Under the pieces are notes generated by a model that was not told where the DNA came from, did not search any database, and was given only the letters and a program-made list of their open reading frames with translations. A stretch of 64,000 nucleotides of DNA, from the NCBI RefSeq assembly GCF_023566055.1, contig NZ_JALIQP010000002.1:930001-994000 (forward strand). Direction: 5' to 3'. Made by a program: the position numbers and the translations under genes. Below, one piece after another: positions 1 through 64,000 of this stretch; the first letter of the stretch is position 1; each line of letters opens with the position of its first letter. This DNA comes from Halosolutus amylolyticus (lineage in GTDB: Archaea > Halobacteriota > Halobacteria > Halobacteriales > Natrialbaceae).

Positions 1-2
1 TG

Positions 3-530
3 TGGGTAACGGGAGACGATTTCGAGACCTTCGAACAAAAAGTAACTGCGCACGAGTTCGTTGATGATATTCTCGCGCTCGACAAAGTAGAGGATAGCAC
101 GCTCTATCGAGTGAGATGGCGCGGGCGACACAACGACCTCATCCAGGGGATCACGGAGGCTGATGGGACGATTTTAGAGGGGTATGCCGATGACAAGTGG
201 TATTTCCGACTCCGATTTCCCGACCACGATGCGCTCTCACGGTTCCACAACTTCTGTACCGACCTCGGAATATCGATTCACATTGTACGAACGTATACGG
301 AAACCGACCGAACTGAGAGCGTCAAGCAGTTCGACCTCTCTCAGGAACAGCGTGAGGCACTCATCGTGGGGCTTCGGATGGGGTACTTCGATACGCCGAG
401 TGAAGCAAACTTGGACGAGCTCGCCGACGAACTGGAGATTTCGCAACAGGCCACCTCTGATCGGATTCGGCGGGGAACGAAACAAGTCCTCACCGAGGCG
501 TTGCTGGCGAGCGCGACAGACTTCGAGTGA
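3..530 (+). CDS. HTH_10 (bacterio-opsin activator type) regulator, 5' end outside the window
   Basis: The reading frame is open from the window edge, so only the C-terminal 175 or so residues are visible. The last 55 residues, from LSQEQREALIVGLRMGYFDT to the end, match the HTH_10 domain of haloarchaeal Bat-like regulators, including the GYFDTP turn, the DELADELEIS helix and the SDRIRRG recognition region. The preceding residues look like the beta-rich N-terminal domain that goes with HTH_10. The protein is expected to bind DNA in the cytoplasm and regulate a nearby gene; the target is unknown. An internal ATG at 111 exists, but the coding frame clearly continues upstream. GC content is lower than in most of the window. 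Confidence 0.85.
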   Translation, partial: WVTGDDFETFEQKVTAHEFVDDILALDKVEDSTLYRVRWRGRHNDLIQGITEADGTILEGYADDKWYFRLRFPDHDALSRFHNFCTDLGISIHIVRTYTETDRTESVKQFDLSQEQREALIVGLRMGYFDTPSEANLDELADELEISQQATSDRIRRGTKQVLTEALLASATDFE

Positions 531-689
531 GCCTCCGAAACGACTTAAAAGAGCTGATGGGTCTACGATCACCCTTTCTTGAAACGGGGCAGTACATCTT
601 CTAGTGCCAGAATCCCGCTCCAGTTACCCCCTCGAGGCCGAGTCCAGTCGGGAGAGCGTTCCCAATACGAACAGCAACCGGTTTTCGTT

Positions 690-1061
690 ATGAACAGCAT
701 CATGAGCGAACGCACCATCAATTTCGACGCGGTTCTCGACCTGTGTCGAAATCGACAACGTCGCATCGTCCTTGCGGTCCTCACAGACCAGCAACGGCCG
801 TTAACGCTGAGGGACCTCGTGGAGGTGGTTATCAAACACAATCATCACCTCTCGGCTACAGCGGTTTCTGGAGACGAGTTATCGCAGGTTCGGCTCTCGC
901 TGCATCACGAACATATTCCGACACTGGAAGCGGCGTCGGTTATCGACTACGATCGAGACCGGGGACTGGTGGAACCGACGGAGCGGTTTGACGAATTGCA
1001 ACCCTCTCTGTCGGCCGTCATCGAAGCCGATCCCAAACTCGAACTACCGGTCGAATTGTGA
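690..1061 (+). CDS. Winged-helix protein of the haloarchaeal DUF7344 type
   Basis: This 123-residue protein has the layout of small haloarchaeal winged-helix proteins: a helix with CRNRQRRIVLAVL, a second helix around LTLRDLVEVV, and a wing region HHEHIPTLEAASVIDYDRDRG. This resembles the family I know as DUF7344, a set of putative DNA-binding regulators. I chose ATG 690; a second ATG lies four codons further in at 702, and a longer frame starting at 579 has a non-protein-like beginning. It is downstream of an HTH_10 gene in the same direction, about 160 bases away. Function beyond likely DNA binding is unknown. Confidence 0.7.
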   Translation: MNSIMSERTINFDAVLDLCRNRQRRIVLAVLTDQQRPLTLRDLVEVVIKHNHHLSATAVSGDELSQVRLSLHHEHIPTLEAASVIDYDRDRGLVEPTERFDELQPSLSAVIEADPKLELPVEL

Positions 1062-1166
1062 TCTAGATCGTCCTCCTGTGGAACGAGGGCGTTTCTCAGT
1101 ACGCAACCACAGGTCGCAGGAGTTACTGTGAGCAGGGAGTGCTGTCCGGCCGATCAGGGAGCGGGT

Positions 1167-1373
1167 CTAGTCACCAAACTGCTCGTCAACGACCTCTGCG
1201 ATAGCGTCTATGTCCAGTTCGTGGATGGCGATATCCTCCCCGACAGTGTACTCGGATATTTGGCCACACTCGTAGCATTCGAGCACGATATCGGTCTTGT
1301 GCGCCATCATCGAGATATCCTCCACTTCATCGCATGACGGACACCGCAACCACTCACTGAACCGGTAGTCCAT
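1167..1373 (-). CDS. Small zinc-knuckle protein
   Basis: The 68-residue product contains two CXXC knuckles, CPSC at about residues 11-14 and CYEC at about 33-36, so it probably binds one zinc ion. The rest is acidic (VDEQFGD end). Such tiny zinc-finger proteins are common in haloarchaea and mostly uncharacterised. I chose the ATG at 1373 because the protein-like, acidic part begins there. The frame can be extended to 1493 with 40 extra residues, which contain two further Cys but look less like coding sequence. Confidence 0.6.
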   Translation of the reverse strand: MDYRFSEWLRCPSCDEVEDISMMAHKTDIVLECYECGQISEYTVGEDIAIHELDIDAIAEVVDEQFGD

Positions 1374-1563
1374 ACACGCAGATACTGACGACCTGTTATG
1401 AACATATGGGTAACAGCTATCCACAAACTCGTCGAGATCGAAAACGCCTATCTTGTAAATGAAATCCGCCGTCCGCAACATCGAACGCGCCATCGAGGAC
1501 TCACACCTGTGAAATCACGCGTTCAAACAAGGCCCAGGGGGTGTATGCAACACGCCAACGGCG

Positions 1564-1806
1564 CTATTTCGTCCACCTAATCTCGTATTCGAGTTCGTAC
1601 CGTTGTTCGCCGGTTTCTGAATCCGTGAGTCGTTCGAGTTCGACTTCGAATCGAGGACGTTCCGGCACAGTCACGGTCTGCTCTTCTGCGTCGTTAACTA
1701 GCGTGACATCTCCAGATTCGATCTGATCTGCAGTATCGCGTAACGCTTCAGCAATCTCGGTTCTCGGAACCGCTTCCTCGGTTTTGAATAGCTCTTCTTC
1801 GGGCAT
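1564..1806 (-). CDS. amphi-Trp domain protein
   Basis: This 80-residue acidic protein matches the amphi-Trp domain family: it opens with ELFKTEEAVPR, continues with helix EIAEALRDTADQIESGDVTL, and ends in strand YELEYEIRWTK with the terminal Trp pattern that names the family. The family is small and widespread in haloarchaea, with no established biochemical role. The start at 1806 is an ATG and gives the usual family length. It lies in the lower-GC left edge of the window. Confidence 0.85.
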   Translation of the reverse strand: MPEEELFKTEEAVPRTEIAEALRDTADQIESGDVTLVNDAEEQTVTVPERPRFEVELERLTDSETGEQRYELEYEIRWTK

Positions 1807-2103
1807 CAGTTCTCACCACACTCTCGACGGCAATATAGCCACATGCGAACCCCAGAACAGAAGAACACGTTTCGATGCTGCATTCGCGCCTTGTATCTCG
1901 CAGAGATGCAACGAACGACCGAGCTACTGTCAGAAATGCTCCGTTGAATCCAGAGCACGAATGTAGCACGCGCTGAAAGGCAATCTGTAGAGAACGATGA
2001 TCGGTCAGCACAGGACAAACGCAGAATTTTTACTGGGAATGTGATAGGTGATCGTCTCCAGTGATACCGGTAGCCGTCCGTTCGTCGGAACGGATCGGCG
2101 ATC
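1807..2103. other. Intergenic region without a recognised gene
   Basis: About 300 bases lie between the amphi-Trp start and the end of the DUF99 gene. The open frames here have Arg/Ser/Cys-rich translations that look like chance frames. Base composition shifts from lower GC on the left to the high GC of the rest of the window near 2050. I see no RNA gene or repeat. Confidence 0.5.
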
Positions 2104-2679
2104 TCACTCCCGATCGGCGGCGTACTCGTCACCGGCCCGTGCCGCCAGCCGAGCGACGCGGAGCGGTTCCGGCCTGCCACCCTCGGGCGTGAACGCCCGC
2201 ACGATCGCGGCCGCTTCCGCGGCGTCGCAACCGACGTGCCTGACGTAGACGGTCTCGTCGTCGACCGACACCGCGCGGCGATCGGGCAACGATCGGTACA
2301 GGTCCAGCCGCTCCCGGAGTTCGGGTCCGGAAAACGCGTCCCTGAGACCAGCCTCGAGGCCGTCGCTCGCCTCGAAGGTCACGGCGAGGACCGGTCGCTG
2401 GGCGGCCTCGTGGATCCGCGAAAGATCGAATACGTTGTACCACGCCGGGGCGACGGCGCCGAGCAGGACGTACCGGACGTCCGGTCGACCGAGGTCGTCG
2501 ACCAACGACTCGACTGCCGTCGTCGCGTCCGTGCCGCCGACGGTACACGCCGCGTACCCCAGCCCATCGACGACGCGATCGCGACGGACGACGGCACCCG
2601 CGAACGTGCTTCGATCGGCACTCGCGTCGTCACCGCGAAACGATTCGGCGACGCCCAGCGCCCGTACCCCGGGCTTCAT
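2104..2679 (-). CDS. DUF99 family protein (UPF0215)
   Basis: The 191-residue protein starts MKPGVRALGVAESF, the family's characteristic opening, and contains VVRRDRVVDGLGYAACTVGG, VRYVLLGAVAPAWYNVFDL and RPVLAVTFEASDGLE, all typical of archaeal DUF99 proteins. Bacterial and archaeal relatives have been linked to endonuclease V-like folds, so a nucleic-acid role is plausible, but no activity can be read from this sequence. It starts 6 bases after the stop codon of the small DUF5786-type gene and is almost certainly co-transcribed with it. Confidence 0.88.
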   Translation of the reverse strand: MKPGVRALGVAESFRGDDASADRSTFAGAVVRRDRVVDGLGYAACTVGGTDATTAVESLVDDLGRPDVRYVLLGAVAPAWYNVFDLSRIHEAAQRPVLAVTFEASDGLEAGLRDAFSGPELRERLDLYRSLPDRRAVSVDDETVYVRHVGCDAAEAAAIVRAFTPEGGRPEPLRVARLAARAGDEYAADRE

Positions 2680-2685
2680 CCGGTC

Positions 2686-2859
2686 TCAACCGTCGTCTTT
2701 GATCTCCTTGAGCCGATCGAGGAGTTCGTCGCTCGAGGCACCGTTCTCGAACTCGATCGAGCCGTCGTGACTGTTCTCCGAGGATTGTACCGCGTCGTCG
2801 TCGTCAAAATCAGCGTCGACCTCCTGTTGCTCGGATTCGTCGTAGCTCCCGAATCCCAT
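2686..2859 (-). CDS. Small acidic DUF5786-type protein
   Basis: A 57-residue acidic protein, opening MGFGSYDESEQQEVDADFD and ending DELLDRLKEIKDDG. This matches the short haloarchaeal family I know as DUF5786: a disordered acidic N-terminus followed by a short amphipathic helix. Its stop codon is 6 bases before the DUF99 start on the same strand, so the two form an operon. The role is unknown. Confidence 0.8.
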   Translation of the reverse strand: MGFGSYDESEQQEVDADFDDDDAVQSSENSHDGSIEFENGASSDELLDRLKEIKDDG

Positions 2860-3067
2860 ACGGGTGGTACTTGGGGCTTGCGATAGAAAAATCTCGTGGT
2901 TGCGCGTTGCCGACAGTTTTCGCTTTCACTGATACGTCTACGACAGAACCTTACGACTTCGAGACCGTATAATACCATCAGAATTCCCATATACCGACTC
3001 GATCCCGGTCGACCGCCCCTGTCGATCGGACGGTACCGTTTTGCCGACGGCTCACGACGGAGCGCGT

Positions 3068-3679
3068 ATGGAGGTCCATCACGTCACCGAGGACGCGGAG
3101 ACGTTCACCTGTAACGCCTTCCTGGTCGTGGGCGATCGAACGACGCTCGTAGACGCCGGCGCGTGGGACGGAGTCGTCGACGAGATTCACAGCCACACCG
3201 ACGACGTGGACGACGTGGTGATGACCCACCAGCACGGCGACCACGTCGCACAGCTCGAGGCCGTGGCCGAGACGTTCGACCCGGACGTCTACGCCTACGC
3301 TGACCACCCGACGCGAACCCAGGCGATCGACGACGGGGACACTGTCCCGATCGGCGACGAGGAGTTCGACGTGGTGTACACGCCGGGTCACGCGGACGAT
3401 CACGTCTCCTTCGTCTCCGAGACGACGCTGTTCTCCGGCGACGTGGTCGTCCACGACGACGGCGCCTTCGACTACGGCAGCTTCGGCCGGACGGACATGG
3501 CCGGCCAGTCCCGCGAGCGACTCATCGAGAGCGTCGAGGACCTGCTCGATCGCCTGCCTGACGGGGTCGAACACATGTACGCCGGCCACGGCGGCGTCTT
3601 CCACGGCGACGTTCGCGACGTGGTCGAGACGGCGCTGGAGCGAGCGGAGAAGCGCGAACCGAAGTATCCGGACGAGTAG
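3068..3679 (+). CDS. MBL-fold metallo-hydrolase
   Basis: A 203-residue metallo-beta-lactamase-fold protein. The metal-binding HxHxDH signature appears as THQHGDH, followed by the later ligands in TPGHADDH, the Asp in LFSGDVVV and a final GHG. Proteins of this type hydrolyse thioesters, lactones or similar bonds; the substrate here cannot be told. The ATG at 3068 is preferred over the upstream in-frame ATG at 3041 because homologous proteins begin with the strand MEVHHV and the extra nine residues are not protein-like. Confidence 0.85.
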   Translation: MEVHHVTEDAETFTCNAFLVVGDRTTLVDAGAWDGVVDEIHSHTDDVDDVVMTHQHGDHVAQLEAVAETFDPDVYAYADHPTRTQAIDDGDTVPIGDEEFDVVYTPGHADDHVSFVSETTLFSGDVVVHDDGAFDYGSFGRTDMAGQSRERLIESVEDLLDRLPDGVEHMYAGHGGVFHGDVRDVVETALERAEKREPKYPDE

Positions 3680-3827
3680 CTGAGGGAGGCTGAAGACGAG
3701 CGTGCGCGGAACGGTTCGGACGACATCACCGAACCGGACGTTCGTCGCGAAACGTCACGAGACGGCCGTTCGTCGGCAAACCATCGAGAGAAGAAACGGC
3801 AGGCGGTTCGAATCGGGGCGGTCCCGA

Positions 3828-3977
3828 TTATGCGGCGCGGGGTTCCTTCGCCTTGGGGCGGAGGTTCCCGTAGCCGCACTTCCGGCAGTTGTCGGCTCGC
3901 TTTGGGTTGCGAGCGTTACAGCGCATGCAGATCATCTTCTCGAGGGAGCGCTTTTCGGCAGCGTCGAACTTGGGCAT
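3828..3977 (-). CDS. rpl40e: Large-subunit ribosomal protein L40e
   Basis: The 49-residue basic protein has the L40e pattern [10 protein letters not shown], then a four-cysteine zinc ribbon (CMRC, then CRKC) with [10 protein letters not shown] between, and ends KAKEPRAA. It is a structural zinc-binding protein of the 50S subunit. A TATA-like box 24-31 bases before the ATG indicates a leaderless transcript. Length and cysteine spacing are normal for the family. Confidence 0.95.
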
Positions 3978-4000
3978 ACCCCTCGGTTGGCCCGTGGCAC

Positions 4001-4008
4001 ATATAACC
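4001..4008 (-). promoter_or_regulatory. TATA-like box of rpl40e
   Basis: On the minus strand the sequence reads GGTTATAT, centred about 27 bases before the ATG at 3977. In haloarchaea this spacing places the transcription start at or next to the start codon. Confidence 0.6.
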
Positions 4009-4058
4009 GCTGTGGTCCGCCGTCGCCCGCGAGTCGCGTCCACCGTCGCGCCCGCGAG

Positions 4059-4559
4059 TCACTCGTCCGCGAGATAGTCCTCCTGGACGGCGACGACCTC
4101 GCTCGAGTCCGCACACTCACTGTAGCGACGGAGCGGTTCCTCGTTGAGCGTCAGAAAGGTCTCGCCCCAGCGGAACGGTTCGAGCAGTTCTTCGGCCCGA
4201 TCGCGCTCGCCGAAGATACAGCACGCGGCGGCGAGCGCTTCGACCGTCGTCAGCCGGAACGGGCGGCCGTAGTTGACGGGGTTCGCGGCGACGAGGAAGG
4301 GGAGCGCCCGGTGGATGCCGTTCATCCGGAAGGCGGCTTCGCCCGCGGACTCCCACGAACAGTCCAGCGCGACCAGCGTGCCGAGCCCCTCCTCGGCGTC
4401 GGCCGGCGAGAGCGCCTGTTCGGCGTGGGGGTTGAGGACGACGCCGTAGGGAACCTGGCCCATAGACCGGTGGAGGATCGCCTCGTCGAACCGCTCGAGG
4501 CGGCGGGCGGTGCACTTGTCGGGATCGTCGTCGCCCTCGTAGTAGACGTGACACTCCAC
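4059..4559 (-). CDS. tsr3: Tsr3, rRNA aminocarboxypropyltransferase (DUF367)
   Basis: The 166-residue product matches Tsr3: an N-terminal [20 protein letters not shown], then [18 protein letters not shown], the SAM-pocket region [27 protein letters not shown], and a C-terminal helical part. Tsr3 transfers the aminocarboxypropyl group of SAM to a modified uridine of small-subunit rRNA during ribosome maturation. The GTG at 4559 is chosen because the family begins right at [12 protein letters not shown]. An upstream in-frame TTG at 4601 would add 14 residues but runs into the 44-bp tandem repeat. It lies near rpl40e on the same strand, which fits a translation context. Confidence 0.88.
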
Positions 4560-4592
4560 ACCGGGACTACGATCGGGGACGGAAAAAGACAG

Positions 4593-4759
4593 TCGATCCA
4601 ATCACCCCTCGGAATCGAACCGGTCACTCCACGCAGTCGATCCAATCACCCCTCGGAATCGAACCGGTCACTCCACGCAGTCGATCCAATCACCCCTCGG
4701 AATCGAACCGGTCACTCCACGCAGTCGATCCAATCACCCCTCGGAATCGAACCGGTCAC
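4593..4759. repeat. Tandem repeat, 44-bp unit, 3.8 copies
   Basis: Identical units begin at 4593, 4637, 4681 and 4725 with TCGATCCAATCACCCCTCGG. The fourth copy stops matching at about 4759. The array fills the gap between the tsr3 start and the end of the Rieske gene; the Rieske stop codon (4756-4758, minus strand) is inside the last copy. The unit is too uniform and has no spacers, so it is not a CRISPR. It looks like recent tandem duplication that began at the 3' end of the Rieske gene. Confidence 0.95.
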
Positions 4760-6570
4760 CCTTCGTGGATCGTCTCCCCGCGGTTGAGCCGCTGGGCGAT
4801 CGTGAACGTCTGGTCCGCCTCGCGACGCGTCGGGAAGTGGGCGGCCATGTAGCGGGCGGTCGCGATCAGCGGCACGCGGCGGCGACGCTCGTGTTCGATC
4901 TGCGTGTCCTCGCCGGTGGATACCGACGATTCAGCCAGCTCGAACTGCCGGAACGCCGCCTCGACGTTCTGGAGCGTGTGGAAGCCGGCGTCCTCGCGCA
5001 GGAGACCGCGACCGAGCGTGCGCTTCAGGGCCGCGGGATCGCCGCCACAGTCGAGGAACTCGGCCACGAGTCGGCCCGCTTCGTTCACCGCGCCCTCCCT
5101 GTCGAACGTCTCGAGGAGGGTCTCGAGCACCGCGTCGGGATCGCGATCGCTCTCGTGCTCGCCGGGGTCGGGGATCGGCGCTGGCGGCGTGTTGAGGAAC
5201 CGATCGAGGTAGACGTTGAGGGCCGCGTCGAAGACGCCACGGTAGCACTCGATCGCGTCGGTTCGGCGGGCGAAGCCGTGAACCGCGTTCGCGTAGGTGA
5301 ACGTGTGATGGACGGTGTCCCAGTCGGAGAACTCGTTCGCCGTCCCGAACTGGGCGACGCGGGTCGCGGCGGCATGGGCCACCTCGCCGGCGAGGGCCTC
5401 GGTCGTCGCCCCCGATCGGATCGCGCCCGCGAGCGCGTCGACGATCGCCTCGGGGTCGTCGCCGAGCAAGGTTGCCTGGAAATCTTCCGGCGGCGTCCAC
5501 GCCGTCTCGTCCCTCGGCTCCGCTCCCTCCGCCACGAGGTCCGCGAGGCCGCTCGTCTCGGTGACGTCGCCGCCGTAGACGTCCTCGAGCAGGGCGACGA
5601 GATCGATCGGCTGTCGCCACGCGGACTGCTCGTCGCTCCGGGTCGCCGTGACCAGGGGTTCGACCAGTGCCGCCAGGGTGTCGTCGGCGGTTGCCCAGCC
5701 CACGTGGTCGAGGCTCTCGAGGGCCGTGTTCGCGAAGTCGAGCACGTGCCCGGTCGAGAGATACGGGTGGTCGGTCGCCGCGGCGACGAGCAGGTCCGCA
5801 ATCTCGGCCTCCGAGTAGCCCGACGCGACGGCGGTGCGAAGACAGCGTTCGGCACCGTCGGCGTCGCGAACCTCGACGCAGTCGCGGAACCACGACTTCA
5901 GCCGATCGAAGTCGACCTCGCTCGTCGAGAACGACGGCTGGTCGAAGTGCGGCGGTTCACTGGCGCAGTCGTCGGCGACGTGGCGAACGCCGGTGTACAG
6001 CGCCCGCTTTCGATCCTCGGGATCGAGATCCGCCATCACGTTCGCCAGGCAGCCGAGGATTGTCAGCCCGCGGCCCCAGCCCGAATCGCGATACCGGGTG
6101 CCGAATTCGAGCGTCACCGCCATCGGCTCCCGGTAGTCGACGCCGGCGTCGAGCAGGCCGATCGACGACTTCGCGGCGACGAGGCGGAGGTTCTCCTCGA
6201 GACCGGTCTCGAGGCGATCGGTCCAGTGCTCGGCTGGCGGCCGGTCGCGCGCCGGGTTCGGGTTCACGTAAACGACGCCGTCGCGGATCTCGGTCGGGTA
6301 CGTCCGGACGTCGTCGGCCCAGGGGTCGAACGTATCGCCACAGGAGAGTTCGAATCGCGCGTGGTGCCAGTGACAGGTGAGGATTCCCTCGTCGACGGTC
6401 CCCTCCGAGAGGGGAAACCCCATGTGCGGGCACCGGTTGTCGACGACCCGGACCTCACCCTCGTGGTAGAAGGCGGCCAGCGGCGTCCCGTCGATCGAAA
6501 CCTGCGTGCGGCCAGCCGCCTCGAGATCCGAAAGCGGTGCGAGTTCGTGGAAATCGTCCGTCGTCGCCAT
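4756..6570 (-). CDS. Rieske 2Fe-2S protein with a long helical C-terminal region
   Basis: A 604-residue protein. Residues about 5-105 form a Rieske domain with both cluster motifs, NRCPHMGFPL and LTCHWHHARF, so the two Cys/His pairs needed for a 2Fe-2S centre are present. The remaining ~490 residues are mainly helical (LEFGTRYRDSGWGRGLTILGC, DLLVAAATDHPYLSTGHVLDF and similar) and I do not recognise a catalytic domain. A redox or electron-transfer role is inferred. ATG 6570 is chosen because the Rieske domain starts right after it; the frame upstream to 6777 reads as non-coding. The gene is divergent from the peroxiredoxin fusion gene with a 211-base gap. Its stop codon lies in the 44-bp tandem repeat. 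Confidence 0.85.
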   Translation of the reverse strand: MATTDDFHELAPLSDLEAAGRTQVSIDGTPLAAFYHEGEVRVVDNRCPHMGFPLSEGTVDEGILTCHWHHARFELSCGDTFDPWADDVRTYPTEIRDGVVYVNPNPARDRPPAEHWTDRLETGLEENLRLVAAKSSIGLLDAGVDYREPMAVTLEFGTRYRDSGWGRGLTILGCLANVMADLDPEDRKRALYTGVRHVADDCASEPPHFDQPSFSTSEVDFDRLKSWFRDCVEVRDADGAERCLRTAVASGYSEAEIADLLVAAATDHPYLSTGHVLDFANTALESLDHVGWATADDTLAALVEPLVTATRSDEQSAWRQPIDLVALLEDVYGGDVTETSGLADLVAEGAEPRDETAWTPPEDFQATLLGDDPEAIVDALAGAIRSGATTEALAGEVAHAAATRVAQFGTANEFSDWDTVHHTFTYANAVHGFARRTDAIECYRGVFDAALNVYLDRFLNTPPAPIPDPGEHESDRDPDAVLETLLETFDREGAVNEAGRLVAEFLDCGGDPAALKRTLGRGLLREDAGFHTLQNVEAAFRQFELAESSVSTGEDTQIEHERRRRVPLIATARYMAAHFPTRREADQTFTIAQRLNRGETIHEG

Positions 6571-6781
6571 GTGCCAGTTGTCGGCACAGACCGGTGTAAA
6601 CGTTCGCTGAACCAGGATTATGTAACGTATCGTATGATTCCGGCCGATCGAGTGACGGCGACGCTCCGTACCGCGCTCGCGATCACGCGCCGTCCCACGG
6701 TCCGAAGACGTCACAGCCGCGGCCGGTGGAGGACACAACCGCGGCCGGTGGAGATACGTAGTCGGCATTCGAAGCACGCGT

Positions 6782-7672
6782 ATGCTCGAACCGGGAGAGA
6801 GTGCGCCGACGTTCGAACGGCCCGCGGCCGTCGACGGCGAAGTTCGGCGCGCGACGTTCGACGAACTGGTCGGGGATACGGCCGTCGTGGTCGTCGTGTT
6901 TTACCCGGCCGATTTCAGCCCCGTCTGTACCGACGAACTCTGTTCGCTTCGCGACTTCGATCTGTTCGGCCTGCAGCCGGACGTGTCGATCGTCGGGGTT
7001 TCGACCGACTCGGCCTACAGTCACCGCGCCTTCGCCGAGCGAAACGATCTCGACTTCCCGCTCGTCTCCGACGGCGACGGGTCGATCGCCGACGCCTACG
7101 GCGTCCTCGAGGACGAAGCCCTGGACGGCCATCGAACCGTCGCCAGCCGATCGGTGTTCGTCCTCGACGCCGATCGAACCGTGCGATACGCGTGGGCGGC
7201 CGACGAGCGGGGCGAACTGCCCGATCTCGAGGCGGTTCGATCGGCGATCGAGTCGGCCTCCGACGACGAGACCGCGGTCGAGCGCTACCGGGTCGCCCAC
7301 CGCTGGTACCACGAGGGCCTGGAGGCGTACACCCAGGGCCACACCGCGTTCGTCGAGGCGGACTGGCTGTCCGCCGCCGCGTCCTTCGAGCAGGCGGTCG
7401 ACCCGCTCACGGAGGCGATCGAGGCGTTCGACGCGGCCCGGCGATACGCCACGGACGAGCGCGTCCGCGAGGCGGCGACGACGGCCAACGAACAGGCGAC
7501 CGATCGGCGCAACGCCGCGAAGTGGTACGCGGAGGCGGCCAGACGGTACGGGAAAGGCGACGTCGAGACGGGCGACGACTACCGCGCCGACGCCGATCGG
7601 CCCCACGCCGCCGTCGACCGCCGGGACGAACCGGCCCATCCGGACGCCCTGGTCGATCTCCTCGCGGAGTGA
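6782..7672 (+). CDS. Peroxiredoxin (AhpC/TSA) with an added helical C-terminal domain
   Basis: Residues 1-160 are a thioredoxin-fold peroxiredoxin: LEPGESAPTFERPA, FYPADFSPVCTDELCSL with the peroxidatic Cys in the PVCT motif and a second Cys five residues later, then VSTDSAYSHRAFAE and SVFVLDADRTVRYAW. These enzymes reduce peroxides. Residues about 165-296 are an extra Tyr/Ala/His-rich helical region (YHEGLEAYTQGHTAF, RRNAAKWYAEAARRY) that resembles TPR or MIT-type hairpins; ordinary peroxiredoxins lack it. The gene is divergent from the Rieske gene, so the two may share redox control. The start at 6782 is the only sensible ATG. Confidence 0.85.
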   Translation: MLEPGESAPTFERPAAVDGEVRRATFDELVGDTAVVVVVFYPADFSPVCTDELCSLRDFDLFGLQPDVSIVGVSTDSAYSHRAFAERNDLDFPLVSDGDGSIADAYGVLEDEALDGHRTVASRSVFVLDADRTVRYAWAADERGELPDLEAVRSAIESASDDETAVERYRVAHRWYHEGLEAYTQGHTAFVEADWLSAAASFEQAVDPLTEAIEAFDAARRYATDERVREAATTANEQATDRRNAAKWYAEAARRYGKGDVETGDDYRADADRPHAAVDRRDEPAHPDALVDLLAE

Positions 7673-7716
7673 CGTCGGCGTCACACACTTTTCCCGCCGG
7701 CGACGAATCGTCCGGT

Positions 7717-8070
7717 ATGGCCACCGACGCAGCGCGGCTCGTCCGACGCTACTACGACGCACTCGACGATCACGACTACGAGACGCTCGCGGACGTGCTC
7801 GCGCCCGATTTCGCCCAGCGCCGGCCCGATCGGACCTTCGAGAGCCGTGCGGCGTTCGTCCGGTTCATGCGCGACGAGCGGCCGAACCCGGAGACCCGTC
7901 ACGAACTGGACGCGATCGTCGCGGACGACGGGCGAGCGGCGGTCCGCGGCCGCGTGATCGAGGAGAGCGCGACGGACGGCGACGGCGAGCGCCGCGCCCT
8001 GTTCGAGTTCGCCGACTTCTTCGAACTCGAGGGCGATCGGATCGGCAGGCTCGAGACGTACTCCCGGTGA
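7717..8070 (+). CDS. SnoaL-like / NTF2-fold protein
   Basis: A 117-residue protein with the alpha+beta cone pattern of SnoaL-like proteins: ATDAARLVRRYYDALDDHDYETLADVLAPDFAQRRPDR at the N-terminus and RALFEFADFFELEGDRIGRLETYS at the C-terminus. The fold is used for small-molecule binding or polyketide-type cyclisation and isomerisation; no specific substrate can be inferred. It lies 44 bases downstream of the peroxiredoxin fusion gene in the same direction. Confidence 0.85.
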   Translation: MATDAARLVRRYYDALDDHDYETLADVLAPDFAQRRPDRTFESRAAFVRFMRDERPNPETRHELDAIVADDGRAAVRGRVIEESATDGDGERRALFEFADFFELEGDRIGRLETYSR

Positions 8071-8077
8071 CGCTCGG

Positions 8078-9217
8078 TCACTCGTCGCGTCCGCCCTCGT
8101 CGGCTCCATCGGACCCCGTCTCCCCTTCGGTGGCCGTCTCCGCGGACGCCGAATCACCACCGGAACTCCCGGGTGAGGCCCCGGGAGCCGGTTCCCCGGT
8201 GTGGCCGCGAGCGAAGGAATCGATGGTGAGTTTCGCGCCACCGAGGACGACGGGGCCGATGAACAGGCCGACGGCCCCGAAGGCGACGAGACCACCGAAG
8301 ATGCCGACGACGACGATCGCGGAGTTGAACGCGCTGGTCTGGCCGATCAGCGCCGGCCGAAGGTACGAATCGGAGAAGGTGACGAGCAGGCCGTAGACGA
8401 CCATCGCCGCGCCGGCGGTCGGCCGCCCGACGGCGAGGAGATAGCCCGCGGCCGGAATCCAGACCCCGAACGCGCCGACGAGCGGGAGCAACGTCAGGAC
8501 GAACGTGGCGACGGTGAGAAAGACGACGGCGGGGAGGCCGGCGATCGCCAGTCCGACGCCGAGCATCACCGCCTGGATGGCCGCGACCGCGACGTTCCCG
8601 ACGACCGAGGCCCACATGAGCTGATCCAGTCCCTCGCGGAGATCGGCCAGGATCCGGTCCTCGACCGGCAACACCCAGTGGAACCAGTCGACGAGGCGCT
8701 CCCCGTCGCGCAACAGGGCGAAGAGGACGAACAGCGTGATGGTCAGCCCGATGAACAGACTCGGCAAACTCCCGGCGAAATCGATTGCCCCCGTCGCAAT
8801 CTGCTGGAGCGCCGTCGCGATCCGGCCCTGGTTCGCTTCGTACACGGCGACGACGTCGACGGTGTACCCGTTGGTCTCGAGGATCGCCTCGACCGTCTCG
8901 ACGTCGAGCTGTCCTTGCCTGATCGCGGGGACGATACCGAGAGCCTGCCGGACGGCGATCGTGACGACGTAGATGAGCGGGAGCAGGACGACGAGCAACG
9001 TCGCCACGACCAGGGCGATCGCCGCGACCGCCGGCCTGACGTACTGCTCGAGGCGTCGCTGGACGGGAAACAGGATGTACGCGAGAACGACGCCGAACAG
9101 GACGTACTGGAGGTACGGCAGGAGAACGACCAGTCCGAGGAGCGCGCTCAGCAGTGCGATCGCGGTCAATCCGGATTGCTCGAGAATCCAGTCGGGCGGC
9201 GTGGGCCGATCGGGCAT
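8078..9217 (-). CDS. AI-2E family membrane permease
   Basis: The 379-residue protein has about eight hydrophobic segments, for example LTAIALLSALLGLVVLLPYL, AIALVVATLLVVLLPLIYVV and AIVVVGIFGGLVAFGAVGLF. The C-terminal GLFIGPVVLGGAK is the hallmark of the AI-2E exporter (PerM/YhhT) superfamily. In archaea the substrate is not known; some relatives act as sodium/proton antiporters. The C-terminus is a Gly/Ser/Glu-rich cytoplasmic tail of about 40 residues. ATG 9217 is preferred over upstream frame extensions, which reach into the truncated palindromic repeat at 9344. It converges with the SnoaL-like gene. Confidence 0.88.
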   Translation of the reverse strand: MPDRPTPPDWILEQSGLTAIALLSALLGLVVLLPYLQYVLFGVVLAYILFPVQRRLEQYVRPAVAAIALVVATLLVVLLPLIYVVTIAVRQALGIVPAIRQGQLDVETVEAILETNGYTVDVVAVYEANQGRIATALQQIATGAIDFAGSLPSLFIGLTITLFVLFALLRDGERLVDWFHWVLPVEDRILADLREGLDQLMWASVVGNVAVAAIQAVMLGVGLAIAGLPAVVFLTVATFVLTLLPLVGAFGVWIPAAGYLLAVGRPTAGAAMVVYGLLVTFSDSYLRPALIGQTSAFNSAIVVVGIFGGLVAFGAVGLFIGPVVLGGAKLTIDSFARGHTGEPAPGASPGSSGGDSASAETATEGETGSDGADEGGRDE

Positions 9218-9540
9218 GGACGGGGATTCGTTAGTCAGAGATATTAGTCCACTGATATAATGGGTCGGCCCCGTCACTGGGGACGGACGGAAACTGAACG
9301 GAGCGACGGTACCGACGGCTCGGTGCCGAGTAAAAAACGAGTCATACGGTTTACTGTAAGTCATTTCCGGCGCAACCGCCGCCCTAGCTGATGGAAGGGA
9401 GGGTGTTAGGTTCGCACGTGTAGTGACCGAACTGCCCTGATTCAGTTTCAGGTCCGATTCTGAATAAAGAAACCGCGCTACTATCTACTGTTACGACAAT
9501 CAGTATCAGGGTGGCCTCTCGAATGGAACCCGCTACCTGC
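9218..9540. other. Intergenic region holding a truncated palindromic repeat
   Basis: No gene is recognised in these 320 bases. They contain the truncated palindromic element at 9344 and an A/T-richer stretch at about 9420-9510. The frames seen are short and not protein-like. Confidence 0.5.
9344..9384. repeat. Dispersed palindromic element, truncated copy
   Basis: The sequence ATACGGTTTACTGTA, two bases after GT, followed by TTCCGGCGCAACCGC, matches the first 36 bases of the copy at 40786 with two differences. The second half (inner complementary arm and right terminus) is missing. It is preceded by TC rather than TG, so no stop codon overlaps it. Confidence 0.85.
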
Positions 9541-9714
9541 TTAACAGACGACCACCCAGTAGCGGTGACCGTTCGAGCAGGAGACGGCCGTCTGCTCACC
9601 GTACGCCGCGACCGAGTGGCTGACCTTCAGGTCGGCGTCCTCGTCGGGGATCGATACGCGCGTCCGCTCCGCACACTGTGGACACTCGACGGCCCGTGTC
9701 GCTGTCGTTTGCAT
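9541..9714 (-). CDS. 57-residue zinc-binding-type small protein
   Basis: A short gene with the translation start MQTTATRAVECPQCAERTRV and the end SCSNGHRYWVVVC. It has CPQC near residue 11, then CSNGH and a terminal Cys, a pattern of four or five potential zinc ligands seen in tiny haloarchaeal zinc-finger proteins. ATG at 9714 and TAA at 9541 frame it exactly, and codon third positions are G/C-rich like true genes here. Function is unknown; protein or nucleic-acid binding is likely. Confidence 0.7.
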   Translation of the reverse strand: MQTTATRAVECPQCAERTRVSIPDEDADLKVSHSVAAYGEQTAVSCSNGHRYWVVVC

Positions 9715-9835
9715 CTACTATCACCGTGTTACCGTACTGCACAGAGAAGCATAACCCCGTTCTCAAGCAAACCGAACCGGTTCCCGGATCTGACCGCCGT
9801 TTTCGCGTCGCGACAACGCGTGTAGCCGATCGATC

Positions 9836-10978
9836 TCAGGCCGAACAGTTGTTCGGCCCGAGTTCGAGTTCGGTCCGCTCCTCGGGCGGTTCCGCCGTGG
9901 CACCGCGGTTCAGGTCGATGATCTCCTCGAAGTTCGCCGGCTTCTCGCCCGCGTCGGCCAGCCGATCGACGAACGCCTCCTCGTCCAGCGCGAGGACGTC
10001 GATCCCGGTCCGGGCCTCGCCGATCGTGGTAGTGATCGGCTCCCCCGGCTGGCCGTGTCCGAACCGGCCGTCGCTCGTGACCGTGACGTGGCCCGGCAGG
10101 ACGGCGACGGAGTCGGGTTCGGCGAGGATCGTCCGGTGGAGCGTCTCGTAGAGCATTCGCGCCCCTTGCTCTCCCTCGTCCTCGCTGAACTCGAGTTCCG
10201 TCCGTCCCGTCGAATCGACGTGCAGCGTGTCGGCGGTCAACAGCGCCGCGTCGTCGACGAGCAGGGTGATCATCTCGGTCGTGTGGCCCGGGGCCGCGAT
10301 CGCCTTGACCTCACGGTTCCCGACCGCGATGACCTCGTTCCGCTCGAGCGGCCGGTACTCGAATTCGACCCCGCGCTCCTCGGCCCGATCGCCCAGGTAG
10401 TAGGGAACGGCGAGTTCGGCGGCCAGTTCGCGACCGCCGGAGACGTGATCGGCGTGGACGTGCGTGTCGACGACGCCGACGATCGTGAGCCCCTGCTCCG
10501 CGGCCGCCGCCGTGAACTCGTCGGTGTCGGCCGTCGGGTCGACGACGATCGCGTCACCGGTTTCGGCACAGCCGACGAGGTAGCTCAGACAGCCCTTCGC
10601 GCGACGCTGGAGTTGAACTACCGTCAGGTCGTCCGCGACGTCGAGGGCGACCCGATCGTAGACGCCGCTCCAGCCTTTCATCCCGCCGTCGACGGCATTA
10701 ACCTCGAACTCGTCGGTCGCCGAGTCGAGCTGGGTCGCGAGGTTCCCCGACGAGAGCCCCTTCGCACAGATGGTGATCACCCGATCGGTGTCACCGACCA
10801 GATCCTCCAGGTCCTCGAGGCGACCGTCGACATCCTCCTCGGGACCGAACGGGAAGTGAACCGCGTCGGTGACGTGCCAGGACTCGTAGCTGTCCTCGGG
10901 CCGCGTGTCGACGAGGACGAAGTCGGCGTCCTCGTCCTGCAGTTCCACCAGCCGATCGGGCGAGAGCGTGGTGACCAT
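9836..10978 (-). CDS. Rhodanese / MBL-fold fusion (persulfide dioxygenase-like)
   Basis: A 380-residue two-domain protein. Residues 1-110 are a rhodanese domain with FVLVDTRPEDSYESWHV and an active-site loop ICAKGLSSGNLA holding the reactive Cys. Residues about 125-330 are an MBL-fold domain with the metal motif DTHVHADH, then APGHTTEM, LLTADTLHVD and VLPGHVTV. Bacterial relatives with these domains oxidise glutathione persulfide or handle sulfane sulfur, so a sulfur-detoxification role is likely; haloarchaea would use another thiol. The domain order (rhodanese first) is the reverse of the usual bacterial fusion. The C-terminus carries NNCSA with one further Cys. Confidence 0.88.
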   Translation of the reverse strand: MVTTLSPDRLVELQDEDADFVLVDTRPEDSYESWHVTDAVHFPFGPEEDVDGRLEDLEDLVGDTDRVITICAKGLSSGNLATQLDSATDEFEVNAVDGGMKGWSGVYDRVALDVADDLTVVQLQRRAKGCLSYLVGCAETGDAIVVDPTADTDEFTAAAAEQGLTIVGVVDTHVHADHVSGGRELAAELAVPYYLGDRAEERGVEFEYRPLERNEVIAVGNREVKAIAAPGHTTEMITLLVDDAALLTADTLHVDSTGRTELEFSEDEGEQGARMLYETLHRTILAEPDSVAVLPGHVTVTSDGRFGHGQPGEPITTTIGEARTGIDVLALDEEAFVDRLADAGEKPANFEEIIDLNRGATAEPPEERTELELGPNNCSA

Positions 10979-11029
10979 GCCGATCGGTACGACGCCTTGT
11001 TACGTAATACCACAGCTGGGTACGGACCG

Positions 11030-11081
11030 GTTGGAGGACCACGATCCCGTCCGCTGTTGGAGGACCGCAATCCCGTCGCGC
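11030..11081. repeat. Direct repeat, 26-bp unit, two copies
   Basis: GTTGGAGGACC starts at 11030 and again at 11056, and each is followed by a near-identical RCRATCCCGTC stretch. The pair lies just upstream of the rhodanese/MBL gene and left of the TnpB element, in a 320-base stretch without another gene. Confidence 0.7.
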
Positions 11082-11172
11082 CGCCGTCACGGATCAGTCG
11101 GCCCCCACTCAGCGGACGGTCTCGAAGCCGGGACGGTCACTCCGAGATGACAATCACAGCAGTAGCAGCGCG

Positions 11173-12590
11173 GAAGCCCACGGCTTTCGCCGTGGGAGGA
11201 AGCGCGTACGCTCCGTGCAACAAACTACCGACGATGGCACGGCTGACTCCCGAACATAGTCAAAATTATTAATAAAGTAAAGCACGTTAATGTGACGTGT
11301 ATGGCGTGGGAGGTCATACGCACCGTCCGAGTTCGACTCGACGTACCTGACGACCGCAAGAGTGACCTCCACGCTACCAACACCCTCTTCCAATATTGCG
11401 CGAACCGCGCTAGTGAATGGGCGTGGCGCTACCCCGACGAGGACTGCGTGACCAGCAAAAGCGCCGCTGAAGAAGCGTTGTACGACGACCTCCGCAAGGA
11501 AACTGACGGACTCCACGCGAATCTCGTCCAGAAAGCCATCAAACGCGCTATCAAGGACATCGACAACTGTGTCGATGACCTTGCCAACAGCGAGAATACG
11601 AGTCGTCCTGAGTACAACACGTTCAGCATCGTCTACGACAAGCGGGCCGCCACGTACCACCGCGACAAAGTGAGTCTCGCCACCGTGAACGGTCGCGTCG
11701 AGTGCGAGTACGACCTGCCTGACGACCCTGAAGGAACGCCACACGGCGAGTACCTACTGAACGACGACTACGAGTTTTCGACCAGCACTGTCCACTACGA
11801 CAGCGAAGCAGATGAATTCTACCTGCACGCGGTGATGGAGCGGGAACTCGACGTTGCTAGTCCTGAGAAAGCCGAGAATTCGAACGTCCTTGGCGTGGAC
11901 TGCAACGTCAACGACCACATCGCCGTCACCAGCACGGGCAAGTTCATCGGCAACGCCGACTATCTTAACCACCAGCGCCACGAATTCGAGAAACGCCGCG
12001 CCAGCCTCCAACAAACAGGCACACGGCGTGCCCACTTGACCTACCAACGCATCGGAGACAGGTTCGGTCGCTGGAGTGAAGACTACCTTCACCAGTGTTC
12101 CAAGGCCATCGTCGAGGAGGCTCGCCGCCACGAGTGTACGCACATTGCGTTCGAAAACTTGGAACGGATTCGAGCGCGTATCAGCGACGGGAAGAAGTTC
12201 CAACAGTGGGCATTCAACGCCCTCCAAACGATGGTCGAGTATAAGGCGGAAGAGTACGGCATCGTCGTGGACACTGTGAACCCGCAGTACACGAGCCAGC
12301 AATGCTCGAAGTGCGGGTGTACGTTGGAGGAGAACCGCGACGACCAGCACTTCGGGTGCCTCGACTGTTCCTACACGGCGAACGCGGATTACAACGCCGC
12401 GAAGAATATTGCTCGGAAACTCGCGCTCAAACTCCAGCAGGGGCAGAAGTCTCCCGCTGGAGGGGCGTTCTGTCAGTACGCCCTGAAGTCAGGGATGATG
12501 ACCGTGAACGACAGTAGTGTGTCGTCCGACACCTATGTGTCGGCAGACCGGGAGTCCACTGACAAGCCCACCGCTGAAGCGGTGGGTAGC
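11173..12590 (+). mobile_element. IS200/IS605-type element with tnpB only (copy 1)
   Basis: The element contains one tnpB gene flanked by subterminal hairpins. The left end has CCCACGGCTTTCGCCGTGGG at about 11174; the right end has CCCACCGCTGAAGCGGTGGG at about 12568, followed by TAGCT. Hairpins of this sort are recognised by Y1 transposases in trans; no tnpA is present in the window. The right-end hairpin plus the gene end should encode the guide-carrying reRNA of TnpB. Exact borders are approximate because this family makes no target duplications. Confidence 0.8.
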
Positions 12591-12593
12591 TGA
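11301..12593 (+). CDS. tnpB: TnpB, RNA-guided nuclease of an IS1341-type element
   Basis: The 430-residue protein has the TnpB architecture: an N-terminal wedge/REC-like region, then a RuvC domain and an embedded zinc ribbon. The three RuvC acidic residues are all present: Asp200 in GVDCNVND, Glu285 in IAFENL and Asp363 in [11 protein letters not shown]. The zinc ribbon has CSKC and CLDC. Motif I is unusual (GVDCNVN rather than GVDLGVN), but the acid is kept, so the enzyme looks catalytically competent. TnpB uses an RNA made from the element right end to cut DNA at the donor site and favour element retention. ATG 11301 is used; a GTG lies three codons upstream at 11292. An A/T-rich promoter-like stretch lies at 11260-11285. 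Confidence 0.92.
   Translation: MAWEVIRTVRVRLDVPDDRKSDLHATNTLFQYCANRASEWAWRYPDEDCVTSKSAAEEALYDDLRKETDGLHANLVQKAIKRAIKDIDNCVDDLANSENTSRPEYNTFSIVYDKRAATYHRDKVSLATVNGRVECEYDLPDDPEGTPHGEYLLNDDYEFSTSTVHYDSEADEFYLHAVMERELDVASPEKAENSNVLGVDCNVNDHIAVTSTGKFIGNADYLNHQRHEFEKRRASLQQTGTRRAHLTYQRIGDRFGRWSEDYLHQCSKAIVEEARRHECTHIAFENLERIRARISDGKKFQQWAFNALQTMVEYKAEEYGIVVDTVNPQYTSQQCSKCGCTLEENRDDQHFGCLDCSYTANADYNAAKNIARKLALKLQQGQKSPAGGAFCQYALKSGMMTVNDSSVSSDTYVSADRESTDKPTAEAVGS
12550..12593 (+). ncRNA. Predicted 3' part of TnpB reRNA (right-end hairpin), copy 1
   Basis: The right end of the element holds the hairpin at about 12568-12587 that overlaps the last codons of tnpB. In characterised TnpB systems the reRNA scaffold is transcribed from this end and its guide comes from the flanking host DNA starting at about 12591. 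This is inferred from the family; no transcript data are available here. Confidence 0.45.
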
Positions 12594-12664
12594 CGCCGCG
12601 ACTCTCCGATCGGGAGGCCGAGGACGACCCGGCGGACGAGTTCGACGATCGGACGTTCAACTGA
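12590..12664 (+). pseudogene. 3' remnant of a gene interrupted by the TnpB element
   Basis: Directly after the element end, the frame starting CTG ACG CCG reads LTPRLSDREAEDDPADEFDD and then RTFN, stop at 12662-12664. The acidic, haloarchaeal-like composition and the absence of any start codon suggest this is the C-terminus of a gene whose upstream part is separated or deleted. No matching 5' part is seen left of the element near 11100-11170, so a deletion may have gone with it. The original product cannot be named. Confidence 0.4.
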
Positions 12665-12713
12665 CGACGGGCGGTGCCGAGTCGCGGCCGGAAATTTGGG
12701 TCGATCGAGAGGA

Positions 12714-12721
12714 TGTTTTAA
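12714..12721 (+). promoter_or_regulatory. TATA-like box of the SpoIIM-type gene
   Basis: The sequence TGTTTTAA lies 25-32 bases before the ATG at 12746, the spacing expected for a leaderless haloarchaeal transcript. Confidence 0.5.
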
Positions 12722-12745
12722 CTGCCGACCGTTCGACGAACAGGT

Positions 12746-14269
12746 ATGGACCTCTCCGATTCCGTCGGCGCCGCCGTCGCGGTCTTGCGACGTCGGCCTG
12801 CCGACCTGCTCCCGTTCTACCTGCTCGGGGCCGCGATCCCCGCGATCGTCCGGGTCGTTCCCTTCGCCGCGCTGGTCGTCGGCTACCTCTACCTCGACGC
12901 GACGGGTCGACTCGCGACCATCCGGGGCGAACTGGCGAGCCAGGACCTCGAACCGCCGGATCCGGAGGCCGAGCCCGAGGCGTTCGAGGCGTGGGCGTCC
13001 GGCCTCGAACCGATCGTCGAACAGCTGTTCACGCCGGCGATCGGCGCCCTCGTCGCGGTGACGCTCCTCGTGAGCCTGCTCGTGCTCCTCGTGCTGTACG
13101 CGATCGTCGGTGCCGCCCAGATGACGGCCTGTTACGGCCGGCTCCGCAACGAACGCGGCCTGATCGCCGGCCTCGCCGGGGGTCGCCGGTACTGGCTCCG
13201 GTTCCTCGGGCTCTACCTGCTCGAGGTCGTCCTCTGGCTCGTCGTCGCCGGTGCCGTCGTCGGTGCGACGGTCCTGCTGGGCGGCGTCGCCGGCGCTGCG
13301 ATCGGGCCGGCCGCCGTCCTCGTCGTGCTCCCCGCCCTGCTGGTCGGGTTCCTGGCGATCGCCGCCGTCCGGGCCGTCTTCGCGTTCGCCCCGGTCGCCG
13401 TCGTCGTCGACGACGTCGGGATCGGCGGCTCGCTCTCCCGGACCCTCGGCTTCGTCCGCCACCACCCGATCGCCGCCGGCTTCTACTACGTCGTTTCCGT
13501 CGGCTCGCTGATCGCGTTCTCGACCGTGACCGGGGTGCTCGCGCTCGTCGACGTCGTCAGCGTCGGCGGACTCGTCACCGCGGTGCTGGTGTTTCCCGCC
13601 CTGGATCTGCTGAAAACCGGGCTGTACACCGACGGACGGGGACGACTCGATCCACCCGTCGCTCCCGATCGATCGCTCCGGAACCAGGTCGTCGATGGCG
13701 TCCGGACCGGCTGGGCCGAACTGGTCTCGTTCGTCCGGTCGACGCCGCTGACGCACGCGTTCGTGGTCGTCCTCGCCGTCGCCTCGTTCTGGGTCGGCTG
13801 GGAAGGCGCGGCGCCGTTCGCCGACGCGTTCGAGACGTCGATCGGCGCCCGACTCGAGGGACACGTTCCCCCGGCAGCGGCCCTGGAGTTCTTCGCCAAC
13901 AACTGGCTGGTCGCGATTACGACGGCCTACGCCGGCTTCGCCCTCGCGGTCCCGGCGCTCGTCTCGCTCGTGTTCAACGGGCTCGTGATGGGCGTCTACG
14001 CCCGGACCGAGGTCGCCCCGACCGAACTGGCGGCGTTCGTCGCCCCGCACGGGATCCTCGAGATTCCCGCCATCTTCATCGCCACCGCGCTCGGGCTCTC
14101 GCTCGGCGCCGTCGCCGCTCGCGTCCCGCTCGGGCAGGTCACCCGATCGGAACTCGCCGACGCCCTCGAACGGGCGTTCTGGGTGCTCGTCGGTATCGGT
14201 CTCCTGCTCGCAATCGCGGGATTCGTCGAGGGGTTCGTCAGCCCGTACTACTACCACCTCTTCCGCTAG
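12746..14269 (+). CDS. Multi-pass membrane protein with a SpoIIM-type C-terminal domain
   Basis: A 507-residue integral membrane protein with ten or more hydrophobic segments. Residues about 1-300 form a membrane domain with long hydrophobic stretches such as LVSLLVLLVLYAIVGAAQ and LLEVVLWLVVAGAVVGATV. Residues about 325-507 match stage II sporulation protein M-type domains: FFANNWLVAITTAYAGFALA, NGLVMGVYAR, APHGILEIPAIFIATALGLSL. In archaea this domain is unrelated to sporulation and its function is unknown. It sits immediately downstream of the TnpB element and its 75-base remnant. Confidence 0.85.
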   Translation: MDLSDSVGAAVAVLRRRPADLLPFYLLGAAIPAIVRVVPFAALVVGYLYLDATGRLATIRGELASQDLEPPDPEAEPEAFEAWASGLEPIVEQLFTPAIGALVAVTLLVSLLVLLVLYAIVGAAQMTACYGRLRNERGLIAGLAGGRRYWLRFLGLYLLEVVLWLVVAGAVVGATVLLGGVAGAAIGPAAVLVVLPALLVGFLAIAAVRAVFAFAPVAVVVDDVGIGGSLSRTLGFVRHHPIAAGFYYVVSVGSLIAFSTVTGVLALVDVVSVGGLVTAVLVFPALDLLKTGLYTDGRGRLDPPVAPDRSLRNQVVDGVRTGWAELVSFVRSTPLTHAFVVVLAVASFWVGWEGAAPFADAFETSIGARLEGHVPPAAALEFFANNWLVAITTAYAGFALAVPALVSLVFNGLVMGVYARTEVAPTELAAFVAPHGILEIPAIFIATALGLSLGAVAARVPLGQVTRSELADALERAFWVLVGIGLLLAIAGFVEGFVSPYYYHLFR

Positions 14270-14291
14270 CCGACGCTGAGAGGGAGTGTGC

Positions 14292-14297
14292 TTTTTA
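14292..14297 (+). promoter_or_regulatory. TATA-like box of the DUF2892 gene
   Basis: TTTTTA lies 24-29 bases before the ATG at 14321, consistent with a leaderless transcript of its own despite the upstream gene being in the same direction. Confidence 0.5.
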
Positions 14298-14320
14298 CCG
14301 ATCCGATCGACGACTCGCCC

Positions 14321-14551
14321 ATGGCACTCCAGAAGAACGTCGGCGGTCTCGATCGACTCGCCCGCGGCGTGCTCGGCGTCGTCCTGCTCGGCGTGGCCGC
14401 CGGGGCCGCGATCGGCGGTCGGCGGACGGTCGGCGTCGTGGCAGGGGTCGTCTCGATCGGGCTGCTGGTGAACGCCGCGACGCAGTTCTGCGGGCTGAAC
14501 GCCGTGCTCGGGGTCGATACCTGTTCGCGGGACGCGGATACTGACCCCTGA
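14321..14551 (+). CDS. YgaP-like inner membrane protein (DUF2892)
   Basis: A 76-residue protein beginning MALQKNVGGLDRLARGVLG, then two transmembrane helices and a CGLNAVLGVDTCSR end. This is the DUF2892 layout: amphipathic N-terminus, two helices, Cys-containing loop. In other organisms it is fused to rhodanese domains and linked to sulfur handling. ATG 14321 is favoured by the family start and by the TATA box position; an upstream start at 14288 would overlap that box. Confidence 0.88.
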   Translation: MALQKNVGGLDRLARGVLGVVLLGVAAGAAIGGRRTVGVVAGVVSIGLLVNAATQFCGLNAVLGVDTCSRDADTDP

Positions 14552-14566
14552 CCGCTCGCGGACCGC

Positions 14567-15943
14567 TCACTGGTAGGCCTCGAACTCCTTCCCGAACAGG
14601 AGGAAGTACGCGGTGCCGACGAGCCCGATCCCGGTCGCGATCGTGAACGCGAGCGTCGGCGACCCGGCGAACACCGGGTCGCCCGTCAGCGGGTTCGCGA
14701 ACCCGCCCCATATCAGTCCGCCGAGCGCGGCGCTCGGGATGACGATCAGGTTCCGCAGGAGGTAGTAGGCCCCGGTGACGCGGCCGCCCGCCCCCGCCTC
14801 GGCCGGGCCGACGATCAGCGCCTTGTGCGCGGGGAGACCGGCGAAGCGCAGGCCGGAGAAGGCAAACAGGGCGGCGAGGACGGCGGCGCTCTCCGGCGCG
14901 GTGATGAGCATGACCGGGAACACCGCGTAGACGACGAAGCCGAGCGCGACGACCGGTTTGAGACCGACCCGTTCGGCCGCCAGCGCCGCTGGGAACATCA
15001 CGAGCAGTGCGACGAGCATCTCGAGGCCGAGCAGGAGACCGAAGTACGACTGTGGCGAGAGCGCGATCGTGCCGACGGCGGGCAGTGAGAGGGTGAGCCC
15101 GACCCCGAGAAACCGCGTGACGACGATGACGAAGAAGACGTAGACCATCCCGTTGGCGAAGCGCACGAGCGTGTCGCCGACGAGCAACGGCCGGAGCTCG
15201 TCGGGCATCGCTCGCAGATCGACGAGCAACTGCGAGACTCCCTCGAACTCCTTTCCGATGCTGTCTTCGGCGCCCTCGTAGAGGACGTGCTGGACGACGG
15301 TTCCGAGGACGCCGAAGACGAGCGCGACGACGAGGATCAGCTGGAACGCGAGCACGACGTCGCTGTCCGTCGAGCCGAACGGGAAGAACAGCGCGGCGGC
15401 GATCAGCGGCCCGACGAGAAAGGCAGTCCGCCGGAACGTCTCCGTCGACGCGAAGCCAGCCGCGAGTCGCGACGGCGGGACCGCCTGCTTGACGATCGCG
15501 TACGTCGCGCCGAGCCCGAACGACTTCCAGGCCTGGGCGAGGATCAGACCGAGAAAGATCGCGACGATCGCGAGGGAGGTCGGACCGATCGTCACGTCCG
15601 CGAGAAGCGGCGCAGCGAGCCAGACGCCGAAGCCGAGCGTCGAGCACAGCCCGAACGCCGTGAGCGCGTACCGCGAGCCGATCCGATCGGAGATCGCACC
15701 GCCGGGATACGGGTAGAGCGCACTGATGACGTTCCCGAACGTGCCGAAGAGTCCGACGACGAACGCCGTCGCCCCGAGCGCGGACATGTACTCGGCCATG
15801 TATCGGCTGGTCATCTGGAAGCCCAGGCTGAACGCGAACATCGCGAGGGAGAGCACCAGGACGTCCCGCTCGAGCGCGAAGAACTGGCGGAACGCGTCGA
15901 GCGGATCGATCTCCTCCTCGCGGGCCTCCTGCTCGAGACTCAT
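14567..15943 (-). CDS. MFS transporter
   Basis: A 458-residue protein with about twelve hydrophobic segments and the major facilitator layout. The loop between segments 2 and 3 reads GGAISDRIGSRYAL, matching the MFS motif G-x-x-x-D-R-x-G-R-R. The N-terminal ~25 residues are acidic and cytoplasmic. The substrate is not evident. It is convergent with the DUF2892 gene and divergent from the aspartoacylase-like gene. Confidence 0.88.
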   Translation of the reverse strand: MSLEQEAREEEIDPLDAFRQFFALERDVLVLSLAMFAFSLGFQMTSRYMAEYMSALGATAFVVGLFGTFGNVISALYPYPGGAISDRIGSRYALTAFGLCSTLGFGVWLAAPLLADVTIGPTSLAIVAIFLGLILAQAWKSFGLGATYAIVKQAVPPSRLAAGFASTETFRRTAFLVGPLIAAALFFPFGSTDSDVVLAFQLILVVALVFGVLGTVVQHVLYEGAEDSIGKEFEGVSQLLVDLRAMPDELRPLLVGDTLVRFANGMVYVFFVIVVTRFLGVGLTLSLPAVGTIALSPQSYFGLLLGLEMLVALLVMFPAALAAERVGLKPVVALGFVVYAVFPVMLITAPESAAVLAALFAFSGLRFAGLPAHKALIVGPAEAGAGGRVTGAYYLLRNLIVIPSAALGGLIWGGFANPLTGDPVFAGSPTLAFTIATGIGLVGTAYFLLFGKEFEAYQ

Positions 15944-16040
15944 ACGGACAGATGACTGCTGGAGGGGCTTTGGTTTTGTTCTCGTCCGCTCCGTGCGTCG
16001 AGCGACCCGCTCCCGTCAGCGGCCGGCAGAAATATCGAAC

Positions 16041-16049
16041 CAATAAAGA
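16041..16049 (+). promoter_or_regulatory. TATA-like box of the aspartoacylase-like gene
   Basis: The A/T-rich CAATAAAGA lies 24-32 bases before ATG 16073, supporting that start over the two upstream in-frame GTG codons at 16064 and 16067. Confidence 0.5.
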
Positions 16050-16072
16050 CCGGCGGGTCCATCGTGGTGGAC

Positions 16073-17032
16073 ATGACGACGACGCTCGGAACGGCGAGCG
16101 CGGGGCCCGGCGAGATCGATACGGGCCGGCTCGAGGTCGGCGAGACGCGGGACGGCAGCCCGATCGGTCTCCCCGTCGCCGTGATCAACGGTGCGAAATC
16201 GGGCAAGACGCTCTACATGCAGGCCGCAAGCGACGGCGACGAACTCAACGGAGTCGGCGTTATCCAGCGCGTCGTGCCGCGACTCGATCCCGCCGAACTC
16301 TCGGGGACGATCCTGATCGTTGGCATCGTCAACTACCACGCGTTCCAGGTCGCCGAACACCGGAACCCGATCGACGACACGAAGATGAATCGGGCCTACC
16401 CGGGCAACGAGTCGGGAACCTCGAGCGAGCGGATCGCGGCGGCGACGTTCGACGTCGCGACGGGGGCCGACCTCGTGCTCGACCTCCACCAGGGATCGAC
16501 GAGCCGGATGATCGACGAGGTCCGGGTTCGCTGTGGCGGTCGCCACCGGCTCCACGGCGAGTGCCTCGAACTGGCGAAGGCCTTCGGCTGTGGCTACGTT
16601 CTCGACCAGAAGGGGCCGGACGGGCAACTCGCCAGGGCCGGCCCCGACGAGGGCGTCCCCACGGTCGATCCCGAACTGGGCGGCAGCGTCGGCTGGGACG
16701 AGGAGAGCATTCGGAAGGGCGTCGACGGCGTCTTCAACGTGCTCAGGTACTACGACTTCCTCGACGGAGAGACCGCCGTCACGACCCAGACCCGCGCCAG
16801 GGGGTTCGAGCAGTACGGAGCCCCCGCCGGCGGCCTCACGACGCTCGAGTCGGACCTCGGCTCCCGGGTCAGCGCCGGCGACGTGCTGTTCGAGGTGACG
16901 ACGCCGTTCGGCGAACCGAAAGCGGAAGTGACGGCCGACAGCAGCGGCATCCTCTGGCGAACGCGGCGGCTCCCGCAGGTCGCGACCGGGGAGTACGTCT
17001 GCTCCGTCGCCACCGACATCGACGAGTACTAA
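16073..17032 (+). CDS. Succinylglutamate desuccinylase/aspartoacylase family protein
   Basis: The 319-residue protein matches AstE/AspA zinc deacylases: LPVAVINGAKSGKTLYMQAA, TILIVGIVNYHAFQV, MNRAYPGNESGTSSERIA, and LVLDLHQGS with a His ligand. The first zinc motif, normally GxHGxE, reads SDGDELNG here, so the usual His is replaced by Asp while the Glu is kept. Members remove acyl groups from amino acids or related substrates. Its stop codon is one base before the threonine synthase start, so they are co-transcribed and probably translationally coupled; a link to amino-acid metabolism is plausible but not proven. Confidence 0.85.
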   Translation: MTTTLGTASAGPGEIDTGRLEVGETRDGSPIGLPVAVINGAKSGKTLYMQAASDGDELNGVGVIQRVVPRLDPAELSGTILIVGIVNYHAFQVAEHRNPIDDTKMNRAYPGNESGTSSERIAAATFDVATGADLVLDLHQGSTSRMIDEVRVRCGGRHRLHGECLELAKAFGCGYVLDQKGPDGQLARAGPDEGVPTVDPELGGSVGWDEESIRKGVDGVFNVLRYYDFLDGETAVTTQTRARGFEQYGAPAGGLTTLESDLGSRVSAGDVLFEVTTPFGEPKAEVTADSSGILWRTRRLPQVATGEYVCSVATDIDEY

Positions 17033-17033
17033 C

Positions 17034-18185
17034 ATGGCATCCGATCTCACCTGTCCCGACTGCGGTACGGTCTACGAGGCCGGCCCGGACGAACCGTGGC
17101 GCTGTGGCTGTGGCCACGCCCTCGAGTTCACCGAGCATCCGCTCCCGGAAGGCGAACCGCTCCCGCTCTCGCGACTCGACACCACCGACGGCCTGTGGAC
17201 GTTCTTCGAGTTCCTCCCGATCGAGCAACACGTCACCTTCTTCGAGGGCTTTACCCCGATGGTCGACGCCCCCGAGTGGAACGCCGACTTCAAACTCGAG
17301 TACGTCTTCCCGACGGGCTCGTTCAAGGACCGGGGCGCGACGACGACGCTCTCGCGGGCCGTCGAACTCGGCGTCGAGAAGGTCATCGAGGACTCCTCGG
17401 GCAACGCCGGAGCCGCGATCGCGACCTACGCGGCCCGCGCGGGCATCGACGCGGACATCTACGTGCCGGCGGACGTCAAGCAGTCGAAGCTGATGATGAT
17501 CCAGCGGGCCGACGCCCGTCCCGTCCGGATCGAGGGGAGTCGGCAGGACGTCACGGACGCCTGTATCGACGCCGTGGAGGGGGACGGCGAGGACGGGGAC
17601 GGCGACACCGACGACGTCCCCTGGCAGACCGGCGAGGGCTGGTACGCCAGCCACGCCTGGAATCCCGCCTTCTACGCCGGGACGATGACCTTCGCGTTCG
17701 AGGTCGCCGCCCAGCGCGGCTGGACCGTCCCCGACGCGCTCGTCCTCCCGATCGGCCACGGCACCCTCTTCCTCGGCGCGTACAGGGGCTTCTCCCTGCT
17801 GAACGAGGCCGGGATCGTCGACGGCATGCCCCGACTGCTCGGCGCGCAGGCCACCGGCTACGCGCCCATCGTCGACGCGCTCGGCGGCGACACCACCGAC
17901 GCCGAGGGCAACGGGACCACGATCGCCGACGGGATCAAGATCGCCGCGCCCGCCCGCGAGGACGAGATTCTCGACGCGATCGCCGCGACGAACGGCGACG
18001 CCATCGCGGTCGGCCCGGACCCGATGGAGACCGCGCTCGATCGGCTCCACCGCGGCGGGTTCTACGTCGAACCGACCTGTGCGGCCGCGCCGGCCGCGTT
18101 GCGCCAGTACCGCGAGCGGGGAACGATCGGCGAGGACGAGGACGTCGTGGTTCCCCTGACCGGGACCGGACTGAAAACCCTTTGA
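17034..18185 (+). CDS. thrC: Threonine synthase-type PLP enzyme
   Basis: A 383-residue fold-type II PLP enzyme. It opens with a zinc ribbon (CPDCGTVYEAG, CGCGHALEF). The PLP lysine is in PTGSFKDRGATTT and the phosphate/carboxylate loop in EDSSGNAGAAIATYAAR. The C-terminal part has the GGFYVEPTCAAAPAAL signature. Threonine synthase converts O-phosphohomoserine to threonine; close homologues can act on other substrates, so exact specificity is inferred. An acidic insert EGDGEDGDGDTDD near residue 182 is probably a halophilic surface loop. One base separates it from the upstream gene. Confidence 0.85.
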   Translation: MASDLTCPDCGTVYEAGPDEPWRCGCGHALEFTEHPLPEGEPLPLSRLDTTDGLWTFFEFLPIEQHVTFFEGFTPMVDAPEWNADFKLEYVFPTGSFKDRGATTTLSRAVELGVEKVIEDSSGNAGAAIATYAARAGIDADIYVPADVKQSKLMMIQRADARPVRIEGSRQDVTDACIDAVEGDGEDGDGDTDDVPWQTGEGWYASHAWNPAFYAGTMTFAFEVAAQRGWTVPDALVLPIGHGTLFLGAYRGFSLLNEAGIVDGMPRLLGAQATGYAPIVDALGGDTTDAEGNGTTIADGIKIAAPAREDEILDAIAATNGDAIAVGPDPMETALDRLHRGGFYVEPTCAAAPAALRQYRERGTIGEDEDVVVPLTGTGLKTL

Positions 18186-18211
18186 TGGCTGGAGCCCCGA
18201 TCCCTCGATAG

Positions 18212-18748
18212 ATGGTCAGCCGACCGCCAGCGTTCTGTCCCGACTGTGGCGACTCCCTCGAGACGATTTCGTTCGACGGTCGCGAGCGCGAACGGTGTCC
18301 CGACTGCGAGCGGATCGTCTGGCACAACCCGGTTCCGTGCGCCGTGGTCGCCGTCGTCGATCGGACGGCCCCCGACCCCGCGGTGCTCTGCGTCGAACGC
18401 GGGGTGCCACCGGGGGTGGGAGAGTGGACGCTCCCCGGCGGCCACATGGAAGTCGGCGAGGAACCCGAGACGGCCGCGGCCCGCGAACTGGCGGAGGAGA
18501 CCGGCGTCACGGTCGATCCCGACGCGCTCGACATCCTCGACGCGACGACGGTGGCCCCGCGGGACGGCAAACACGTCGTCACGATCCACTACGTCGTCGA
18601 TCGCGCGGCGACCGACGGCGAGGTGATCGCGGGGAGCGACGCGAGCGCGGCGCGGTTCTGGTCGCCCGCGGACTTCGAGGCCGCGAACGGGACGTTCCGA
18701 CCGGTCCACGAGGAGCGGTTCCGGGACGCCGCGGCGTGGTTCGAGTAG
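18212..18748 (+). CDS. Zinc-ribbon Nudix hydrolase
   Basis: The 178-residue protein has an N-terminal zinc ribbon (CPDCGDSLETI and CPDCERIV) and a Nudix domain. The Nudix box runs GGHMEVGEEPETAAARELAE and continues ETG, matching GX5EX7REUXEEXGU. The combination resembles NudC-like NADH pyrophosphatases and related ADP-ribose hydrolases. A nucleotide-diphosphate substrate is likely. It follows thrC by 26 bases and precedes udk by 68 bases, all in the same direction. Confidence 0.9.
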   Translation: MVSRPPAFCPDCGDSLETISFDGRERERCPDCERIVWHNPVPCAVVAVVDRTAPDPAVLCVERGVPPGVGEWTLPGGHMEVGEEPETAAARELAEETGVTVDPDALDILDATTVAPRDGKHVVTIHYVVDRAATDGEVIAGSDASAARFWSPADFEAANGTFRPVHEERFRDAAAWFE

Positions 18749-18816
18749 GCGGCGGCCACTCGGCGGAGCGACGCGAGATCACGGGATTCATTACTGGCCC
18801 GGGCCAGGTGCGGACG

Positions 18817-19491
18817 ATGAAAATACCGTCGTTCGCCATCGGGATCGCCGGTGGCACGGGAGCCGGGAAGACGACGGTCTCACGCACGGTCGCCGAGACC
18901 GTCGGCGAGGCCGTCACGCGGATCCCCCTCGACAACTACTACGAGGACCTCTCCCATCTCACGTTCGAGGAACGGGAGGCGGTCAACTACGATCACCCGT
19001 CCGCGTTCGAGTGGGAACTGCTGCGGGACCAACTCAACGCCCTGCTGACGGGCCAGCCGATCGAGATGCCACAGTACGATTTCGAGGTACACAACCGCGC
19101 GGACGAGCGCGTTACTGTCGAACCCTCGGACGTGATCGTCCTCGAGGGGATTCTCGCCCTGCACGACGAGGCGATCCGCGACATGCTCGATCTGCGGGTG
19201 TACGTGATGACCGACGCGGACGTCCGCATCCTGCGCCGGATCGAGCGCGACGTCATCGAGCGCGACCGCGACCTCGAGGGCGTCATGGACCAGTACCTCG
19301 AGACGGTCAAGCCGATGCACGAGAAGTTCGTCGCGCCGACGAAGAAACACGCGGACGTGATCATCCCCGAAGGAGCCAACCGGATGGCGATCGACCTCCT
19401 GACCGAGAAAGTGGAGGCCGAACTCTCCGACGGGCCGACGCGGGACGATCCCGATCGGGAACTGACGTTCGACGGCCCGACGACGGACTGA
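18817..19491 (+). CDS. udk: Uridine kinase / phosphoribulokinase-family kinase
   Basis: The 224-residue protein has a P-loop GIAGGTGAGKTTVSRT, the uridine-binding region RIPLDNYYEDL and YDHPSAFEWELL, then EGILALHDEAIRDMLDLRVYV and RRIERDVIERDRDLE. This is the uridine kinase pattern: phosphorylation of uridine and cytidine with GTP or ATP in pyrimidine salvage. The C-terminus is an acidic extension. Its TGA stop codon is the first part of the palindromic element at 19491 (TGATACGG). Confidence 0.92.
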   Translation: MKIPSFAIGIAGGTGAGKTTVSRTVAETVGEAVTRIPLDNYYEDLSHLTFEEREAVNYDHPSAFEWELLRDQLNALLTGQPIEMPQYDFEVHNRADERVTVEPSDVIVLEGILALHDEAIRDMLDLRVYVMTDADVRILRRIERDVIERDRDLEGVMDQYLETVKPMHEKFVAPTKKHADVIIPEGANRMAIDLLTEKVEAELSDGPTRDDPDRELTFDGPTTD

Positions 19492-19572
19492 TACGGATTG
19501 CTGTACCGATGTACCGGCGCAACCGCCGCCCGGATCGCGGTTGCGCCGGAACTGACGTACAGTAAACCGTAT
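19491..19572. repeat. Dispersed palindromic element (copy at the udk stop codon)
   Basis: An 82-bp imperfect palindrome. The termini ATACGGATTGCTGTAC and GTACAGTAAACCGTAT pair at 14 of 16 positions. The inner arms CCGGCGCAACCGC and GCGGTTGCGCCGG are perfectly complementary over 13 bases. The udk stop codon TGA shares its last base with the element start. It is 80/82 identical to the reverse complement of the copy at 40786. Confidence 0.93.
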
Positions 19573-19692
19573 GAAATGGGGGTCGGCCGATCGGAACCCC
19601 CGTCAGGAGTTTCACGACCGGAACCGCTCGTGGCAGTTTCTCGATCGGAACACCCTCGCTGGAGTTATGTCGCTACTCGATACATTCGGTGT

Positions 19693-20007
19693 ATGGACAT
19701 CGTCACGACCGAGACGATCCCCAACCGCGAGATCGTTGAGACGCTCGGTATCGCCCGCGGAAACACCGTCGAAGCGCGGAACGTCGGGCGGGACATCACC
19801 CAGAGCATCCGGAATCTCGCGGGCGGCGAACTGAAGGCCTACTCCGAACTGCTCACGAAAGCCCGCAACGAGGCGATCTCGCGGATGAAAGCCGATGCCG
19901 AGGAACTGGGCGCGGACGCCGTCGTCAACGTCCGCCTTGAGACCTCCGCGGTCACCGACGGCGGGTCCGAAGTGATCGCGTACGGGACCGCCGTCAGACT
20001 CGAGTGA
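19693..20007 (+). CDS. YbjQ/UPF0145 family protein (DUF74)
   Basis: The 104-residue protein begins MDIVTTETIPNREIVETLGI and continues with GNTVEARNVGRDITQSIRNL and GELKAYSELLTKARNEAI, the standard YbjQ pattern. The family forms pentameric rings; its function is unknown. Length is typical. ATG 19693 is favoured by the family start, although the frame extends upstream into the palindromic element. Confidence 0.92.
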   Translation: MDIVTTETIPNREIVETLGIARGNTVEARNVGRDITQSIRNLAGGELKAYSELLTKARNEAISRMKADAEELGADAVVNVRLETSAVTDGGSEVIAYGTAVRLE

Positions 20008-20068
20008 CGCGCCGCCACGACGGCTGTCCAGAACGCCACGACCGATCGGCGACGAAACCCGACATTCC

Positions 20069-20075
20069 TTTACTT
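20069..20075 (+). promoter_or_regulatory. TATA-like box of argS
   Basis: TTTACTT lies 22-28 bases before the ATG at 20097, as expected for a leaderless transcript. Confidence 0.45.
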
Positions 20076-20096
20076 GCCCCCTGAATACGGGCGGGT

Positions 20097-21893
20097 ATGT
20101 TTCGTGCCCTACGCGCCGAGGTCGAGGCTGCCCTCGAAACGGCGCTCGCCGATCGCGACTTCCCGACGGACGATCTCGGGATCGAAGAACCGCCGGACGA
20201 CGTCGAGAGCGTGCTCGCCTCGAGCGTGGCCTTCCGACTGGCGGGCGAGGCCGGTGCCCCGCCGCCACAGGTCGCCGAAGAGATCGCCGACGCGATCGAC
20301 GTCGACGACCTGACCTACGTCTCCGAGGTGGGGACCCAGGGGCCGTACCTCAACTTCCTCCCGAGCGACGCCTACCTCGCGGAGACCCTCGAGACCGCCA
20401 CGGGAGACGAGTACGGCGCCCTCGAGGACCGCGAGGAGTCGGTCGTCGTCGAACACACCAGCGCCAACCCGACGGGGCCGGTCCACGTCGGGCGCGCACG
20501 GAACCCGATCATCGGCGACGCGGTCGGCAACCTGCTCGACTACGCCGGCTACGACGTCGATCGGCACTACTACGTCAACGACGCCGGCCGCCAGGTCGCG
20601 ACGTTCACCTGGGCCTACGAGACCTTCGACGAGGACGATCTGGAAGAAGACCCGGAACGCGATCGGATCGAGTACGACCTCGTGCGCTACTACCGGAAGG
20701 GCAACGCGTTCCTCGAGAACGCCGACGACGACGCGGTCGCCGAGGCCGAGGCCGAAATCGAGGCGATCATGCAGGGCCTGGAGGACGGCGACGAGGAGAC
20801 CTACGAGCGGATCAGCGAGGTCGTCGACCAGGTCCTCTCCGGGATGAAGGCGTGTCTCGGACGCCTCCCCGCCGAGTTCGACGAGTTCGTCAAAGAGACC
20901 CGGTTCATGTTCGACGGCTCGACGGACGATCTCGTCGATCGACTCCAGGAGCTAGACGAGGCCGTCTACGAGGAGGACGCCTGGCAACTCGACCTCGAGG
21001 AGCACGGCATCGACAAGAAGATGGTGTTCCTGCGCGCGGACGGCACCACCCTCTACACGACCCGCGACCTCGCCCACCACGAGTGGAAGTTCGAGAACTA
21101 CGACCGCGCCGTGACCGTCCTCGGCGAAGACCACAAGCTGCAGGCCGACCAGCTCCGGCAGACACTCGACCTGCTCGGCAACGACGTTGACCAGCTGGAG
21201 AACGTCATCTTCTCGTGGGTCAACCTCCCCGGCGGACTCGGGATGTCCACTCGCGAGGGCACCGGCGTCGACCTCGACGACCTGCTCGACGAGGCGATCG
21301 ATCGCGCCCGCCAGGAGGTCGAAGACCGACTGGACGATCGCATCCGCGACGACGAACTCGACGAGGACGACATCGAGCGGATCGCCCACCAGGTCGGGAT
21401 CGGCGCCGTCCGCTACGACATCGTCTCGAAGCAGCCGACGAAAGCGATCACCTTCGAGTGGGACCAGGCGCTCGACTTCGAGGCCCAGTCCGCACCGTAC
21501 GTCCAGTACGTCCACGCCCGCTGTTGCGGGATCCTCGAAGAAGCCGGACTCGACCCCGCCTCGGATCTCGCGACACAGGCGGGGATCGACCTCGAGGCAG
21601 CGGCCGACGCGAACCTGCTCGACGCGCCCGAAGAGCGGGACCTGCTCGAGACGATCGCCCGATTCCCCGCCGCCGTTGAGGAGGCCGCAGACGACCTCGA
21701 ACCCCACCAGATCGCGACCTACACCCGCGAGTTCGCGGACCGCTTCAACGCCTTCTACCGCGAGTGTCCGGTGCTCGCCGACGACGTCGACCCCGACGTC
21801 CGGGACGCGCGACTCGCGCTGGTGGCCGCCTCGAAACACACCGTCGCGAACGCGCTGTCGATCCTCGGCGTGGAAGCGCCGCGATCGATGTAG
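20097..21893 (+). CDS. argS: Arginyl-tRNA synthetase
   Basis: A 598-residue class I synthetase. Features in order: the N-terminal Add1 domain of ArgRS ([20 protein letters not shown]), the [20 protein letters not shown] block containing the HIGH-type motif HVGR, the [19 protein letters not shown] region, [12 protein letters not shown] in place of KMSKS, and a C-terminal DALR anticodon-binding domain ending [18 protein letters not shown]. It charges tRNA-Arg with arginine. Length is usual for archaeal ArgRS. Confidence 0.96.
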
Positions 21894-22043
21894 GCCGACG
21901 TCGTAGCACCGCGACCGAGGTGACGATTCCGCTGACTGTCCTTCCGGCCAACCGTATCCGCGTGAAAACAGAGGCCGCTATCGGGGACCACCGTCCGACG
22001 AACCCACGTGGGAGTCGGGCCGCTGGCGAGACGCAGCGCCGGG

Positions 22044-22610
22044 CTACTCGACCGTCTCGCGGACCAGATCGAGGAACTCCTCGTCGGTCAACTCGTCGTT
22101 CATGTACTTGTAGATCCACACGGGGCGGACGGAGAACGACAGCACGCGGCCGTTCTCCTCGTCGTTGATCGTGTACTCGATGGTGTCGATCTCCTGTTTG
22201 AGTTCGGCGATGTCGTACGTCGGCCGCTCGAGGTCGCGGGCGAGGGACTCGAATTCCGCGTACAGCACGTCCTGGTCGGTCGTCGTCGTCGTGGCCTTGA
22301 CCCGAACCGTCGCGCCGTCGCGTTCGACCCGATCGATGCTCACCACGTCGCTGTCGACGGAGAGGTCCGGGGCGTCGAACCCGGGGACGTCGTCGTACTT
22401 CTCGTCGTCACCGTCGCCGTCGTTTCCGTCACCAGTGTCGTTGTCGTCACCGTCACTGTTGTCGTCGCCGGACCCGTCGTCCGTGCCGTCGCTGTCCTCG
22501 AGCCCGTCCTCGGGATCCGTGGAATCGTCGTCGGTCTCGGACCCGAAACAGCCGGCCAGCGCGGTTGTGAGGGCGGCACCACTGCCGATGAGGAGTCTTC
22601 GTCGCTCCAT
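22044..22610 (-). CDS. Secreted lipoprotein with an acidic linker
   Basis: A 188-residue protein with a short twin-Arg-like start (MERRRLLIGSGAALTTALAGC) and a lipobox LAGC, so it is probably exported by Tat and lipid-anchored at Cys21. Residues about 25-70 are an Asp/Gly/Thr-rich linker typical of haloarchaeal surface lipoproteins. The remaining globular part (VRVKATTTTTDQDVLYAEFE, WIYKYMNDELTDEEFLDLVR) is not recognised with certainty. An A/T-rich palindrome GATTAGTAATC at 22637 is in promoter position. Confidence 0.8.
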   Translation of the reverse strand: MERRRLLIGSGAALTTALAGCFGSETDDDSTDPEDGLEDSDGTDDGSGDDNSDGDDNDTGDGNDGDGDDEKYDDVPGFDAPDLSVDSDVVSIDRVERDGATVRVKATTTTTDQDVLYAEFESLARDLERPTYDIAELKQEIDTIEYTINDEENGRVLSFSVRPVWIYKYMNDELTDEEFLDLVRETVE

Positions 22611-22945
22611 GCGCGAGGCATTGGTCGACTCCGTGATTAGTAATCAGTTCGTACCCGTTCTCGCACGGGACGCTCCAGATCGAGTGACTCTTTCGATTCG
22701 TGAAATCGGCCACATAGCCCGTCTCTGTCCGGAAAACCCCCATTTCGAGGACGAGGGCGCATTCCGGGGAGTCAGGCGATCGTGAGTGTCCGGTCCGGGT
22801 GGTAGTCACCGCGTTCGACCCGCGGGCCCGTCGCCCGGCGTCACGCGGTGGTTCCAGACGTGACCTACCGTCGGGGTAGGGAACGACGAACCCGTCGACC
22901 GCCGGTGCGGGAGCCGTCGCACGCGAATCGAACGACGGTACGTGG
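22611..22945. other. Intergenic region without a recognised gene
   Basis: These 335 bases lie upstream of the lipoprotein gene and downstream of the MinD-like gene. They include the likely lipoprotein promoter (GATTAGTAATC, 22637-22647). Open frames present have unnatural compositions. Confidence 0.5.
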
Positions 22946-23842
22946 TCAGGGGTCCGTCTCGGCTTCCGTGATCGCGCTCGAGACGTCGTCCTGTGCGGCC
23001 TCGCGGCCCTCCGATCCCTCGTCGGGCGTACGGTCGATCACGGACGCGTCCGCCCCCCCGCTCGAGCCGTCGGCGGCCCGACTGCCGCCGTCGCCAGTCG
23101 TGTCGCGACCGCTCGGCGGTCGATCGGGGACGTCGATACCCGAGAGATCGGCCGCGAGCCGGCGGTAGGCTACGGCGGCAGGGCCGTCGGGTTCGTAGAC
23201 GACCAGGGGCGTCCCGGCGTAGACGCTCTCGCGGGCCGACGGATCGTCCGGGATCGTCCCCAGCAGGGGAACGTCGAGACGGGCGGCGATCTCCTCGTAG
23301 GAGACGTCGCTGTCCGGCCGGGTCCGCGTGATGACGAGGCCGGCGATCTCGCCACCGGACCGATCGGTCAACTCGAGGGTCTTCTTCGAGTCGTGGACGG
23401 CCGCGGGTTCGGGCGTCGAGACGAGCAGGACGGCATCGGCCAGCCCGAGCGGGAGGACGGTCTCGTGGCTGACGCCGGCACCGACGTCGAGAAAGACGTA
23501 GTCGAACGACGATCGAAGCTCCGAGACGACGTCGCGAAGACCTTCGGGGGAGGTTTCGGCGTAGTCGTCGAGATCCGTACCGCTGGGAACGGCGACGATA
23601 TTCTCAGCCAACCGATAGGTCGCGTCGTCGATCGATGCGTCGCCAGCCAGCACGTCGTGTAGCGTCGTCGCGCCGGGAGAGAGGCTGACGAATCCGGCGA
23701 GGTTCGCCATCCCCAGGTCGGCGTCGACGATCGCGACGCGCTTGCCCGCCTGTGCGAGCGCCGTCCCGAGGTTAACCGTGGTCGTCGTCTTGCCGACGCC
23801 GCCTTTCCCGCTCGCGATAGCATATACCGTCTCCTGAGACAT
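22946..23842 (-). CDS. MinD/ParA-family ATPase
   Basis: The 298-residue protein has the deviant Walker A ASGKGGVGKTTTTVNLGTAL near residue 10, switch I region VDADLGMANLAGF, and switch II DYVFLDVGAGV where the usual Asp-x-Gly-x-Gly is present. MinD/ParA ATPases position cell machinery (division site, chemotaxis arrays, archaella) at membranes. The C-terminal 60 residues are a Gly/Ser/Asp-rich tail without an obvious amphipathic membrane helix. ATG 23842 is chosen because it directly precedes the ATPase domain; an upstream start at 23869 is possible. It is divergent from aRF1. Confidence 0.88.
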   Translation of the reverse strand: MSQETVYAIASGKGGVGKTTTTVNLGTALAQAGKRVAIVDADLGMANLAGFVSLSPGATTLHDVLAGDASIDDATYRLAENIVAVPSGTDLDDYAETSPEGLRDVVSELRSSFDYVFLDVGAGVSHETVLPLGLADAVLLVSTPEPAAVHDSKKTLELTDRSGGEIAGLVITRTRPDSDVSYEEIAARLDVPLLGTIPDDPSARESVYAGTPLVVYEPDGPAAVAYRRLAADLSGIDVPDRPPSGRDTTGDGGSRAADGSSGGADASVIDRTPDEGSEGREAAQDDVSSAITEAETDP

Positions 23843-24020
23843 ACTCGAGTACTGTCCGGACAGTTGCACGGCAGCACCTTAAATCGTGACCACACTCCGG
23901 CCGGGCGATCCGGTGTCATATCCCATACAATTTCCGGGTCGTCGGCACCGTCTCGCCACCGCGCTCGCCGGCGACGAACGGGTCGACTCACGATGACAGG
24001 GAACACGGTGTGTCAAAGGA

Positions 24021-24028
24021 TACTTACA
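24021..24028 (+). promoter_or_regulatory. TATA-like box of the aRF1 gene
   Basis: TACTTACA lies 24-31 bases before ATG 24052, supporting that start over the upstream in-frame ATG at 24010, which would lie ahead of the box. Confidence 0.5.
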
Positions 24029-24051
24029 CGCAGCACTGTTTTGTACGGCCA

Positions 24052-25311
24052 ATGAGCCAGGAGGGCGAGCAGGAGCAATCCGACCGGAAAAAATACGAGT
24101 TCCGGAAGGTTATCGAGGATCTCAAGGACTACGACGGTTCCGGTACGCAGCTCGTGACGATCTACGTTCCCGACGACAGACAGATCAGCGACGTCGTCAC
24201 CCACGTCACTCAGGAACACAGCGAAGCGGCCAACATCAAATCCAAGCAGACCCGAACGGCCGTCCAGGACGCGTTGACGAGCATCAAGGATCGGCTCCGG
24301 TACTACGACACCTACCCGCCGGAGAACGGACTGGTGCTGTTTTCGGGTGCCGTCGACACCAGCGGCGGCCGCACCGAGATGGTCACCAGAGTCCTCGAGA
24401 GTCCGCCCCAGCCCGTCGAATCGTTCCGCTATCACTGCGACTCGGACTTCCTGACCGAGCCCTTAGAGGAGATGCTCGCCGACAAGGGGCTGTACGGCCT
24501 GATCGTCCTCGATCGGCGCGAGGCCAACGTCGGCTGGCTGAAAGGGAAACGCATCGAGCCCGTCAAGTCCGCGTCCTCGCTCGTCCCCGGCAAGCAGCGC
24601 AAAGGTGGCCAGTCCGCACAGCGGTTCGCCCGCCTGCGCCTCGAGGCGATCGACAACTTCTACCAGGAGGTCGCGGGGATGGCGAACGACCTGTTCGTCC
24701 CCAAGCGTCACGAACTCGACGGCATCCTCGTCGGCGGACCCTCGCCCACCAAGGACGAGTTCCTCGACGGCGACTACCTCCACCACGAGATCCAGGACAA
24801 CGTCATCGGGAAGTTCGACGTCGCCTACACCGACGAGTCCGGCCTGAAAGACCTCGTCGACAACGCCGAGGACGCGTTGGCCGACGCCGAGGTGATGAAG
24901 GACAAACAGCAGATGGAGGAGTTCTTCAAGGAACTCAACGCCGGCGACCTCGCGACCTACGGGTTCGAACAGACCCGCAAGAACCTGATGATGGGTGCGG
25001 TCGACCGTCTGCTGATCAGCGAGGACCTCCGGAAGGACGTCGTCACCTACGAGTGTCCCGACTGCGGCAACACCGATCGCGAGGTGTTCGATCGCCGGAA
25101 GTCGACGCCCACTCACGAGTGTACCGAGTGTGGCACCGAGGTCGAGGCGACCGAGGACGATCGGGAGGACGCGATCGACCACCTCATCACGATCGCCGAA
25201 CAGCGCGGCACCGAGACCAAGTTCATCTCGACCGACTTCGAGAAGGGCGAACAGCTCTACAACGCGTTCGGCGGGTTCGCAGGCATTCTGCGGTACAGTA
25301 CCGGCGTCTAG
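24052..25311 (+). CDS. prf1: Peptide chain release factor aRF1
   Basis: The 419-residue protein has the eRF1/aRF1 architecture. The N-domain has the stop-codon-reading NIKS motif at residues 61-64. The M-domain has GGQ at residues 185-187 (QRKGGQSAQRFARLR), which triggers peptidyl-tRNA hydrolysis. The C-domain has a zinc-ribbon-like insert (CPDCGNTDREV, CTECGTEVE). It terminates translation at all three stop codons. Length is normal. Confidence 0.97.
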   Translation: MSQEGEQEQSDRKKYEFRKVIEDLKDYDGSGTQLVTIYVPDDRQISDVVTHVTQEHSEAANIKSKQTRTAVQDALTSIKDRLRYYDTYPPENGLVLFSGAVDTSGGRTEMVTRVLESPPQPVESFRYHCDSDFLTEPLEEMLADKGLYGLIVLDRREANVGWLKGKRIEPVKSASSLVPGKQRKGGQSAQRFARLRLEAIDNFYQEVAGMANDLFVPKRHELDGILVGGPSPTKDEFLDGDYLHHEIQDNVIGKFDVAYTDESGLKDLVDNAEDALADAEVMKDKQQMEEFFKELNAGDLATYGFEQTRKNLMMGAVDRLLISEDLRKDVVTYECPDCGNTDREVFDRRKSTPTHECTECGTEVEATEDDREDAIDHLITIAEQRGTETKFISTDFEKGEQLYNAFGGFAGILRYSTGV

Positions 25312-25545
25312 ACGGTCCCGTAGGAGAGAGACGGGTGCCAACGGGCGACGGTGGGACCATCCACGCCAGCGCGATCGGACCGCGACGGCGACGGCGGATC
25401 GGGCGAGACGCCGCCCTCGCGTCCCGGGTTCAGGAGGTAGTACGAACCGGTGATATGTTCCGCCGATCGGCCGCTGATCGTCGCGAGCGGTCGGCTGGCC
25501 GCCGAACTTTTATTCGAGCAGGGATAGTGTAGGGAAGTAGTTTCG

Positions 25546-26331
25546 ATGCGTTCCCCGAGTCCCAGCCTGGACGTGCTCGAAACCGTCACGCGCCGACAGG
25601 ACCTCCTCTCGTCGCTCGCGGACGGGCCGCGTGGCAAGCGAGAACTCGTCGACCACCTCGAGTGTTCGCGGTCGACGATCGATCGGGCGGTCCGCGAACT
25701 CGAGTGGCTCGAGTTCATCCGGCGGGACGACGGCGTCTATCGACTGACGGCAGCGGGTCGACTGGCACTCTCGGAGCATCGCCGCAGCGTCAGCGTCTTC
25801 GAATCGATCGGCGAGGTCAGTCCCCTCCTGCGGGAGATTCCCCGGGACGCGCCGATGTCGACGTCGTTCCTCGAAGACGCCGACGTGACGGAGCCGCCCC
25901 AACACGCGCCCAACGAGCCGCTCCAGCAACTCGCCTGGTACCTCGACCGGGCCGATCGGATACGTGTCAGTACCACCGCGGAACGCCTCCCGCAGCTTCG
26001 ACAGCGACTGTACGAGCGGACGATCGACGGCACCCTCGACGCGGAGTTGCTGGTGACCGGCGACCTCGCGGAGTTCATCTGTACGGAGTATCCCGGCCAG
26101 GTACGCGACGTGGTCCTCGACGGGGGCGTCGATTTCTACGTGGTCGACTCGCTTCCCTACGAACTCACGATCGTCGACCTCCCGACCGAGTCGCGAGTCT
26201 TCCTGTTCGTGCTCCAGGAGTCCGAGATCAAGGCGGTCATCGAGAACGACACCCGGGACGCGATCGAGTGGGCCGACGAGGTCTATCGCCGATTCCGTGC
26301 GCGGGCCACCGATCTGTCGCCGCCCGGGTGA
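25546..26331 (+). CDS. FilR1/HVO_A-type helix-turn-helix transcriptional regulator
   Basis: A 261-residue regulator. Residues about 10-80 are a winged helix (RQDLLSSLADGPRGKRELVD, CSRSTIDRAVRELEWLEFIR). The C-terminal part (DRADRIRVSTTAERLPQLRQ, TGDLAEFICTEYPGQVRDVV, DLPTESRVFLFVLQESEIKA) resembles the FilR1/DUF1724 sensor domain found in archaeal regulators. Effector and targets are unknown. A TATA-like ACTTTTATT is at about 25506. A 30-bp tandem repeat begins 14 bases after its stop codon. Confidence 0.85.
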   Translation: MRSPSPSLDVLETVTRRQDLLSSLADGPRGKRELVDHLECSRSTIDRAVRELEWLEFIRRDDGVYRLTAAGRLALSEHRRSVSVFESIGEVSPLLREIPRDAPMSTSFLEDADVTEPPQHAPNEPLQQLAWYLDRADRIRVSTTAERLPQLRQRLYERTIDGTLDAELLVTGDLAEFICTEYPGQVRDVVLDGGVDFYVVDSLPYELTIVDLPTESRVFLFVLQESEIKAVIENDTRDAIEWADEVYRRFRARATDLSPPG

Positions 26332-26693
26332 TCCCCGATTCGACGGCCACAATGGCTTTACGGCCGGAATCGGCGGCCACAATGGCTTTACGGCCGGAAT
26401 CGGCGGCCATAACCATCAAGAGGCGACCGCGACATGTGAGACGTGGCGACGACGGCCACGATCGGTCGGGGTGGACGGTTCGGGCGAAGGATGGTGTAAG
26501 AGGGGGCAATCAGCGTTGCCCGTCTCCCACGCGGGTGACGCCGACGGACGCGTGAGTCGAGACAGCGAGGGCACCGCACGCTCGAACTCACTGTCGCATC
26601 CGTTCCAACGCTTTTCCCACGACGAGTCGAGGAGTTCACAACGAGTCGACGACTCCGCCATCCCGGACCCGTTCACGGAGATCTCCGAACCGC
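26332..26693. other. Intergenic region with a 30-bp tandem repeat at its left end
   Basis: Apart from the repeat at 26345-26412, these 360 bases hold nothing I can recognise. The long plus-strand frame that covers them reads GHNGFTAGI twice, only because it translates the repeat. Confidence 0.6.
26345..26412. repeat. Tandem repeat, 30-bp unit, 2.3 copies
   Basis: Units begin at 26345 and 26375 with GGCCACAATGGCTTTACGGC and are identical; a third begins at 26405 and is lost after eight bases. It starts 14 bases after the regulator's stop codon. Confidence 0.93.
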
Positions 26694-26939
26694 TCAGAGC
26701 GTTCCCCTGAGGTATATTTCGTCGTCGGTGATCTCCTGAATGCTCCCTTCGTCGAGCGGATGCGCGTCGTCACCGGCCTCCCCCCACCCGAGTTTGGCCC
26801 TGATCGTGTCCACGATCGTCGGGTCGGGATCGACGTACCCCCGTCCCTCCTCGACCGCGACGATGCGACCGATCTCGGTCCCGTCCGTGTTCAGGACGCG
26901 TTTTCCTTCGTCCGCTTTCGTGAGGCGCTCTCGTGTCAT
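26694..26939 (-). CDS. PRC-barrel domain protein
   Basis: The 81-residue protein has the PRC-barrel pattern LTKADEGKRVLNTDGTEIGR, IVAVEEGRGYVDPDP, then IQEITDDEIYLRG. PRC barrels are small beta-barrel adaptors; many haloarchaeal members are stand-alone and some are linked to cell division proteins (CdpB). Here an intervening helix IVDTIRAKLGWGE is typical of the stand-alone haloarchaeal type. ATG 26939 is chosen from the family start. Confidence 0.88.
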   Translation of the reverse strand: MTRERLTKADEGKRVLNTDGTEIGRIVAVEEGRGYVDPDPTIVDTIRAKLGWGEAGDDAHPLDEGSIQEITDDEIYLRGTL

Positions 26940-27223
26940 GCTGTTCCCGGTCGATCGTAGGGCCCCGCGGGGGCTCTGCACCCACGTCGGGCGGCGCCGG
27001 ATCGGCCGACCGCCGATCGAGGGGCGTGACCGGTCTGGCGGGAACAGGGATTTCGAGCCAATAAACGGCCAAAATCGTTTCCGTGGGACAGGGTCTCGTT
27101 TCCGCCGACGCGGCCAGTAACATGTGATTAGCGCACGCGCCCTCGTCAGGTCACGGGTCAACGCGATCCTGTCCCAGCACAACAGAAGGGTTATGCCGCT
27201 AGTCGCGTATTACTATTCGATCA

Positions 27224-27970
27224 ATGGGCGAGTCCCAGTCCATCCCCGCTTCGATCGACGATCCGCGGGTCACCCCGCAGTTCTATCGACGGGTCCCCGG
27301 ATCGACCGACCTCCACCTCGTCGGCGTCGTCCACGACCACCCCGCGAGCATCGCCCGGGTCGAACGCGTCCTCGAGACGGTCGATCCCGACCTCCTCGCG
27401 CTCGAGTTGCCACCCGCGGCGCTCCCGCTGTACCGCGCCTACGCCCGCGACGGCGACGGCGGCGATCCGCCCCGCTTCGGCGGCGAGATGAGCGCAGCGA
27501 TCCGTGCGACCGACGCCGAAGTGGTCGGCATCGACGCGCCCAACTGGTCGTTCCTGCGACGACTCGTCGCGCGCCTCGTCGCCGATCGCGTCCCGGCGTC
27601 GACGGCCCGACGGGTCATCTCGAGCGTCGGCGGGGCGACCCGATCGGCGCTGACCTGCCGGATCGCGGCGTCGTTGACCCACGCGACCTCGATGACCATC
27701 GCCTGCGACGACCCGATCGAGTACGAGTGTGCGCACACCGATCCGCCGGCCGAGCAGGCGGCCCACGAGCGATCGCACGTCGCCGGCATCCAGGCACTGC
27801 TCGGGAGCGTCGACACCGACGGCAGCGCACTCGCCTACCGGGACGAGACGCGCGAACGCTGTATGATCGATCGGCTCGCGGACGTCCGTTCGACCGGCGA
27901 GGTCGTCGCGGTCGTCGGCGTCGACCACCTCGAGACGCTCGAGGCGGCGCTCGACGGCACGAACGCGTAG
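27224..27970 (+). CDS. TraB/PrgY-like domain protein
   Basis: A 248-residue protein with features of the TraB/GumN superfamily: DLHLVGVVHDHPASIARVER near the start, DLLALELPPAALPLYRAYAR, a region with paired helices, and a C-terminal GEVVAVVGVDHLETLEAAL. The family's presumed active-site HxxS/T and Glu positions have rough counterparts (VVHDHPAS, ALELPP). Archaeal TraB proteins often have membrane segments at the C-terminus; this one does not. A hydrolase-like role is possible but unproven. Confidence 0.65.
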   Translation: MGESQSIPASIDDPRVTPQFYRRVPGSTDLHLVGVVHDHPASIARVERVLETVDPDLLALELPPAALPLYRAYARDGDGGDPPRFGGEMSAAIRATDAEVVGIDAPNWSFLRRLVARLVADRVPASTARRVISSVGGATRSALTCRIAASLTHATSMTIACDDPIEYECAHTDPPAEQAAHERSHVAGIQALLGSVDTDGSALAYRDETRERCMIDRLADVRSTGEVVAVVGVDHLETLEAALDGTNA

Positions 27971-27992
27971 ACGGCAAAACCGAAGTATCTAC

Positions 27993-28322
27993 TCAACGAG
28001 GCGCGTATCGGTCCGTTTCCGGCGGTTCGATCAGGATTTCTCCCTCGCTCGTGACCGTGACGTAGTGGTCGTCGACGACGAACGAGAGTCGGCCGCCGGT
28101 TCGTTGCCGGCCGTCGTGGCGCGGCCGGAAGAGCGCGTCGAGCGCGTCGGGATCGACGGCGTCGTACAGCGAGAACCGGCAGTCGGTGACGTCGACGCCC
28201 ATGCAGTCGGCCAGTGCGTGAATCACGGTCGTGCTGAGCGCGGCGGAGCCGTCGGGGTCGTGAACGGCGCGATACACCGATGGAGAGCGAGAGTGGGGTG
28301 CGGGGGGTCTATGTCCGGACAT
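27993..28322 (-). CDS. HalOD1 output-domain protein
   Basis: The 109-residue protein contains the haloarchaeal output domain HalOD1: VHDPDGSAALSTTVIHALAD, DCRFSLYDAVDPDALDALFR, GRLSFVVDDHYVTVTSEGEI. The domain occurs in stand-alone form and fused to receivers in haloarchaeal signalling; its mechanism is unknown. ATG 28322 gives a usual length. It is convergent with the TraB-like gene. Confidence 0.88.
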   Translation of the reverse strand: MSGHRPPAPHSRSPSVYRAVHDPDGSAALSTTVIHALADCMGVDVTDCRFSLYDAVDPDALDALFRPRHDGRQRTGGRLSFVVDDHYVTVTSEGEILIEPPETDRYAPR

Positions 28323-28483
28323 ACCTGGTCGTCTTCGCCACCCAGTCGTTCCTCGAGAGGTAAAAGCGTAATCGTCGATTACCTGCCAGAACGACGGCCC
28401 TACTCCCGTATTTAGGATAGTTTTCGAGACGGTCACCGCTTTCGATCGGTCCCGACAGCGCACTGTCTGGCGTTGCGGACCGA

Positions 28484-28807
28484 TCACTGGCGAAGCGCCG
28501 AGATGCAGTTCCAGCAGTACGTGAAGGTCTGGTCGGCCGCGTTCCGTGCGCCGCAGTGTGGACACCGGATCGTCTCGCCATCGAACTCGTGGGTCCGCGC
28601 CGCATCGTCCGGATCGCTGGTGTCCTCCGGCGCACGTGGGTACCGATCGGCCCCGGGCGAAGAGCGCGAACTCGCCCGATTGGGGTCGGCGAACGACGGC
28701 GACCCGGCGTTCTCACCGTCCGCACGGCGGACGTACACGTAGTACAGTAACAGGTGAAGCAGGGCGAACAGCACCACGTAACCGACGAGCCAGCCCCAGA
28801 GCTCCAT
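28484..28807 (-). CDS. Single-pass membrane protein with zinc ribbon (DUF7577-like)
   Basis: The 107-residue protein begins with one transmembrane helix (LWGWLVGYVVLFALLHLLLY), then a Ser/Asp-rich linker, then a C-terminal zinc ribbon CPHCGARNAADQTFTYCWNC. This resembles a haloarchaeal family I recall as DUF7577. The ribbon is predicted to face the cytoplasm. Function is unknown. ATG 28807 puts the helix at the N-terminus; a start at 28828 adds seven residues. Confidence 0.8.
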   Translation of the reverse strand: MELWGWLVGYVVLFALLHLLLYYVYVRRADGENAGSPSFADPNRASSRSSPGADRYPRAPEDTSDPDDAARTHEFDGETIRCPHCGARNAADQTFTYCWNCISALRQ

Positions 28808-28946
28808 CGGCGTGATATACGTTCTCAACCCACTTGGGTATTCCCCGCCTCATCGGGCGATGACAGTCGATCGAAGGAGAACGACAGTCGTTCCGGACGG
28901 TCCGTCGACACCCGTTCGAACCCGGGCGTCCCGGTCCAGGCGAGCG

Positions 28947-29846
28947 CTATCGGGGCGGTTCCAGGTCGCGCTGGAACTCGTCGAACACGTCGAGGCCGTT
29001 CGGCAGGTCGTACTCGAGATGTCGTTGTTCCTGCCGGTTGATGCCGGCGTCTTCGACGGGCGTCGCGACCGACTCCCAGCCGGGCTTGATCTTGACGCTC
29101 TTGGCGGGCATCCCGACCGCGATGTGGTGGGCTGGGATGTCGTGCTGAACGACGCCGCGTGCGCCGACGATGGCGTTCTCGCCGACCCTGTTGCCCGCGC
29201 GCACCATCGAGTCGTAGGTGAGGCGCACGTCGTCCTCGACGATCGTGTGGTAGTTGCGCACCTCGGTCTGGTCGACGACGTCGTGGTCGTGGCTGTAGAC
29301 GTGGACGCCGTCGGAGATCGACACCCGGTCGCCGATCGTCAGCTTCCCGCGGTCGTCGAGGTGGACGTCGTCGTGGACGACCGCGTTGTCGCCGATCGTG
29401 ATGTTGTGGCCGTAGGTGAAGGTGATTCCCTTGAAGAAGCGGCAGTCGTCGCCACACTCCTCGAAGAGGTGATCCGCGAGCATCCGCCGAAATCGGAGCG
29501 CGAACTCGACGTTGTCCGCGATCGGCAGACTGTCGAACTGCCGCCAGAGCCACTGGAGGTGCTTGGAGCGGCGGAACCGTTCTTCGTCCTTCTCGGCGTA
29601 GTACTCGCTCTCGAGGGTCGTGTTACACGGGTCGTAGCTCTGCAGTCGGACGCGCTCTGCCGTCGAGACGTCCTCGCCTGCCTGCCAGCGCTCGTAAGCC
29701 TCCCGATCGCCCGAGAGGTCGATCAGCACGTCCTCGACGACGGCGCAGGTGTCCTCGTCGCTCGACAGTCGCTCGTCGACCTCGTCGATGAACTCGCGCA
29801 TGCCCGCCTCCGCCTCGTCGGGCAGCGAGACGTACCGCTTTGTCAT
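28947..29846 (-). CDS. Left-handed beta-helix acyltransferase
   Basis: The 299-residue protein ends in a hexapeptide-repeat region: GHNITIGDNAVVHDDVHLDD, GKLTIGDRVSISDGVHVYSH, NAIVGARGVVQHDIPAHHIA, with the typical VGMPAKSVKIKPGWE ending of CoA-dependent O-acetyltransferases. The N-terminal ~125 residues are helical, as in maltose/galactoside acetyltransferases but longer. It probably acetylates a sugar or nodulation-type substrate. ATG 29846 is chosen because the protein-like part begins there. Confidence 0.85.
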   Translation of the reverse strand: MTKRYVSLPDEAEAGMREFIDEVDERLSSDEDTCAVVEDVLIDLSGDREAYERWQAGEDVSTAERVRLQSYDPCNTTLESEYYAEKDEERFRRSKHLQWLWRQFDSLPIADNVEFALRFRRMLADHLFEECGDDCRFFKGITFTYGHNITIGDNAVVHDDVHLDDRGKLTIGDRVSISDGVHVYSHDHDVVDQTEVRNYHTIVEDDVRLTYDSMVRAGNRVGENAIVGARGVVQHDIPAHHIAVGMPAKSVKIKPGWESVATPVEDAGINRQEQRHLEYDLPNGLDVFDEFQRDLEPPR

Positions 29847-30027
29847 ATCCCGAGGTATTGCTCGCGGCACTCATAGGGGTTCGGTTGTGCGTTCGCCTTG
29901 CCGATCCCGGTCGGTGGCGCACGGGTATCGCGAGCGGAAGTAGCGATCGGTTAGAGAACGTCATTTTCGTCAATATTTTGTGCATTAGAATCAAGTAGGG
30001 TAGAGTAGTCATATTGAGTGCCAGCTT

Positions 30028-30249
30028 ATGGCCAACAACGATCGCGATTACATCCCCGTGTTTGACGAGGAAACCGGCGTCGACATCGCCTACCGTGACG
30101 AGATGGGTACGCTTCGGCGGATCTCGTACGAACCGACGGACAACGGACACAAGCGCGTCGAACAGCGGTGGACTGGCGCAGCTTGGGACGTCGTCGACCG
30201 GGAACCGGTGAACGACCTCGTCGTCGAACGGCCGGTCGGAACGGACTGA
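30028..30249 (+). CDS. Small acidic hypothetical protein
   Basis: A 73-residue protein starting MANNDRDYIPVFDEETGVDI with an even, protein-like composition and an acidic charge. It has no cysteines or transmembrane segment. Short beta-strand-like segments (RISYEPTD, RWTGAAWDVVD) alternate with polar turns. I do not recognise a named family. An A/T-rich stretch (TATTGAG) lies upstream at 30011. Confidence 0.7.
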   Translation: MANNDRDYIPVFDEETGVDIAYRDEMGTLRRISYEPTDNGHKRVEQRWTGAAWDVVDREPVNDLVVERPVGTD

Positions 30250-30606
30250 CCCCCCTCGACGGAGACGGTTGACCACTCGTATTACCACACGAACAGGGTA
30301 GGGGAGACGGGCGACCTATTCTTCGGGAGGCGGTGAAGACCGGATCAGAACCGACCGCTAGCAGGTCCCACACAGGAGAGGGTGCCGACAGATCGGCCAG
30401 AGAGGATTGCCGCCACGAACGTGATCACCGAGCCGAGAACGATTCGATCGAATCTTCGGTGGAGAGCGGCTTCCATCACCGGTCGGTATCGAACGGCGAC
30501 TCGAAAACCGACGATCACGGGCCTTCGGGATCGCAACGTACAGGACGGGTGCTGTGATCAGCGGCGTTCCGCACGCCATAAGTTCTCTCGCTCTAAAGGA
30601 CCGTGT
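30250..30606. other. Intergenic region, possible remnant only
   Basis: These 357 bases precede the aldo/keto reductase gene. A minus-strand frame at 30345-30476 reads HRRFDRIVLGSVITFVAAIL and could be a tiny membrane protein or remnant, but it has no supporting neighbour or known family. The aldo/keto reductase promoter (CATAAGT) is at about 30579. Confidence 0.4.
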
Positions 30607-31662
30607 ATGCAGTACCAGGAACTCGGTGACTCCGGCGTCGAGGTCAGCGAAGTCGGCTTCGGCGCGTGGGTCGTCGGCACCGACTGGTGGGGCGATCGGT
30701 CCGAGGACGACGCGATCGAGATGGTCCAGTACGCCGTCGACCAGGGGATCACGTACTTCGACACGGGCGACGTCTACGGCCACGGCCGGAGTGAGGAGTT
30801 GATCGGCCAGGCCCTCGCCGACGTCCGCGACGAGGTCACGATCGCGACCAAGGTCGGCTACGACTTCTACAACAACCCGCAGGCCGGCCACGGCGAACTC
30901 CCCAAGGAGATGGCCCCCGAGTACCTGCGCGAGGCCGTCGAGAAGAGCCTCGATCGGCTCGCAATGGACTCGATCGACGTCCTCCAGTTGCACAACGCGA
31001 ACGTCGACGAGATCACCCCCGACGTGCTCGAACTGTTCGACGAACTCGAGGAGGAGGGCGTAATCGAGGCGACGGGACTCGCGCTCGGCCCCTCGATCGG
31101 CTGGCTCGCCGAGGGCGACCTCGCGATCGAGGAGGAGTTCGACTCCGTCCAGCTGGTCTGGAACGTGCTCGAACAGGAGGTCGGCAACCACTTCCTCGAG
31201 ACGATCGAGGAGACGGGGTCCTCGACCAGCCTCATCCCCCGCGTTCCCCACTCCTCGGGGATCCTCAACGAGCAGGTCACACCCGAAACGGAACTCGGGG
31301 AGGGCGACCACCGCGGCTTCCGGCCCGACGAGTGGTACGAGACGGGCTGGGAGAAACTCGAGAAGCTGCGCTTCTTGGAGCGCGACGGCGAACGGACGAT
31401 GGGCCAGGCCTCGATCGCGTGGCTCCTCTCGCACGACCCGGTCGCGTCCGTGACGCCGACGTTCCGCACCAAAGCGGACGTCGACGAGTGGGCGGCGGCC
31501 AGCGACGTCCCCAAACTCTCCGACGAGGAACTGGCCCGCGTCGACGACCTCTACGAGAACGACTTCGGGATCGATCGCGACGACGGCATGGACGCGCTGC
31601 GATCGTCCGTCGACGGCGAGGACATCCAGTCGGCCGGGCTGGACAAGCTCGCGGCCGACTGA
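30607..31662 (+). CDS. Aldo/keto reductase
   Basis: The 351-residue protein is a TIM-barrel aldo/keto reductase. The catalytic tetrad is visible: Asp and Tyr in YFDTGDVYGHGRSEE, Lys in ATKVGYDF and His in VLQLHNAN. NADPH would be bound at the C-terminal SIAWLLSHDPVASVTPTFRT region. These enzymes reduce aldehydes and ketones; the substrate is not evident. A TATA-like CATAAGT lies about 28 bases before the ATG. Confidence 0.92.
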   Translation: MQYQELGDSGVEVSEVGFGAWVVGTDWWGDRSEDDAIEMVQYAVDQGITYFDTGDVYGHGRSEELIGQALADVRDEVTIATKVGYDFYNNPQAGHGELPKEMAPEYLREAVEKSLDRLAMDSIDVLQLHNANVDEITPDVLELFDELEEEGVIEATGLALGPSIGWLAEGDLAIEEEFDSVQLVWNVLEQEVGNHFLETIEETGSSTSLIPRVPHSSGILNEQVTPETELGEGDHRGFRPDEWYETGWEKLEKLRFLERDGERTMGQASIAWLLSHDPVASVTPTFRTKADVDEWAAASDVPKLSDEELARVDDLYENDFGIDRDDGMDALRSSVDGEDIQSAGLDKLAAD

Positions 31663-31698
31663 GTCAGCCTGTCGCGACGGACGCCGACCGATACCCCT

Positions 31699-32043
31699 TC
31701 ACGTCGGCATCCGGAGCGCGTACAGGATCGCGACCAGTCCCGTCAGCTGACTGAGTTGCGAGAGCAACGCGACGATCGTCTCCGTGAGAAACGGCACCGC
31801 GAGGAACAGCACTAGAAGCAGGAACGGGACGGCGAGGACGAGGACGAACCCGATCGAGATGAACAGCATCGGCCGACTGTCGTTGCGCCGATAGCCGCGG
31901 TACGCGTGGTAGGCGATGAACAGCCCGAGAAGGACGCTCAGGACTTCTGACGCCTGAATCACCGTAATAGCCCACTCCGGTGGCATCTCCGTCCCCCAGA
32001 CCTGTACCGGCTGGAACCAGTCCTGGGGCAGGGTCCAGTCCAC
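31699..32043 (-). CDS. Small membrane protein (DUF7521 type)
   Basis: A 114-residue protein with three hydrophobic segments: VLSVLLGLFIAYHAYRGYRR, PMLFISIGFVLVLAVPFLLL and AVPFLTETIVALLSQLSQLT. This matches a haloarchaeal membrane family I recall as DUF7521, usually paired with a winged-helix regulator. The GTG start at 32043 is one base after the regulator's stop codon (32045-32047), so the two are translationally coupled; an ATG at 31986 is an alternative. Confidence 0.78.
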   Translation of the reverse strand: MDWTLPQDWFQPVQVWGTEMPPEWAITVIQASEVLSVLLGLFIAYHAYRGYRRNDSRPMLFISIGFVLVLAVPFLLLVLFLAVPFLTETIVALLSQLSQLTGLVAILYALRMPT

Positions 32044-32044
32044 G

Positions 32045-32389
32045 TCACATCCCCTCGATTAACCGGGTGAATCGATCGGCTATGTCCTCGCGGCGATCGA
32101 TGCGGACCTGGAGCGTGCCGTCTTCCAGCTCGACCGTGATCCGCTCCAGGTTCGTCGAGTAGATCGATCGGTGGTGGCCGCCGTCGGGATCCAGCTGTGT
32201 CCGCTCGACGAGCAGGCCACACTCGCGGAGGTCCTCCAGCCGGCGGTAGACGGTCGGTTGCGATGCGTCACAGCGGTCACTCAGGGTGGTCGCTGACATG
32301 GGTTCCTGACTCGTCTCGGTGAGGATCGTTCGGACCGTGGAATCTTCCAGCAGGGTCCCGATCCGTTCGACGTCCGGCTCCTCACTCAC
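32045..32389 (-). CDS. Winged-helix (ArsR/TrmB-like) regulator paired with the membrane protein
   Basis: The 114-residue protein has EEPDVERIGTLLEDSTVRTI and a helix-turn-helix SATTLSDRCDASQPTVYRRL, followed by EDLRECGLLVERTQ and a wing with DGGHHRSIY. It probably binds DNA and regulates the coupled membrane gene, as such pairs are common in haloarchaea. The GTG start at 32389 is used because no ATG fits; upstream frame extension reads as non-coding. Confidence 0.82.
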   Translation of the reverse strand: MSEEPDVERIGTLLEDSTVRTILTETSQEPMSATTLSDRCDASQPTVYRRLEDLRECGLLVERTQLDPDGGHHRSIYSTNLERITVELEDGTLQVRIDRREDIADRFTRLIEGM

Positions 32390-32494
32390 AGTACCGGAGT
32401 GTACCGAGAACACACATAAATGGATTTTCACGACTGCGGGCGCTGAAGTCGTGCGCACCCATCCTTCGTGACGGGACTCGTTCGATCGCACACG

Positions 32495-32923
32495 ATGGCT
32501 TCGACTCGACCGAGCGGTAGTCGACCCGCACAGGAACCGATTCCCCACCGCGTCGCGAACTGGCTGTGGACGCGCCTTTCGCGCCCGGGCCCGCTCCGTC
32601 CCACGGCGGGCGGCGGACTGCTGACCGTCCTCGCGAGCGTCGCGGTGAGCATCGCCGCCGTCGGGCCACTCGGCTCCGAGATACGGATCCGGTGGTCCGT
32701 CGGCACCTCCTACGGGCCGGAGCACGCGCCGACGCTCCTCGTCCTCGCAACGTTTCCGGCCCTCGTCGCGATCGCACTCGTCGGATTCCGTGGACTGTCA
32801 CTCCTCCTCGAACGGACCGACGAGTTCGACGCTGCGCGTGGCTACTACGAACTGGCGGCGCTGCTGGTCCTCCTGGCACTCGTCCTGACGCAGGTGGCGA
32901 CCGTCACGGCGAACCTCCTGTGA
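32495..32923 (+). CDS. Membrane protein of unknown function
   Basis: A 142-residue protein with three hydrophobic segments: GGGLLTVLASVAVSIAAVG, APTLLVLATFPALVAIALVG and LAALLVLLALVLTQVATVTA. The N-terminal ~30 residues are polar. It is divergent from the winged-helix/DUF7521 pair, sharing a 105-base intergenic region. I recognise no named family. Confidence 0.75.
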   Translation: MASTRPSGSRPAQEPIPHRVANWLWTRLSRPGPLRPTAGGGLLTVLASVAVSIAAVGPLGSEIRIRWSVGTSYGPEHAPTLLVLATFPALVAIALVGFRGLSLLLERTDEFDAARGYYELAALLVLLALVLTQVATVTANLL

Positions 32924-32967
32924 TCGACGGCGAGGGTCGAACGGGACGGTGTGAGAGGCGATCGGCG

Positions 32968-33765
32968 TCACCGGGACCGCACCGACTCGACTTCGCTGTC
33001 GGCCAGCCACTCTGCCCACGTCCGCGTCCCGACGGTGCGTTCCGGACACAGCGCCGCTCCCGATCGAAACCCGTCTGCGATCGAGCCGGGAATCGGCAGG
33101 CGGACGATCGGCCGACGGAGGTCCCTCGCCTCGCGGTAGGTGCGGGCGAGCTCGCGGACGGTTCGCACCTCGGGGCCGCCGACGGCCGGGACGCGGCCGG
33201 ACGGATCGGCCGTCGCGTACTCGACGATCGCGTCCGCGGCCTCGCCCGCGTCGATCGGCTGGAGTCGAAATTCGGTCGGGAGCGGCCACACCGGCAGGCG
33301 CGAGACGGCGTCGAGCAGGTCACGAACGAACGGGTGGAACTGCGTCGCGCGGACGATCGTCGACGGGACAGTGCTTGCCTCGACGGCCCGCTCCGCGGCG
33401 AGTTTGTGTTCGTAGTACGAGAGCAGGATCTCGTCCACGCCGACGATCGAGACGTACAGGACGTTGTCGACGCCGGCGTCGGCCGCCGCCGCGAGCAGCC
33501 GTTCGGTGCCGCGAACGTCGACCGCCTCGCTGTCGCCCCGCGGTGCGGTAGCCGCGTGGACGACGACGTCCGCGTCCTCGACGGCCGATCGGAGCCCCGT
33601 TCCGTCGACGAGATCCAGTTCGACCCACTCGAGATTGCCACCGTCGCTCTCCGGTGGTGGCGATCGACTGGCCGCACGAACCGCGTGGCCCGCTTCGCGC
33701 AATCGAGGTCGCAGGGCCCGTCCGAGCGTCCTGGTGGCACCCGTGAGGAGCGTTCGGTTCGTCAT
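32968..33765 (-). CDS. NAD(P)-binding epimerase / NmrA-like protein
   Basis: The 265-residue protein has a Rossmann fold with a nucleotide-binding motif (TLLTGATRTLGRALRPRLRE), DADVVVHAATAP and VLYVSIVGVDEILLSYYEHK carrying the Tyr-x-x-x-Lys pair as YYEHK. This is typical of atypical extended SDRs that act on quinones or isoflavone-like compounds or serve as redox sensors. The C-terminus carries the PIPGSIADGFRSG region. ATG 33765 fits the glycine-rich start. Confidence 0.85.
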   Translation of the reverse strand: MTNRTLLTGATRTLGRALRPRLREAGHAVRAASRSPPPESDGGNLEWVELDLVDGTGLRSAVEDADVVVHAATAPRGDSEAVDVRGTERLLAAAADAGVDNVLYVSIVGVDEILLSYYEHKLAAERAVEASTVPSTIVRATQFHPFVRDLLDAVSRLPVWPLPTEFRLQPIDAGEAADAIVEYATADPSGRVPAVGGPEVRTVRELARTYREARDLRRPIVRLPIPGSIADGFRSGAALCPERTVGTRTWAEWLADSEVESVRSR

Positions 33766-33821
33766 CTCGATCGTTCGTTCGCGCGCCAGTGTCAAATTAC
33801 CAAGGACTCGATCGACGTCAC

Positions 33822-33898
33822 GGACTACCGTCGGTCTGTCCCGGTACAACCGCAGGCCGATCGCGGTTGCACCGGGACAGCGGCACAGCAGACCGTAC
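33822..33898. repeat. Dispersed palindromic element, divergent copy
   Basis: The core CTGTCCCGGTACAACCGC and its complementary arm GCGGTTGCACCGGGACAG (about 33836-33880) form a hairpin of about 18 pairs with one mismatch. The right terminus CACAGCAGACCGTAC matches the family end; the left terminus is degraded. It lies between two divergent genes and not at a stop codon. Confidence 0.75.
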
Positions 33899-34037
33899 GA
33901 ATCGATCGCGGGCGTGACGCCGGAGAAGCGATCGACAAAATGTCAGGTAGAAGTAGAGGTGATGTTCGCCAGTAAAGTCAGTATTACGTGATGTCCACCG
34001 ACGAGTGACCGTGTATACCGTAGCTAAGTGATAGCGA

Positions 34038-35024
34038 ATGAGTATATCAACGAAACTAGAACGGATCGGACAGGTTACGAGCAAGTACTTCGTCGTCTGG
34101 GTGCTGGTCGTCTCGGGAGTCGCGCTCTACACGCCCGACGCGTTCACCCCGATCGCGGACTACATCACGCCGCTTCTGGGGATCATCATGCTCGGGATGG
34201 GGTTGACGCTGACGCCAGCGGACTTTCGACGGATCATTGAACGACCTCGAGACGTCCTGATCGGTGCGATGGCCCAGTGGCTCGTCATGCCGTTGCTTGC
34301 CTACGTGCTCGTCGCCGCGCTCGGGCTCCCCTGGGAAATCGGCGTCGGACTCATCCTCGTCGGCGCGGCGCCGGGCGGTACCGCGTCGAACGTGATGACC
34401 TACCTCGGTCGGGGCGACGTCGCCCTGTCGGTGACGATCACGTCGCTGACGACGGTCGCCGCGCCGCTCGTGATGCCCGCCTGGGTCGTCCTGCTGGCGG
34501 GCGAATCGATCACCGTCACGTTCGCGGAGATGGCCGGTTCGATCGTCCAGATCGTGCTGGTGCCCGTCGTCGCAGGTCTGGTCCTTCGCTACGTGCTCGA
34601 CAGGAAGGCCCCGTCGGTCGCCGAACTCGGGCTATCGATCTTCCCGGCGATCAGCGTGATCGCCATCGTCGCCATCGTCGCGGCGGTCGTGGGGCTCAAC
34701 GTCGAGAACATCCGCACCGCGAGCGCAATCGTCTTCCTCGCCGTCGTCCTGCACAACGGACTCGGACTGGGCGCGGGCTACGGCATCGGACAGCTCGCGG
34801 GAATGCGCGAAGACCGGGCCCGGGCCTGCGCGTTCGAGGTCGGACTCCAGAACAGCGGGCTGGCCGTGGCGCTCGCGGTGTCGTTCTTCGAGCCGGCCGC
34901 CGCGTTGATTCCGGCGCTGTTCAGCGTCTGGCACAACGTGTCCGGACCGGCGCTCGCGACGCTTTTCACCCGGATCGACGGCGAACCCGTCACCGAGTAC
35001 GAACCGGCCATCGCCTCGGACTGA
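34038..35024 (+). CDS. Bile acid:sodium symporter family transporter
   Basis: The 328-residue protein has nine or ten hydrophobic segments and BASS hallmarks: LLGIIMLGMGLTLTPADFRR, LILVGAAPGGTASNVMTYLG and ACAFEVGLQNSGLAVALA. These regions form the crossover and the two sodium sites. BASS members import organic anions with sodium; in prokaryotes pantoate, pyruvate or other acids have been reported, so the substrate is open. The start ATG is 18 bases before an in-frame alternative. Confidence 0.92.
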   Translation: MSISTKLERIGQVTSKYFVVWVLVVSGVALYTPDAFTPIADYITPLLGIIMLGMGLTLTPADFRRIIERPRDVLIGAMAQWLVMPLLAYVLVAALGLPWEIGVGLILVGAAPGGTASNVMTYLGRGDVALSVTITSLTTVAAPLVMPAWVVLLAGESITVTFAEMAGSIVQIVLVPVVAGLVLRYVLDRKAPSVAELGLSIFPAISVIAIVAIVAAVVGLNVENIRTASAIVFLAVVLHNGLGLGAGYGIGQLAGMREDRARACAFEVGLQNSGLAVALAVSFFEPAAALIPALFSVWHNVSGPALATLFTRIDGEPVTEYEPAIASD

Positions 35025-35168
35025 CGGTCTCGCCTCCCGGAGATCGTCGCAACTCGTTTCGCGTCCCGGAGACCATCGCGGCGCTCCGTCGTCCCCTGTA
35101 GCTCCTTAGTTTCCTCTAGGCCACCCGCAGATACGCTTTTGTACCGCGATAGTGTGCTACGAGTTATC

Positions 35169-35627
35169 ATGACTGACGTAACGTACGTCCAGAAAGCCTG
35201 CGCGTACATCACCCGCGCCCCGGGCGAACTCCTGGTGTTCGAGGGGCCGGGTCACGACGGGCTACAGATCCCAAAAGGGACCCTCGAATCCGGCGAGTCG
35301 CCGCGGGAGGCCCTGTTTCGGGAAGTGATGGAGGAGAGCGGCCTCGGAACCCTGAGCGGAACGCGGCACCTCGCGACGGACGTCTGGACCCGCCGTCGAT
35401 CGCCACCCAGGCGGTACGTCCGCCACTTCTTCCACGCGCGAGTTCACGAACCCCGCGATCGGTGGACCCACACCGTCACGGACGGCGGTGGGGAACACGG
35501 GGCCGAGTTCGACCTGTACTGGGTGGACCCGACGACCGCCCGCGAGTTCGCGCTCGATCTGGACGACTACGTCTCTCTCCTCCCGAGCGCCGATCGAGCG
35601 GGCGAGACGCCGCAGGCCGCGGACTGA
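35169..35627 (+). CDS. Nudix hydrolase
   Basis: A 152-residue Nudix protein: TYVQKACAYITRAPGELLVF, then the Nudix box from GTLESGESPREALFREVMEE into SG. The C-terminus contains GAEFDLYWVDPTTAREFALD. It should cleave a nucleoside-diphosphate-linked substrate. ATG 35169 is chosen over 35139 because the core fold begins immediately. Its stop codon TGA shares its last base with the palindromic element at 35627. Confidence 0.88.
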   Translation: MTDVTYVQKACAYITRAPGELLVFEGPGHDGLQIPKGTLESGESPREALFREVMEESGLGTLSGTRHLATDVWTRRRSPPRRYVRHFFHARVHEPRDRWTHTVTDGGGEHGAEFDLYWVDPTTAREFALDLDDYVSLLPSADRAGETPQAAD

Positions 35628-35707
35628 TACGGATTGCTGTAACTATTTACCGCCGATCGTCGATCCCGTCCTGGTGATCGGCGGTAATTGACTACAGCAG
35701 TCCGTAT
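35627..35707. repeat. Dispersed palindromic element (copy at the Nudix stop codon)
   Basis: An 81-bp palindrome with termini ATACGGATTGCTGTA and TACAGCAGTCCGTAT. The inner arms are TACCGCCGATC and GATCGGCGGTA, perfectly complementary but different in sequence from the arms of the copies at 19491 and 40786. The upstream stop codon overlaps the left end. Confidence 0.9.
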
Positions 35708-35714
35708 GACGCCG

Positions 35715-35967
35715 TCAGGTTTCGCCGACGGCGTACCGAAGTTCGACGATACCGTTCTCGTGAGCGATCGACTCGATGAGTGCCAGTTCCCGATCGACCC
35801 CGGAGCCGTCGGACGAGGACCCGTCGAACAGAGCGATGCCGTCCCCGAGCAGGACCGGGATCACGGACAGCCAGAGTTCGTCGATCCCGCCCGATCGGAG
35901 GAAGGCCTGCACTACCTGCGCGCCGCCGACGAGCCACGCGCGATCGTGTCCGTCGACAGCGCCGGAT
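35715..35967 (-). pseudogene. 3' fragment of a RibD/DHFR-family reductase gene
   Basis: The frame reads HDRAWLVGGAQVVQAFLRSG, then IDELWLSVIPVLLGDGIALF, the strongly conserved C-terminal part of RibD_C/dihydrofolate-reductase-family proteins. The N-terminal two-thirds (the nucleotide-binding start) is absent: upstream the frame runs directly into the end of the FAU-1 gene, whose stop codon is at 35968-35970. It is a truncated remnant and should be inactive. The 5' junction coordinate is approximate. It lies between a palindromic element and FAU-1. Confidence 0.75.
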
Positions 35968-37422
35968 TCACTTCGACAGCGCCCGCTCGACTGCCGTCGC
36001 GACGGTCGTTGCCTTCTCGGCCAGGTCCTCGGATACCAGTCCGTCGGCGACTGCCGATTCGAGTTCGTCCTCGTCGACGATCGCGACCGACCCGTCGGGT
36101 TTGCGGATCACGTCGACGTAGAGGTCGACGTACCGGGCGCAGTCGGGGAACAACTCGACCGGCGTGCAGATGTTGACGTAGGTTCCCTTCGCAGTGCCCT
36201 CGGCGTCCCGATAGGTCGTCGGATACCACCACCGGCCCTCGCGGAACTTCGTCACGGCGACGTCGCCGCTCTCCTTCGGCACGCCGAGCGCGTCGTAGGT
36301 CCCGCCGCCGCGCATCGATCGCTCGACGGTCACCGAGCCGTCGCCCGCCCAGTCGGTCACCTCGCCGCGGCCGAGCGAGATGCGTCGGCCGTCGGGCTTG
36401 CCGTGGCCGATCTCGATCCGATCGCCCGTCGTCGGGCCGAACTGGCCGGTGACGGCGGCGAACGGGAATCCGTCGGAGTCGTCGCCGTCGCCGTCGTCTT
36501 CGGTTCCTGACCTCGCAGAGCCACAGACGGCCTCCGCGAAGTCCACCGCCGCGCTCGCGGCCCGATCGGCCGCCTTCGTCCGGTGGTGGCCGGCCATCGT
36601 CGCGGTCACCGCCCGGCGCGCGTCGTCGAGCGCGAACCGCGACTCGCGGCCGAACCAGAACCAGACGGTTCGTTGCGGTGCGGCCAGCCGTCCCGGATCG
36701 CCGGGGTCGTCCGGGGCGTCGGCGAGCGCGTCTTCGAGCGCCGCGGCGCGATCGACGGCCCGATCGAGCGCGGTCCCCATCGCATCGAGGTCCGCGTCGG
36801 CCGCGCTCGGCTGCCAGCGCAGTCCCCACCCCTCGGGGATGTCGGTCGAGAGGAGGTCGGTCATCCCGACGAGTTCGTCCGCCCGCTCGCCGCGGAGGGC
36901 CGCCGAGACGCCGTGACGATCGCGCGAGAGAGTACAGAGGCCACCCTGGACCTCGAGCGAGGGGGCGACCCGCGGCCGATCGTCGTCCCAGGGGGGCGCT
37001 GGCTCGCGGACCTGCAGGCGGTAACGGTTCCCGGTGTCGACGTAGCCGTCGACGTCGTCGTAGTCGAGGTAGCCGCGACGGCCGTCGCCGAGGTCGACGA
37101 CGGCACCGCCACCGCCGTCCGCCTCGATCACGTCGCCGTCGAAGACCGCGCCGCGAGGGGCCGCGGCGTCCCAGTGAAACGTATCGATCGCGAGGTCGTC
37201 GAACTGGTCGACGACCGCCGCGACGGCGTCGGGAGCCCCCGAAACAGCGAGCCCCTGCCTGTCGCGGCTCGTCTCGATCGACACGTCCGCGGGGACGGCC
37301 TCGAACGACGAGTCGAACCGCTCCTCGATCGGGTCGGAAGCCTGGACGACCTCGAACCCGTTCTCGTCCAGCAGGTGGGTCACCGCGGTGGTGTAGATGC
37401 CGCGGACGCGAACGGTAGTCAC
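35968..37422 (-). CDS. FAU-1 / DUF402 RNA-binding protein (probable ribonuclease)
   Basis: The 484-residue protein matches archaeal FAU-1 proteins: N-terminal TTVRVRGIYTTAVTHLLDEN, a small S1-like segment (GAVVDLGDGRRGYLDYDDVD) and the C-terminal DUF402 domain with FREGRWWYPTTYRDAEGTAK, YVNICTPVELFPDCARYVDL and VIRKPDGSVAIVDEDELESA. Family members bind AU-rich RNA and have been reported to trim rRNA precursors. Length is normal for haloarchaea. Its 3' end abuts the truncated RibD fragment. Confidence 0.9.
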   Translation of the reverse strand: MTTVRVRGIYTTAVTHLLDENGFEVVQASDPIEERFDSSFEAVPADVSIETSRDRQGLAVSGAPDAVAAVVDQFDDLAIDTFHWDAAAPRGAVFDGDVIEADGGGGAVVDLGDGRRGYLDYDDVDGYVDTGNRYRLQVREPAPPWDDDRPRVAPSLEVQGGLCTLSRDRHGVSAALRGERADELVGMTDLLSTDIPEGWGLRWQPSAADADLDAMGTALDRAVDRAAALEDALADAPDDPGDPGRLAAPQRTVWFWFGRESRFALDDARRAVTATMAGHHRTKAADRAASAAVDFAEAVCGSARSGTEDDGDGDDSDGFPFAAVTGQFGPTTGDRIEIGHGKPDGRRISLGRGEVTDWAGDGSVTVERSMRGGGTYDALGVPKESGDVAVTKFREGRWWYPTTYRDAEGTAKGTYVNICTPVELFPDCARYVDLYVDVIRKPDGSVAIVDEDELESAVADGLVSEDLAEKATTVATAVERALSK

Positions 37423-37465
37423 GCTCGTCCCTCCGCCCGCGGTCGACTGGCTCCCTGCACGGGGA

Positions 37466-37843
37466 TCACCGGAGCGTCTCCCGATCGGCCGCGAACCGGA
37501 CCCGATCGTGGATCGTCGGCCCGAGCGTCAGTTCGACGGAGCCGTCGTCCAGGAGCCGTCCGTCCTCGACGTACACGCCCCACGTGTCGAACCGGAGCCA
37601 GCCGCGCATCTCGTCGGCGTGAGTCGTGAGATCCAGGGACTCGACGGCGTGTTCGGGAAACTCGGCCCGCGAGTGGGCCATGTCCATGTCCGAGTAGACC
37701 GTCCCGTGCTCGTCGAAAAACGCCTCGAGCGCCGCCGCGTCCTCGGCGACGGCCTCGACGATCGCCTCGGAGGCGGCCTGCAGGTCGTCGGTCTCCAGGC
37801 CGACGTCCCGAAGCGCCCGCTGTGTACGCTGATCGAAGTGCAT
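37466..37843 (-). CDS. Conserved haloarchaeal protein (DUF7532 type)
   Basis: A 125-residue acidic protein starting MHFDQRTQRALRDVGLETDD, a start I associate with haloarchaeal DUF7532 proteins. It has two parts: a helical N-terminal half (ASEAIVEAVAEDAAALEAFF) and a mainly beta C-terminal half (RFDTWGVYVEDGRLLDDGSV, ELTLGPTIHDRVRF). No function known. It is 43 bases upstream of FAU-1 on the same strand and may be co-transcribed with it. Confidence 0.8.
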   Translation of the reverse strand: MHFDQRTQRALRDVGLETDDLQAASEAIVEAVAEDAAALEAFFDEHGTVYSDMDMAHSRAEFPEHAVESLDLTTHADEMRGWLRFDTWGVYVEDGRLLDDGSVELTLGPTIHDRVRFAADRETLR

Positions 37844-37933
37844 ACCGGCGGCTTCGCACGGGAGGCCTTTGTGGATTCCGAGTCCGGATCGCGACCGAAC
37901 CCGTCGGCCCCAAACCGACCCGTCGACCGTCGA

Positions 37934-38104
37934 TCAGTCGTCGGCGGGCGAACGCTCGGTCGTCTCCGTCGGGGTCGCGGCGTGGGTCCCCGCTTCAGCC
38001 GGGGTCTCCGCTTCAGCCGTCGATTCGGCGTCGGTCCCGTCGTCTGTCTCGTCGGTCGGTGCCGGCGGTGCGGTGTAGAGAATCCCACGGCTGCCACTGT
38101 ACAT
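37934..38104 (-). CDS. 56-residue low-complexity acidic protein
   Basis: The predicted product begins MYSGSRGILYTAPPAPTDET and is then almost entirely Ala/Thr/Glu/Pro/Asp, ending ERSPADD. It is too acidic and low in complexity to fold alone; the N-terminal Tyr/Arg part may be a binding peptide. A promoter-like GTATAAGGA and a second A/T box CGCTTATG lie upstream on the minus strand between 38115 and 38150. The product is unrecognised. Confidence 0.5.
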   Translation of the reverse strand: MYSGSRGILYTAPPAPTDETDDGTDAESTAEAETPAEAGTHAATPTETTERSPADD

Positions 38105-38313
38105 GATTGTCGGTCATCACGAGCGACGGAGCATAAGCGTCGTCCTTATACGCATCACGAGAGTCAATATCATACTAGGGTCGGGACGATCGCCGTTCGG
38201 AGGACCCGATCGTCTCGAACGGGGCTCGATGAGGGACCCGCTCGCCTCGACCGGCGGTCGATCGGGGGTGATCACGCCGAACGCTTACCGGATCCGCCGC
38301 CGTAGGGGCCACC

Positions 38314-39321
38314 ATGCAGCGCAGGCGCGACCCGGTCGAACGAGCGAGCGACGGATCGACAGACCTCTACGACGTCTCGACGTGGGAGCCGCGATCGGCG
38401 GTCGACGGTCTCGCGTACTCGATCTACGGCGCGATCAGCTACGGCTTGCGGGCGATCGTTCTCGGTGTAGCGATCGCGATCACGCTCGCACTGCTCGTCC
38501 AGCCGGTCAGGCTCGCGATCGAGGACCCGTGGCTCGGTGCGTTCTTCGGCCTCTCGATCGTCCCGGCGGCGTTGCTCGCCGGCTTCATCTGGTACACCGA
38601 CATCACGACGAGCGAACCGCTCGGCTTGCTGGTCGCGACGTTCCTCCTGGCCGTGCTCTTCGCGACGTTCGCCGCCGTCGTGAACTCGGTGATGGCCCCG
38701 ATCCTGCAGCCGATCGCGTACGTCGGCCCGATTCTCTTTTTCTACCTGATCGTCGGCCCCGTCGAGGAGGCGGTGAAACTGCTCGCGGTCCGCGTGTTCG
38801 CCTACCGGAGCGACTCCTTCAGGGCGGTCGTCGACGGCGCGGTCTACGGCGCGGTCGCCGGCCTCGGCTTCGCCGCCATCGAGAACGCGATCTACATCGC
38901 GGGCACGGTGGAGGCGGCACAGGTCGGGACGGTCACCGCCGCGACCGGCATCGCGACCGTCCGCGCGCTGGTCGGTCCCGGCCACGTGATCTACTCCGCG
39001 ATCGCGGGCTACTACCTCGGGCTGGCGAAGTTCAACCCCCGGTACGCCGGCCCCCTCGTCGTCAAGGGGCTTCTCATCGCCGCGTTCGTCCACGCCACCT
39101 ACAACGTCACCGTCGGCATCGTACCCGGAGCGATCGCCGCGACCTACCCGATCGGCGACGGCCTCGCGTTCGTCGGCTACGTGATCGTCTACGACGCCGT
39201 GATCGGCTACTACCTCTACCGGAAACTCGCCCGCTACCGTCGCACGTACCGCGAGACCCGGGACGACACCGGCGAACCGCCGTCGTCGGAACTCACCGAG
39301 TTCGAACCCTCACAGCGGTGA
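38314..39321 (+). CDS. PrsW-type intramembrane metalloprotease
   Basis: The 335-residue membrane protein has about eight hydrophobic segments and the PrsW motifs: GPVEEAVKLLAV (EExxK), GLGFAAIENAIYIAG (FxxxE), GHVIYSAIAGYYLG and VKGLLIAAFVHATYNVTVG (HxxxD/N type). These residues form the zinc-dependent active site of the family within the membrane. Bacterial PrsW cleaves an anti-sigma factor; the archaeal substrate is unknown. The N- and C-termini are polar. Confidence 0.9.
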   Translation: MQRRRDPVERASDGSTDLYDVSTWEPRSAVDGLAYSIYGAISYGLRAIVLGVAIAITLALLVQPVRLAIEDPWLGAFFGLSIVPAALLAGFIWYTDITTSEPLGLLVATFLLAVLFATFAAVVNSVMAPILQPIAYVGPILFFYLIVGPVEEAVKLLAVRVFAYRSDSFRAVVDGAVYGAVAGLGFAAIENAIYIAGTVEAAQVGTVTAATGIATVRALVGPGHVIYSAIAGYYLGLAKFNPRYAGPLVVKGLLIAAFVHATYNVTVGIVPGAIAATYPIGDGLAFVGYVIVYDAVIGYYLYRKLARYRRTYRETRDDTGEPPSSELTEFEPSQR

Positions 39322-39385
39322 CAACGGTCGTATCGAGCGTGATCGGATCGTCGGATACTTCTAGCCGGACGGGAAATACGGGCCA

Positions 39386-39736
39386 ATGGTTCCGGTTGTC
39401 GGTTCGCTCGTCGCGTTCCTCGTCGCGTTGCTCGTCGGTGGGGCAGCGATACACATCAGCGCGACCGTCGTCGCCGACGTCGACGATTACTCGCACGCGA
39501 TCGTCACGGCGCTCGTCGGTGCGATCGCGTGGGCGCTGACGTCCTGGATCCCGCTCGTCGGGCCGATCATCGCGCTGGTGGCCTGGATCTGGGTCATCAA
39601 CTGGCGATATCCGGGAGGCTGGGCGAACGCTGCGGCCATCGGGTTCGTCGCCTGGCTCTCCGCGCTCGCGATCCTGTTCGTTCTCAACTCGGTACTGCGG
39701 TTCGGGGTCGGTGCGTTCGGGATTCCAGGTGCCTGA
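39386..39736 (+). CDS. Small multi-pass membrane protein
   Basis: A 116-residue protein with four hydrophobic stretches: VVGSLVAFLVALLVGGAAIH, AIVTALVGAIAWALTSWIPL, IIALVAWIWVINWRYPGG and AIGFVAWLSALAILFVLNSV. It lies downstream of prsW in the same direction, and converges with riboflavin synthase. No family recognised; similar small membrane proteins are common in haloarchaea. Confidence 0.78.
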   Translation: MVPVVGSLVAFLVALLVGGAAIHISATVVADVDDYSHAIVTALVGAIAWALTSWIPLVGPIIALVAWIWVINWRYPGGWANAAAIGFVAWLSALAILFVLNSVLRFGVGAFGIPGA

Positions 39737-39739
39737 CGG

Positions 39740-40396
39740 TTACGCGTCGAACCGGGCCTCGAGGAGCCGCTCGACGTACTTCGCGAGCACGTCGACCTCG
39801 AGGTGGACGGGATCGCCGACGGTCTTCTCGGACAGCGTCGTCAGGTCGTAGGTCGTCGGAACGATCGCCACGGTTACGCGGGCGTTCGCGTCGGCGGTGT
39901 CGCCGCCCTCCGCTCGGTTCGTCGACGACGAATCCCCGTCGTCCAAATCGGCGACGGTGAGGCTGATTCCGTCGAGGGTGATCGACCCCTTCTCGACGAC
40001 GTAGCGATCGTACCCCGCGGGCAGTTCGAACTCGAAGTACCAGTCCTCCTCGACCGATTCGATCGCTGAGACCGTGGCGACCGCGTCGACGTGCCCCTGC
40101 ACGACGTGGCCGTCGAACCGACCCTCGGCGGGCATGGCCCGCTCGAGATTCACCGCGTCACCCTCGTCGAGGTCACCGAGGTAGGTCCGCTCGACCGTCT
40201 CGGTCGCGAGGAAAACCTCGAACCACTCTCCCTCTTCGTACCGCTCGACGGTGAGACAGACACCGCTGACGCTGATGCTCTGGCCGTGTTCGAGGCCCGT
40301 CGCGACCTCGTCGGCCCCGATCCGAAGGCGCAGGCCGTCCGCGGTTCGATCGCGGGCGACGACCTCGCCGGTCTCCTCGACGATTCCCGTAAACAT
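39740..40396 (-). CDS. ribE: Riboflavin synthase
   Basis: The 218-residue protein has two lumazine-binding barrels. Barrel 1 begins MFTGIVEETGEVVARDR and contains SISVSGVCLTVERY; barrel 2 has GHVVQGHVDAVATVSAIES and GSITLDGISLTVADL. It dismutates 6,7-dimethyl-8-ribityllumazine to riboflavin. Between the second SLTV motif and the final strands lies an extra acidic loop of about 20 residues (DDGDSSSTNRAEGGDTADAN), absent from most homologues. The bacterial-type enzyme contrasts with the RibC used by methanogens but is usual in haloarchaea. Confidence 0.95.
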   Translation of the reverse strand: MFTGIVEETGEVVARDRTADGLRLRIGADEVATGLEHGQSISVSGVCLTVERYEEGEWFEVFLATETVERTYLGDLDEGDAVNLERAMPAEGRFDGHVVQGHVDAVATVSAIESVEEDWYFEFELPAGYDRYVVEKGSITLDGISLTVADLDDGDSSSTNRAEGGDTADANARVTVAIVPTTYDLTTLSEKTVGDPVHLEVDVLAKYVERLLEARFDA

Positions 40397-40531
40397 ACTC
40401 GGAGGTGAGAGCCGACGAATAAAGACGTTCCGGATTCGGAACGCGTAACGATTCCGTGACGTGATGCGCCCGGTCGATCGGTCGTCGATCAGTCGCCGCG
40501 CTTTTGACCGGACTCCCCGTATCGGGTGCCA

Positions 40532-40786
40532 ATGGGAGGCATCATCGACACGATCAAACTCGCGGGCGTTCTCGTGCTGGCGCTCCCCGCGGCGCTGGCC
40601 GGCCTCGATCTCCTGTTGCTCCAGGGCGAGACGCTGGTCGGCGGCGCGCTGATCGCGCTCGCGATCCTGCTCGTTCTCGTCGAGCAACGGCTCACGACGC
40701 CGGGTGACGTTCCGGGGCTCGTCGCGAAGCGGCTCTTCGGGTCAGTGGTGAAAGAGCCGGAATCGGACCCCGAGTCCGACGAGTGA
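40532..40786 (+). CDS. Small membrane protein (DUF7533 type)
   Basis: The 84-residue protein has two transmembrane helices (KLAGVLVLALPAALAGLDLL and GGALIALAILLVLVEQRL) followed by TTPGDVPGLVAKRLFGSVVK, a pattern I associate with haloarchaeal DUF7533. Function unknown. Its TGA stop codon overlaps the palindromic element at 40786 (TGATACGG). Confidence 0.82.
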   Translation: MGGIIDTIKLAGVLVLALPAALAGLDLLLLQGETLVGGALIALAILLVLVEQRLTTPGDVPGLVAKRLFGSVVKEPESDPESDE

Positions 40787-40867
40787 TACGGTTTACTGTA
40801 CGTCAGTTCCGGCGCAACCGCGATCCGGGCGGCGGTTGCGCCGGGAAATCGGTACAGCAATCCGTAT
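40786..40867. repeat. Dispersed palindromic element (copy at the DUF7533 stop codon)
   Basis: An 82-bp palindrome with termini ATACGGTTTACTGTAC and GTACAGCAATCCGTAT and inner arms CCGGCGCAACCGC / GCGGTTGCGCCGG. Its reverse complement differs from the copy at 19491 at only two positions (21 and 23 of 82), so the two are in opposite orientation relative to the chromosome. Confidence 0.93.
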
Positions 40868-40944
40868 GAGGAATCCCCGATCCCTACGATGGGGCGGCCA
40901 CCGGCGTGGAAGGGATCACGTACCGCGAGGACGTACTGGAAGCT

Positions 40945-41286
40945 ATGGAAGAGCGAATCCCGGTACGGGTCATCGACGGCGACGAAGAAACGATCGTCGA
41001 GGTCGAACGCGGCGCGAACCTCCGGGAGGCCCTGCTCGACCGCGGATTTCCGGTCTACGGGACGCTGTCGCGGTACGCCAACTGCGGCGGCCGGGGACTG
41101 TGTTCGACCTGCACCGTCGAGGTCGATCCCGCACCGGAACCGACCCACTGGCACGACGCCGCGGCCGTCCGGTTCGGCTACCCGCGCCTCTCCTGTTGCA
41201 TCGCGGTCGAGGAACCGATGACGGTGGGGCTCCTCGACAAGCACGTCTGGGGACAGGTCCTTCCGCGACAGCTATCCCCTGACTGA
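40945..41286 (+). CDS. 2Fe-2S ferredoxin
   Basis: The 113-residue protein has the plant-type 2Fe-2S motif: ANCGGRGLCSTCTVEV (C-x4-C-x2-C) and a fourth Cys in RLSCCIAVEEPM. It is an electron carrier; the partner enzyme is not evident. A preceding in-frame GTG at 40906 would add 13 residues; ATG 40945 gives the usual ferredoxin start EERIPVRVIDGDEETIVEVE. Confidence 0.88.
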   Translation: MEERIPVRVIDGDEETIVEVERGANLREALLDRGFPVYGTLSRYANCGGRGLCSTCTVEVDPAPEPTHWHDAAAVRFGYPRLSCCIAVEEPMTVGLLDKHVWGQVLPRQLSPD

Positions 41287-41299
41287 CGACGCACTGCGG

Positions 41300-42382
41300 C
41301 TACTCGAGCACCGCCGTCGGTTCGATCGATCGCGAGGGTGCGTCGAGCCACGCGACCTCGCGCTCGCGAACGGCGAGTACGTCGGCGAGTCGAATCCACC
41401 GATCGGGGTCGAACTCGACGGCGGCCTCGATGCGGACCAGCGAGCCAGGGCCGACCTCGTCGCCGCCGCCACGGGGGCGTTCGGCGGGTTCGAGGCCGAC
41501 GCCGGCTACCCGCGTCTCGACCGGTTCGTCAGGAAAGCCGAACCCGCGTATTTCGGCCTCGAGATCCGCCTCGACCGCGGTCACGGACTCGGTAGCGGCG
41601 GTGAGCATCGACTGAACGGACCGGAACGCCTGCGTCACGGCGACGTGTGCCCGCCGCTCCGTTCCGCCCTCGCTATCGACGACGAGCGTGCGAACGAGGC
41701 CGCCATGATAGCCCGATCGTCCTCGCGGCGCGGTCGCGACGACGATCGGCGAACCCGGTTCGAGCGCCGCGTCGCCCTCCGGAGCCGCGATCGACGTGTT
41801 CGCACCGGGAACGCCGCCCGCCGCGACGATCGCCTCGTCGACCGCGCGCCGGAGTCGACCGGGCGTCACTGCCGCGTCGTCGGCCACGAGGCGGCCGTCC
41901 GCGATCGTCGCGTCGGCGAGCACCGCTGCGGCGCGACGGATTCCCGCGCCCGCGGCCGTCTGCGAATCGGCGACGGCCTCGCGCTCGGTGTCCATCTTCG
42001 TCGCCCGCGTTCGCTCGACCACGTCGGTCGACGTAAGCGAGAACCCAGCCTGTTCGAGGTAGAGCGCCGCGTCGTGCGGGATCCGGGCCGGAGTATGGAC
42101 GGTTCCCGGACCGAGCCGATCGGCCAGTCTGGACGCGAGGGTCGCAGCGGCCCGGCCGGCCGATCGATCGCTCCACTCTACGACCCAGTCGGTTCCGTCG
42201 AACGCGAGGGCGACGCTCCCGACCGATCGCAACTGATCGCCGAGAGCCGACGGCTCGGCAGACGACAGGCAGTACCGGATCGCGGGGTCCCGGACGGAGC
42301 CGGCGTGGACGAACGCGACTGTCTCGCGGGAGTCGAGTGCCGTCGCCAGCGCCGCCTCGAGCGTGTCGTCGCCGCCAGTCAC
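41300..42382 (-). CDS. Degenerate M24 (aminopeptidase P-like) protein
   Basis: The 360-residue protein has the N-terminal creatinase-like domain and a C-terminal pita-bread fold. However, the metal site appears lost: the motif expected as DFGxxxxGYxxDxTRT reads VVATAPRGRSGYHGGLVRTL, and the His-Glu region reads GVGLEPAERPRGG. At most one Glu (VRIEAAVEF) remains. It is therefore unlikely to be an active metallopeptidase and may be a binding or scaffolding protein. Its ATG overlaps the helicase stop codon by four bases (ATGA), so the pair is co-translated. Confidence 0.78.
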   Translation of the reverse strand: MTGGDDTLEAALATALDSRETVAFVHAGSVRDPAIRYCLSSAEPSALGDQLRSVGSVALAFDGTDWVVEWSDRSAGRAAATLASRLADRLGPGTVHTPARIPHDAALYLEQAGFSLTSTDVVERTRATKMDTEREAVADSQTAAGAGIRRAAAVLADATIADGRLVADDAAVTPGRLRRAVDEAIVAAGGVPGANTSIAAPEGDAALEPGSPIVVATAPRGRSGYHGGLVRTLVVDSEGGTERRAHVAVTQAFRSVQSMLTAATESVTAVEADLEAEIRGFGFPDEPVETRVAGVGLEPAERPRGGGDEVGPGSLVRIEAAVEFDPDRWIRLADVLAVREREVAWLDAPSRSIEPTAVLE

Positions 42383-44247
42383 GGCGCTTCGGCTTCGACC
42401 TCGTCGCCCTCGGGATCGGCCGGCTGCTGGGCCTCCTCGACCAGTTCCTCGAGGGTCATGTCGGACAGGCGGTTCTTCAGCAGGACGTCGATCGGGAGCG
42501 TCGGCGCGCCGTCGACGAGGTTCTCGAGGAGCACGAGGCGTTCCCGGGCGCGAGACATGCCGACGTAGAAGACGCGCCGTTCGTTGTCCGTCAGCACGGG
42601 AACGGGCGAGGTGGTCTTGGTGAACTCCTCGCAGCCGGGGACGGCCTCGGGATCGTCCACCGTCGCGACCATCTGCTCGACGACCTTCTCGGTGAGATCG
42701 GTGCCGACGAAGACGTGGTCGGCCTCGCGACCCTTCGCGGAGTGGATGGTACCGACGCGGACGCGATCGGTGTCCATGTTCCGGTACTCGCCGATCGCGA
42801 AGTACGAGCGGACGCTCTTCTTCTGGAAGTTGGTCACCTTGCGGACCATGTCGGCCGCCGAGGCGGGACCCGGCATGAACGGGGCGTGGTCCTGAACGAC
42901 GTCTGCGGGGATCGTGAGGTCCTCGAGGTCCTCGACGTCAGCCTCCTCCTGGAGGTCGTCGATCGTATCGAAGAACTCGTCGCGTTCGTTGGTGCCGAAC
43001 GCGGAGTCCTGGAGCATGTCCGCGAGACGGCGAGCCTGCAGGCCGGTGACGTCCTCGCCTTCGTCGAGCGCCTCGACGGCCCGGACGTACTGGGTGAGTC
43101 GATCGGTCCACATGCGCTGGTCGGTCAGCGACGTGAACGGCACCCCTTCGGTGATGAACTCGTCGATGAACTGGAACATCTGGTAGCGCGCGCGGAACAG
43201 CACCATGATCGTCCCGTCGCCCTCAACGAGGGTTCGCCGGACGTTGCGGACGACGTCGAGCATCGACGCGTTCGCGCGGGCCTCGACGGCCCCGCCCTCC
43301 TTGCGGGGTTTGAGGTCCTTGTCCTGTCGCTGCTCGATGTGGCGGATTTCCTTGTTGACCGCGTTGAGCACGTTCGAGGGGAGTCGATAGGAGTTCGGCA
43401 GAATGATATCCTCGTCGACCTCCTCGTCGAGCAACAGCGCGGGGTCGGCACCCTGCCAGGAGTAGACGACCTGGTCGTCGTCGCCGGCGATCAACACCTG
43501 GTCCATGTGGGGTTTCCACTCCTCGTAGACGTCGTACTGGAGGGTGGTGATGTCCTGGAACTCGTCGATCACGAGGTAGTCGACGCTCGGGAGCAGGGAG
43601 CGCTGTTTGACGCGCTCTAACATGTCCGCGAAGCCGATCTTTCCCTGTTCGCCCTTGTAGGCGCGCCAGCCGCGGATCGCTTCGGGGACGTCGATCCGAT
43701 CGTCGTCGCTGGGCCAGGTCGGCGTGTACTTGTTGCCCTCCTGGGCGTGGGGGTCGATCTCCGGCGGGAGGCGAACTTCCTCTTCGTCCCACTGGAAGGG
43801 GACGTCGTACCAGTCGGAGACGTCCCGACTGGTCCGCTGGAGCCACTGGCTGGTGGCGATGATCTTGTTCCCGATCGTGGTCGAGCGGGCGGTGCGGCGA
43901 CCGGCACCGCTGTACTCGTCCTCGAACTCGAGTCCGAAGTCCTCACAGAACTCCTCCTTGTCGGATTCGCCGATCACGTCGCTACGAGAGAGATCGAGGA
44001 GTTCGTAGGCCTTCGCGTGCATCGTACAGACGTTCCCCTGCAGGGCGCGGGGACTCTCGTCGAGCCGTTCGGCCAGTCGTTCGCGAACCTCCTGTGCAGC
44101 CGCTCGCGTGTACGAGACGACGAGGATGTCCCGAAAGGTAACGCCGTCCTCCTCGAGGATCTCTTCGACGTGGTCGAGCAGGGCGGTCGTCTTCCCGCTG
44201 CCCGGACCTCCGAACAGCCGGGTCACCTTCGTCTCCGTGGTAGCCAT
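42379..44247 (-). CDS. UvrD/Rep-type DNA helicase
   Basis: A 622-residue superfamily 1A helicase. Motifs in order: Walker A RLFGGPGSGKTTALLD, Ia VSYTRAAAQEVRERLAER, II VDYLVIDEFQDIT, III GDDDQVVYSWQGADP, IV near SLTDQRMW, V GTIHSAKGREADHVFVGTDL, VI VFYVGMSRARERLVLLE. It unwinds DNA 3'-to-5' with ATP. The absence of a C-terminal nuclease domain makes it a helicase only. The downstream M24-like gene overlaps by four bases. A TATA-like CATAAGT lies about 25 bases upstream of the start. Confidence 0.93.
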   Translation of the reverse strand: MATTETKVTRLFGGPGSGKTTALLDHVEEILEEDGVTFRDILVVSYTRAAAQEVRERLAERLDESPRALQGNVCTMHAKAYELLDLSRSDVIGESDKEEFCEDFGLEFEDEYSGAGRRTARSTTIGNKIIATSQWLQRTSRDVSDWYDVPFQWDEEEVRLPPEIDPHAQEGNKYTPTWPSDDDRIDVPEAIRGWRAYKGEQGKIGFADMLERVKQRSLLPSVDYLVIDEFQDITTLQYDVYEEWKPHMDQVLIAGDDDQVVYSWQGADPALLLDEEVDEDIILPNSYRLPSNVLNAVNKEIRHIEQRQDKDLKPRKEGGAVEARANASMLDVVRNVRRTLVEGDGTIMVLFRARYQMFQFIDEFITEGVPFTSLTDQRMWTDRLTQYVRAVEALDEGEDVTGLQARRLADMLQDSAFGTNERDEFFDTIDDLQEEADVEDLEDLTIPADVVQDHAPFMPGPASAADMVRKVTNFQKKSVRSYFAIGEYRNMDTDRVRVGTIHSAKGREADHVFVGTDLTEKVVEQMVATVDDPEAVPGCEEFTKTTSPVPVLTDNERRVFYVGMSRARERLVLLENLVDGAPTLPIDVLLKNRLSDMTLEELVEEAQQPADPEGDEVEAEAP

Positions 44248-44352
44248 TATCCCTGTTCAGGGTCGCAACACCCATAAGTCACGTGGGTTGACGACGATAG
44301 AAACGTACGGCGCGTCGTTCGACGCGTGGTGGTCGACCGGGAACGGTGCGTC

Positions 44353-44431
44353 GTACGGACTGCTGGACGCCAGTTCCGGCACACCTACGACCCGTCCGAT
44401 TGGGCCGGGACCTCGGTACAGCAGTCCGTAT
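44353..44431. repeat. Dispersed palindromic element (copy at the DUF7563 stop codon)
   Basis: A 79-bp divergent copy. The right terminus GTACAGCAGTCCGTAT, read on the minus strand as ATACGGACTGCTGTAC, directly follows TG of the TGA stop codon of the zinc-finger gene at 44431. The left terminus GTACGGACTGCTGGA is slightly degraded. Inner arms (CCGGCACACC and GGGCCGGG side) are weaker. Confidence 0.85.
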
Positions 44432-44589
44432 CAGGGATTCCGGGATGAACGGGCGGTTCGGACGTCGGCACCGTCACGGATCTTGTCCTGACAGTCCGGA
44501 CAGACGCGGGGATCGTCGACGCCTCGCGGCGTGAAGACGCGCGCGTAGGCCTCGGTCACGAACGCACCACAGTTCTGGCATTCCGGCAT
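44431..44589 (-). CDS. Small zinc-finger protein (DUF7563 type)
   Basis: A 52-residue protein starting MPECQNCGAFVTEAYARVFT with a second CPDC near residue 30, so four Cys ligands for one zinc. It matches a haloarchaeal family I recall as DUF7563. Its TGA stop codon is the first part of the palindromic element read on this strand. It lies between that element and the right end of the second TnpB element. Confidence 0.85.
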   Translation of the reverse strand: MPECQNCGAFVTEAYARVFTPRGVDDPRVCPDCQDKIRDGADVRTARSSRNP

Positions 44590-44629
44590 TGTCCTGTACG
44601 TAACATATAGTAACCAAACAAGTTTTGAG

Positions 44630-45883
<1,254 letters not shown>

Positions 45884-45960
45884 ATCTTATATGTAGGCGT
45901 GTGGTTACTTATTGATTGGGAGTCGGCCTGCCATAGTCGGTGGATTGCGGCACGGGGCTT

Positions 45961-46001
<41 letters not shown>

Positions 46002-46160
46002 ATTCCGTATAATTGTGTCGCCTGCTGGTAGCTGAAAATAGTCGAGGGTCGACCGGCATTCGGACGACCGACACGCTATCCGGGACGACATCGGGTTGGG
46101 TCGAAACCGGCGCCGACACCGGCAGACCCTGGCGAAAACGGAGTCGATCGGTTCGCGCGG

Positions 46161-46346
46161 TTACCGGGTCGGCTCCCACCCACAGACGGTACAGGTGGAC
46201 GCGGACGGGTCGTGGAGCCCGCCACACTCGGGACACTGTTTCTTGTTATACTCTTGCTCCCACCCGATTCGTTCTACCGTGTGACCGCGATCCGAGAGGA
46301 ATTGATCGAGGACATCGTCACCGGCATCGTTGGGTGAGGTTGCCAT
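46161..46346 (-). CDS. Small zinc-finger protein (HVO_0416 family)
   Basis: The 61-residue protein ends with EYNKKQCPECGGLHDPSAST and CTVCGWEPTR, matching the haloarchaeal HVO_0416 zinc-finger family: an acidic helical N-terminus (DDVLDQFLSDRGHTVERIGW) and one four-Cys zinc ribbon. It likely mediates protein or RNA contacts. An inverted repeat (GGTGTG/CACACC, 46348-46365) lies between the TATA-like box and the ATG. Confidence 0.88.
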   Translation of the reverse strand: MATSPNDAGDDVLDQFLSDRGHTVERIGWEQEYNKKQCPECGGLHDPSASTCTVCGWEPTR

Positions 46347-46347
46347 A

Positions 46348-46378
46348 GGTGTGTCAAAGCACACCACGCTATTAAATG
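46348..46378 (-). promoter_or_regulatory. TATA-like box with an adjacent inverted repeat
   Basis: On the minus strand ATTTAATA (46371-46378) lies 25-32 bases before the ATG. Between it and the start is a perfect 6-bp inverted repeat, GGTGTG-TCAAAG-CACACC on the plus strand, which would overlap the transcription start region and could be an operator. Confidence 0.5.
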
Positions 46379-46523
46379 ATTGGGAAGGCCGAGAAACCTT
46401 CCTCATGGTTCCGGACAGGTCACCCAGTCGATCAATCGATCGCCGCGACCGAGCGGCCGACGAGCCGTGACGGATCGGGGAGTGACCCGCGGGTTTTTGC
46501 CCGACTCGGCCCAACGGAGACGC

Positions 46524-47360
46524 ATGAGCGACCTGCGCCTCGATGCGACCCAACTCGATCGCTACTCGAGACACGTGATCATGGACGAGATCGGTCCCGA
46601 GGGCCAGCAACGGCTCCTCGAGGGGAGCGTCCTCGTCGTGGGAGCGGGGGGACTTGGCTCGCCAGCGATCCAGTACCTCGCCGCGGCCGGGGTCGGCCAG
46701 CTGGGGATCGTCGACGACGACGCCGTCGAGCGATCGAACCTCCAGCGACAGATCGTCCACGGCGACGCCGACGTCGGCAGACCCAAGGTGGAGAGCGCGG
46801 CGGACTACGTGGCCGCGCTCAACCCGGACGTGGACGTCGAGACCTACGACACTCGTCTCACCGCCGAGAACGTGGCCGACCTGGTCCGCGACTACGACGT
46901 CGTCCTCGACGCCAGCGACAACTTCGCAACCCGGTACCTGCTCAACGATCACTGCGTGCTCACCGAGACACCGCTGGCCCACGGTGCGATCTACCGGTTC
47001 GAGGGGCAGGTGACCACGTTCACGAACGATCGCGGCGGGGACGACGATCCGCCCTGCTACCGCTGTATCTTCCCCGAGGCCCCCGAACCCGGCACCGTCC
47101 CCGACTGCGCCACGACGGGCGTGCTCGGCGTCCTCCCCGGGACCGTCGGCTGCATCCAGGCCACCGAGGTGGTGAAGTACCTGCTCGAGAAGGGCGATCT
47201 CCTCGAGGGCCGCCTCCTCATGTACGACGCGATGGCCATGACGTTCGAGACGGTCCCGGTGCAGCCGAACCCGGCCTGTCCGGTCTGTGGCGACGACCCC
47301 GAGATCGAATCGATCGAGGACGTGGCCTACGAGGGGACCTGCGAGATTTCGGCCGACTGA
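46524..47360 (+). CDS. ubaA: UbaA/ThiF/MoeB-type E1 activating enzyme
   Basis: The 278-residue protein has the E1-like fold: RYSRHVIMDEIGPEGQQRLL, nucleotide motif VLVVGAGGLGSPAIQYLAAA, the Asp pair in VDDDAVERSNLQRQIVHGD, DASDNFATRYLLND, and the zinc-binding pairs CYRC and CPVC. In haloarchaea UbaA activates the ubiquitin-like SAMP proteins and also feeds sulfur to molybdopterin and thiolated tRNA. The usual catalytic Cys region PDCATTGVLGVLPG is present. ATG 46524 fits the family start. Confidence 0.92.
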   Translation: MSDLRLDATQLDRYSRHVIMDEIGPEGQQRLLEGSVLVVGAGGLGSPAIQYLAAAGVGQLGIVDDDAVERSNLQRQIVHGDADVGRPKVESAADYVAALNPDVDVETYDTRLTAENVADLVRDYDVVLDASDNFATRYLLNDHCVLTETPLAHGAIYRFEGQVTTFTNDRGGDDDPPCYRCIFPEAPEPGTVPDCATTGVLGVLPGTVGCIQATEVVKYLLEKGDLLEGRLLMYDAMAMTFETVPVQPNPACPVCGDDPEIESIEDVAYEGTCEISAD

Positions 47361-47489
47361 GCGCGTTCGAGGCCGCGTCGATCGGGCCAGCATCTTCGCG
47401 CACACGACACTCCAGGTGGTGGGGGTCGGCCTCGTCTGTGGCGGGGTCTCGTTTCTCCGGCCCTGGCTCGCCGCCGTGGATCCGTTCGA

Positions 47490-48275
47490 CTAGCTCCGCA
47501 ACAGGCCGCCGTCGATCGGCAGTTCGACACCGGTGACGAAACTGGCGCGTGGGCTCGAGAGGACGGCGACGATCTCGCCGAGTTCGCGTGGCTCGCCGAT
47601 GCGGCCCATCGGAATGTCGCTCGCCATGTCGGCGAGACCTTCCTCGTAGTCGTCGTAGGTGCCGCGCTCGACGCGGGCCTCGATCAGTTCCTCGATGCGT
47701 GGCGTCTCGATCGTCCCCGGAAGCACTGCATTGGCCCGGATTTCGGGCGCGAACTCCCGTGAGATCGTCTTGACGAGGCCGATCACGCCCCGGCGTACCG
47801 AGTTCGAGAGGAGCAGGCCGTCCGCGACCTCCTGCACCGTCCGCGAGGTGATACAGGTGATCGTCCCGTGCGCCGAGTCGAGCAGGTGCGGGTGGGCCTC
47901 CTCGATCGTCCAGACGACGCTCATCACCAGCAGGTCGTAGGCCTGATACCAGTCCTGTTCGTCGGTCTCGAGGAAGGTCGTGCTCGGCGGGCCGCCCGAG
48001 GACGTGACGAGGTGATCGATCCCGCCGAAGGCGTCGACCGTCTCGCTCACGAGGTGGGAGACGTCGTCGGGGTCGGTGAGGTCGGTCTGGACGGCGAGCA
48101 CGTCGCCTTCCGCCGTTTCTTCGAGTTCGTCGCGCGCCGCCTCGAGTCGATCGGCGTCGCGACCGCAGATCGTCACGTTCGCACCCTCTTCGGCGATCGC
48201 CTGCGCGCTCGCGAAGCCGAGGCCGCTCGACGACGCCGTCACCAGTGCCGCGTTCCCGTCCAGTTCGAGATCCAT
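47490..48275 (-). CDS. Atypical SDR (short-chain dehydrogenase-like) protein
   Basis: A 261-residue Rossmann-fold protein with the SDR layout: NAALVTASSSGLGFASAQAI, DRLEAARDELEE, VTSSGGPPSTTFLETDEQDW, PEIRANAVLPGTIETPRIEE and FVTGVELPIDGGLLRS. The catalytic Tyr-x-x-x-Lys is not there: the aligned segment reads LLLSNSVRRGVIGLVK, giving Ser and Arg at those positions. It resembles the beta-ketoacyl-reductase-like SDR subgroup that lacks the standard tetrad. It may use a different mechanism or bind rather than reduce. Confidence 0.85.
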   Translation of the reverse strand: MDLELDGNAALVTASSSGLGFASAQAIAEEGANVTICGRDADRLEAARDELEETAEGDVLAVQTDLTDPDDVSHLVSETVDAFGGIDHLVTSSGGPPSTTFLETDEQDWYQAYDLLVMSVVWTIEEAHPHLLDSAHGTITCITSRTVQEVADGLLLSNSVRRGVIGLVKTISREFAPEIRANAVLPGTIETPRIEELIEARVERGTYDDYEEGLADMASDIPMGRIGEPRELGEIVAVLSSPRASFVTGVELPIDGGLLRS

Positions 48276-48410
48276 GTCGGGATCCACAGCGGCGGCGTAC
48301 TAATCTCTCCGGGACCTGGCAATCGACATCGAAGCCGAGAAACCGACACTGTGGTACCGTCTCGTCGATCTACCCCTATAAATATCCGATAGTACTTCGA
48401 ACCGGCCGGT

Positions 48411-48869
48411 ATGGCTGGCTACCAGCTGTACACGCTCGTCCCGTCCGACTCGAACGGGGTCGCCGGGCCGAGGGCGATCATCGAGGCCTGGCCCGTCCCA
48501 GCGGGCGAGCCCGATAGCTACGGACGGAAGGCGGGTGAGATCCGGTGCTGTGGCGTCGAGGGTAACGCGGCCGGCGTCGTCGTGAATCCCCTACCCGATC
48601 CCCGATCGGAAGCTGTTCTTCGCCGACTTTTCGACGGGTACACGATCGATCGTCTCGTCGTCGCCGTCTGTAACGATACGACTGATACCGGCATCGCGTA
48701 TTTGTACGACGACACGGACCAGGTTCGCGACCGGTACGACGAGTACGAGAACGACGAGCACTGCGGCCGCGGCATTCGCGAGCACTTCGCTACCGAGTGG
48801 GGACTCCAGCCGTGGACGATCTGGGATTTCTGGAACGAACGAGGAACCCAGTACACCGTCCGTGGATAG
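48411..48869 (+). CDS. Hypothetical protein
   Basis: A 152-residue protein beginning MAGYQLYTLVPSDSNGVAGP with an acidic, Tyr/Trp-rich C-terminal half (YEYENDEHCGRGIREHF-like, WGLQPWTIWDFWNERGTQYT). Two adjacent Cys (IRCCGVEG) are present. The composition is that of a real haloarchaeal gene, but I recognise no family. It lies between a divergent SDR gene and the convergent tfx gene. Confidence 0.6.
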   Translation: MAGYQLYTLVPSDSNGVAGPRAIIEAWPVPAGEPDSYGRKAGEIRCCGVEGNAAGVVVNPLPDPRSEAVLRRLFDGYTIDRLVVAVCNDTTDTGIAYLYDDTDQVRDRYDEYENDEHCGRGIREHFATEWGLQPWTIWDFWNERGTQYTVRG

Positions 48870-48931
48870 CGAAAATCAGATTTCCGGTCCGATCCGTCCC
48901 ATCGGTACCGCTCGTGTGACGATCGGTGCGG

Positions 48932-49387
48932 CTACTCTTGATGACGAACCCGAACCATCCCCTCCGACGTCACGCCGACGATCAGCGGCGTCGATATCTT
49001 CCGGCCGGAGACGGCGTTGCCGGCGGCGTCGCTGACGACCTTCATCAGGTCCGGCGCGGTGTGATCGACCTTGACGCCGGCCTCGTCGCAGGCGTCGTAG
49101 ACCATCTGCGGCACGTTGTAGAGGTCGGTCCCGGCGGGGACGCGGACGCGAACCGGCGCGCGGAGCGCCTCCGCGAAGGCGACGGTCTCCCTGGCCTTCG
49201 CCAGGTTCTCGCGGGCGCTGGCCTCGATCGAGGAGACGTTCGCCCGCGACGTGCCGAGTTCGTCGGCGATGTCGGCCTGCGAGACGTCGCGCTCGCGGAG
49301 CGCGAGGACCTGGGCCTGCCGGTGGGTCAACACGCTCGTCTCGGGGTCGAAGCCGATGTCCTCGAGCAACGCCTCGACGTCGTCCAT
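48932..49387 (-). CDS. tfx: Tfx family DNA-binding protein
   Basis: The 151-residue protein has the Tfx layout: an N-terminal helix-turn-helix (TSVLTHRQAQVLALRERDVS, DIADELGTSRANVSSIEASA, RENLAKARETV) and a C-terminal domain (RVRVPAGTDLYNVPQMVYDA, LMKVVSDAAGNAVSGR). Tfx was first described in a methanogen, next to the molybdenum formylmethanofuran dehydrogenase operon. In haloarchaea the target is unknown. ATG 49387 follows the family start. Confidence 0.9.
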   Translation of the reverse strand: MDDVEALLEDIGFDPETSVLTHRQAQVLALRERDVSQADIADELGTSRANVSSIEASARENLAKARETVAFAEALRAPVRVRVPAGTDLYNVPQMVYDACDEAGVKVDHTAPDLMKVVSDAAGNAVSGRKISTPLIVGVTSEGMVRVRHQE

Positions 49388-49618
49388 CACGGCGACCGCC
49401 TCCGGGGAACTCCCACGCTCATACGTCAGGCTAGACGACGGCGAGACCAAAGTTTCCACGGTCCCCCGTCCCCGAAATCGATCCGACGGGTCCCGGGAAC
49501 CAGGCACCGAAACCGACCCGTTCGGGCGTGCCGCGAGTCCCGGAAGCGTCGGCGATCCGCTCGCGATCGTCGAGTGTTGAGTAGCGTCGAGGTCCCCGGA
49601 CTGGACGACCGGGAGAGG

Positions 49619-50611
49619 TCAGTACTGGAGCGGCCAGCGTTCGTCGTCGATCGCCGCGAGTTCCTCCGCGACGCCCTCGGCGAGTCGGTACTCGTCGCCC
49701 TCGCGAACGACCGTTCCGGCCCGTTCGAGGTGCTCGAGGTGGGCGTAGGACTCGCCGGGGCCGTGGAGGATATGAATGTCCTCCAGGTCGCCGAACAGGT
49801 CGGCACTGACGGTCCAGGTGTCACACGGGCCCAGCCGATCGAGCGCGTCGAGCACCCGGTAGGACCGCTCCTCGTGGTGGTCGATGATGTAGGCGGCCCG
49901 ATCGGCCGGCTCGTCGATCGGGTCGCGGTGGCCGGGCCAGGCGCGATCGTAGTCGGCGTCGACGATCCCCTGCAGGGCGCGAAGGTACTTCGGGAGCGGG
50001 TTCTCCACGCGGACGTCCGCGCCGCCGACGTTTGGCGTGTAGACGGGGAGCAGGGCGTCGCCAGTGAAGGCCTCGCGCCGGCCGTCGAGTTCCGTCTCGA
50101 AGAGACACAGCCCCGCCGCGTGGCCCGACGTGTGGACGACGCGGAGTTCGTGACCGTTGACCGAGAACGTCTCGCCGTCTTCGATCGGCGTCACGGTCGG
50201 GTTCTCGGTCGACACCTCCGGACCGGCCATCAGGTCCCGGAGCGTCTCGCGGCCGGCCTCGGGCATCCCCCACTGCTCGAAGTAGGCCTCCTGCTGGTCG
50301 AACATCTCCTCCCAGGCGTCCGCCTCGCCCGCGACGAGGGGCGCGTCACGCTCGTGGACGTAGACCTCGGCGCCGCTCTCGGCCTGGATCTCGCCCGCCA
50401 GGCCGACGTGATCGTGGTGCCAGTGGGTGAGAAAGATCCGATCGACGTCGGCGAACTCGAGGCCGCGGTCCGCGAAGGCGGCCTCGAGTTGTTCCCGGGT
50501 CGTCGCCATCCAGTCGCCGGTGTCGATCAGTACCGTCTCGTCGCCGTCCGCGAAGAGGTACGCGTTGTTGTCGCCCTCGAACGCGGAGTTCGACAGCGGA
50601 ATCCGATCCAT
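49619..50611 (-). CDS. MBL-fold metallo-hydrolase with C-terminal helical domain
   Basis: A 330-residue protein with the MBL metal motif RIFLTHWHHDHVGLAG, then RVVHTSGHAAGLCLFETE, AFTGDALLPVYTPNVGG and RAWPGHRDPIDEP. The C-terminal ~90 residues (SYRVLDALDRLGPCDTWTVS, YAHLEHLERAGTVVREGDEY) form a winged-helix-like region as in LACTB2-type enzymes. Such enzymes cleave RNA or thioester bonds. ATG 50611 is chosen because the fold begins MDRIPLSNSAFEGDNNAYLF. Confidence 0.87.
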   Translation of the reverse strand: MDRIPLSNSAFEGDNNAYLFADGDETVLIDTGDWMATTREQLEAAFADRGLEFADVDRIFLTHWHHDHVGLAGEIQAESGAEVYVHERDAPLVAGEADAWEEMFDQQEAYFEQWGMPEAGRETLRDLMAGPEVSTENPTVTPIEDGETFSVNGHELRVVHTSGHAAGLCLFETELDGRREAFTGDALLPVYTPNVGGADVRVENPLPKYLRALQGIVDADYDRAWPGHRDPIDEPADRAAYIIDHHEERSYRVLDALDRLGPCDTWTVSADLFGDLEDIHILHGPGESYAHLEHLERAGTVVREGDEYRLAEGVAEELAAIDDERWPLQY

Positions 50612-50782
50612 GCCTCCCTGTGGCGTAGGGACCGAGAAAATCCTTGCGAGTGCCCCGTCGGCTCCCCGCGGAGGGTCGATCGAACTGTCGTTCGGTACGG
50701 ACACTGACGGTAACTGAGACGGACGAGATACTGCAAAAACGGCGCGTCACGGCCCTGTCCAGTGACTGTCCACCTGGACGAG

Positions 50783-51277
50783 TTACGAGCCCCAGAAGTT
50801 CTCGCGACTGCCGAGCCGTTCGCGACGGGTTGCCGGGTCGGACTCGTCCTCGTCGGCCTCCGCCTCGGATTCGTCGACCTCGTCCGACGCTTCGTCGTCT
50901 TCGGCGTCCGCGAGGTCGTCGGAATCGTCCGACTCCTCCTCGTCCATCGGCAGGAGTTCGAGTTCCTCCGCGCGGGCGTGATTGCTGTGGACGCGGGTGA
51001 TCTGGACGCGAGCGCGCGCTTCCGGGAGGACGCCGTCGACCATCACGATGAACCCGTCCTCGGTTCGCCCGACGCCGGCACCGCTCTCGTGCATGTCGAC
51101 GACGTCGACGACGACCTCTTCGCCCGGTTTGACCGGCTGCGTCTTCAGGTCCTCGATCGGCTGGCTGTAGTGATTACACCACTCCTTGCCACCCCGATCG
51201 CCGTAGTGTTGACAGCCCATTCCGGAGATCCGTTCGGAAAAGCTCGGACAGTCGTCGGCAAGTGGACAGTCTGCCAT
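50783..51277 (-). CDS. TRAM-domain protein with Cys-rich N-terminus
   Basis: The 164-residue protein begins MADCPLADDCPSFSERISGM with further Cys at GCQHYGDRGGKEWCNHYSQP, four cysteines likely binding zinc. Then comes a TRAM domain (VKPGEEVVVDVVDMHESGAG, GRTEDGFIVMVDGVLPEARA), a beta-barrel RNA-binding module. The last 50 residues are an Asp/Glu/Ser-rich tail. TRAM proteins bind tRNA or act as archaeal cold-shock-like RNA chaperones. Confidence 0.85.
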   Translation of the reverse strand: MADCPLADDCPSFSERISGMGCQHYGDRGGKEWCNHYSQPIEDLKTQPVKPGEEVVVDVVDMHESGAGVGRTEDGFIVMVDGVLPEARARVQITRVHSNHARAEELELLPMDEEESDDSDDLADAEDDEASDEVDESEAEADEDESDPATRRERLGSRENFWGS

Positions 51278-51440
51278 GCCCAGTACTACCGGTGGCGACG
51301 TTAAACCGTTTCCGTCTTGAGAACGGCAGGCAGTCTCTGCAGCGACTGGTGTGGACGCCGACGAAGCGACGCCGGAAATCCGACATCGAGCGACCAGTGT
51401 CGTGTTCTGTCAAGTGAACGCCGAATGCGGAACGGGGCGT

Positions 51441-51457
51441 TTCGAAAACGTTTACGG
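51441..51457 (+). promoter_or_regulatory. Likely promoter of etfBA
   Basis: TTCGAAAACGTTTACGG contains a CGAAAA BRE-like element followed by TTTACG, 24-40 bases before ATG 51481, consistent with a leaderless or near-leaderless operon transcript. Confidence 0.5.
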
Positions 51458-51480
51458 GGGGGAAGACAGAGTGATAGATG

Positions 51481-52272
51481 ATGAAAATCCTCGTTACGGT
51501 CAAAGAGGTTGCGACCGTCGAAGACGAGTTCGAGATCGAGGGAACCGAAATCGCCGACCAGTACCTCGGTGCCGATCTCAACGAGTGGGACGACTACGCC
51601 ATCGAAGAGGCCGTCCAGCTCCAGGAAGACGGCATCGCTGACGAGGTGGTCACGGTGACGATCGGTCCCGAAGACTGCGAACAGACCATTCGCCAGGCGC
51701 TCGCGAAGGGTGCCGATCGCGCCGTTCGCGTCTGGGACGACGCCCTCGAGGACGTCGACCTGCTCGACGTCGGCGCGAAGACCGAGATCCTCCGCGCCGT
51801 CGTCGAGGAGGAGGACCCCGATCTCGTGCTGACGGGCGTCCAGGCCGGCGACGACAGCTTCGCCGCGACCGGCGTCTCGCTGGCCGAGGACCTCGACTTC
51901 GAGTGGGGTGCGGTCGTCAACCACCTGGAACACGATTTCGACGACGACACCGCTTCGGTCCGCCGCGAACTCGAAGGCGGCGTCGAGGAACTCACCGAGA
52001 TCGAACTCCCCGCCGTGCTGACGATCCAGACGGGGATCAACGAGCCGCGCTACGCCAGCCTGCGCGGCATCCGTCAGGCACAGCGCAAGGAACTCGACGT
52101 CCAGAGCCTCGCCGATCTCGGCGTCGACGAGAGCGCGATCGAGTCCGAACTCGAACTGACGGACATGTACGAACCCGAGAGCGAGAGCGACGTCACCGTC
52201 TGGGAAGGCAGCGCGGAGGACACGGCGTCGGAGCTCGGTGAACTGCTCCGCGAGAAGGGGGTGGCACCATGA
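51481..52272 (+). CDS. etfB: Electron transfer flavoprotein, beta subunit
   Basis: The 263-residue protein matches EtfB/FixA: MKILVTVKEVATVEDEFEIE, NEWDDYAIEEAVQLQEDG, VVTVTIGPEDCEQTIRQAL, VLTGVQAGDDSFAATGVSLA and LTIQTGINEPRYASLRGIRQ. With EtfA it carries electrons between acyl-CoA dehydrogenases or other flavoenzymes and the respiratory chain. A tandem ATGATG gives an alternative start at 51478. Its last four bases overlap etfA (ATGA). Confidence 0.93.
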   Translation: MKILVTVKEVATVEDEFEIEGTEIADQYLGADLNEWDDYAIEEAVQLQEDGIADEVVTVTIGPEDCEQTIRQALAKGADRAVRVWDDALEDVDLLDVGAKTEILRAVVEEEDPDLVLTGVQAGDDSFAATGVSLAEDLDFEWGAVVNHLEHDFDDDTASVRRELEGGVEELTEIELPAVLTIQTGINEPRYASLRGIRQAQRKELDVQSLADLGVDESAIESELELTDMYEPESESDVTVWEGSAEDTASELGELLREKGVAP

Positions 52273-53222
52273 CGGACGTCCTCGCAATCACCGACCACCG
52301 CCGTGGCGACCTGCGCGACGTCAGCTACGAGATCATCACCGCGGGCCGCCAGCTCGCCGACGAAACGGGCGGCGACCTCCACCTCGCCGTCATCAGCGGC
52401 ACCGTCGACGAGTTCGCCGACAAACTCGATCGCGAGGGTGTCGACGTCATCCACACCGTCGACGTGGGCGAGGAGTTCAACCACAACGTCTACACGCAGG
52501 TCGTCACCCAGCTGTACGACGAACTCGCCCCGCAGTACGTCCTCACGCCCAACAGCGTCAACGGCCTCGACTACGCGCCGGCCGTCGCCAACCGCCTCGG
52601 CCTGCCGATCGTCACCGACACCGTCGACCTCGATACCGACGGCGAGACGCTGATCGCGACCCGCGAGATGTACGGCGGCAAGGTCGAGACGACGTCCGAA
52701 CTCGCCGACAACGCCGTCGTCACCATCCGCAGTGCCGAGTGGCCCGTCGCGGAGGGCACCGGTGACGCCGCGATCGAGGCCTTCGACGCCGACATCGACG
52801 AGAGTCAGCAGGGCTCGACCGTCACCGGCTTCGAGGAAGTCGGCGGCGGCGACGTCGACATCAGCGAGGCCGACGTGCTCGTCTCCGTCGGCCGCGGGAT
52901 CGAAGAGGAGGACAACATCCCGATCATCGAGGACCTCGCCGACGCGCTCGACGCGACGGTCTCCTCGTCGCGCCCGATCGTCGACAACGGCTGGCTCCCC
53001 AAGAACCGCCAGGTCGGCCAGTCCGGGAAGGTCGTCACGCCCGACGTCTACATCGCGATCGGCATTTCGGGTGCGGTCCAGCACGTCGCTGGCATGAAGG
53101 GCTCCGACACGATCGTCGCGATCAACACGGACCCCAACGCGCCGATCATGGACATCGCCGACTACGCGATCCACGACGACCTCTTCGACGTCGTCCCCGC
53201 GCTCACCGAAGAATTCCAGTAA
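52269..53222 (+). CDS. etfA: Electron transfer flavoprotein, alpha subunit
   Basis: The 317-residue protein has the EtfA pattern: an N-terminal domain with [18 protein letters not shown] and the C-terminal FAD domain with [80 protein letters not shown] and [18 protein letters not shown]. It overlaps etfB by four bases, so the two subunits are co-translated. No EtfD/FixCX gene is seen nearby. Confidence 0.95.
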
Positions 53223-53249
53223 CACGACTCCACGCATCGTGCGGGTCTC

Positions 53250-53280
53250 GAGAGCGCGAACGGAGTGAGCGGCCTTTTTT
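53250..53280 (+). terminator. T-run terminator after etfBA
   Basis: CGAGAGCGCGAACGGAGTGA followed by GCGGCCTTTTTT fits an archaeal terminator, an oligo-T run after a GC-rich segment, 50 bases past the etfA stop codon. Confidence 0.5.
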
Positions 53281-53339
53281 GATCGAGTGTTGTGCGAGGA
53301 GCGAGCGCGGTTCGGAGCGAGCGCGGTTCGGAGGCCGAA

Positions 53340-53477
53340 GGCCGAGAACCGCGACGTAGCGAACGGGGAACGGACGTGACCCGTGAGCCCCGACGGCCGA
53401 GAACCGCGACGTAGCGAACGGGGAACGGACGTGACCCGTGAGCCCCGACGGCCGAGAACCGCGGCGTGGCGACTCGG
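53340..53477. repeat. Tandem repeat, 55-bp unit, about 2.5 copies
   Basis: GGCCGAGAACCGCGACGTAG starts at 53340, 53395 and 53450. The first two units are identical; the third changes after about 13 bases (GCGGCGTGGCGACTCGG). The segment also has similarity to GAGCGCGGTTCGGAGGCCGA just upstream. Confidence 0.9.
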
Positions 53478-53654
53478 CCCACGGTTTAGACGTAGAATCG
53501 TCATCGGCGATTTTCTATTCTAGTTCCGATCGGTAATCCGGTGCGGGAGTAAACGAGCGGACGAGACTGTGCGATAGCCGATATGGCAACTGGAATATGA
53601 ATATTGCAGCGAGTGCCCAGAACAAATATATACCCGTGATTGGATATCGCACCT

Positions 53655-54914
53655 ATGTCGTTCCGATCGAGTCGGCGGGAGTTAGTGACGGCGATCGGGG
53701 TTGCCGGATGCGGCGGCCTCGCTGGCTGTCTCAGTTCGATTCCCGGTCCGAACGTCGATGACGGAGACGGTAGTGGTACCGATCGTACGCTCAAACTAGG
53801 GGTGATGCAGCCGATCAGTGGGGATCTGGGTTCTGTGGGGGAACCGATTCGAGACGCCGCGTTGCTGCCGATCGAACAGGTCGACGGCGAGATCGATCTC
53901 GAGATCGATTACGAGGTCGTGGACACGGAGACGTCCCCGACGGCCGGCGTCCAGAAGGCGGCGCAACTCGTCGACGCCGGCTATCCGATGGTCAACGGGC
54001 CGGCGGCCTCCGACGTGACGCTACAGGCGACCCAGCAGGTGCTCATTCCGTACCGTGCGGTGAGCTGTTCGCCAGGAGCGACGTCGCCGACGATCACGGC
54101 ACTGAACGACGCCGGACTCGTCTTTCGAACGGCGCTGTCGGACTCGTTGCAGGCGGTCGTCCTCGCCGAGCAGGCGGCGACCGATCTCGGCCACGAGACG
54201 GCGGCGACACTGTACATGAACAGCGACTACGGCTGGCAGTTGAGCCAGTCGTTTACCCAGGCCTTCCGGACGGCTCACGACGGGACGGTGTCAGCGCAGG
54301 TCCCCCTGAACGAGGGCAAAGATTCCTACGCTGCGGAGATCGAGGAAGCCATGGCGGACGATCCGGGGCTGTTGATCGTGGTCGGCTACCCCGACACGGG
54401 TGCCCAGTTGTTCACCGATCTCGGCGACGACCTCGACGACGTCGACGTCCTCGTCACTGACGGCCTCCGGGACGGGAACCTTCACGAAGACGTCGAACGC
54501 CCGATCGACGGGATTCGCGGGACCGCGCCGCTCGTCGGCGGACCCGGCGAGGAGTTCTTCACCGAACTGTACGGAGACACGTACGACGCCGAACCGGGGA
54601 TCTTCACCGCCCACGCCTACGATTCGACGGCCGTTCTCTTGCTCGCCAACGCCTACGCCGGGCAGAACGACGGGACGGCGATCAGGAACGCCATGCAGAC
54701 GGTCACGAACGAACCCGGCGAGGTGATCGAACCGGACTCGCTCGCCGACGGGCTCGAACTGGCGGCAGCGGGAGAGAACGTCGAGTACCGGGGTGCGTCG
54801 AGTCAGCTGTCGTTCGACGAGAACGGGGACGTGATGGACGCGACCTTCGAGTACTGGGAGTTCGATCGGGACGCGGACGGCGGAATTGCCGAACTCGACA
54901 GGGTGAGTACGTAA
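53655..54914 (+). CDS. Lipid-anchored substrate-binding protein (BasB-like)
   Basis: The 419-residue protein has a twin-Arg-like signal (SFRSSRRELVTAIGVAGCGG) with lipobox LAGC, and a type 1 periplasmic-binding fold as in Leu/Ile/Val binding proteins: KLGVMQPISGDLGSVGEPIR, GYPMVNGPAASDVTLQATQQ, IPYRAVSCSPGATSPTITAL, ATLYMNSDYGWQLSQSF, DPGLLIVVGYPDTGAQLF. It is not next to ABC permease genes. Instead its TAA stop overlaps the start of a chemotaxis transducer gene by one base, which is the arrangement of Halobacterium BasB-BasT. It probably presents an amino acid or similar ligand to the transducer. Confidence 0.87.
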   Translation: MSFRSSRRELVTAIGVAGCGGLAGCLSSIPGPNVDDGDGSGTDRTLKLGVMQPISGDLGSVGEPIRDAALLPIEQVDGEIDLEIDYEVVDTETSPTAGVQKAAQLVDAGYPMVNGPAASDVTLQATQQVLIPYRAVSCSPGATSPTITALNDAGLVFRTALSDSLQAVVLAEQAATDLGHETAATLYMNSDYGWQLSQSFTQAFRTAHDGTVSAQVPLNEGKDSYAAEIEEAMADDPGLLIVVGYPDTGAQLFTDLGDDLDDVDVLVTDGLRDGNLHEDVERPIDGIRGTAPLVGGPGEEFFTELYGDTYDAEPGIFTAHAYDSTAVLLLANAYAGQNDGTAIRNAMQTVTNEPGEVIEPDSLADGLELAAAGENVEYRGASSQLSFDENGDVMDATFEYWEFDRDADGGIAELDRVST

Positions 54915-57358
54915 TGTCGGTACTCGCAAAGCTAGTGCCGTCGTTCATCAGACGGCGATACCTCGCGAAGTTCGTGATCTCGATTCTGGCGGTCGTCGTG
55001 GTTATCGGTGCGGTCGGTGCCGTCAGTTACGCCGAGATCGACGAGACGGTCAGGGCCGACTCGAACGAGCAACTCGAAGCGACCGCCGAGTTGCAGGCGG
55101 ACGGCATCGGTGACTGGGTCGAATCGATGCGGGTCCAGACGCGGACGGCATCGGCCTCGCCGGTGTTACAGGAGGGCGATCCACAGGAAGTCCAGGGTGA
55201 GATCGTCGAGGCGCAGGCGCGGATGTCCGTCGACGTCCGAGCGATCCACTACGTCGACACCGGGAGCGGCGAGGTCGTCACGAGCACTGACGCGAGACTC
55301 CGCGGCGAATCGCTCGACAACGTCGAGGATCCGTGGACGGCGACCGATTTCGGCAGCGAACTCGCGTTCGACGACGCGGTCTGGAACTCGGAGGCGGCCT
55401 ACGAGTCGCCGTCGCTCGGCGACCAGGTGATGGCCTTCGCCAGTCCGGTCACCGAACGCGACGATCGCGTCGTCGTCGTCATCGGGACGCTCGAGTACCG
55501 CGTCCAGCAGCTGCAACAGGAAGGGGCGTCGTCGTCGACCGCGATCGTCGACGCGGACGGCTCACCGGTCCTGCAGGCGTCGGACGCGTCGCTGGACGAA
55601 ACGTCGATCGACGAGACGGCACTCGAGGCCGCCCTCGGCGGTCGGTTGACGCGCGTCGAGGACGAGGACTTCGTCCGGGCGTACACGCCGGTCGGGGACA
55701 CGCAGTGGGTCGCCGTCACGAGCGTGCCGACCGAACAGGCCTACGGGGTCGCGACCGACGTTGGTACCAACGTCGCGGTGATGCTGCTCGTCAGTCTGCT
55801 CGCGCTCGGACTCGTGGGAGTCGTCCTGGGTCGACAGACCGTCGTTCCGCTGACCACGTTGCGCGATCGGACCGAAGCGATGGAGGCCGGGAACCTCGAC
55901 GTCGACCTCGAGACGTCCCGGACCGACGAGATCGGCCGACTGTTCGACGGCTTCGACAGCATGCGCACGTCGCTTCGCGAACAGATCGAAGAAGCCGAAG
56001 CCGCGCGGGAGGACGCCGAACGGGCGCGCGCCGAGACCGAGGCGATCAACCGGCATCTCGAGGCGAAAGCCGACGAGTACCGCGACGTGATGGCGGAGTG
56101 TGCCGCCGGCGACCTGACCCAGCGACTCGATCCCGAAAGCGAGAGCGAGGCGATGACCGACATCGCGCGCTCGTTCAACTCGATGGTCGACGAGCTCGAG
56201 GAGACGACCGCACACGTCAAGACGTTCGCCACCGAGGTCGCGACGGCGAGCGAGGAAGTGACGACGAGCGCGGAAGAGGTCCGATCGGCCTCCGAGCAGG
56301 TGACCGAGTCGATCCAGGAGATCTCCGACGGGTCGGATCAACAGAACCAGCACCTGCAGGCGGTCTCGAACGAGATGAGTGGGTTATCGACGACGACCGA
56401 GCAGATCGCGGCGTCCTCGAACGAGGTCGCGGATCTGTCCGAACGGACCGCCGAGACCGGCCGGTACGGCCGGGAAGCGGCCCAGGAGGCGATCGACGGG
56501 ATGCACGAGATCGAGTCGGAGTCGGCCGAGACCGTCGAGGCAATCGAGGCGCTCGAGCGGGAGATGGAGCAGATCGACGAACTGGTCGAGTTCATCTCGG
56601 AGGTCGCCCAGCAGACGAACATGCTCGCGCTGAACGCCAACATCGAGGCCTCGCGCGGTAACGCCGGTGATGCGGGCGAGAACGGGTTCTCCGTCGTCGC
56701 GTCCCAGGTCAAAGAACTCGCGAAGGACACGAAAGAGACGGCCGAAGACATCGAGAAGCGACTCGAGCGGATCAACGAGCGGACCGAACACACGGCGACC
56801 GAGGTCCAGAAGACCGCCGATCGCATCTCGACGCACGTCGACTCCGTCGAGAACGCGGCGGCGGCGCTCGACGAAATCGCGGACTACGCGAGCCAGACCA
56901 ACGACGGCGTCCAGGAGATCTCTGCGGCGACCGAAGAGCAGGCCGCCTCGACCCAGGAAGTCGTCGCGATGACCTCGGCAGCGACCGACATCTCCGAGAC
57001 GACGGCACAGGAGGCCCAGCACGTCGCGGCCGCGGCGGAAGAGCAGACGTCGTCGCTCGCCGAAGTGTCGGACAGCGCGAACTCGCTCGCCGGACAGGCG
57101 GCCCGCCTGAGCGAGGCGCTCGATCGGTTCGAGACCGATCGGCGGCCCCAGTCCCCGTCGACGGAGGGCGGTACCGAACTGGCCTTCGAGGAGGGGACGG
57201 CGGTCGACGCCGACGACGCGAATTCCACGACGGCCGATACGGACGACGCGGGCGACGATCCGGGCGACGCGGACCCCACGACGGGGTCCGAAACCGACGC
57301 GTCGGGATCCGCACCGACCGACGACCCGTTCTCGTTCGACCAGGTGGACGAGTCGTAG
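54914..57358 (+). CDS. Methyl-accepting chemotaxis transducer (Htr, BasT-like)
   Basis: An 814-residue transducer. Residues about 19-41 are the first transmembrane helix, 42-280 an extracellular Cache-like ligand domain, about 283-306 the second helix, then a HAMP segment (VVPLTTLRDRTEAMEAGNLD) and a second HAMP-like stretch. From about residue 420 there is a long coiled-coil signalling domain, with the conserved tip ISEVAQQTNMLALNANIEAS near residue 562. The C-terminal 65 residues are Asp/Thr-rich. It should signal to CheA/CheW. It is translationally coupled (TAATG) to the binding protein, so it likely senses its bound ligand. Confidence 0.92.
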   Translation: MSVLAKLVPSFIRRRYLAKFVISILAVVVVIGAVGAVSYAEIDETVRADSNEQLEATAELQADGIGDWVESMRVQTRTASASPVLQEGDPQEVQGEIVEAQARMSVDVRAIHYVDTGSGEVVTSTDARLRGESLDNVEDPWTATDFGSELAFDDAVWNSEAAYESPSLGDQVMAFASPVTERDDRVVVVIGTLEYRVQQLQQEGASSSTAIVDADGSPVLQASDASLDETSIDETALEAALGGRLTRVEDEDFVRAYTPVGDTQWVAVTSVPTEQAYGVATDVGTNVAVMLLVSLLALGLVGVVLGRQTVVPLTTLRDRTEAMEAGNLDVDLETSRTDEIGRLFDGFDSMRTSLREQIEEAEAAREDAERARAETEAINRHLEAKADEYRDVMAECAAGDLTQRLDPESESEAMTDIARSFNSMVDELEETTAHVKTFATEVATASEEVTTSAEEVRSASEQVTESIQEISDGSDQQNQHLQAVSNEMSGLSTTTEQIAASSNEVADLSERTAETGRYGREAAQEAIDGMHEIESESAETVEAIEALEREMEQIDELVEFISEVAQQTNMLALNANIEASRGNAGDAGENGFSVVASQVKELAKDTKETAEDIEKRLERINERTEHTATEVQKTADRISTHVDSVENAAAALDEIADYASQTNDGVQEISAATEEQAASTQEVVAMTSAATDISETTAQEAQHVAAAAEEQTSSLAEVSDSANSLAGQAARLSEALDRFETDRRPQSPSTEGGTELAFEEGTAVDADDANSTTADTDDAGDDPGDADPTTGSETDASGSAPTDDPFSFDQVDES

Positions 57359-57407
57359 GTTCGTCGGAACCGTCACGTACTTTGTAACCCCGTCCTAAGC
57401 GCTGGCA

Positions 57408-58250
57408 ATGGAACTTCTGGAGCGCCGTCGGGCGCTGATCGAGGAGCGTCTCGTCGACGTCGTCGACGCCGTCGATCCCGAGACGCTCGGCGAAGAAGTT
57501 CGGCACGTCACGCTCTCCGGCGGAAAGCGCGTTCGACCGATGGTCACCATCCTCGCCTGTGAGACGGTCGGCGGGACGGCCGAGGACGCCGTCGACTTCG
57601 GCGTCGGAATCGAACTCGTCCACAACGCTTCGCTGGTCGTCGACGATATCATCGATCGCTCCGAGTTACGACGCGGGACGACCAGTGCGTGGGCCGAGTT
57701 CGGTCACGGACCGGCGATCATCGCCAGCGACGGACTGCTCGGCGAGGCGTTCGCGCTGTTTTCCGCGGATCCGAACGCGACACAGGTGGTCGCCGAGGCG
57801 ATGGTGGAACTCGGGATCGGCGAGGCGACCGAACTGTCGGCCAAGCCGGCGAACGAGGAGGAGTACATGACCCTCGCGAGACGCAAGACCGGCGCACTGT
57901 TCCGTGCGGCGGCCGAACTCGGCGCGATCGCCGCCGATTCGGATCCGTTTACGGTGGAGGCAGTCGGCGAGTACGCCGAGCGCGTCGGGGTCGCCTTCCA
58001 GATCAGGGACGACGTGCTCGACGCGGTCGCCGACGCGGACGACCTCGGCAAACCGACCGGCCACGACGCCGCGCTCGAGCGGCCCTCGGTCGTCCAGGTG
58101 ACCGACCTCACTCCCGAGGAGGCGAACGAGCGGGCACAGACGGAGGCCGATCGCGCCATCGACGCGCTCGACCGGGTGGACGTCGTCGATCGAGAGGCGC
58201 GGGGCTACCTGCAGGAACTGGCGGAGTACGTGGTCGAGCGGGAGCGCTGA
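57408..58250 (+). CDS. Polyprenyl diphosphate synthase
   Basis: The 280-residue protein has both prenyltransferase Asp-rich motifs: first LVVDDIIDRSELRRG (DDxxD), second FQIRDDVLDAVADADDLGKP. It also has GGKRVRPMV and GIELVHNASL. It makes a long-chain isoprenyl diphosphate (GGPP or farnesylgeranyl type) for archaeal lipids or quinones. It is a little shorter than the typical 330-350-residue haloarchaeal IdsA. The second motif is normal, so it should be active. A TATA-like ACTTTGTAA lies about 28 bases upstream. Confidence 0.9.
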   Translation: MELLERRRALIEERLVDVVDAVDPETLGEEVRHVTLSGGKRVRPMVTILACETVGGTAEDAVDFGVGIELVHNASLVVDDIIDRSELRRGTTSAWAEFGHGPAIIASDGLLGEAFALFSADPNATQVVAEAMVELGIGEATELSAKPANEEEYMTLARRKTGALFRAAAELGAIAADSDPFTVEAVGEYAERVGVAFQIRDDVLDAVADADDLGKPTGHDAALERPSVVQVTDLTPEEANERAQTEADRAIDALDRVDVVDREARGYLQELAEYVVERER

Positions 58251-58257
58251 GCGGCGC

Positions 58258-59364
58258 TCATCGCGACGCGCGGTCGGGCTGTCGACCGCCCTCGGAGAAC
58301 CGGGATTCGGCGACGGCGAAGGCGAGCGTGCTCACGATACCCAGCAGCGTGCCGGCCGTCAACGCCGCCGCGAGGTACGTGATCCCAACCACGTCGAGGA
58401 AGAACGCGCTCACCGCGTGGAGCACGATCGCCATCGCGAGGACGTAAAACGGCGCGTTGAGGTAGCGCCACTCGAGCGAGCCCGCGATGTACTCGTCGGT
58501 GATCTGGCCGAGGCTCGTGGTGATCCCGGCGGCGGCGAACCACTGGATCGACCCGAACACGAACGCCGCGAGCTGGACGAAGACGTCCGTCTCGCCGGTC
58601 GTCGCCGCCTGTTCGGCCTCGAGGGCGTCCAGCCCACTGACGCTGCCGATGACCAGCAAGGTGGCCGCGACGACGTACGCGAGGAGCGTGGTCCGGCCGG
58701 CATAGAGCGATCGCCGGGCCCGTTCGACGGTCGCGTCGAGTCGGTCCCCCAGTCCGAGCCCTCGCGATATGAGATAGAGCCCGAGCAGTGCCGAGGTCGT
58801 CCCGAGAAAGAAGCCGGGCATGTCGAGCAGGGTGCCGATCAGGGCAAGCGGATAGATGAGCAGGAGGATTCCCAGCGGAATCAGTACCGTCCCCCGCGTT
58901 TCGGGGTCGTTCAGCACCTGTTTGATCGTGTAGTACATCGATTCCAGGTTCTGGGCCTGCCTGACGACGACCCGGCGCACGCCGTCGATCGGAACCCGCG
59001 AGCGGATGATCGGGATGACGGATTCGTCCTGTGCGCCGTCGGTGACCACGAGCGCGGTGACGTCCTCGGCGGTCGAGAGGCTCGCGAGGACGGTGTCGAC
59101 TTCCTCGCCGACCTCACGGTTGGCCTGGACGTCACCGTCGTCGTTGCCGGTGACGACGGCGACCTCGACGCTCTCGTCGCGCGCGTCCAGATCGTCGTAG
59201 ATGTGCAACCCCTGGAAGATGACGTTGGCGTCGGAGTCCTCGGGGTCCGCTGTCGCGAGTGCGACGGCTGCCTCCTCGACCGGGTCGCGGCCGATAACCG
59301 GCGTCGAGAAGCCAGTCTTTCGGCCGAGGTCGTCGTCGAGGTCGACACACAGGACCAGCAGCAT
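58258..59364 (-). CDS. DUF373 family membrane protein
   Basis: The 368-residue protein begins MLLVLCVDLDDDLGRKTGF, the DUF373 hallmark, then a cytoplasmic domain to about residue 140 (DVTALVVTDGAQDESVIPII, GVRRVVVRQAQNLESMYYTI), then about seven transmembrane helices. The family is archaeal and of unknown function. It is convergent with the polyprenyl synthase gene. Confidence 0.92.
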   Translation of the reverse strand: MLLVLCVDLDDDLGRKTGFSTPVIGRDPVEEAAVALATADPEDSDANVIFQGLHIYDDLDARDESVEVAVVTGNDDGDVQANREVGEEVDTVLASLSTAEDVTALVVTDGAQDESVIPIIRSRVPIDGVRRVVVRQAQNLESMYYTIKQVLNDPETRGTVLIPLGILLLIYPLALIGTLLDMPGFFLGTTSALLGLYLISRGLGLGDRLDATVERARRSLYAGRTTLLAYVVAATLLVIGSVSGLDALEAEQAATTGETDVFVQLAAFVFGSIQWFAAAGITTSLGQITDEYIAGSLEWRYLNAPFYVLAMAIVLHAVSAFFLDVVGITYLAAALTAGTLLGIVSTLAFAVAESRFSEGGRQPDRASR

Positions 59365-59457
59365 CTGGTCGTGGTTGAACGCCGCAGTATTTCTCTCTTC
59401 TGGGAGGACGGAATCGATCGCGGCCGACGTGGCCGGAACACGGACGTTCGGCGGTCG

Positions 59458-61401
59458 TCACGCGTCCGGCGATTCGATCACCATCTCGGTCTCGTCGGTC
59501 CTGACGCCCTCGATCTCGAACCGCGCACCGCCCGCCCGCGCGTCACGCGCCGCGATCGACCAGCCGTGCGCCGTGACGATCTCCTCGACGATCGCCAGGC
59601 CAAGCCCGGTGCCGTCCGCGGCCGTCGTGTGCCCGAACTCGAAGATCGACTCCCGATCGGGCGGGAGCCCGGCCCCGGTGTCCGCGACGTAGAATCCGGC
59701 GTCCGTGGCCGGGGCGTCGGATCCCGAATCGACCTCGCCTCGATCGTCTCGCGGCCCCGGCAACGGTCCCACGGAGACGATCATGTGATCGGCGTCAGCG
59801 GCGTCGGGGTGGCCCCCGTCCTGACTGCCCGTCGAGCCGTGCTCGATCGCGTTCCGAAAGAGGTTCTCGAACAGTTCCCGGAGACAGGACTCGTCGGCGT
59901 AGAGGTCGCGATCGGTCTCGATTTCGAGCCGCGCGTCGCCCGTCTCGACCGTCGCCCACGCGTCGGCGGCGACGTCGGCGAGGGACACCCACTCCTGCTC
60001 GCTGACGGCGGTTCCGTGCCTGGCGAGTCCCAGCAGGTCGTCGACGAGTTCCGCCATCCGCGACAGCGACCACCGGAGGTCCTCGAGGTGTGAGCCGTCG
60101 GCCCCCTCTTCGAGCAACGCGAGCGATCCCTGGGCGACGTTGAGCGGATTTCTGAGATCGTGGCTGACGAAACCGGCGAACTCCTCGAGGCGCTCGTTCT
60201 GGCGCTCGAGTTCGCGCTGGTAGCGCCGGCGCCGGGTGATGTCCCGCATCGCGTGGATCGTCCCCGCGAACTCGCCGTCCTCGAACGGCAGGAGTTTCGT
60301 GTGGACGTCGTACACCCGCTCGTCGCCGTCCGCCGTCCGGAACTGGACGTCGTACTTGGCCCGATCGAGATCGACCTCCGAGGAGAGGAGTTTCCGGACC
60401 TCCTCGACGTACTGTGTCGTCACCTGCTCGTCGAAGTAGCCGCGATCGATCAGCGTCGGGAATCGCGTTCCGAGCAGATCTGTCCTCGACTCCTCGAACC
60501 CGGCCGCGAACTTCGCGTTCATCCAGACGATCCTCGCGTCCGCGTCGAGTACGAACAGTTTGGTGGGAGCCGTCTCGACGATCGTCTCGTACTCGGAGAG
60601 GTCCCGCTCTCGCTCCCGGTGGCGGGTGATATCCCGCACGACGCCCACGGAGCCGACGTACGTCCCGTCGTCCGAGCGCAGGGGCGACAGGTTCGCCTCA
60701 CCCGTCCGACGATCGCCATCGCGCGTTTCGAACGTGAACTCGAATCGGGCGCGATCCCGATCGTCGGATTCGAGCAACCCGTACAGCGTCTTGCGGCCGC
60801 GCTCGACCATCTCCTCGTCGAACACCGCCGAGATGTGCCTGCCCAGCAGCCAGTCGCGCTCGTAGCCGAGCAACGCGACCATCGCGTCGTTGACCATCGT
60901 GATCGTCCCCCCGTCGTCGAGCATGTACATCGGATCGGCGACCGTCTGGACGAGCGTCCGGTACCGATCGAGCTCCCGCTCGGACCGCGTGCGAATCGCG
61001 GACCGCTCCTCGCACTCCGGGACGGCACTGGTGATCCGGGTCGCCAGTTCGTCCGGCCGGTCTCGCCCCTCCTGTTTCGGGACGTAGTCGGTCACTCCCG
61101 CACCGATCGCGTCGCTGGCGATCGTCTCGGATCCCGATCCGGGACACAGGATGAACGCCACCCCGGGGTGGCGCTCGCGGACGGTCTCGAAGAAATCGAG
61201 GCCGTTCGTTTCGGGCAGGTCGTACCCGCTGACGACGCAGTCGACGTCGTCGGCCCGCTCGTCCAACTGGGAGCGTGCGTCGGAAACGGTAGCCGCGACG
61301 GTCACGGTGACGTCGTCGCTGGCCCGCTCGAGGGCCGGTGCCGCGGCGTCACGAACCGCTGGATCGTCGTCGACCCAGAGGACGTTAGTCCCAGTTGCCA
61401 T
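59458..61401 (-). CDS. Hybrid sensor kinase: receiver-PAS-PAS-HisKA-HATPase
   Basis: A 647-residue histidine kinase. Residues 1-125 are a receiver domain: the acid pocket WVDDDP is at 11-13 and Lys is in YVPKQE, but the phospho-acceptor position reads VVSGYDLP, with Gly59 where Asp is expected. Two PAS domains follow (about 150-265 and 275-395). The kinase core has FVSHDLRNPLNVAQ with the phosphorylated His, LFENLFRNAIEHG, VADTGAGLPPD and GTGLGLAIVEEIV. The domain order is common in haloarchaea. The protein is soluble. Its partner and signal are unknown. Confidence 0.9.
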   Translation of the reverse strand: MATGTNVLWVDDDPAVRDAAAPALERASDDVTVTVAATVSDARSQLDERADDVDCVVSGYDLPETNGLDFFETVRERHPGVAFILCPGSGSETIASDAIGAGVTDYVPKQEGRDRPDELATRITSAVPECEERSAIRTRSERELDRYRTLVQTVADPMYMLDDGGTITMVNDAMVALLGYERDWLLGRHISAVFDEEMVERGRKTLYGLLESDDRDRARFEFTFETRDGDRRTGEANLSPLRSDDGTYVGSVGVVRDITRHRERERDLSEYETIVETAPTKLFVLDADARIVWMNAKFAAGFEESRTDLLGTRFPTLIDRGYFDEQVTTQYVEEVRKLLSSEVDLDRAKYDVQFRTADGDERVYDVHTKLLPFEDGEFAGTIHAMRDITRRRRYQRELERQNERLEEFAGFVSHDLRNPLNVAQGSLALLEEGADGSHLEDLRWSLSRMAELVDDLLGLARHGTAVSEQEWVSLADVAADAWATVETGDARLEIETDRDLYADESCLRELFENLFRNAIEHGSTGSQDGGHPDAADADHMIVSVGPLPGPRDDRGEVDSGSDAPATDAGFYVADTGAGLPPDRESIFEFGHTTAADGTGLGLAIVEEIVTAHGWSIAARDARAGGARFEIEGVRTDETEMVIESPDA

Positions 61402-61658
61402 TGGATACGCACTGGTATAATATCCTGATATATGAAGATGTGGTCTCGTTGACGTTCGGACCGATCGGGAATGGAGCCGCGATCGAGTGTCCTTTCGGTC
61501 TCCCCGGTGTCGCGTCGCGACCATCGGACCCTCATCCGGTGTCGCGTCGCGGACGTCGATCGCCGCGAAACCGGATTCGACGGTTTCGACGGAGGGAGAC
61601 GTTCTGGCGCGACCCGTTTCGCACGGCTTTTGAGTCTCGGCCCAGTAGCTAGCGTCGA

Positions 61659-62654
61659 ATGATCTCGAAGGGCTGTGAGCAGTGCGCGAAAGGCGGCAAG
61701 ATGGTGCTGTTCGTCTACGGCTACTGCGACCAGCGCGACTGCTTTTACTGCCCGCTCGGCGAGAACCGCAAGAACGTCACGGACGTCTACGCCAACGAGC
61801 GACTCGTCGAGAGCGACGCGGACGTCCTCACGGAGGCAAAACGGATGGACGCCCTCGGTACCTCGATCACCGGCGGCGAACCGCAGGAGGCCCTCGACCG
61901 GACCTGTCACTACCTCGAACTACTGAAAGACGAGTTCGGCGAGGACCACCACACCCACCTCTACACCGGCATCACGGGCGGCCGCGAGAACATGCGCCGC
62001 CTCTCGGAGGCCGGCCTCGACGAGATCCGCTTTCACCCGCCGTACGAACAGTGGGGCGACCTCCACGGCACGGAGTGGGAAGACATCCTCTATATCGCCC
62101 GTGAGGAGGGACTCACCCCCGCGTTCGAGATTCCCGGTATCCGCGCCGAGGAGGAGTTCCTCGACTTTCTGGACGAGGGGGCCGCGGACTTTTGCAACGT
62201 CAACGAGTTCGAGATGAGCGACGGCAACTACCGCCGGATGCAGGAACAGGGGTTCGAACTCAAGGAGGACCACATGAGCGCGGTGGACGGCGATCGGGAG
62301 GAGATCCTCGACGTGATGGGCGATCACGAGAAGGTCTACTTCTGTACGTCGGTGTTCAAGGACGCCGCCCAGCACCGCCGTCGCCTGAAGCGGATGGCCC
62401 GCAACATCCGCCGCGAGTTCGACGACATCACGGACGACGGCACGCTCGTCTACGGGAAGACGACGGCCGCGCCGGAGCGATTCGAGGACCTCGGCGTTCC
62501 CGAGGAGTTCTACACGGTCAAGACGAACCACGTCGAGGTCGCGTGGTGGCTCTTGGAGGAGATGATCGACGAAGGCGATCTCGAGGACGGCGAGATCGTC
62601 GAGCAGTACCCGACCTACGACGGGCAGGTCGTCGAGCGGACGCCGCTGGCGTAA
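61659..62654 (+). CDS. Radical SAM protein
   Basis: The 331-residue protein has a radical SAM core. The cluster-binding cysteines are in LFVYGYCDQRDCFYCPLGEN, that is Cys23, Cys28 and Cys31, spaced CX4CX2C rather than the classic CX3CX2C. The SAM-binding GGEP follows in LGTSITGGEPQEALD. Two further Cys are at residues 6 and 9 (CEQC). The reaction is not identified; relatives are annotated broadly as pyruvate-formate-lyase-activating-like proteins. A 79-base stretch covering its stop codon is repeated 148 bases downstream. Confidence 0.88.
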   Translation: MISKGCEQCAKGGKMVLFVYGYCDQRDCFYCPLGENRKNVTDVYANERLVESDADVLTEAKRMDALGTSITGGEPQEALDRTCHYLELLKDEFGEDHHTHLYTGITGGRENMRRLSEAGLDEIRFHPPYEQWGDLHGTEWEDILYIAREEGLTPAFEIPGIRAEEEFLDFLDEGAADFCNVNEFEMSDGNYRRMQEQGFELKEDHMSAVDGDREEILDVMGDHEKVYFCTSVFKDAAQHRRRLKRMARNIRREFDDITDDGTLVYGKTTAAPERFEDLGVPEEFYTVKTNHVEVAWWLLEEMIDEGDLEDGEIVEQYPTYDGQVVERTPLA

Positions 62655-62684
62655 CGACCGCGAGAGCGCGAAGCGATCGAGCGG
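62606..62684 (+). repeat. Direct repeat, first copy (3' end of radical SAM gene)
   Basis: The 79 bases GTACCCGACC... to GAGCGG cover the last 16 codons, the TAA stop and the sequence just past it. The second copy at 62754 has one visible difference (T to G at the 11th base). Confidence 0.93.
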
Positions 62685-62690
62685 CTTTTT
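62660..62690 (+). terminator. T-run terminator after the radical SAM gene
   Basis: CGAGAGCGCGAAGCGATCGA then GCGGCTTTTT, closely resembling the terminator after etfA (GAGAGCGCGAA..GAGCGGCCTTTTTT). The second copy of this block at 62808 lacks the T-run (GCGGGCTGG). Confidence 0.55.
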
Positions 62691-62753
62691 CATCGAAGTT
62701 TTTGCGTGAGTGGTGCGCCCTGGCGCACCCGAACGGAAAAAGTTCGCGACGCG

Positions 62754-62832
62754 GTACCCGACCGACGACGGGCAGGTCGTCGAGCGGACGCCGCTGGCGT
62801 AACGACCGCGAGAGCGCGAAGCGATCGAGCGG
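62754..62832 (+). repeat. Direct repeat, second copy (pseudo 3' end)
   Basis: The copy encodes the same C-terminal residues (DGQVVERTPLA, stop) with no gene in front, so it is a non-functional duplicate of the radical SAM gene end. Confidence 0.93.
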
Positions 62833-63085
62833 GCTGGTGTCGGTTTCGCGAATGAAACGATCGACGACCAGCCAGCGCCGCGTTCGCATCGCATGGTTTG
62901 GAAAGAGGCGTGAAACAGCGTGAACTGACGCGTATCGTCTTGGGCACTCCATAGGCGTCTTCCGTCTCGTTCAACGGCGAGCAAACGGACGTGTAGGTAC
63001 CTATACGACCAATTCATCGTCGAATCGGGGGCGATCGCTTATCGAGCGTGTAATAATGGGGATCGTTCCGGAACGGGTGTCTACA

Positions 63086-63919
63086 ATGCAATTCCGAACC
63101 GTCGCCACCGTCGCGGTGGCACTGCTCGTGGCGCTCTCGGGGTGTAGCGCCCTCGGAGGATCGTTCGCGGACGGACCGTCGAACGAGACCGAAACCGAAT
63201 CAAACGTGAGCGAGGACCTGAACGACAGCGCGTCGGTGGACGGCGAGGACGAAGACGACGACGCGAACGAGACCGACGAAGGGACGGAATCAGACGAGGA
63301 CGATACGGCTGATAAAGAGTGGTACCCGCCAGCGGAACCGAACCGGCCGCTGGAGGACAAACGCGAGGATCGGATCGAGAGCGTCGAGTTCGTCGACACG
63401 GAACCGGCGGCGGACGGCGAGGGCTACTCGAACTTCAACCTCGAAGTCGTCGCCAACACCAGCATGGAGAACGTCGACCCGCCGGAACACGGTGACGTGG
63501 TCGGCGAGCCGTACTTCTTCGTCAAGATCAACGAGGACACGCAGAAAATCGTCGAGCGCACGCGGGAAGTCCGGATGGACGAAAACGGCACGTTCCACAT
63601 CGACGTCCGGCCGGCCGGGATCGAAGAGTTCGGCGAGGGCCCGCTGACGGTCGAAGTCTTCCTGATGGACGAGGACAAGGACTGGGACGACATCTACGCC
63701 TCGGTGGGCAAAGAGATCTACTTCAACCCGGATACTGACGATGCAGACGAGGACACCGACGACACGGACGAGAGCACCGACGACACGGATGCTGACTCCG
63801 GGACGGACGACTCGAACGCGGACGAAGACACCGACGGCACAGGGGACGACACTGACGAAGAGACCGACACCGAGGATTCGGATTCAGAAGCCGGTGATTC
63901 GGGAGGCGACGAGAGCTGA
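63086..63919 (+). CDS. Lipoprotein with acidic repeat-rich linkers
   Basis: The 277-residue protein has a signal peptide (QFRTVATVAVALLVALSGC) with lipobox LSGC; there is no twin-Arg pair, so Sec export is more likely. Residues about 30-75 and 215-277 are Asp/Glu/Thr/Ser-rich low-complexity linkers. The central part (YSNFNLEVVANTSMENVDPP, EPYFFVKINEDTQKIVERTR, HIDVRPAGIEEFGEGPLTVE) looks like an all-beta, Ig-like surface domain. Function is unknown. A 19-bp tandem repeat begins near its stop codon. Confidence 0.82.
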   Translation: MQFRTVATVAVALLVALSGCSALGGSFADGPSNETETESNVSEDLNDSASVDGEDEDDDANETDEGTESDEDDTADKEWYPPAEPNRPLEDKREDRIESVEFVDTEPAADGEGYSNFNLEVVANTSMENVDPPEHGDVVGEPYFFVKINEDTQKIVERTREVRMDENGTFHIDVRPAGIEEFGEGPLTVEVFLMDEDKDWDDIYASVGKEIYFNPDTDDADEDTDDTDESTDDTDADSGTDDSNADEDTDGTGDDTDEETDTEDSDSEAGDSGGDES

Positions 63920-63965
63920 GTGGAACGACGAGAGCTGAGTGGAACGACGAGAACCGAGTGGCAAC
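63908..63965. repeat. Tandem repeat, 19-bp unit, 3 copies
   Basis: GACGAGAGCTGAGTGGAAC occurs at 63908 and 63927 exactly, and at 63946 with changes (GACGAGAACCGAGTGGCAAC). The first copy contains the TGA stop codon of the lipoprotein gene. Confidence 0.9.
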
Positions 63966-64000
63966 TCGAACCAACGATCGGCCGATCAATCGATCTCGGT

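Follow-up and report, generated by a model that had tools for sequence, protein, structure and literature searches.

A prolidase-fold protein with a repeatedly lost metal site is linked to a UvrD-type helicase in haloarchaea

Background

Among described M24-fold proteins, the archaeal prolidases of the PepQ type (1pv9, 1wy2) have a two-lobe M24B fold with five metal ligands (D, D, H, E and E) and assisting catalytic histidines. Other members work without the canonical dimetal site: creatinase and the ectoine hydrolase EutD/DoeA are M24-fold enzymes of this kind, and they conserve a dedicated catalytic pocket. The origin of a pseudoenzyme is generally regarded as a single event of the distant past. 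One known case with a binding function is the N-terminal domain of human Spt16, part of FACT: it has the aminopeptidase fold but no activity, and it binds H3/H4 (PMC4741192).

In Haloferax volcanii the UvrD helicase is HVO_0415, whose deletion is reported to give no sensitivity to UV or mitomycin (PMC7776575), and the protein has been co-purified with Cas1 (PMC9051519). HVO_0416 encodes a small zinc-finger protein of the CPxCG type (PMC6490895). Our literature search found no paper on an M24 gene linked to this helicase and none naming HVO_0414; the M24 protein 'HVO_1309' (PMC7714728) was considered as the linked gene and rejected, as it carries another locus number.

We analysed a window of 64,000 nucleotides from Halosolutus amylolyticus (genome of 4.59 Mb), for which the original prediction, made from the sequence alone, had proposed an M24 protein lacking its metal site and coupled to a UvrD-type helicase, and had likened it to Spt16 with a possible role in chromatin or repair.

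Results

The M24-like open reading frame begins with a GTG at 42382 while the TGA stop of the helicase occupies 42381-42379, so that, as had been proposed, the two genes have four bases in common (Table 1). Four-base overlaps are common in archaeal operons and the overlap alone is therefore weak evidence of a link; the two genes are probably part of one transcription unit. The upstream partner has both the N- and C-terminal domains of the UvrD/PcrA/Rep helicases (PF00580, E 2.4e-29; PF13361, E 9.3e-14) together with the superfamily 1 motifs, and UvrD, Rep and PcrA are its closest solved structures. The downstream protein belongs to the M24 superfamily by its Pfam Peptidase_M24 match (E 4.9e-7, 30.2 bits against a cut-off of 23). 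In contrast, it scores 13 bits with the NCBIfam model for archaeal PepQ (NF040821), for which the curated cut-off is 630.

Table 1. Coordinates of the gene pair, its sites and the neighbouring conserved genes in the window
Feature	Position	Strand	Basis or remark
Riboflavin synthase (Lum_binding) of conserved block	39740..40396	-	Pfam; directly behind helicase in some families without the M24 gene
DUF7533 protein, convergent, in conserved block	40526..40786	+	Pfam, locus comparison
M24-fold protein without complete metal site (pseudo-prolidase), 360 aa, GTG start	41300..42382	-	Pfam, AlphaFold2
Codon of A333, column of last metal ligand Glu	41384..41386	-	alignment with intact orthologues
Codon of E319, sole metal ligand retained	41426..41428	-	alignment with intact orthologues
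Codon of A293, column of metal ligand His	41504..41506	-	alignment with intact orthologues
A276-E277, subfamily signature	41552..41557	-	E277 invariant in 124/124; A276 nearly so
GG-x-x-RR (239-244), subfamily signature	41651..41668	-	invariant in 124/124 non-redundant copies
Codon of G228, column of metal ligand Asp 2	41699..41701	-	alignment with intact orthologues
Codon of A216, column of metal ligand Asp 1	41735..41737	-	alignment with intact orthologues
H103-D104, subfamily signature	42071..42076	-	nearly invariant, intact and decayed copies
GTGA overlap, helicase stop / M24 start	42379..42382	-	ORF coordinates
UvrD/PcrA-type superfamily 1 helicase, 622 aa	42379..44247	-	Pfam and motifs GPGSGKT, DEFQD, GDDDQ, VGTIHSAKG, SRARERL
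Small CPxCG zinc-ribbon protein upstream of helicase, HVO_0416-like	46161..46346	-	locus comparison

We set the ligand columns by alignment with the prolidase 1pv9 and with intact orthologues. Four of the five ligands are replaced in the window protein (D216A, D228G, H293A and E333A) and only E319 is kept, which agrees with the proposal that all recognisable ligands but one had gone. The two columns of the assisting catalytic histidines, which are H in all intact copies, correspond to E289 and A300, leaving the protein with neither the five ligands nor the assisting histidines of an active M24 metallopeptidase or prolidase. An alignment artefact can be ruled out because all ligand columns sit within well-anchored motifs (GYxGxxxRT, GVG and RxxD).

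The fold is nevertheless predicted to be intact despite the loss of the site, as had been supposed. An AlphaFold2 model based on an alignment of 51 relatives from named genomes has a mean pLDDT of 95.1 and a pTM of 0.91, giving a confident prolidase-type two-lobe fold. Its best solved neighbours are prolidases, matched over the whole length with Z of about 29-30: the Pyrococcus horikoshii enzyme (1wy2) aligns at Z 30.3 over 318 residues and that of P. furiosus (1pv9) at a Foldseek E of 5.1e-18. The N-terminal domains of Spt16 match somewhat less well (5ce6, Z 26.6). What the window protein shares with the inactive M24-fold domain of Spt16 is thus the general fold only; the fold is a plain M24B one, for which such a match is expected, and the likeness is not specific. 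The dimerisation and middle domains of Spt16 are absent from the window protein, which at 360 aa has no further Pfam domain and is covered over the whole model by the M24B fold.

To describe the conservation of the pair, which the original prediction had named as a check, we surveyed related genomes. The helicase is found in 289 of the 292 genomes sampled from the class, and outside the class the phylum sample gave distant matches only. A profile of the linked M24 subfamily splits the genomes into those with strong matches, of the linked type, and those with weaker matches of about 1e-52 to 1e-69, mostly paralogues. For 92 genomes the places of both genes were listed, and in every one the M24 gene comes immediately after the helicase and shares its strand. 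The same adjacency is found in 8/8 further genomes, several of them from another family, making a total of 100/100 across several families. A pairing confined to close relatives, which would have refuted the original prediction, is thus not what the survey shows. No copy of the linked subfamily relocated away from the helicase was found among the genomes with both places listed; two candidates for such copies, L030 and L058, turned out to be more distantly related M24 proteins that lack the complete subfamily signature. Within the family of the window, 115 of 117 genomes retain the M24 match. Among 124 non-redundant relatives the M24 gene starts no more than 12 nt from the helicase stop in 121, and a GTGA-type overlap as in the window is present in 68.

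The M24 gene is missing at the locus in several families, and the helicase is followed there by riboflavin synthase or DUF7533. Apart from one broken Haloquadratum copy (J07HQW2), we found no remnants of the gene at the loci without it. The helicase, DUF7533 and riboflavin synthase often remain together where it is absent. Gene order is generally conserved in this block, so the adjacency of the pair may have been inherited without a functional link. Two other genes lie close by in the window: a TnpB/OrfB gene of the IS200/IS605 type (Cas12f1-like TNB domain, OrfB_IS605; 44630-45883, minus strand) between the helicase and the zinc-ribbon gene, and a PrsW-type intramembrane protease gene (38314-39321, plus strand) near the conserved block.

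Writing the residues of the five ligand columns in order, 37 of the 124 non-redundant helicase-linked copies are intact (DDHEE) and 87 are decayed. Decay is generally extensive: at least three columns have changed in 82 of the 87 (five in 29, four in 37 and three in 16). Next to this same helicase, the DDHEE site is seen in Halorubrum, Halogeometricum, Halalkalicoccus, Haloparvum, Halobaculum and others. It has decayed in every sampled member of the window's family, at all Haloferax loci examined (SAGRT, SAGRV and AAGRT) and also in Halobellus, Halogranum, Halohasta, Halonotius and others; another family holds two further decayed groups, DAYEG and DRHAA. Within Halorubrum the loss has begun in H. 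salsamenti (DDHEG), H. saccharovorum (DDHGE), H. amylolyticum (EDHEG), H. halodurans (DAHEG) and H. rubrum (DAREG). At the column of A300 (window codon at about 41483-41485), where intact copies have His, Arg is a recurrent replacement, present in 56 of the 87 decayed ones.

On a helicase tree of 125 rows the fewest state changes that explain this distribution are 12, and there are 12 maximal clades in which all copies are decayed. A smaller tree under a mixture model needs 6 changes, and the well-supported branches alone force about 3-4. About 12 independent losses, several of them within Halorubrum, fit the helicase tree, though weak support at many inner forks leaves the exact number uncertain. 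One sequence in this tree, L154, is titled Halobellus captivus strain ZY8 but groups with Halorubrum and differs from H. captivus ZY21 (L134); it is possibly misnamed.

Intact M24 paralogues exist elsewhere in the same genomes, and all 12 of the full-length non-linked paralogues sampled keep DDHEE. One genome (G003) has, on a 0.24 Mb contig, a second M24 copy (L058) with an intact DDHEE site and a partial signature, its linked copy being decayed. This second copy may be a mobile relative.

What the linked copies have in common is a signature made of HD, GGxxRR and AE, a set that the non-linked M24 paralogues do not share. G239, G240, R243, R244 and E277 are invariant in 87/87 decayed and 37/37 intact copies. 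The ligand columns, invariant in the intact copies, have an entropy of 1.8-2.8 bits in the decayed ones compared to a column mean of 1.84. This free drift argues against a substitute metal site or a metal-free chemistry. We also listed the conserved Asp, Glu, His and Cys residues of the window's family, where pocket columns vary by up to 2.7 bits, and none forms a conserved ligand-like motif; at the level of sequence, the reading of the protein as lacking its metal site therefore held against the alternative ligands that the original prediction had set as its test. Truncated linked copies of about 212-222 aa (L142 from Haloplanus ruber, L070 and L071 from two related genomes) are without the N-lobe and keep GGxxRR and AE.

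The median pairwise dN/dS (NG86; pairs not independent) is 0.33 for decayed copies, 0.27 for intact copies and about 0.1 for the helicase, and in the pairs measured the M24 value is never above about 0.53. These values, well under 1, point to purifying selection that continued after the loss of the site and is only mildly relaxed. The window gene itself is not a pseudogene, given its open frame, a dN/dS of about 0.3 and the retention in its family. A true pseudogene is present in Haloquadratum walsbyi J07HQW2 (L155, about 6897-8220), where the linked M24 gene is broken into three frames and the helicase remains open.

Discussion

Repeated loss of the metal site with the gene, the fold and the adjacency to the helicase all kept suggests that this protein has a lasting job other than cutting peptides. 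We read it as a pseudo-prolidase that is retained because of a non-catalytic function, probably that of a helicase partner, and give this reading a probability of about 0.5. The helicase is the likeliest partner because it invariably precedes the M24 gene, which nearly always starts within 12 nt of the helicase stop. Under this model translational coupling would yield the M24 protein alongside the helicase, and the M24 protein would bind the helicase, or a partner of it, through a conserved face carrying GGxxRR and E277. Selection would then preserve a binding function of the folded protein, which would act as an assembly or regulatory subunit with catalysis at most an optional extra. Several points stand against the model: conservation extends over the whole block, the Haloquadratum copy is broken, intact copies too evolve faster than the helicase, and no UV or mitomycin phenotype has been reported for H. 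volcanii UvrD (PMC7776575). The helicase is also present in families without the M24 gene, and the partner is therefore not essential to it. More tentatively, a repair-type helicase of haloarchaea may well have a dedicated subunit derived from a prolidase, in which the chemistry would have become dispensable early and been shed repeatedly while the helicase-binding face (GGxxRR, E277) was maintained.

The gene may instead record a fading enzyme: within a conserved block, a prolidase that is redundant loses its site, then parts and then the whole gene, so that the linkage is historical and selection weak. The intact paralogues in the same genomes, the families where the gene is absent without remnant, the truncation in Haloplanus, the broken Haloquadratum frame and the somewhat higher dN/dS of decayed copies all fit this course of events. 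We consider it rather unlikely, however, as the gene is retained in nearly all genomes of the window's family long after the site was lost, dN/dS stays below the ceiling given above, GGxxRR and E277 are invariant while the ligand columns drift, and none of the sampled non-linked paralogues has decayed. Continued enzymatic activity, whether through ligands that have moved or through a metal-free chemistry as in creatinase or EutD/DoeA, is improbable. Metal-free M24 hydrolases appear among the structural matches, they resemble the window protein in having the fold without the canonical metal site, and the E319 column is acidic in 41 of 43 members of the family. Yet the dedicated pocket conserved in those enzymes corresponds to columns that drift widely in the window's family, the columns of the two assisting histidines have been lost or vary, and the newly conserved acidic and histidine residues (e.g. 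D182, H246, E275 and E298) appear to have no ligand-like motif.

The proposed parallel with Spt16, in which an inactive pita-bread domain would bind archaeal histones or other chromatin proteins, now seems very improbable. The window protein would resemble the Spt16 domain in keeping an inactive M24 fold for binding, and human Spt16 does use such a fold to hold H3/H4. Nonetheless, both sequence and structure are nearer to prolidases, and no accessory domain of Spt16 is present. Intact relatives remain among the haloarchaea, so the site was lost inside this group, independently of Spt16, and we saw nothing in the genomic context that ties the gene to histones or chromatin genes. The original prediction thus stands for a fold-preserving M24 protein without its metal site that is stably linked to a UvrD-type helicase, and is not supported for the Spt16 parallel and the chromatin role. 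More improbable still is a value mainly in cis, whereby translation or the coding sequence of the M24 gene tunes expression of the helicase transcript: the tight coupling of its start to the helicase stop would fit, but selection on the protein is evident from the invariant residues of the signature and from dN/dS values well under 1. Compared to archaeal PepQ, then, the window protein has the same two-lobe M24B fold over nearly its entire length and differs in its missing ligands and histidines, its GGxxRR/AE signature, its position beside a helicase and its score far below the PepQ cut-off.

The pair is more general than the local case first described. It joins a pseudo-peptidase, repeated independent loss of its site and a conserved gene pair with a helicase. 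Active-looking and inactive states of one gene beside one helicase can be compared across and within genera, a natural experiment that bears on what such proteins do besides catalysis. Deletion of the haloarchaeal UvrD is not known to cause a UV or mitomycin phenotype, and the M24 protein is a candidate partner of this helicase that can be put to the test.

By gene context the window helicase is the same as H. volcanii UvrD (HVO_0415), which adjoins HVO_0416. A homologue of the HVO_0416 type precedes the helicase both in the window and at the named Haloferax loci, which supports orthology of the locus. Judging from the loci of its congeners, the M24 neighbour in H. volcanii is presumably decayed. 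All sampled Haloferax copies are decayed, and the question can therefore be asked in a genetically tractable genus.
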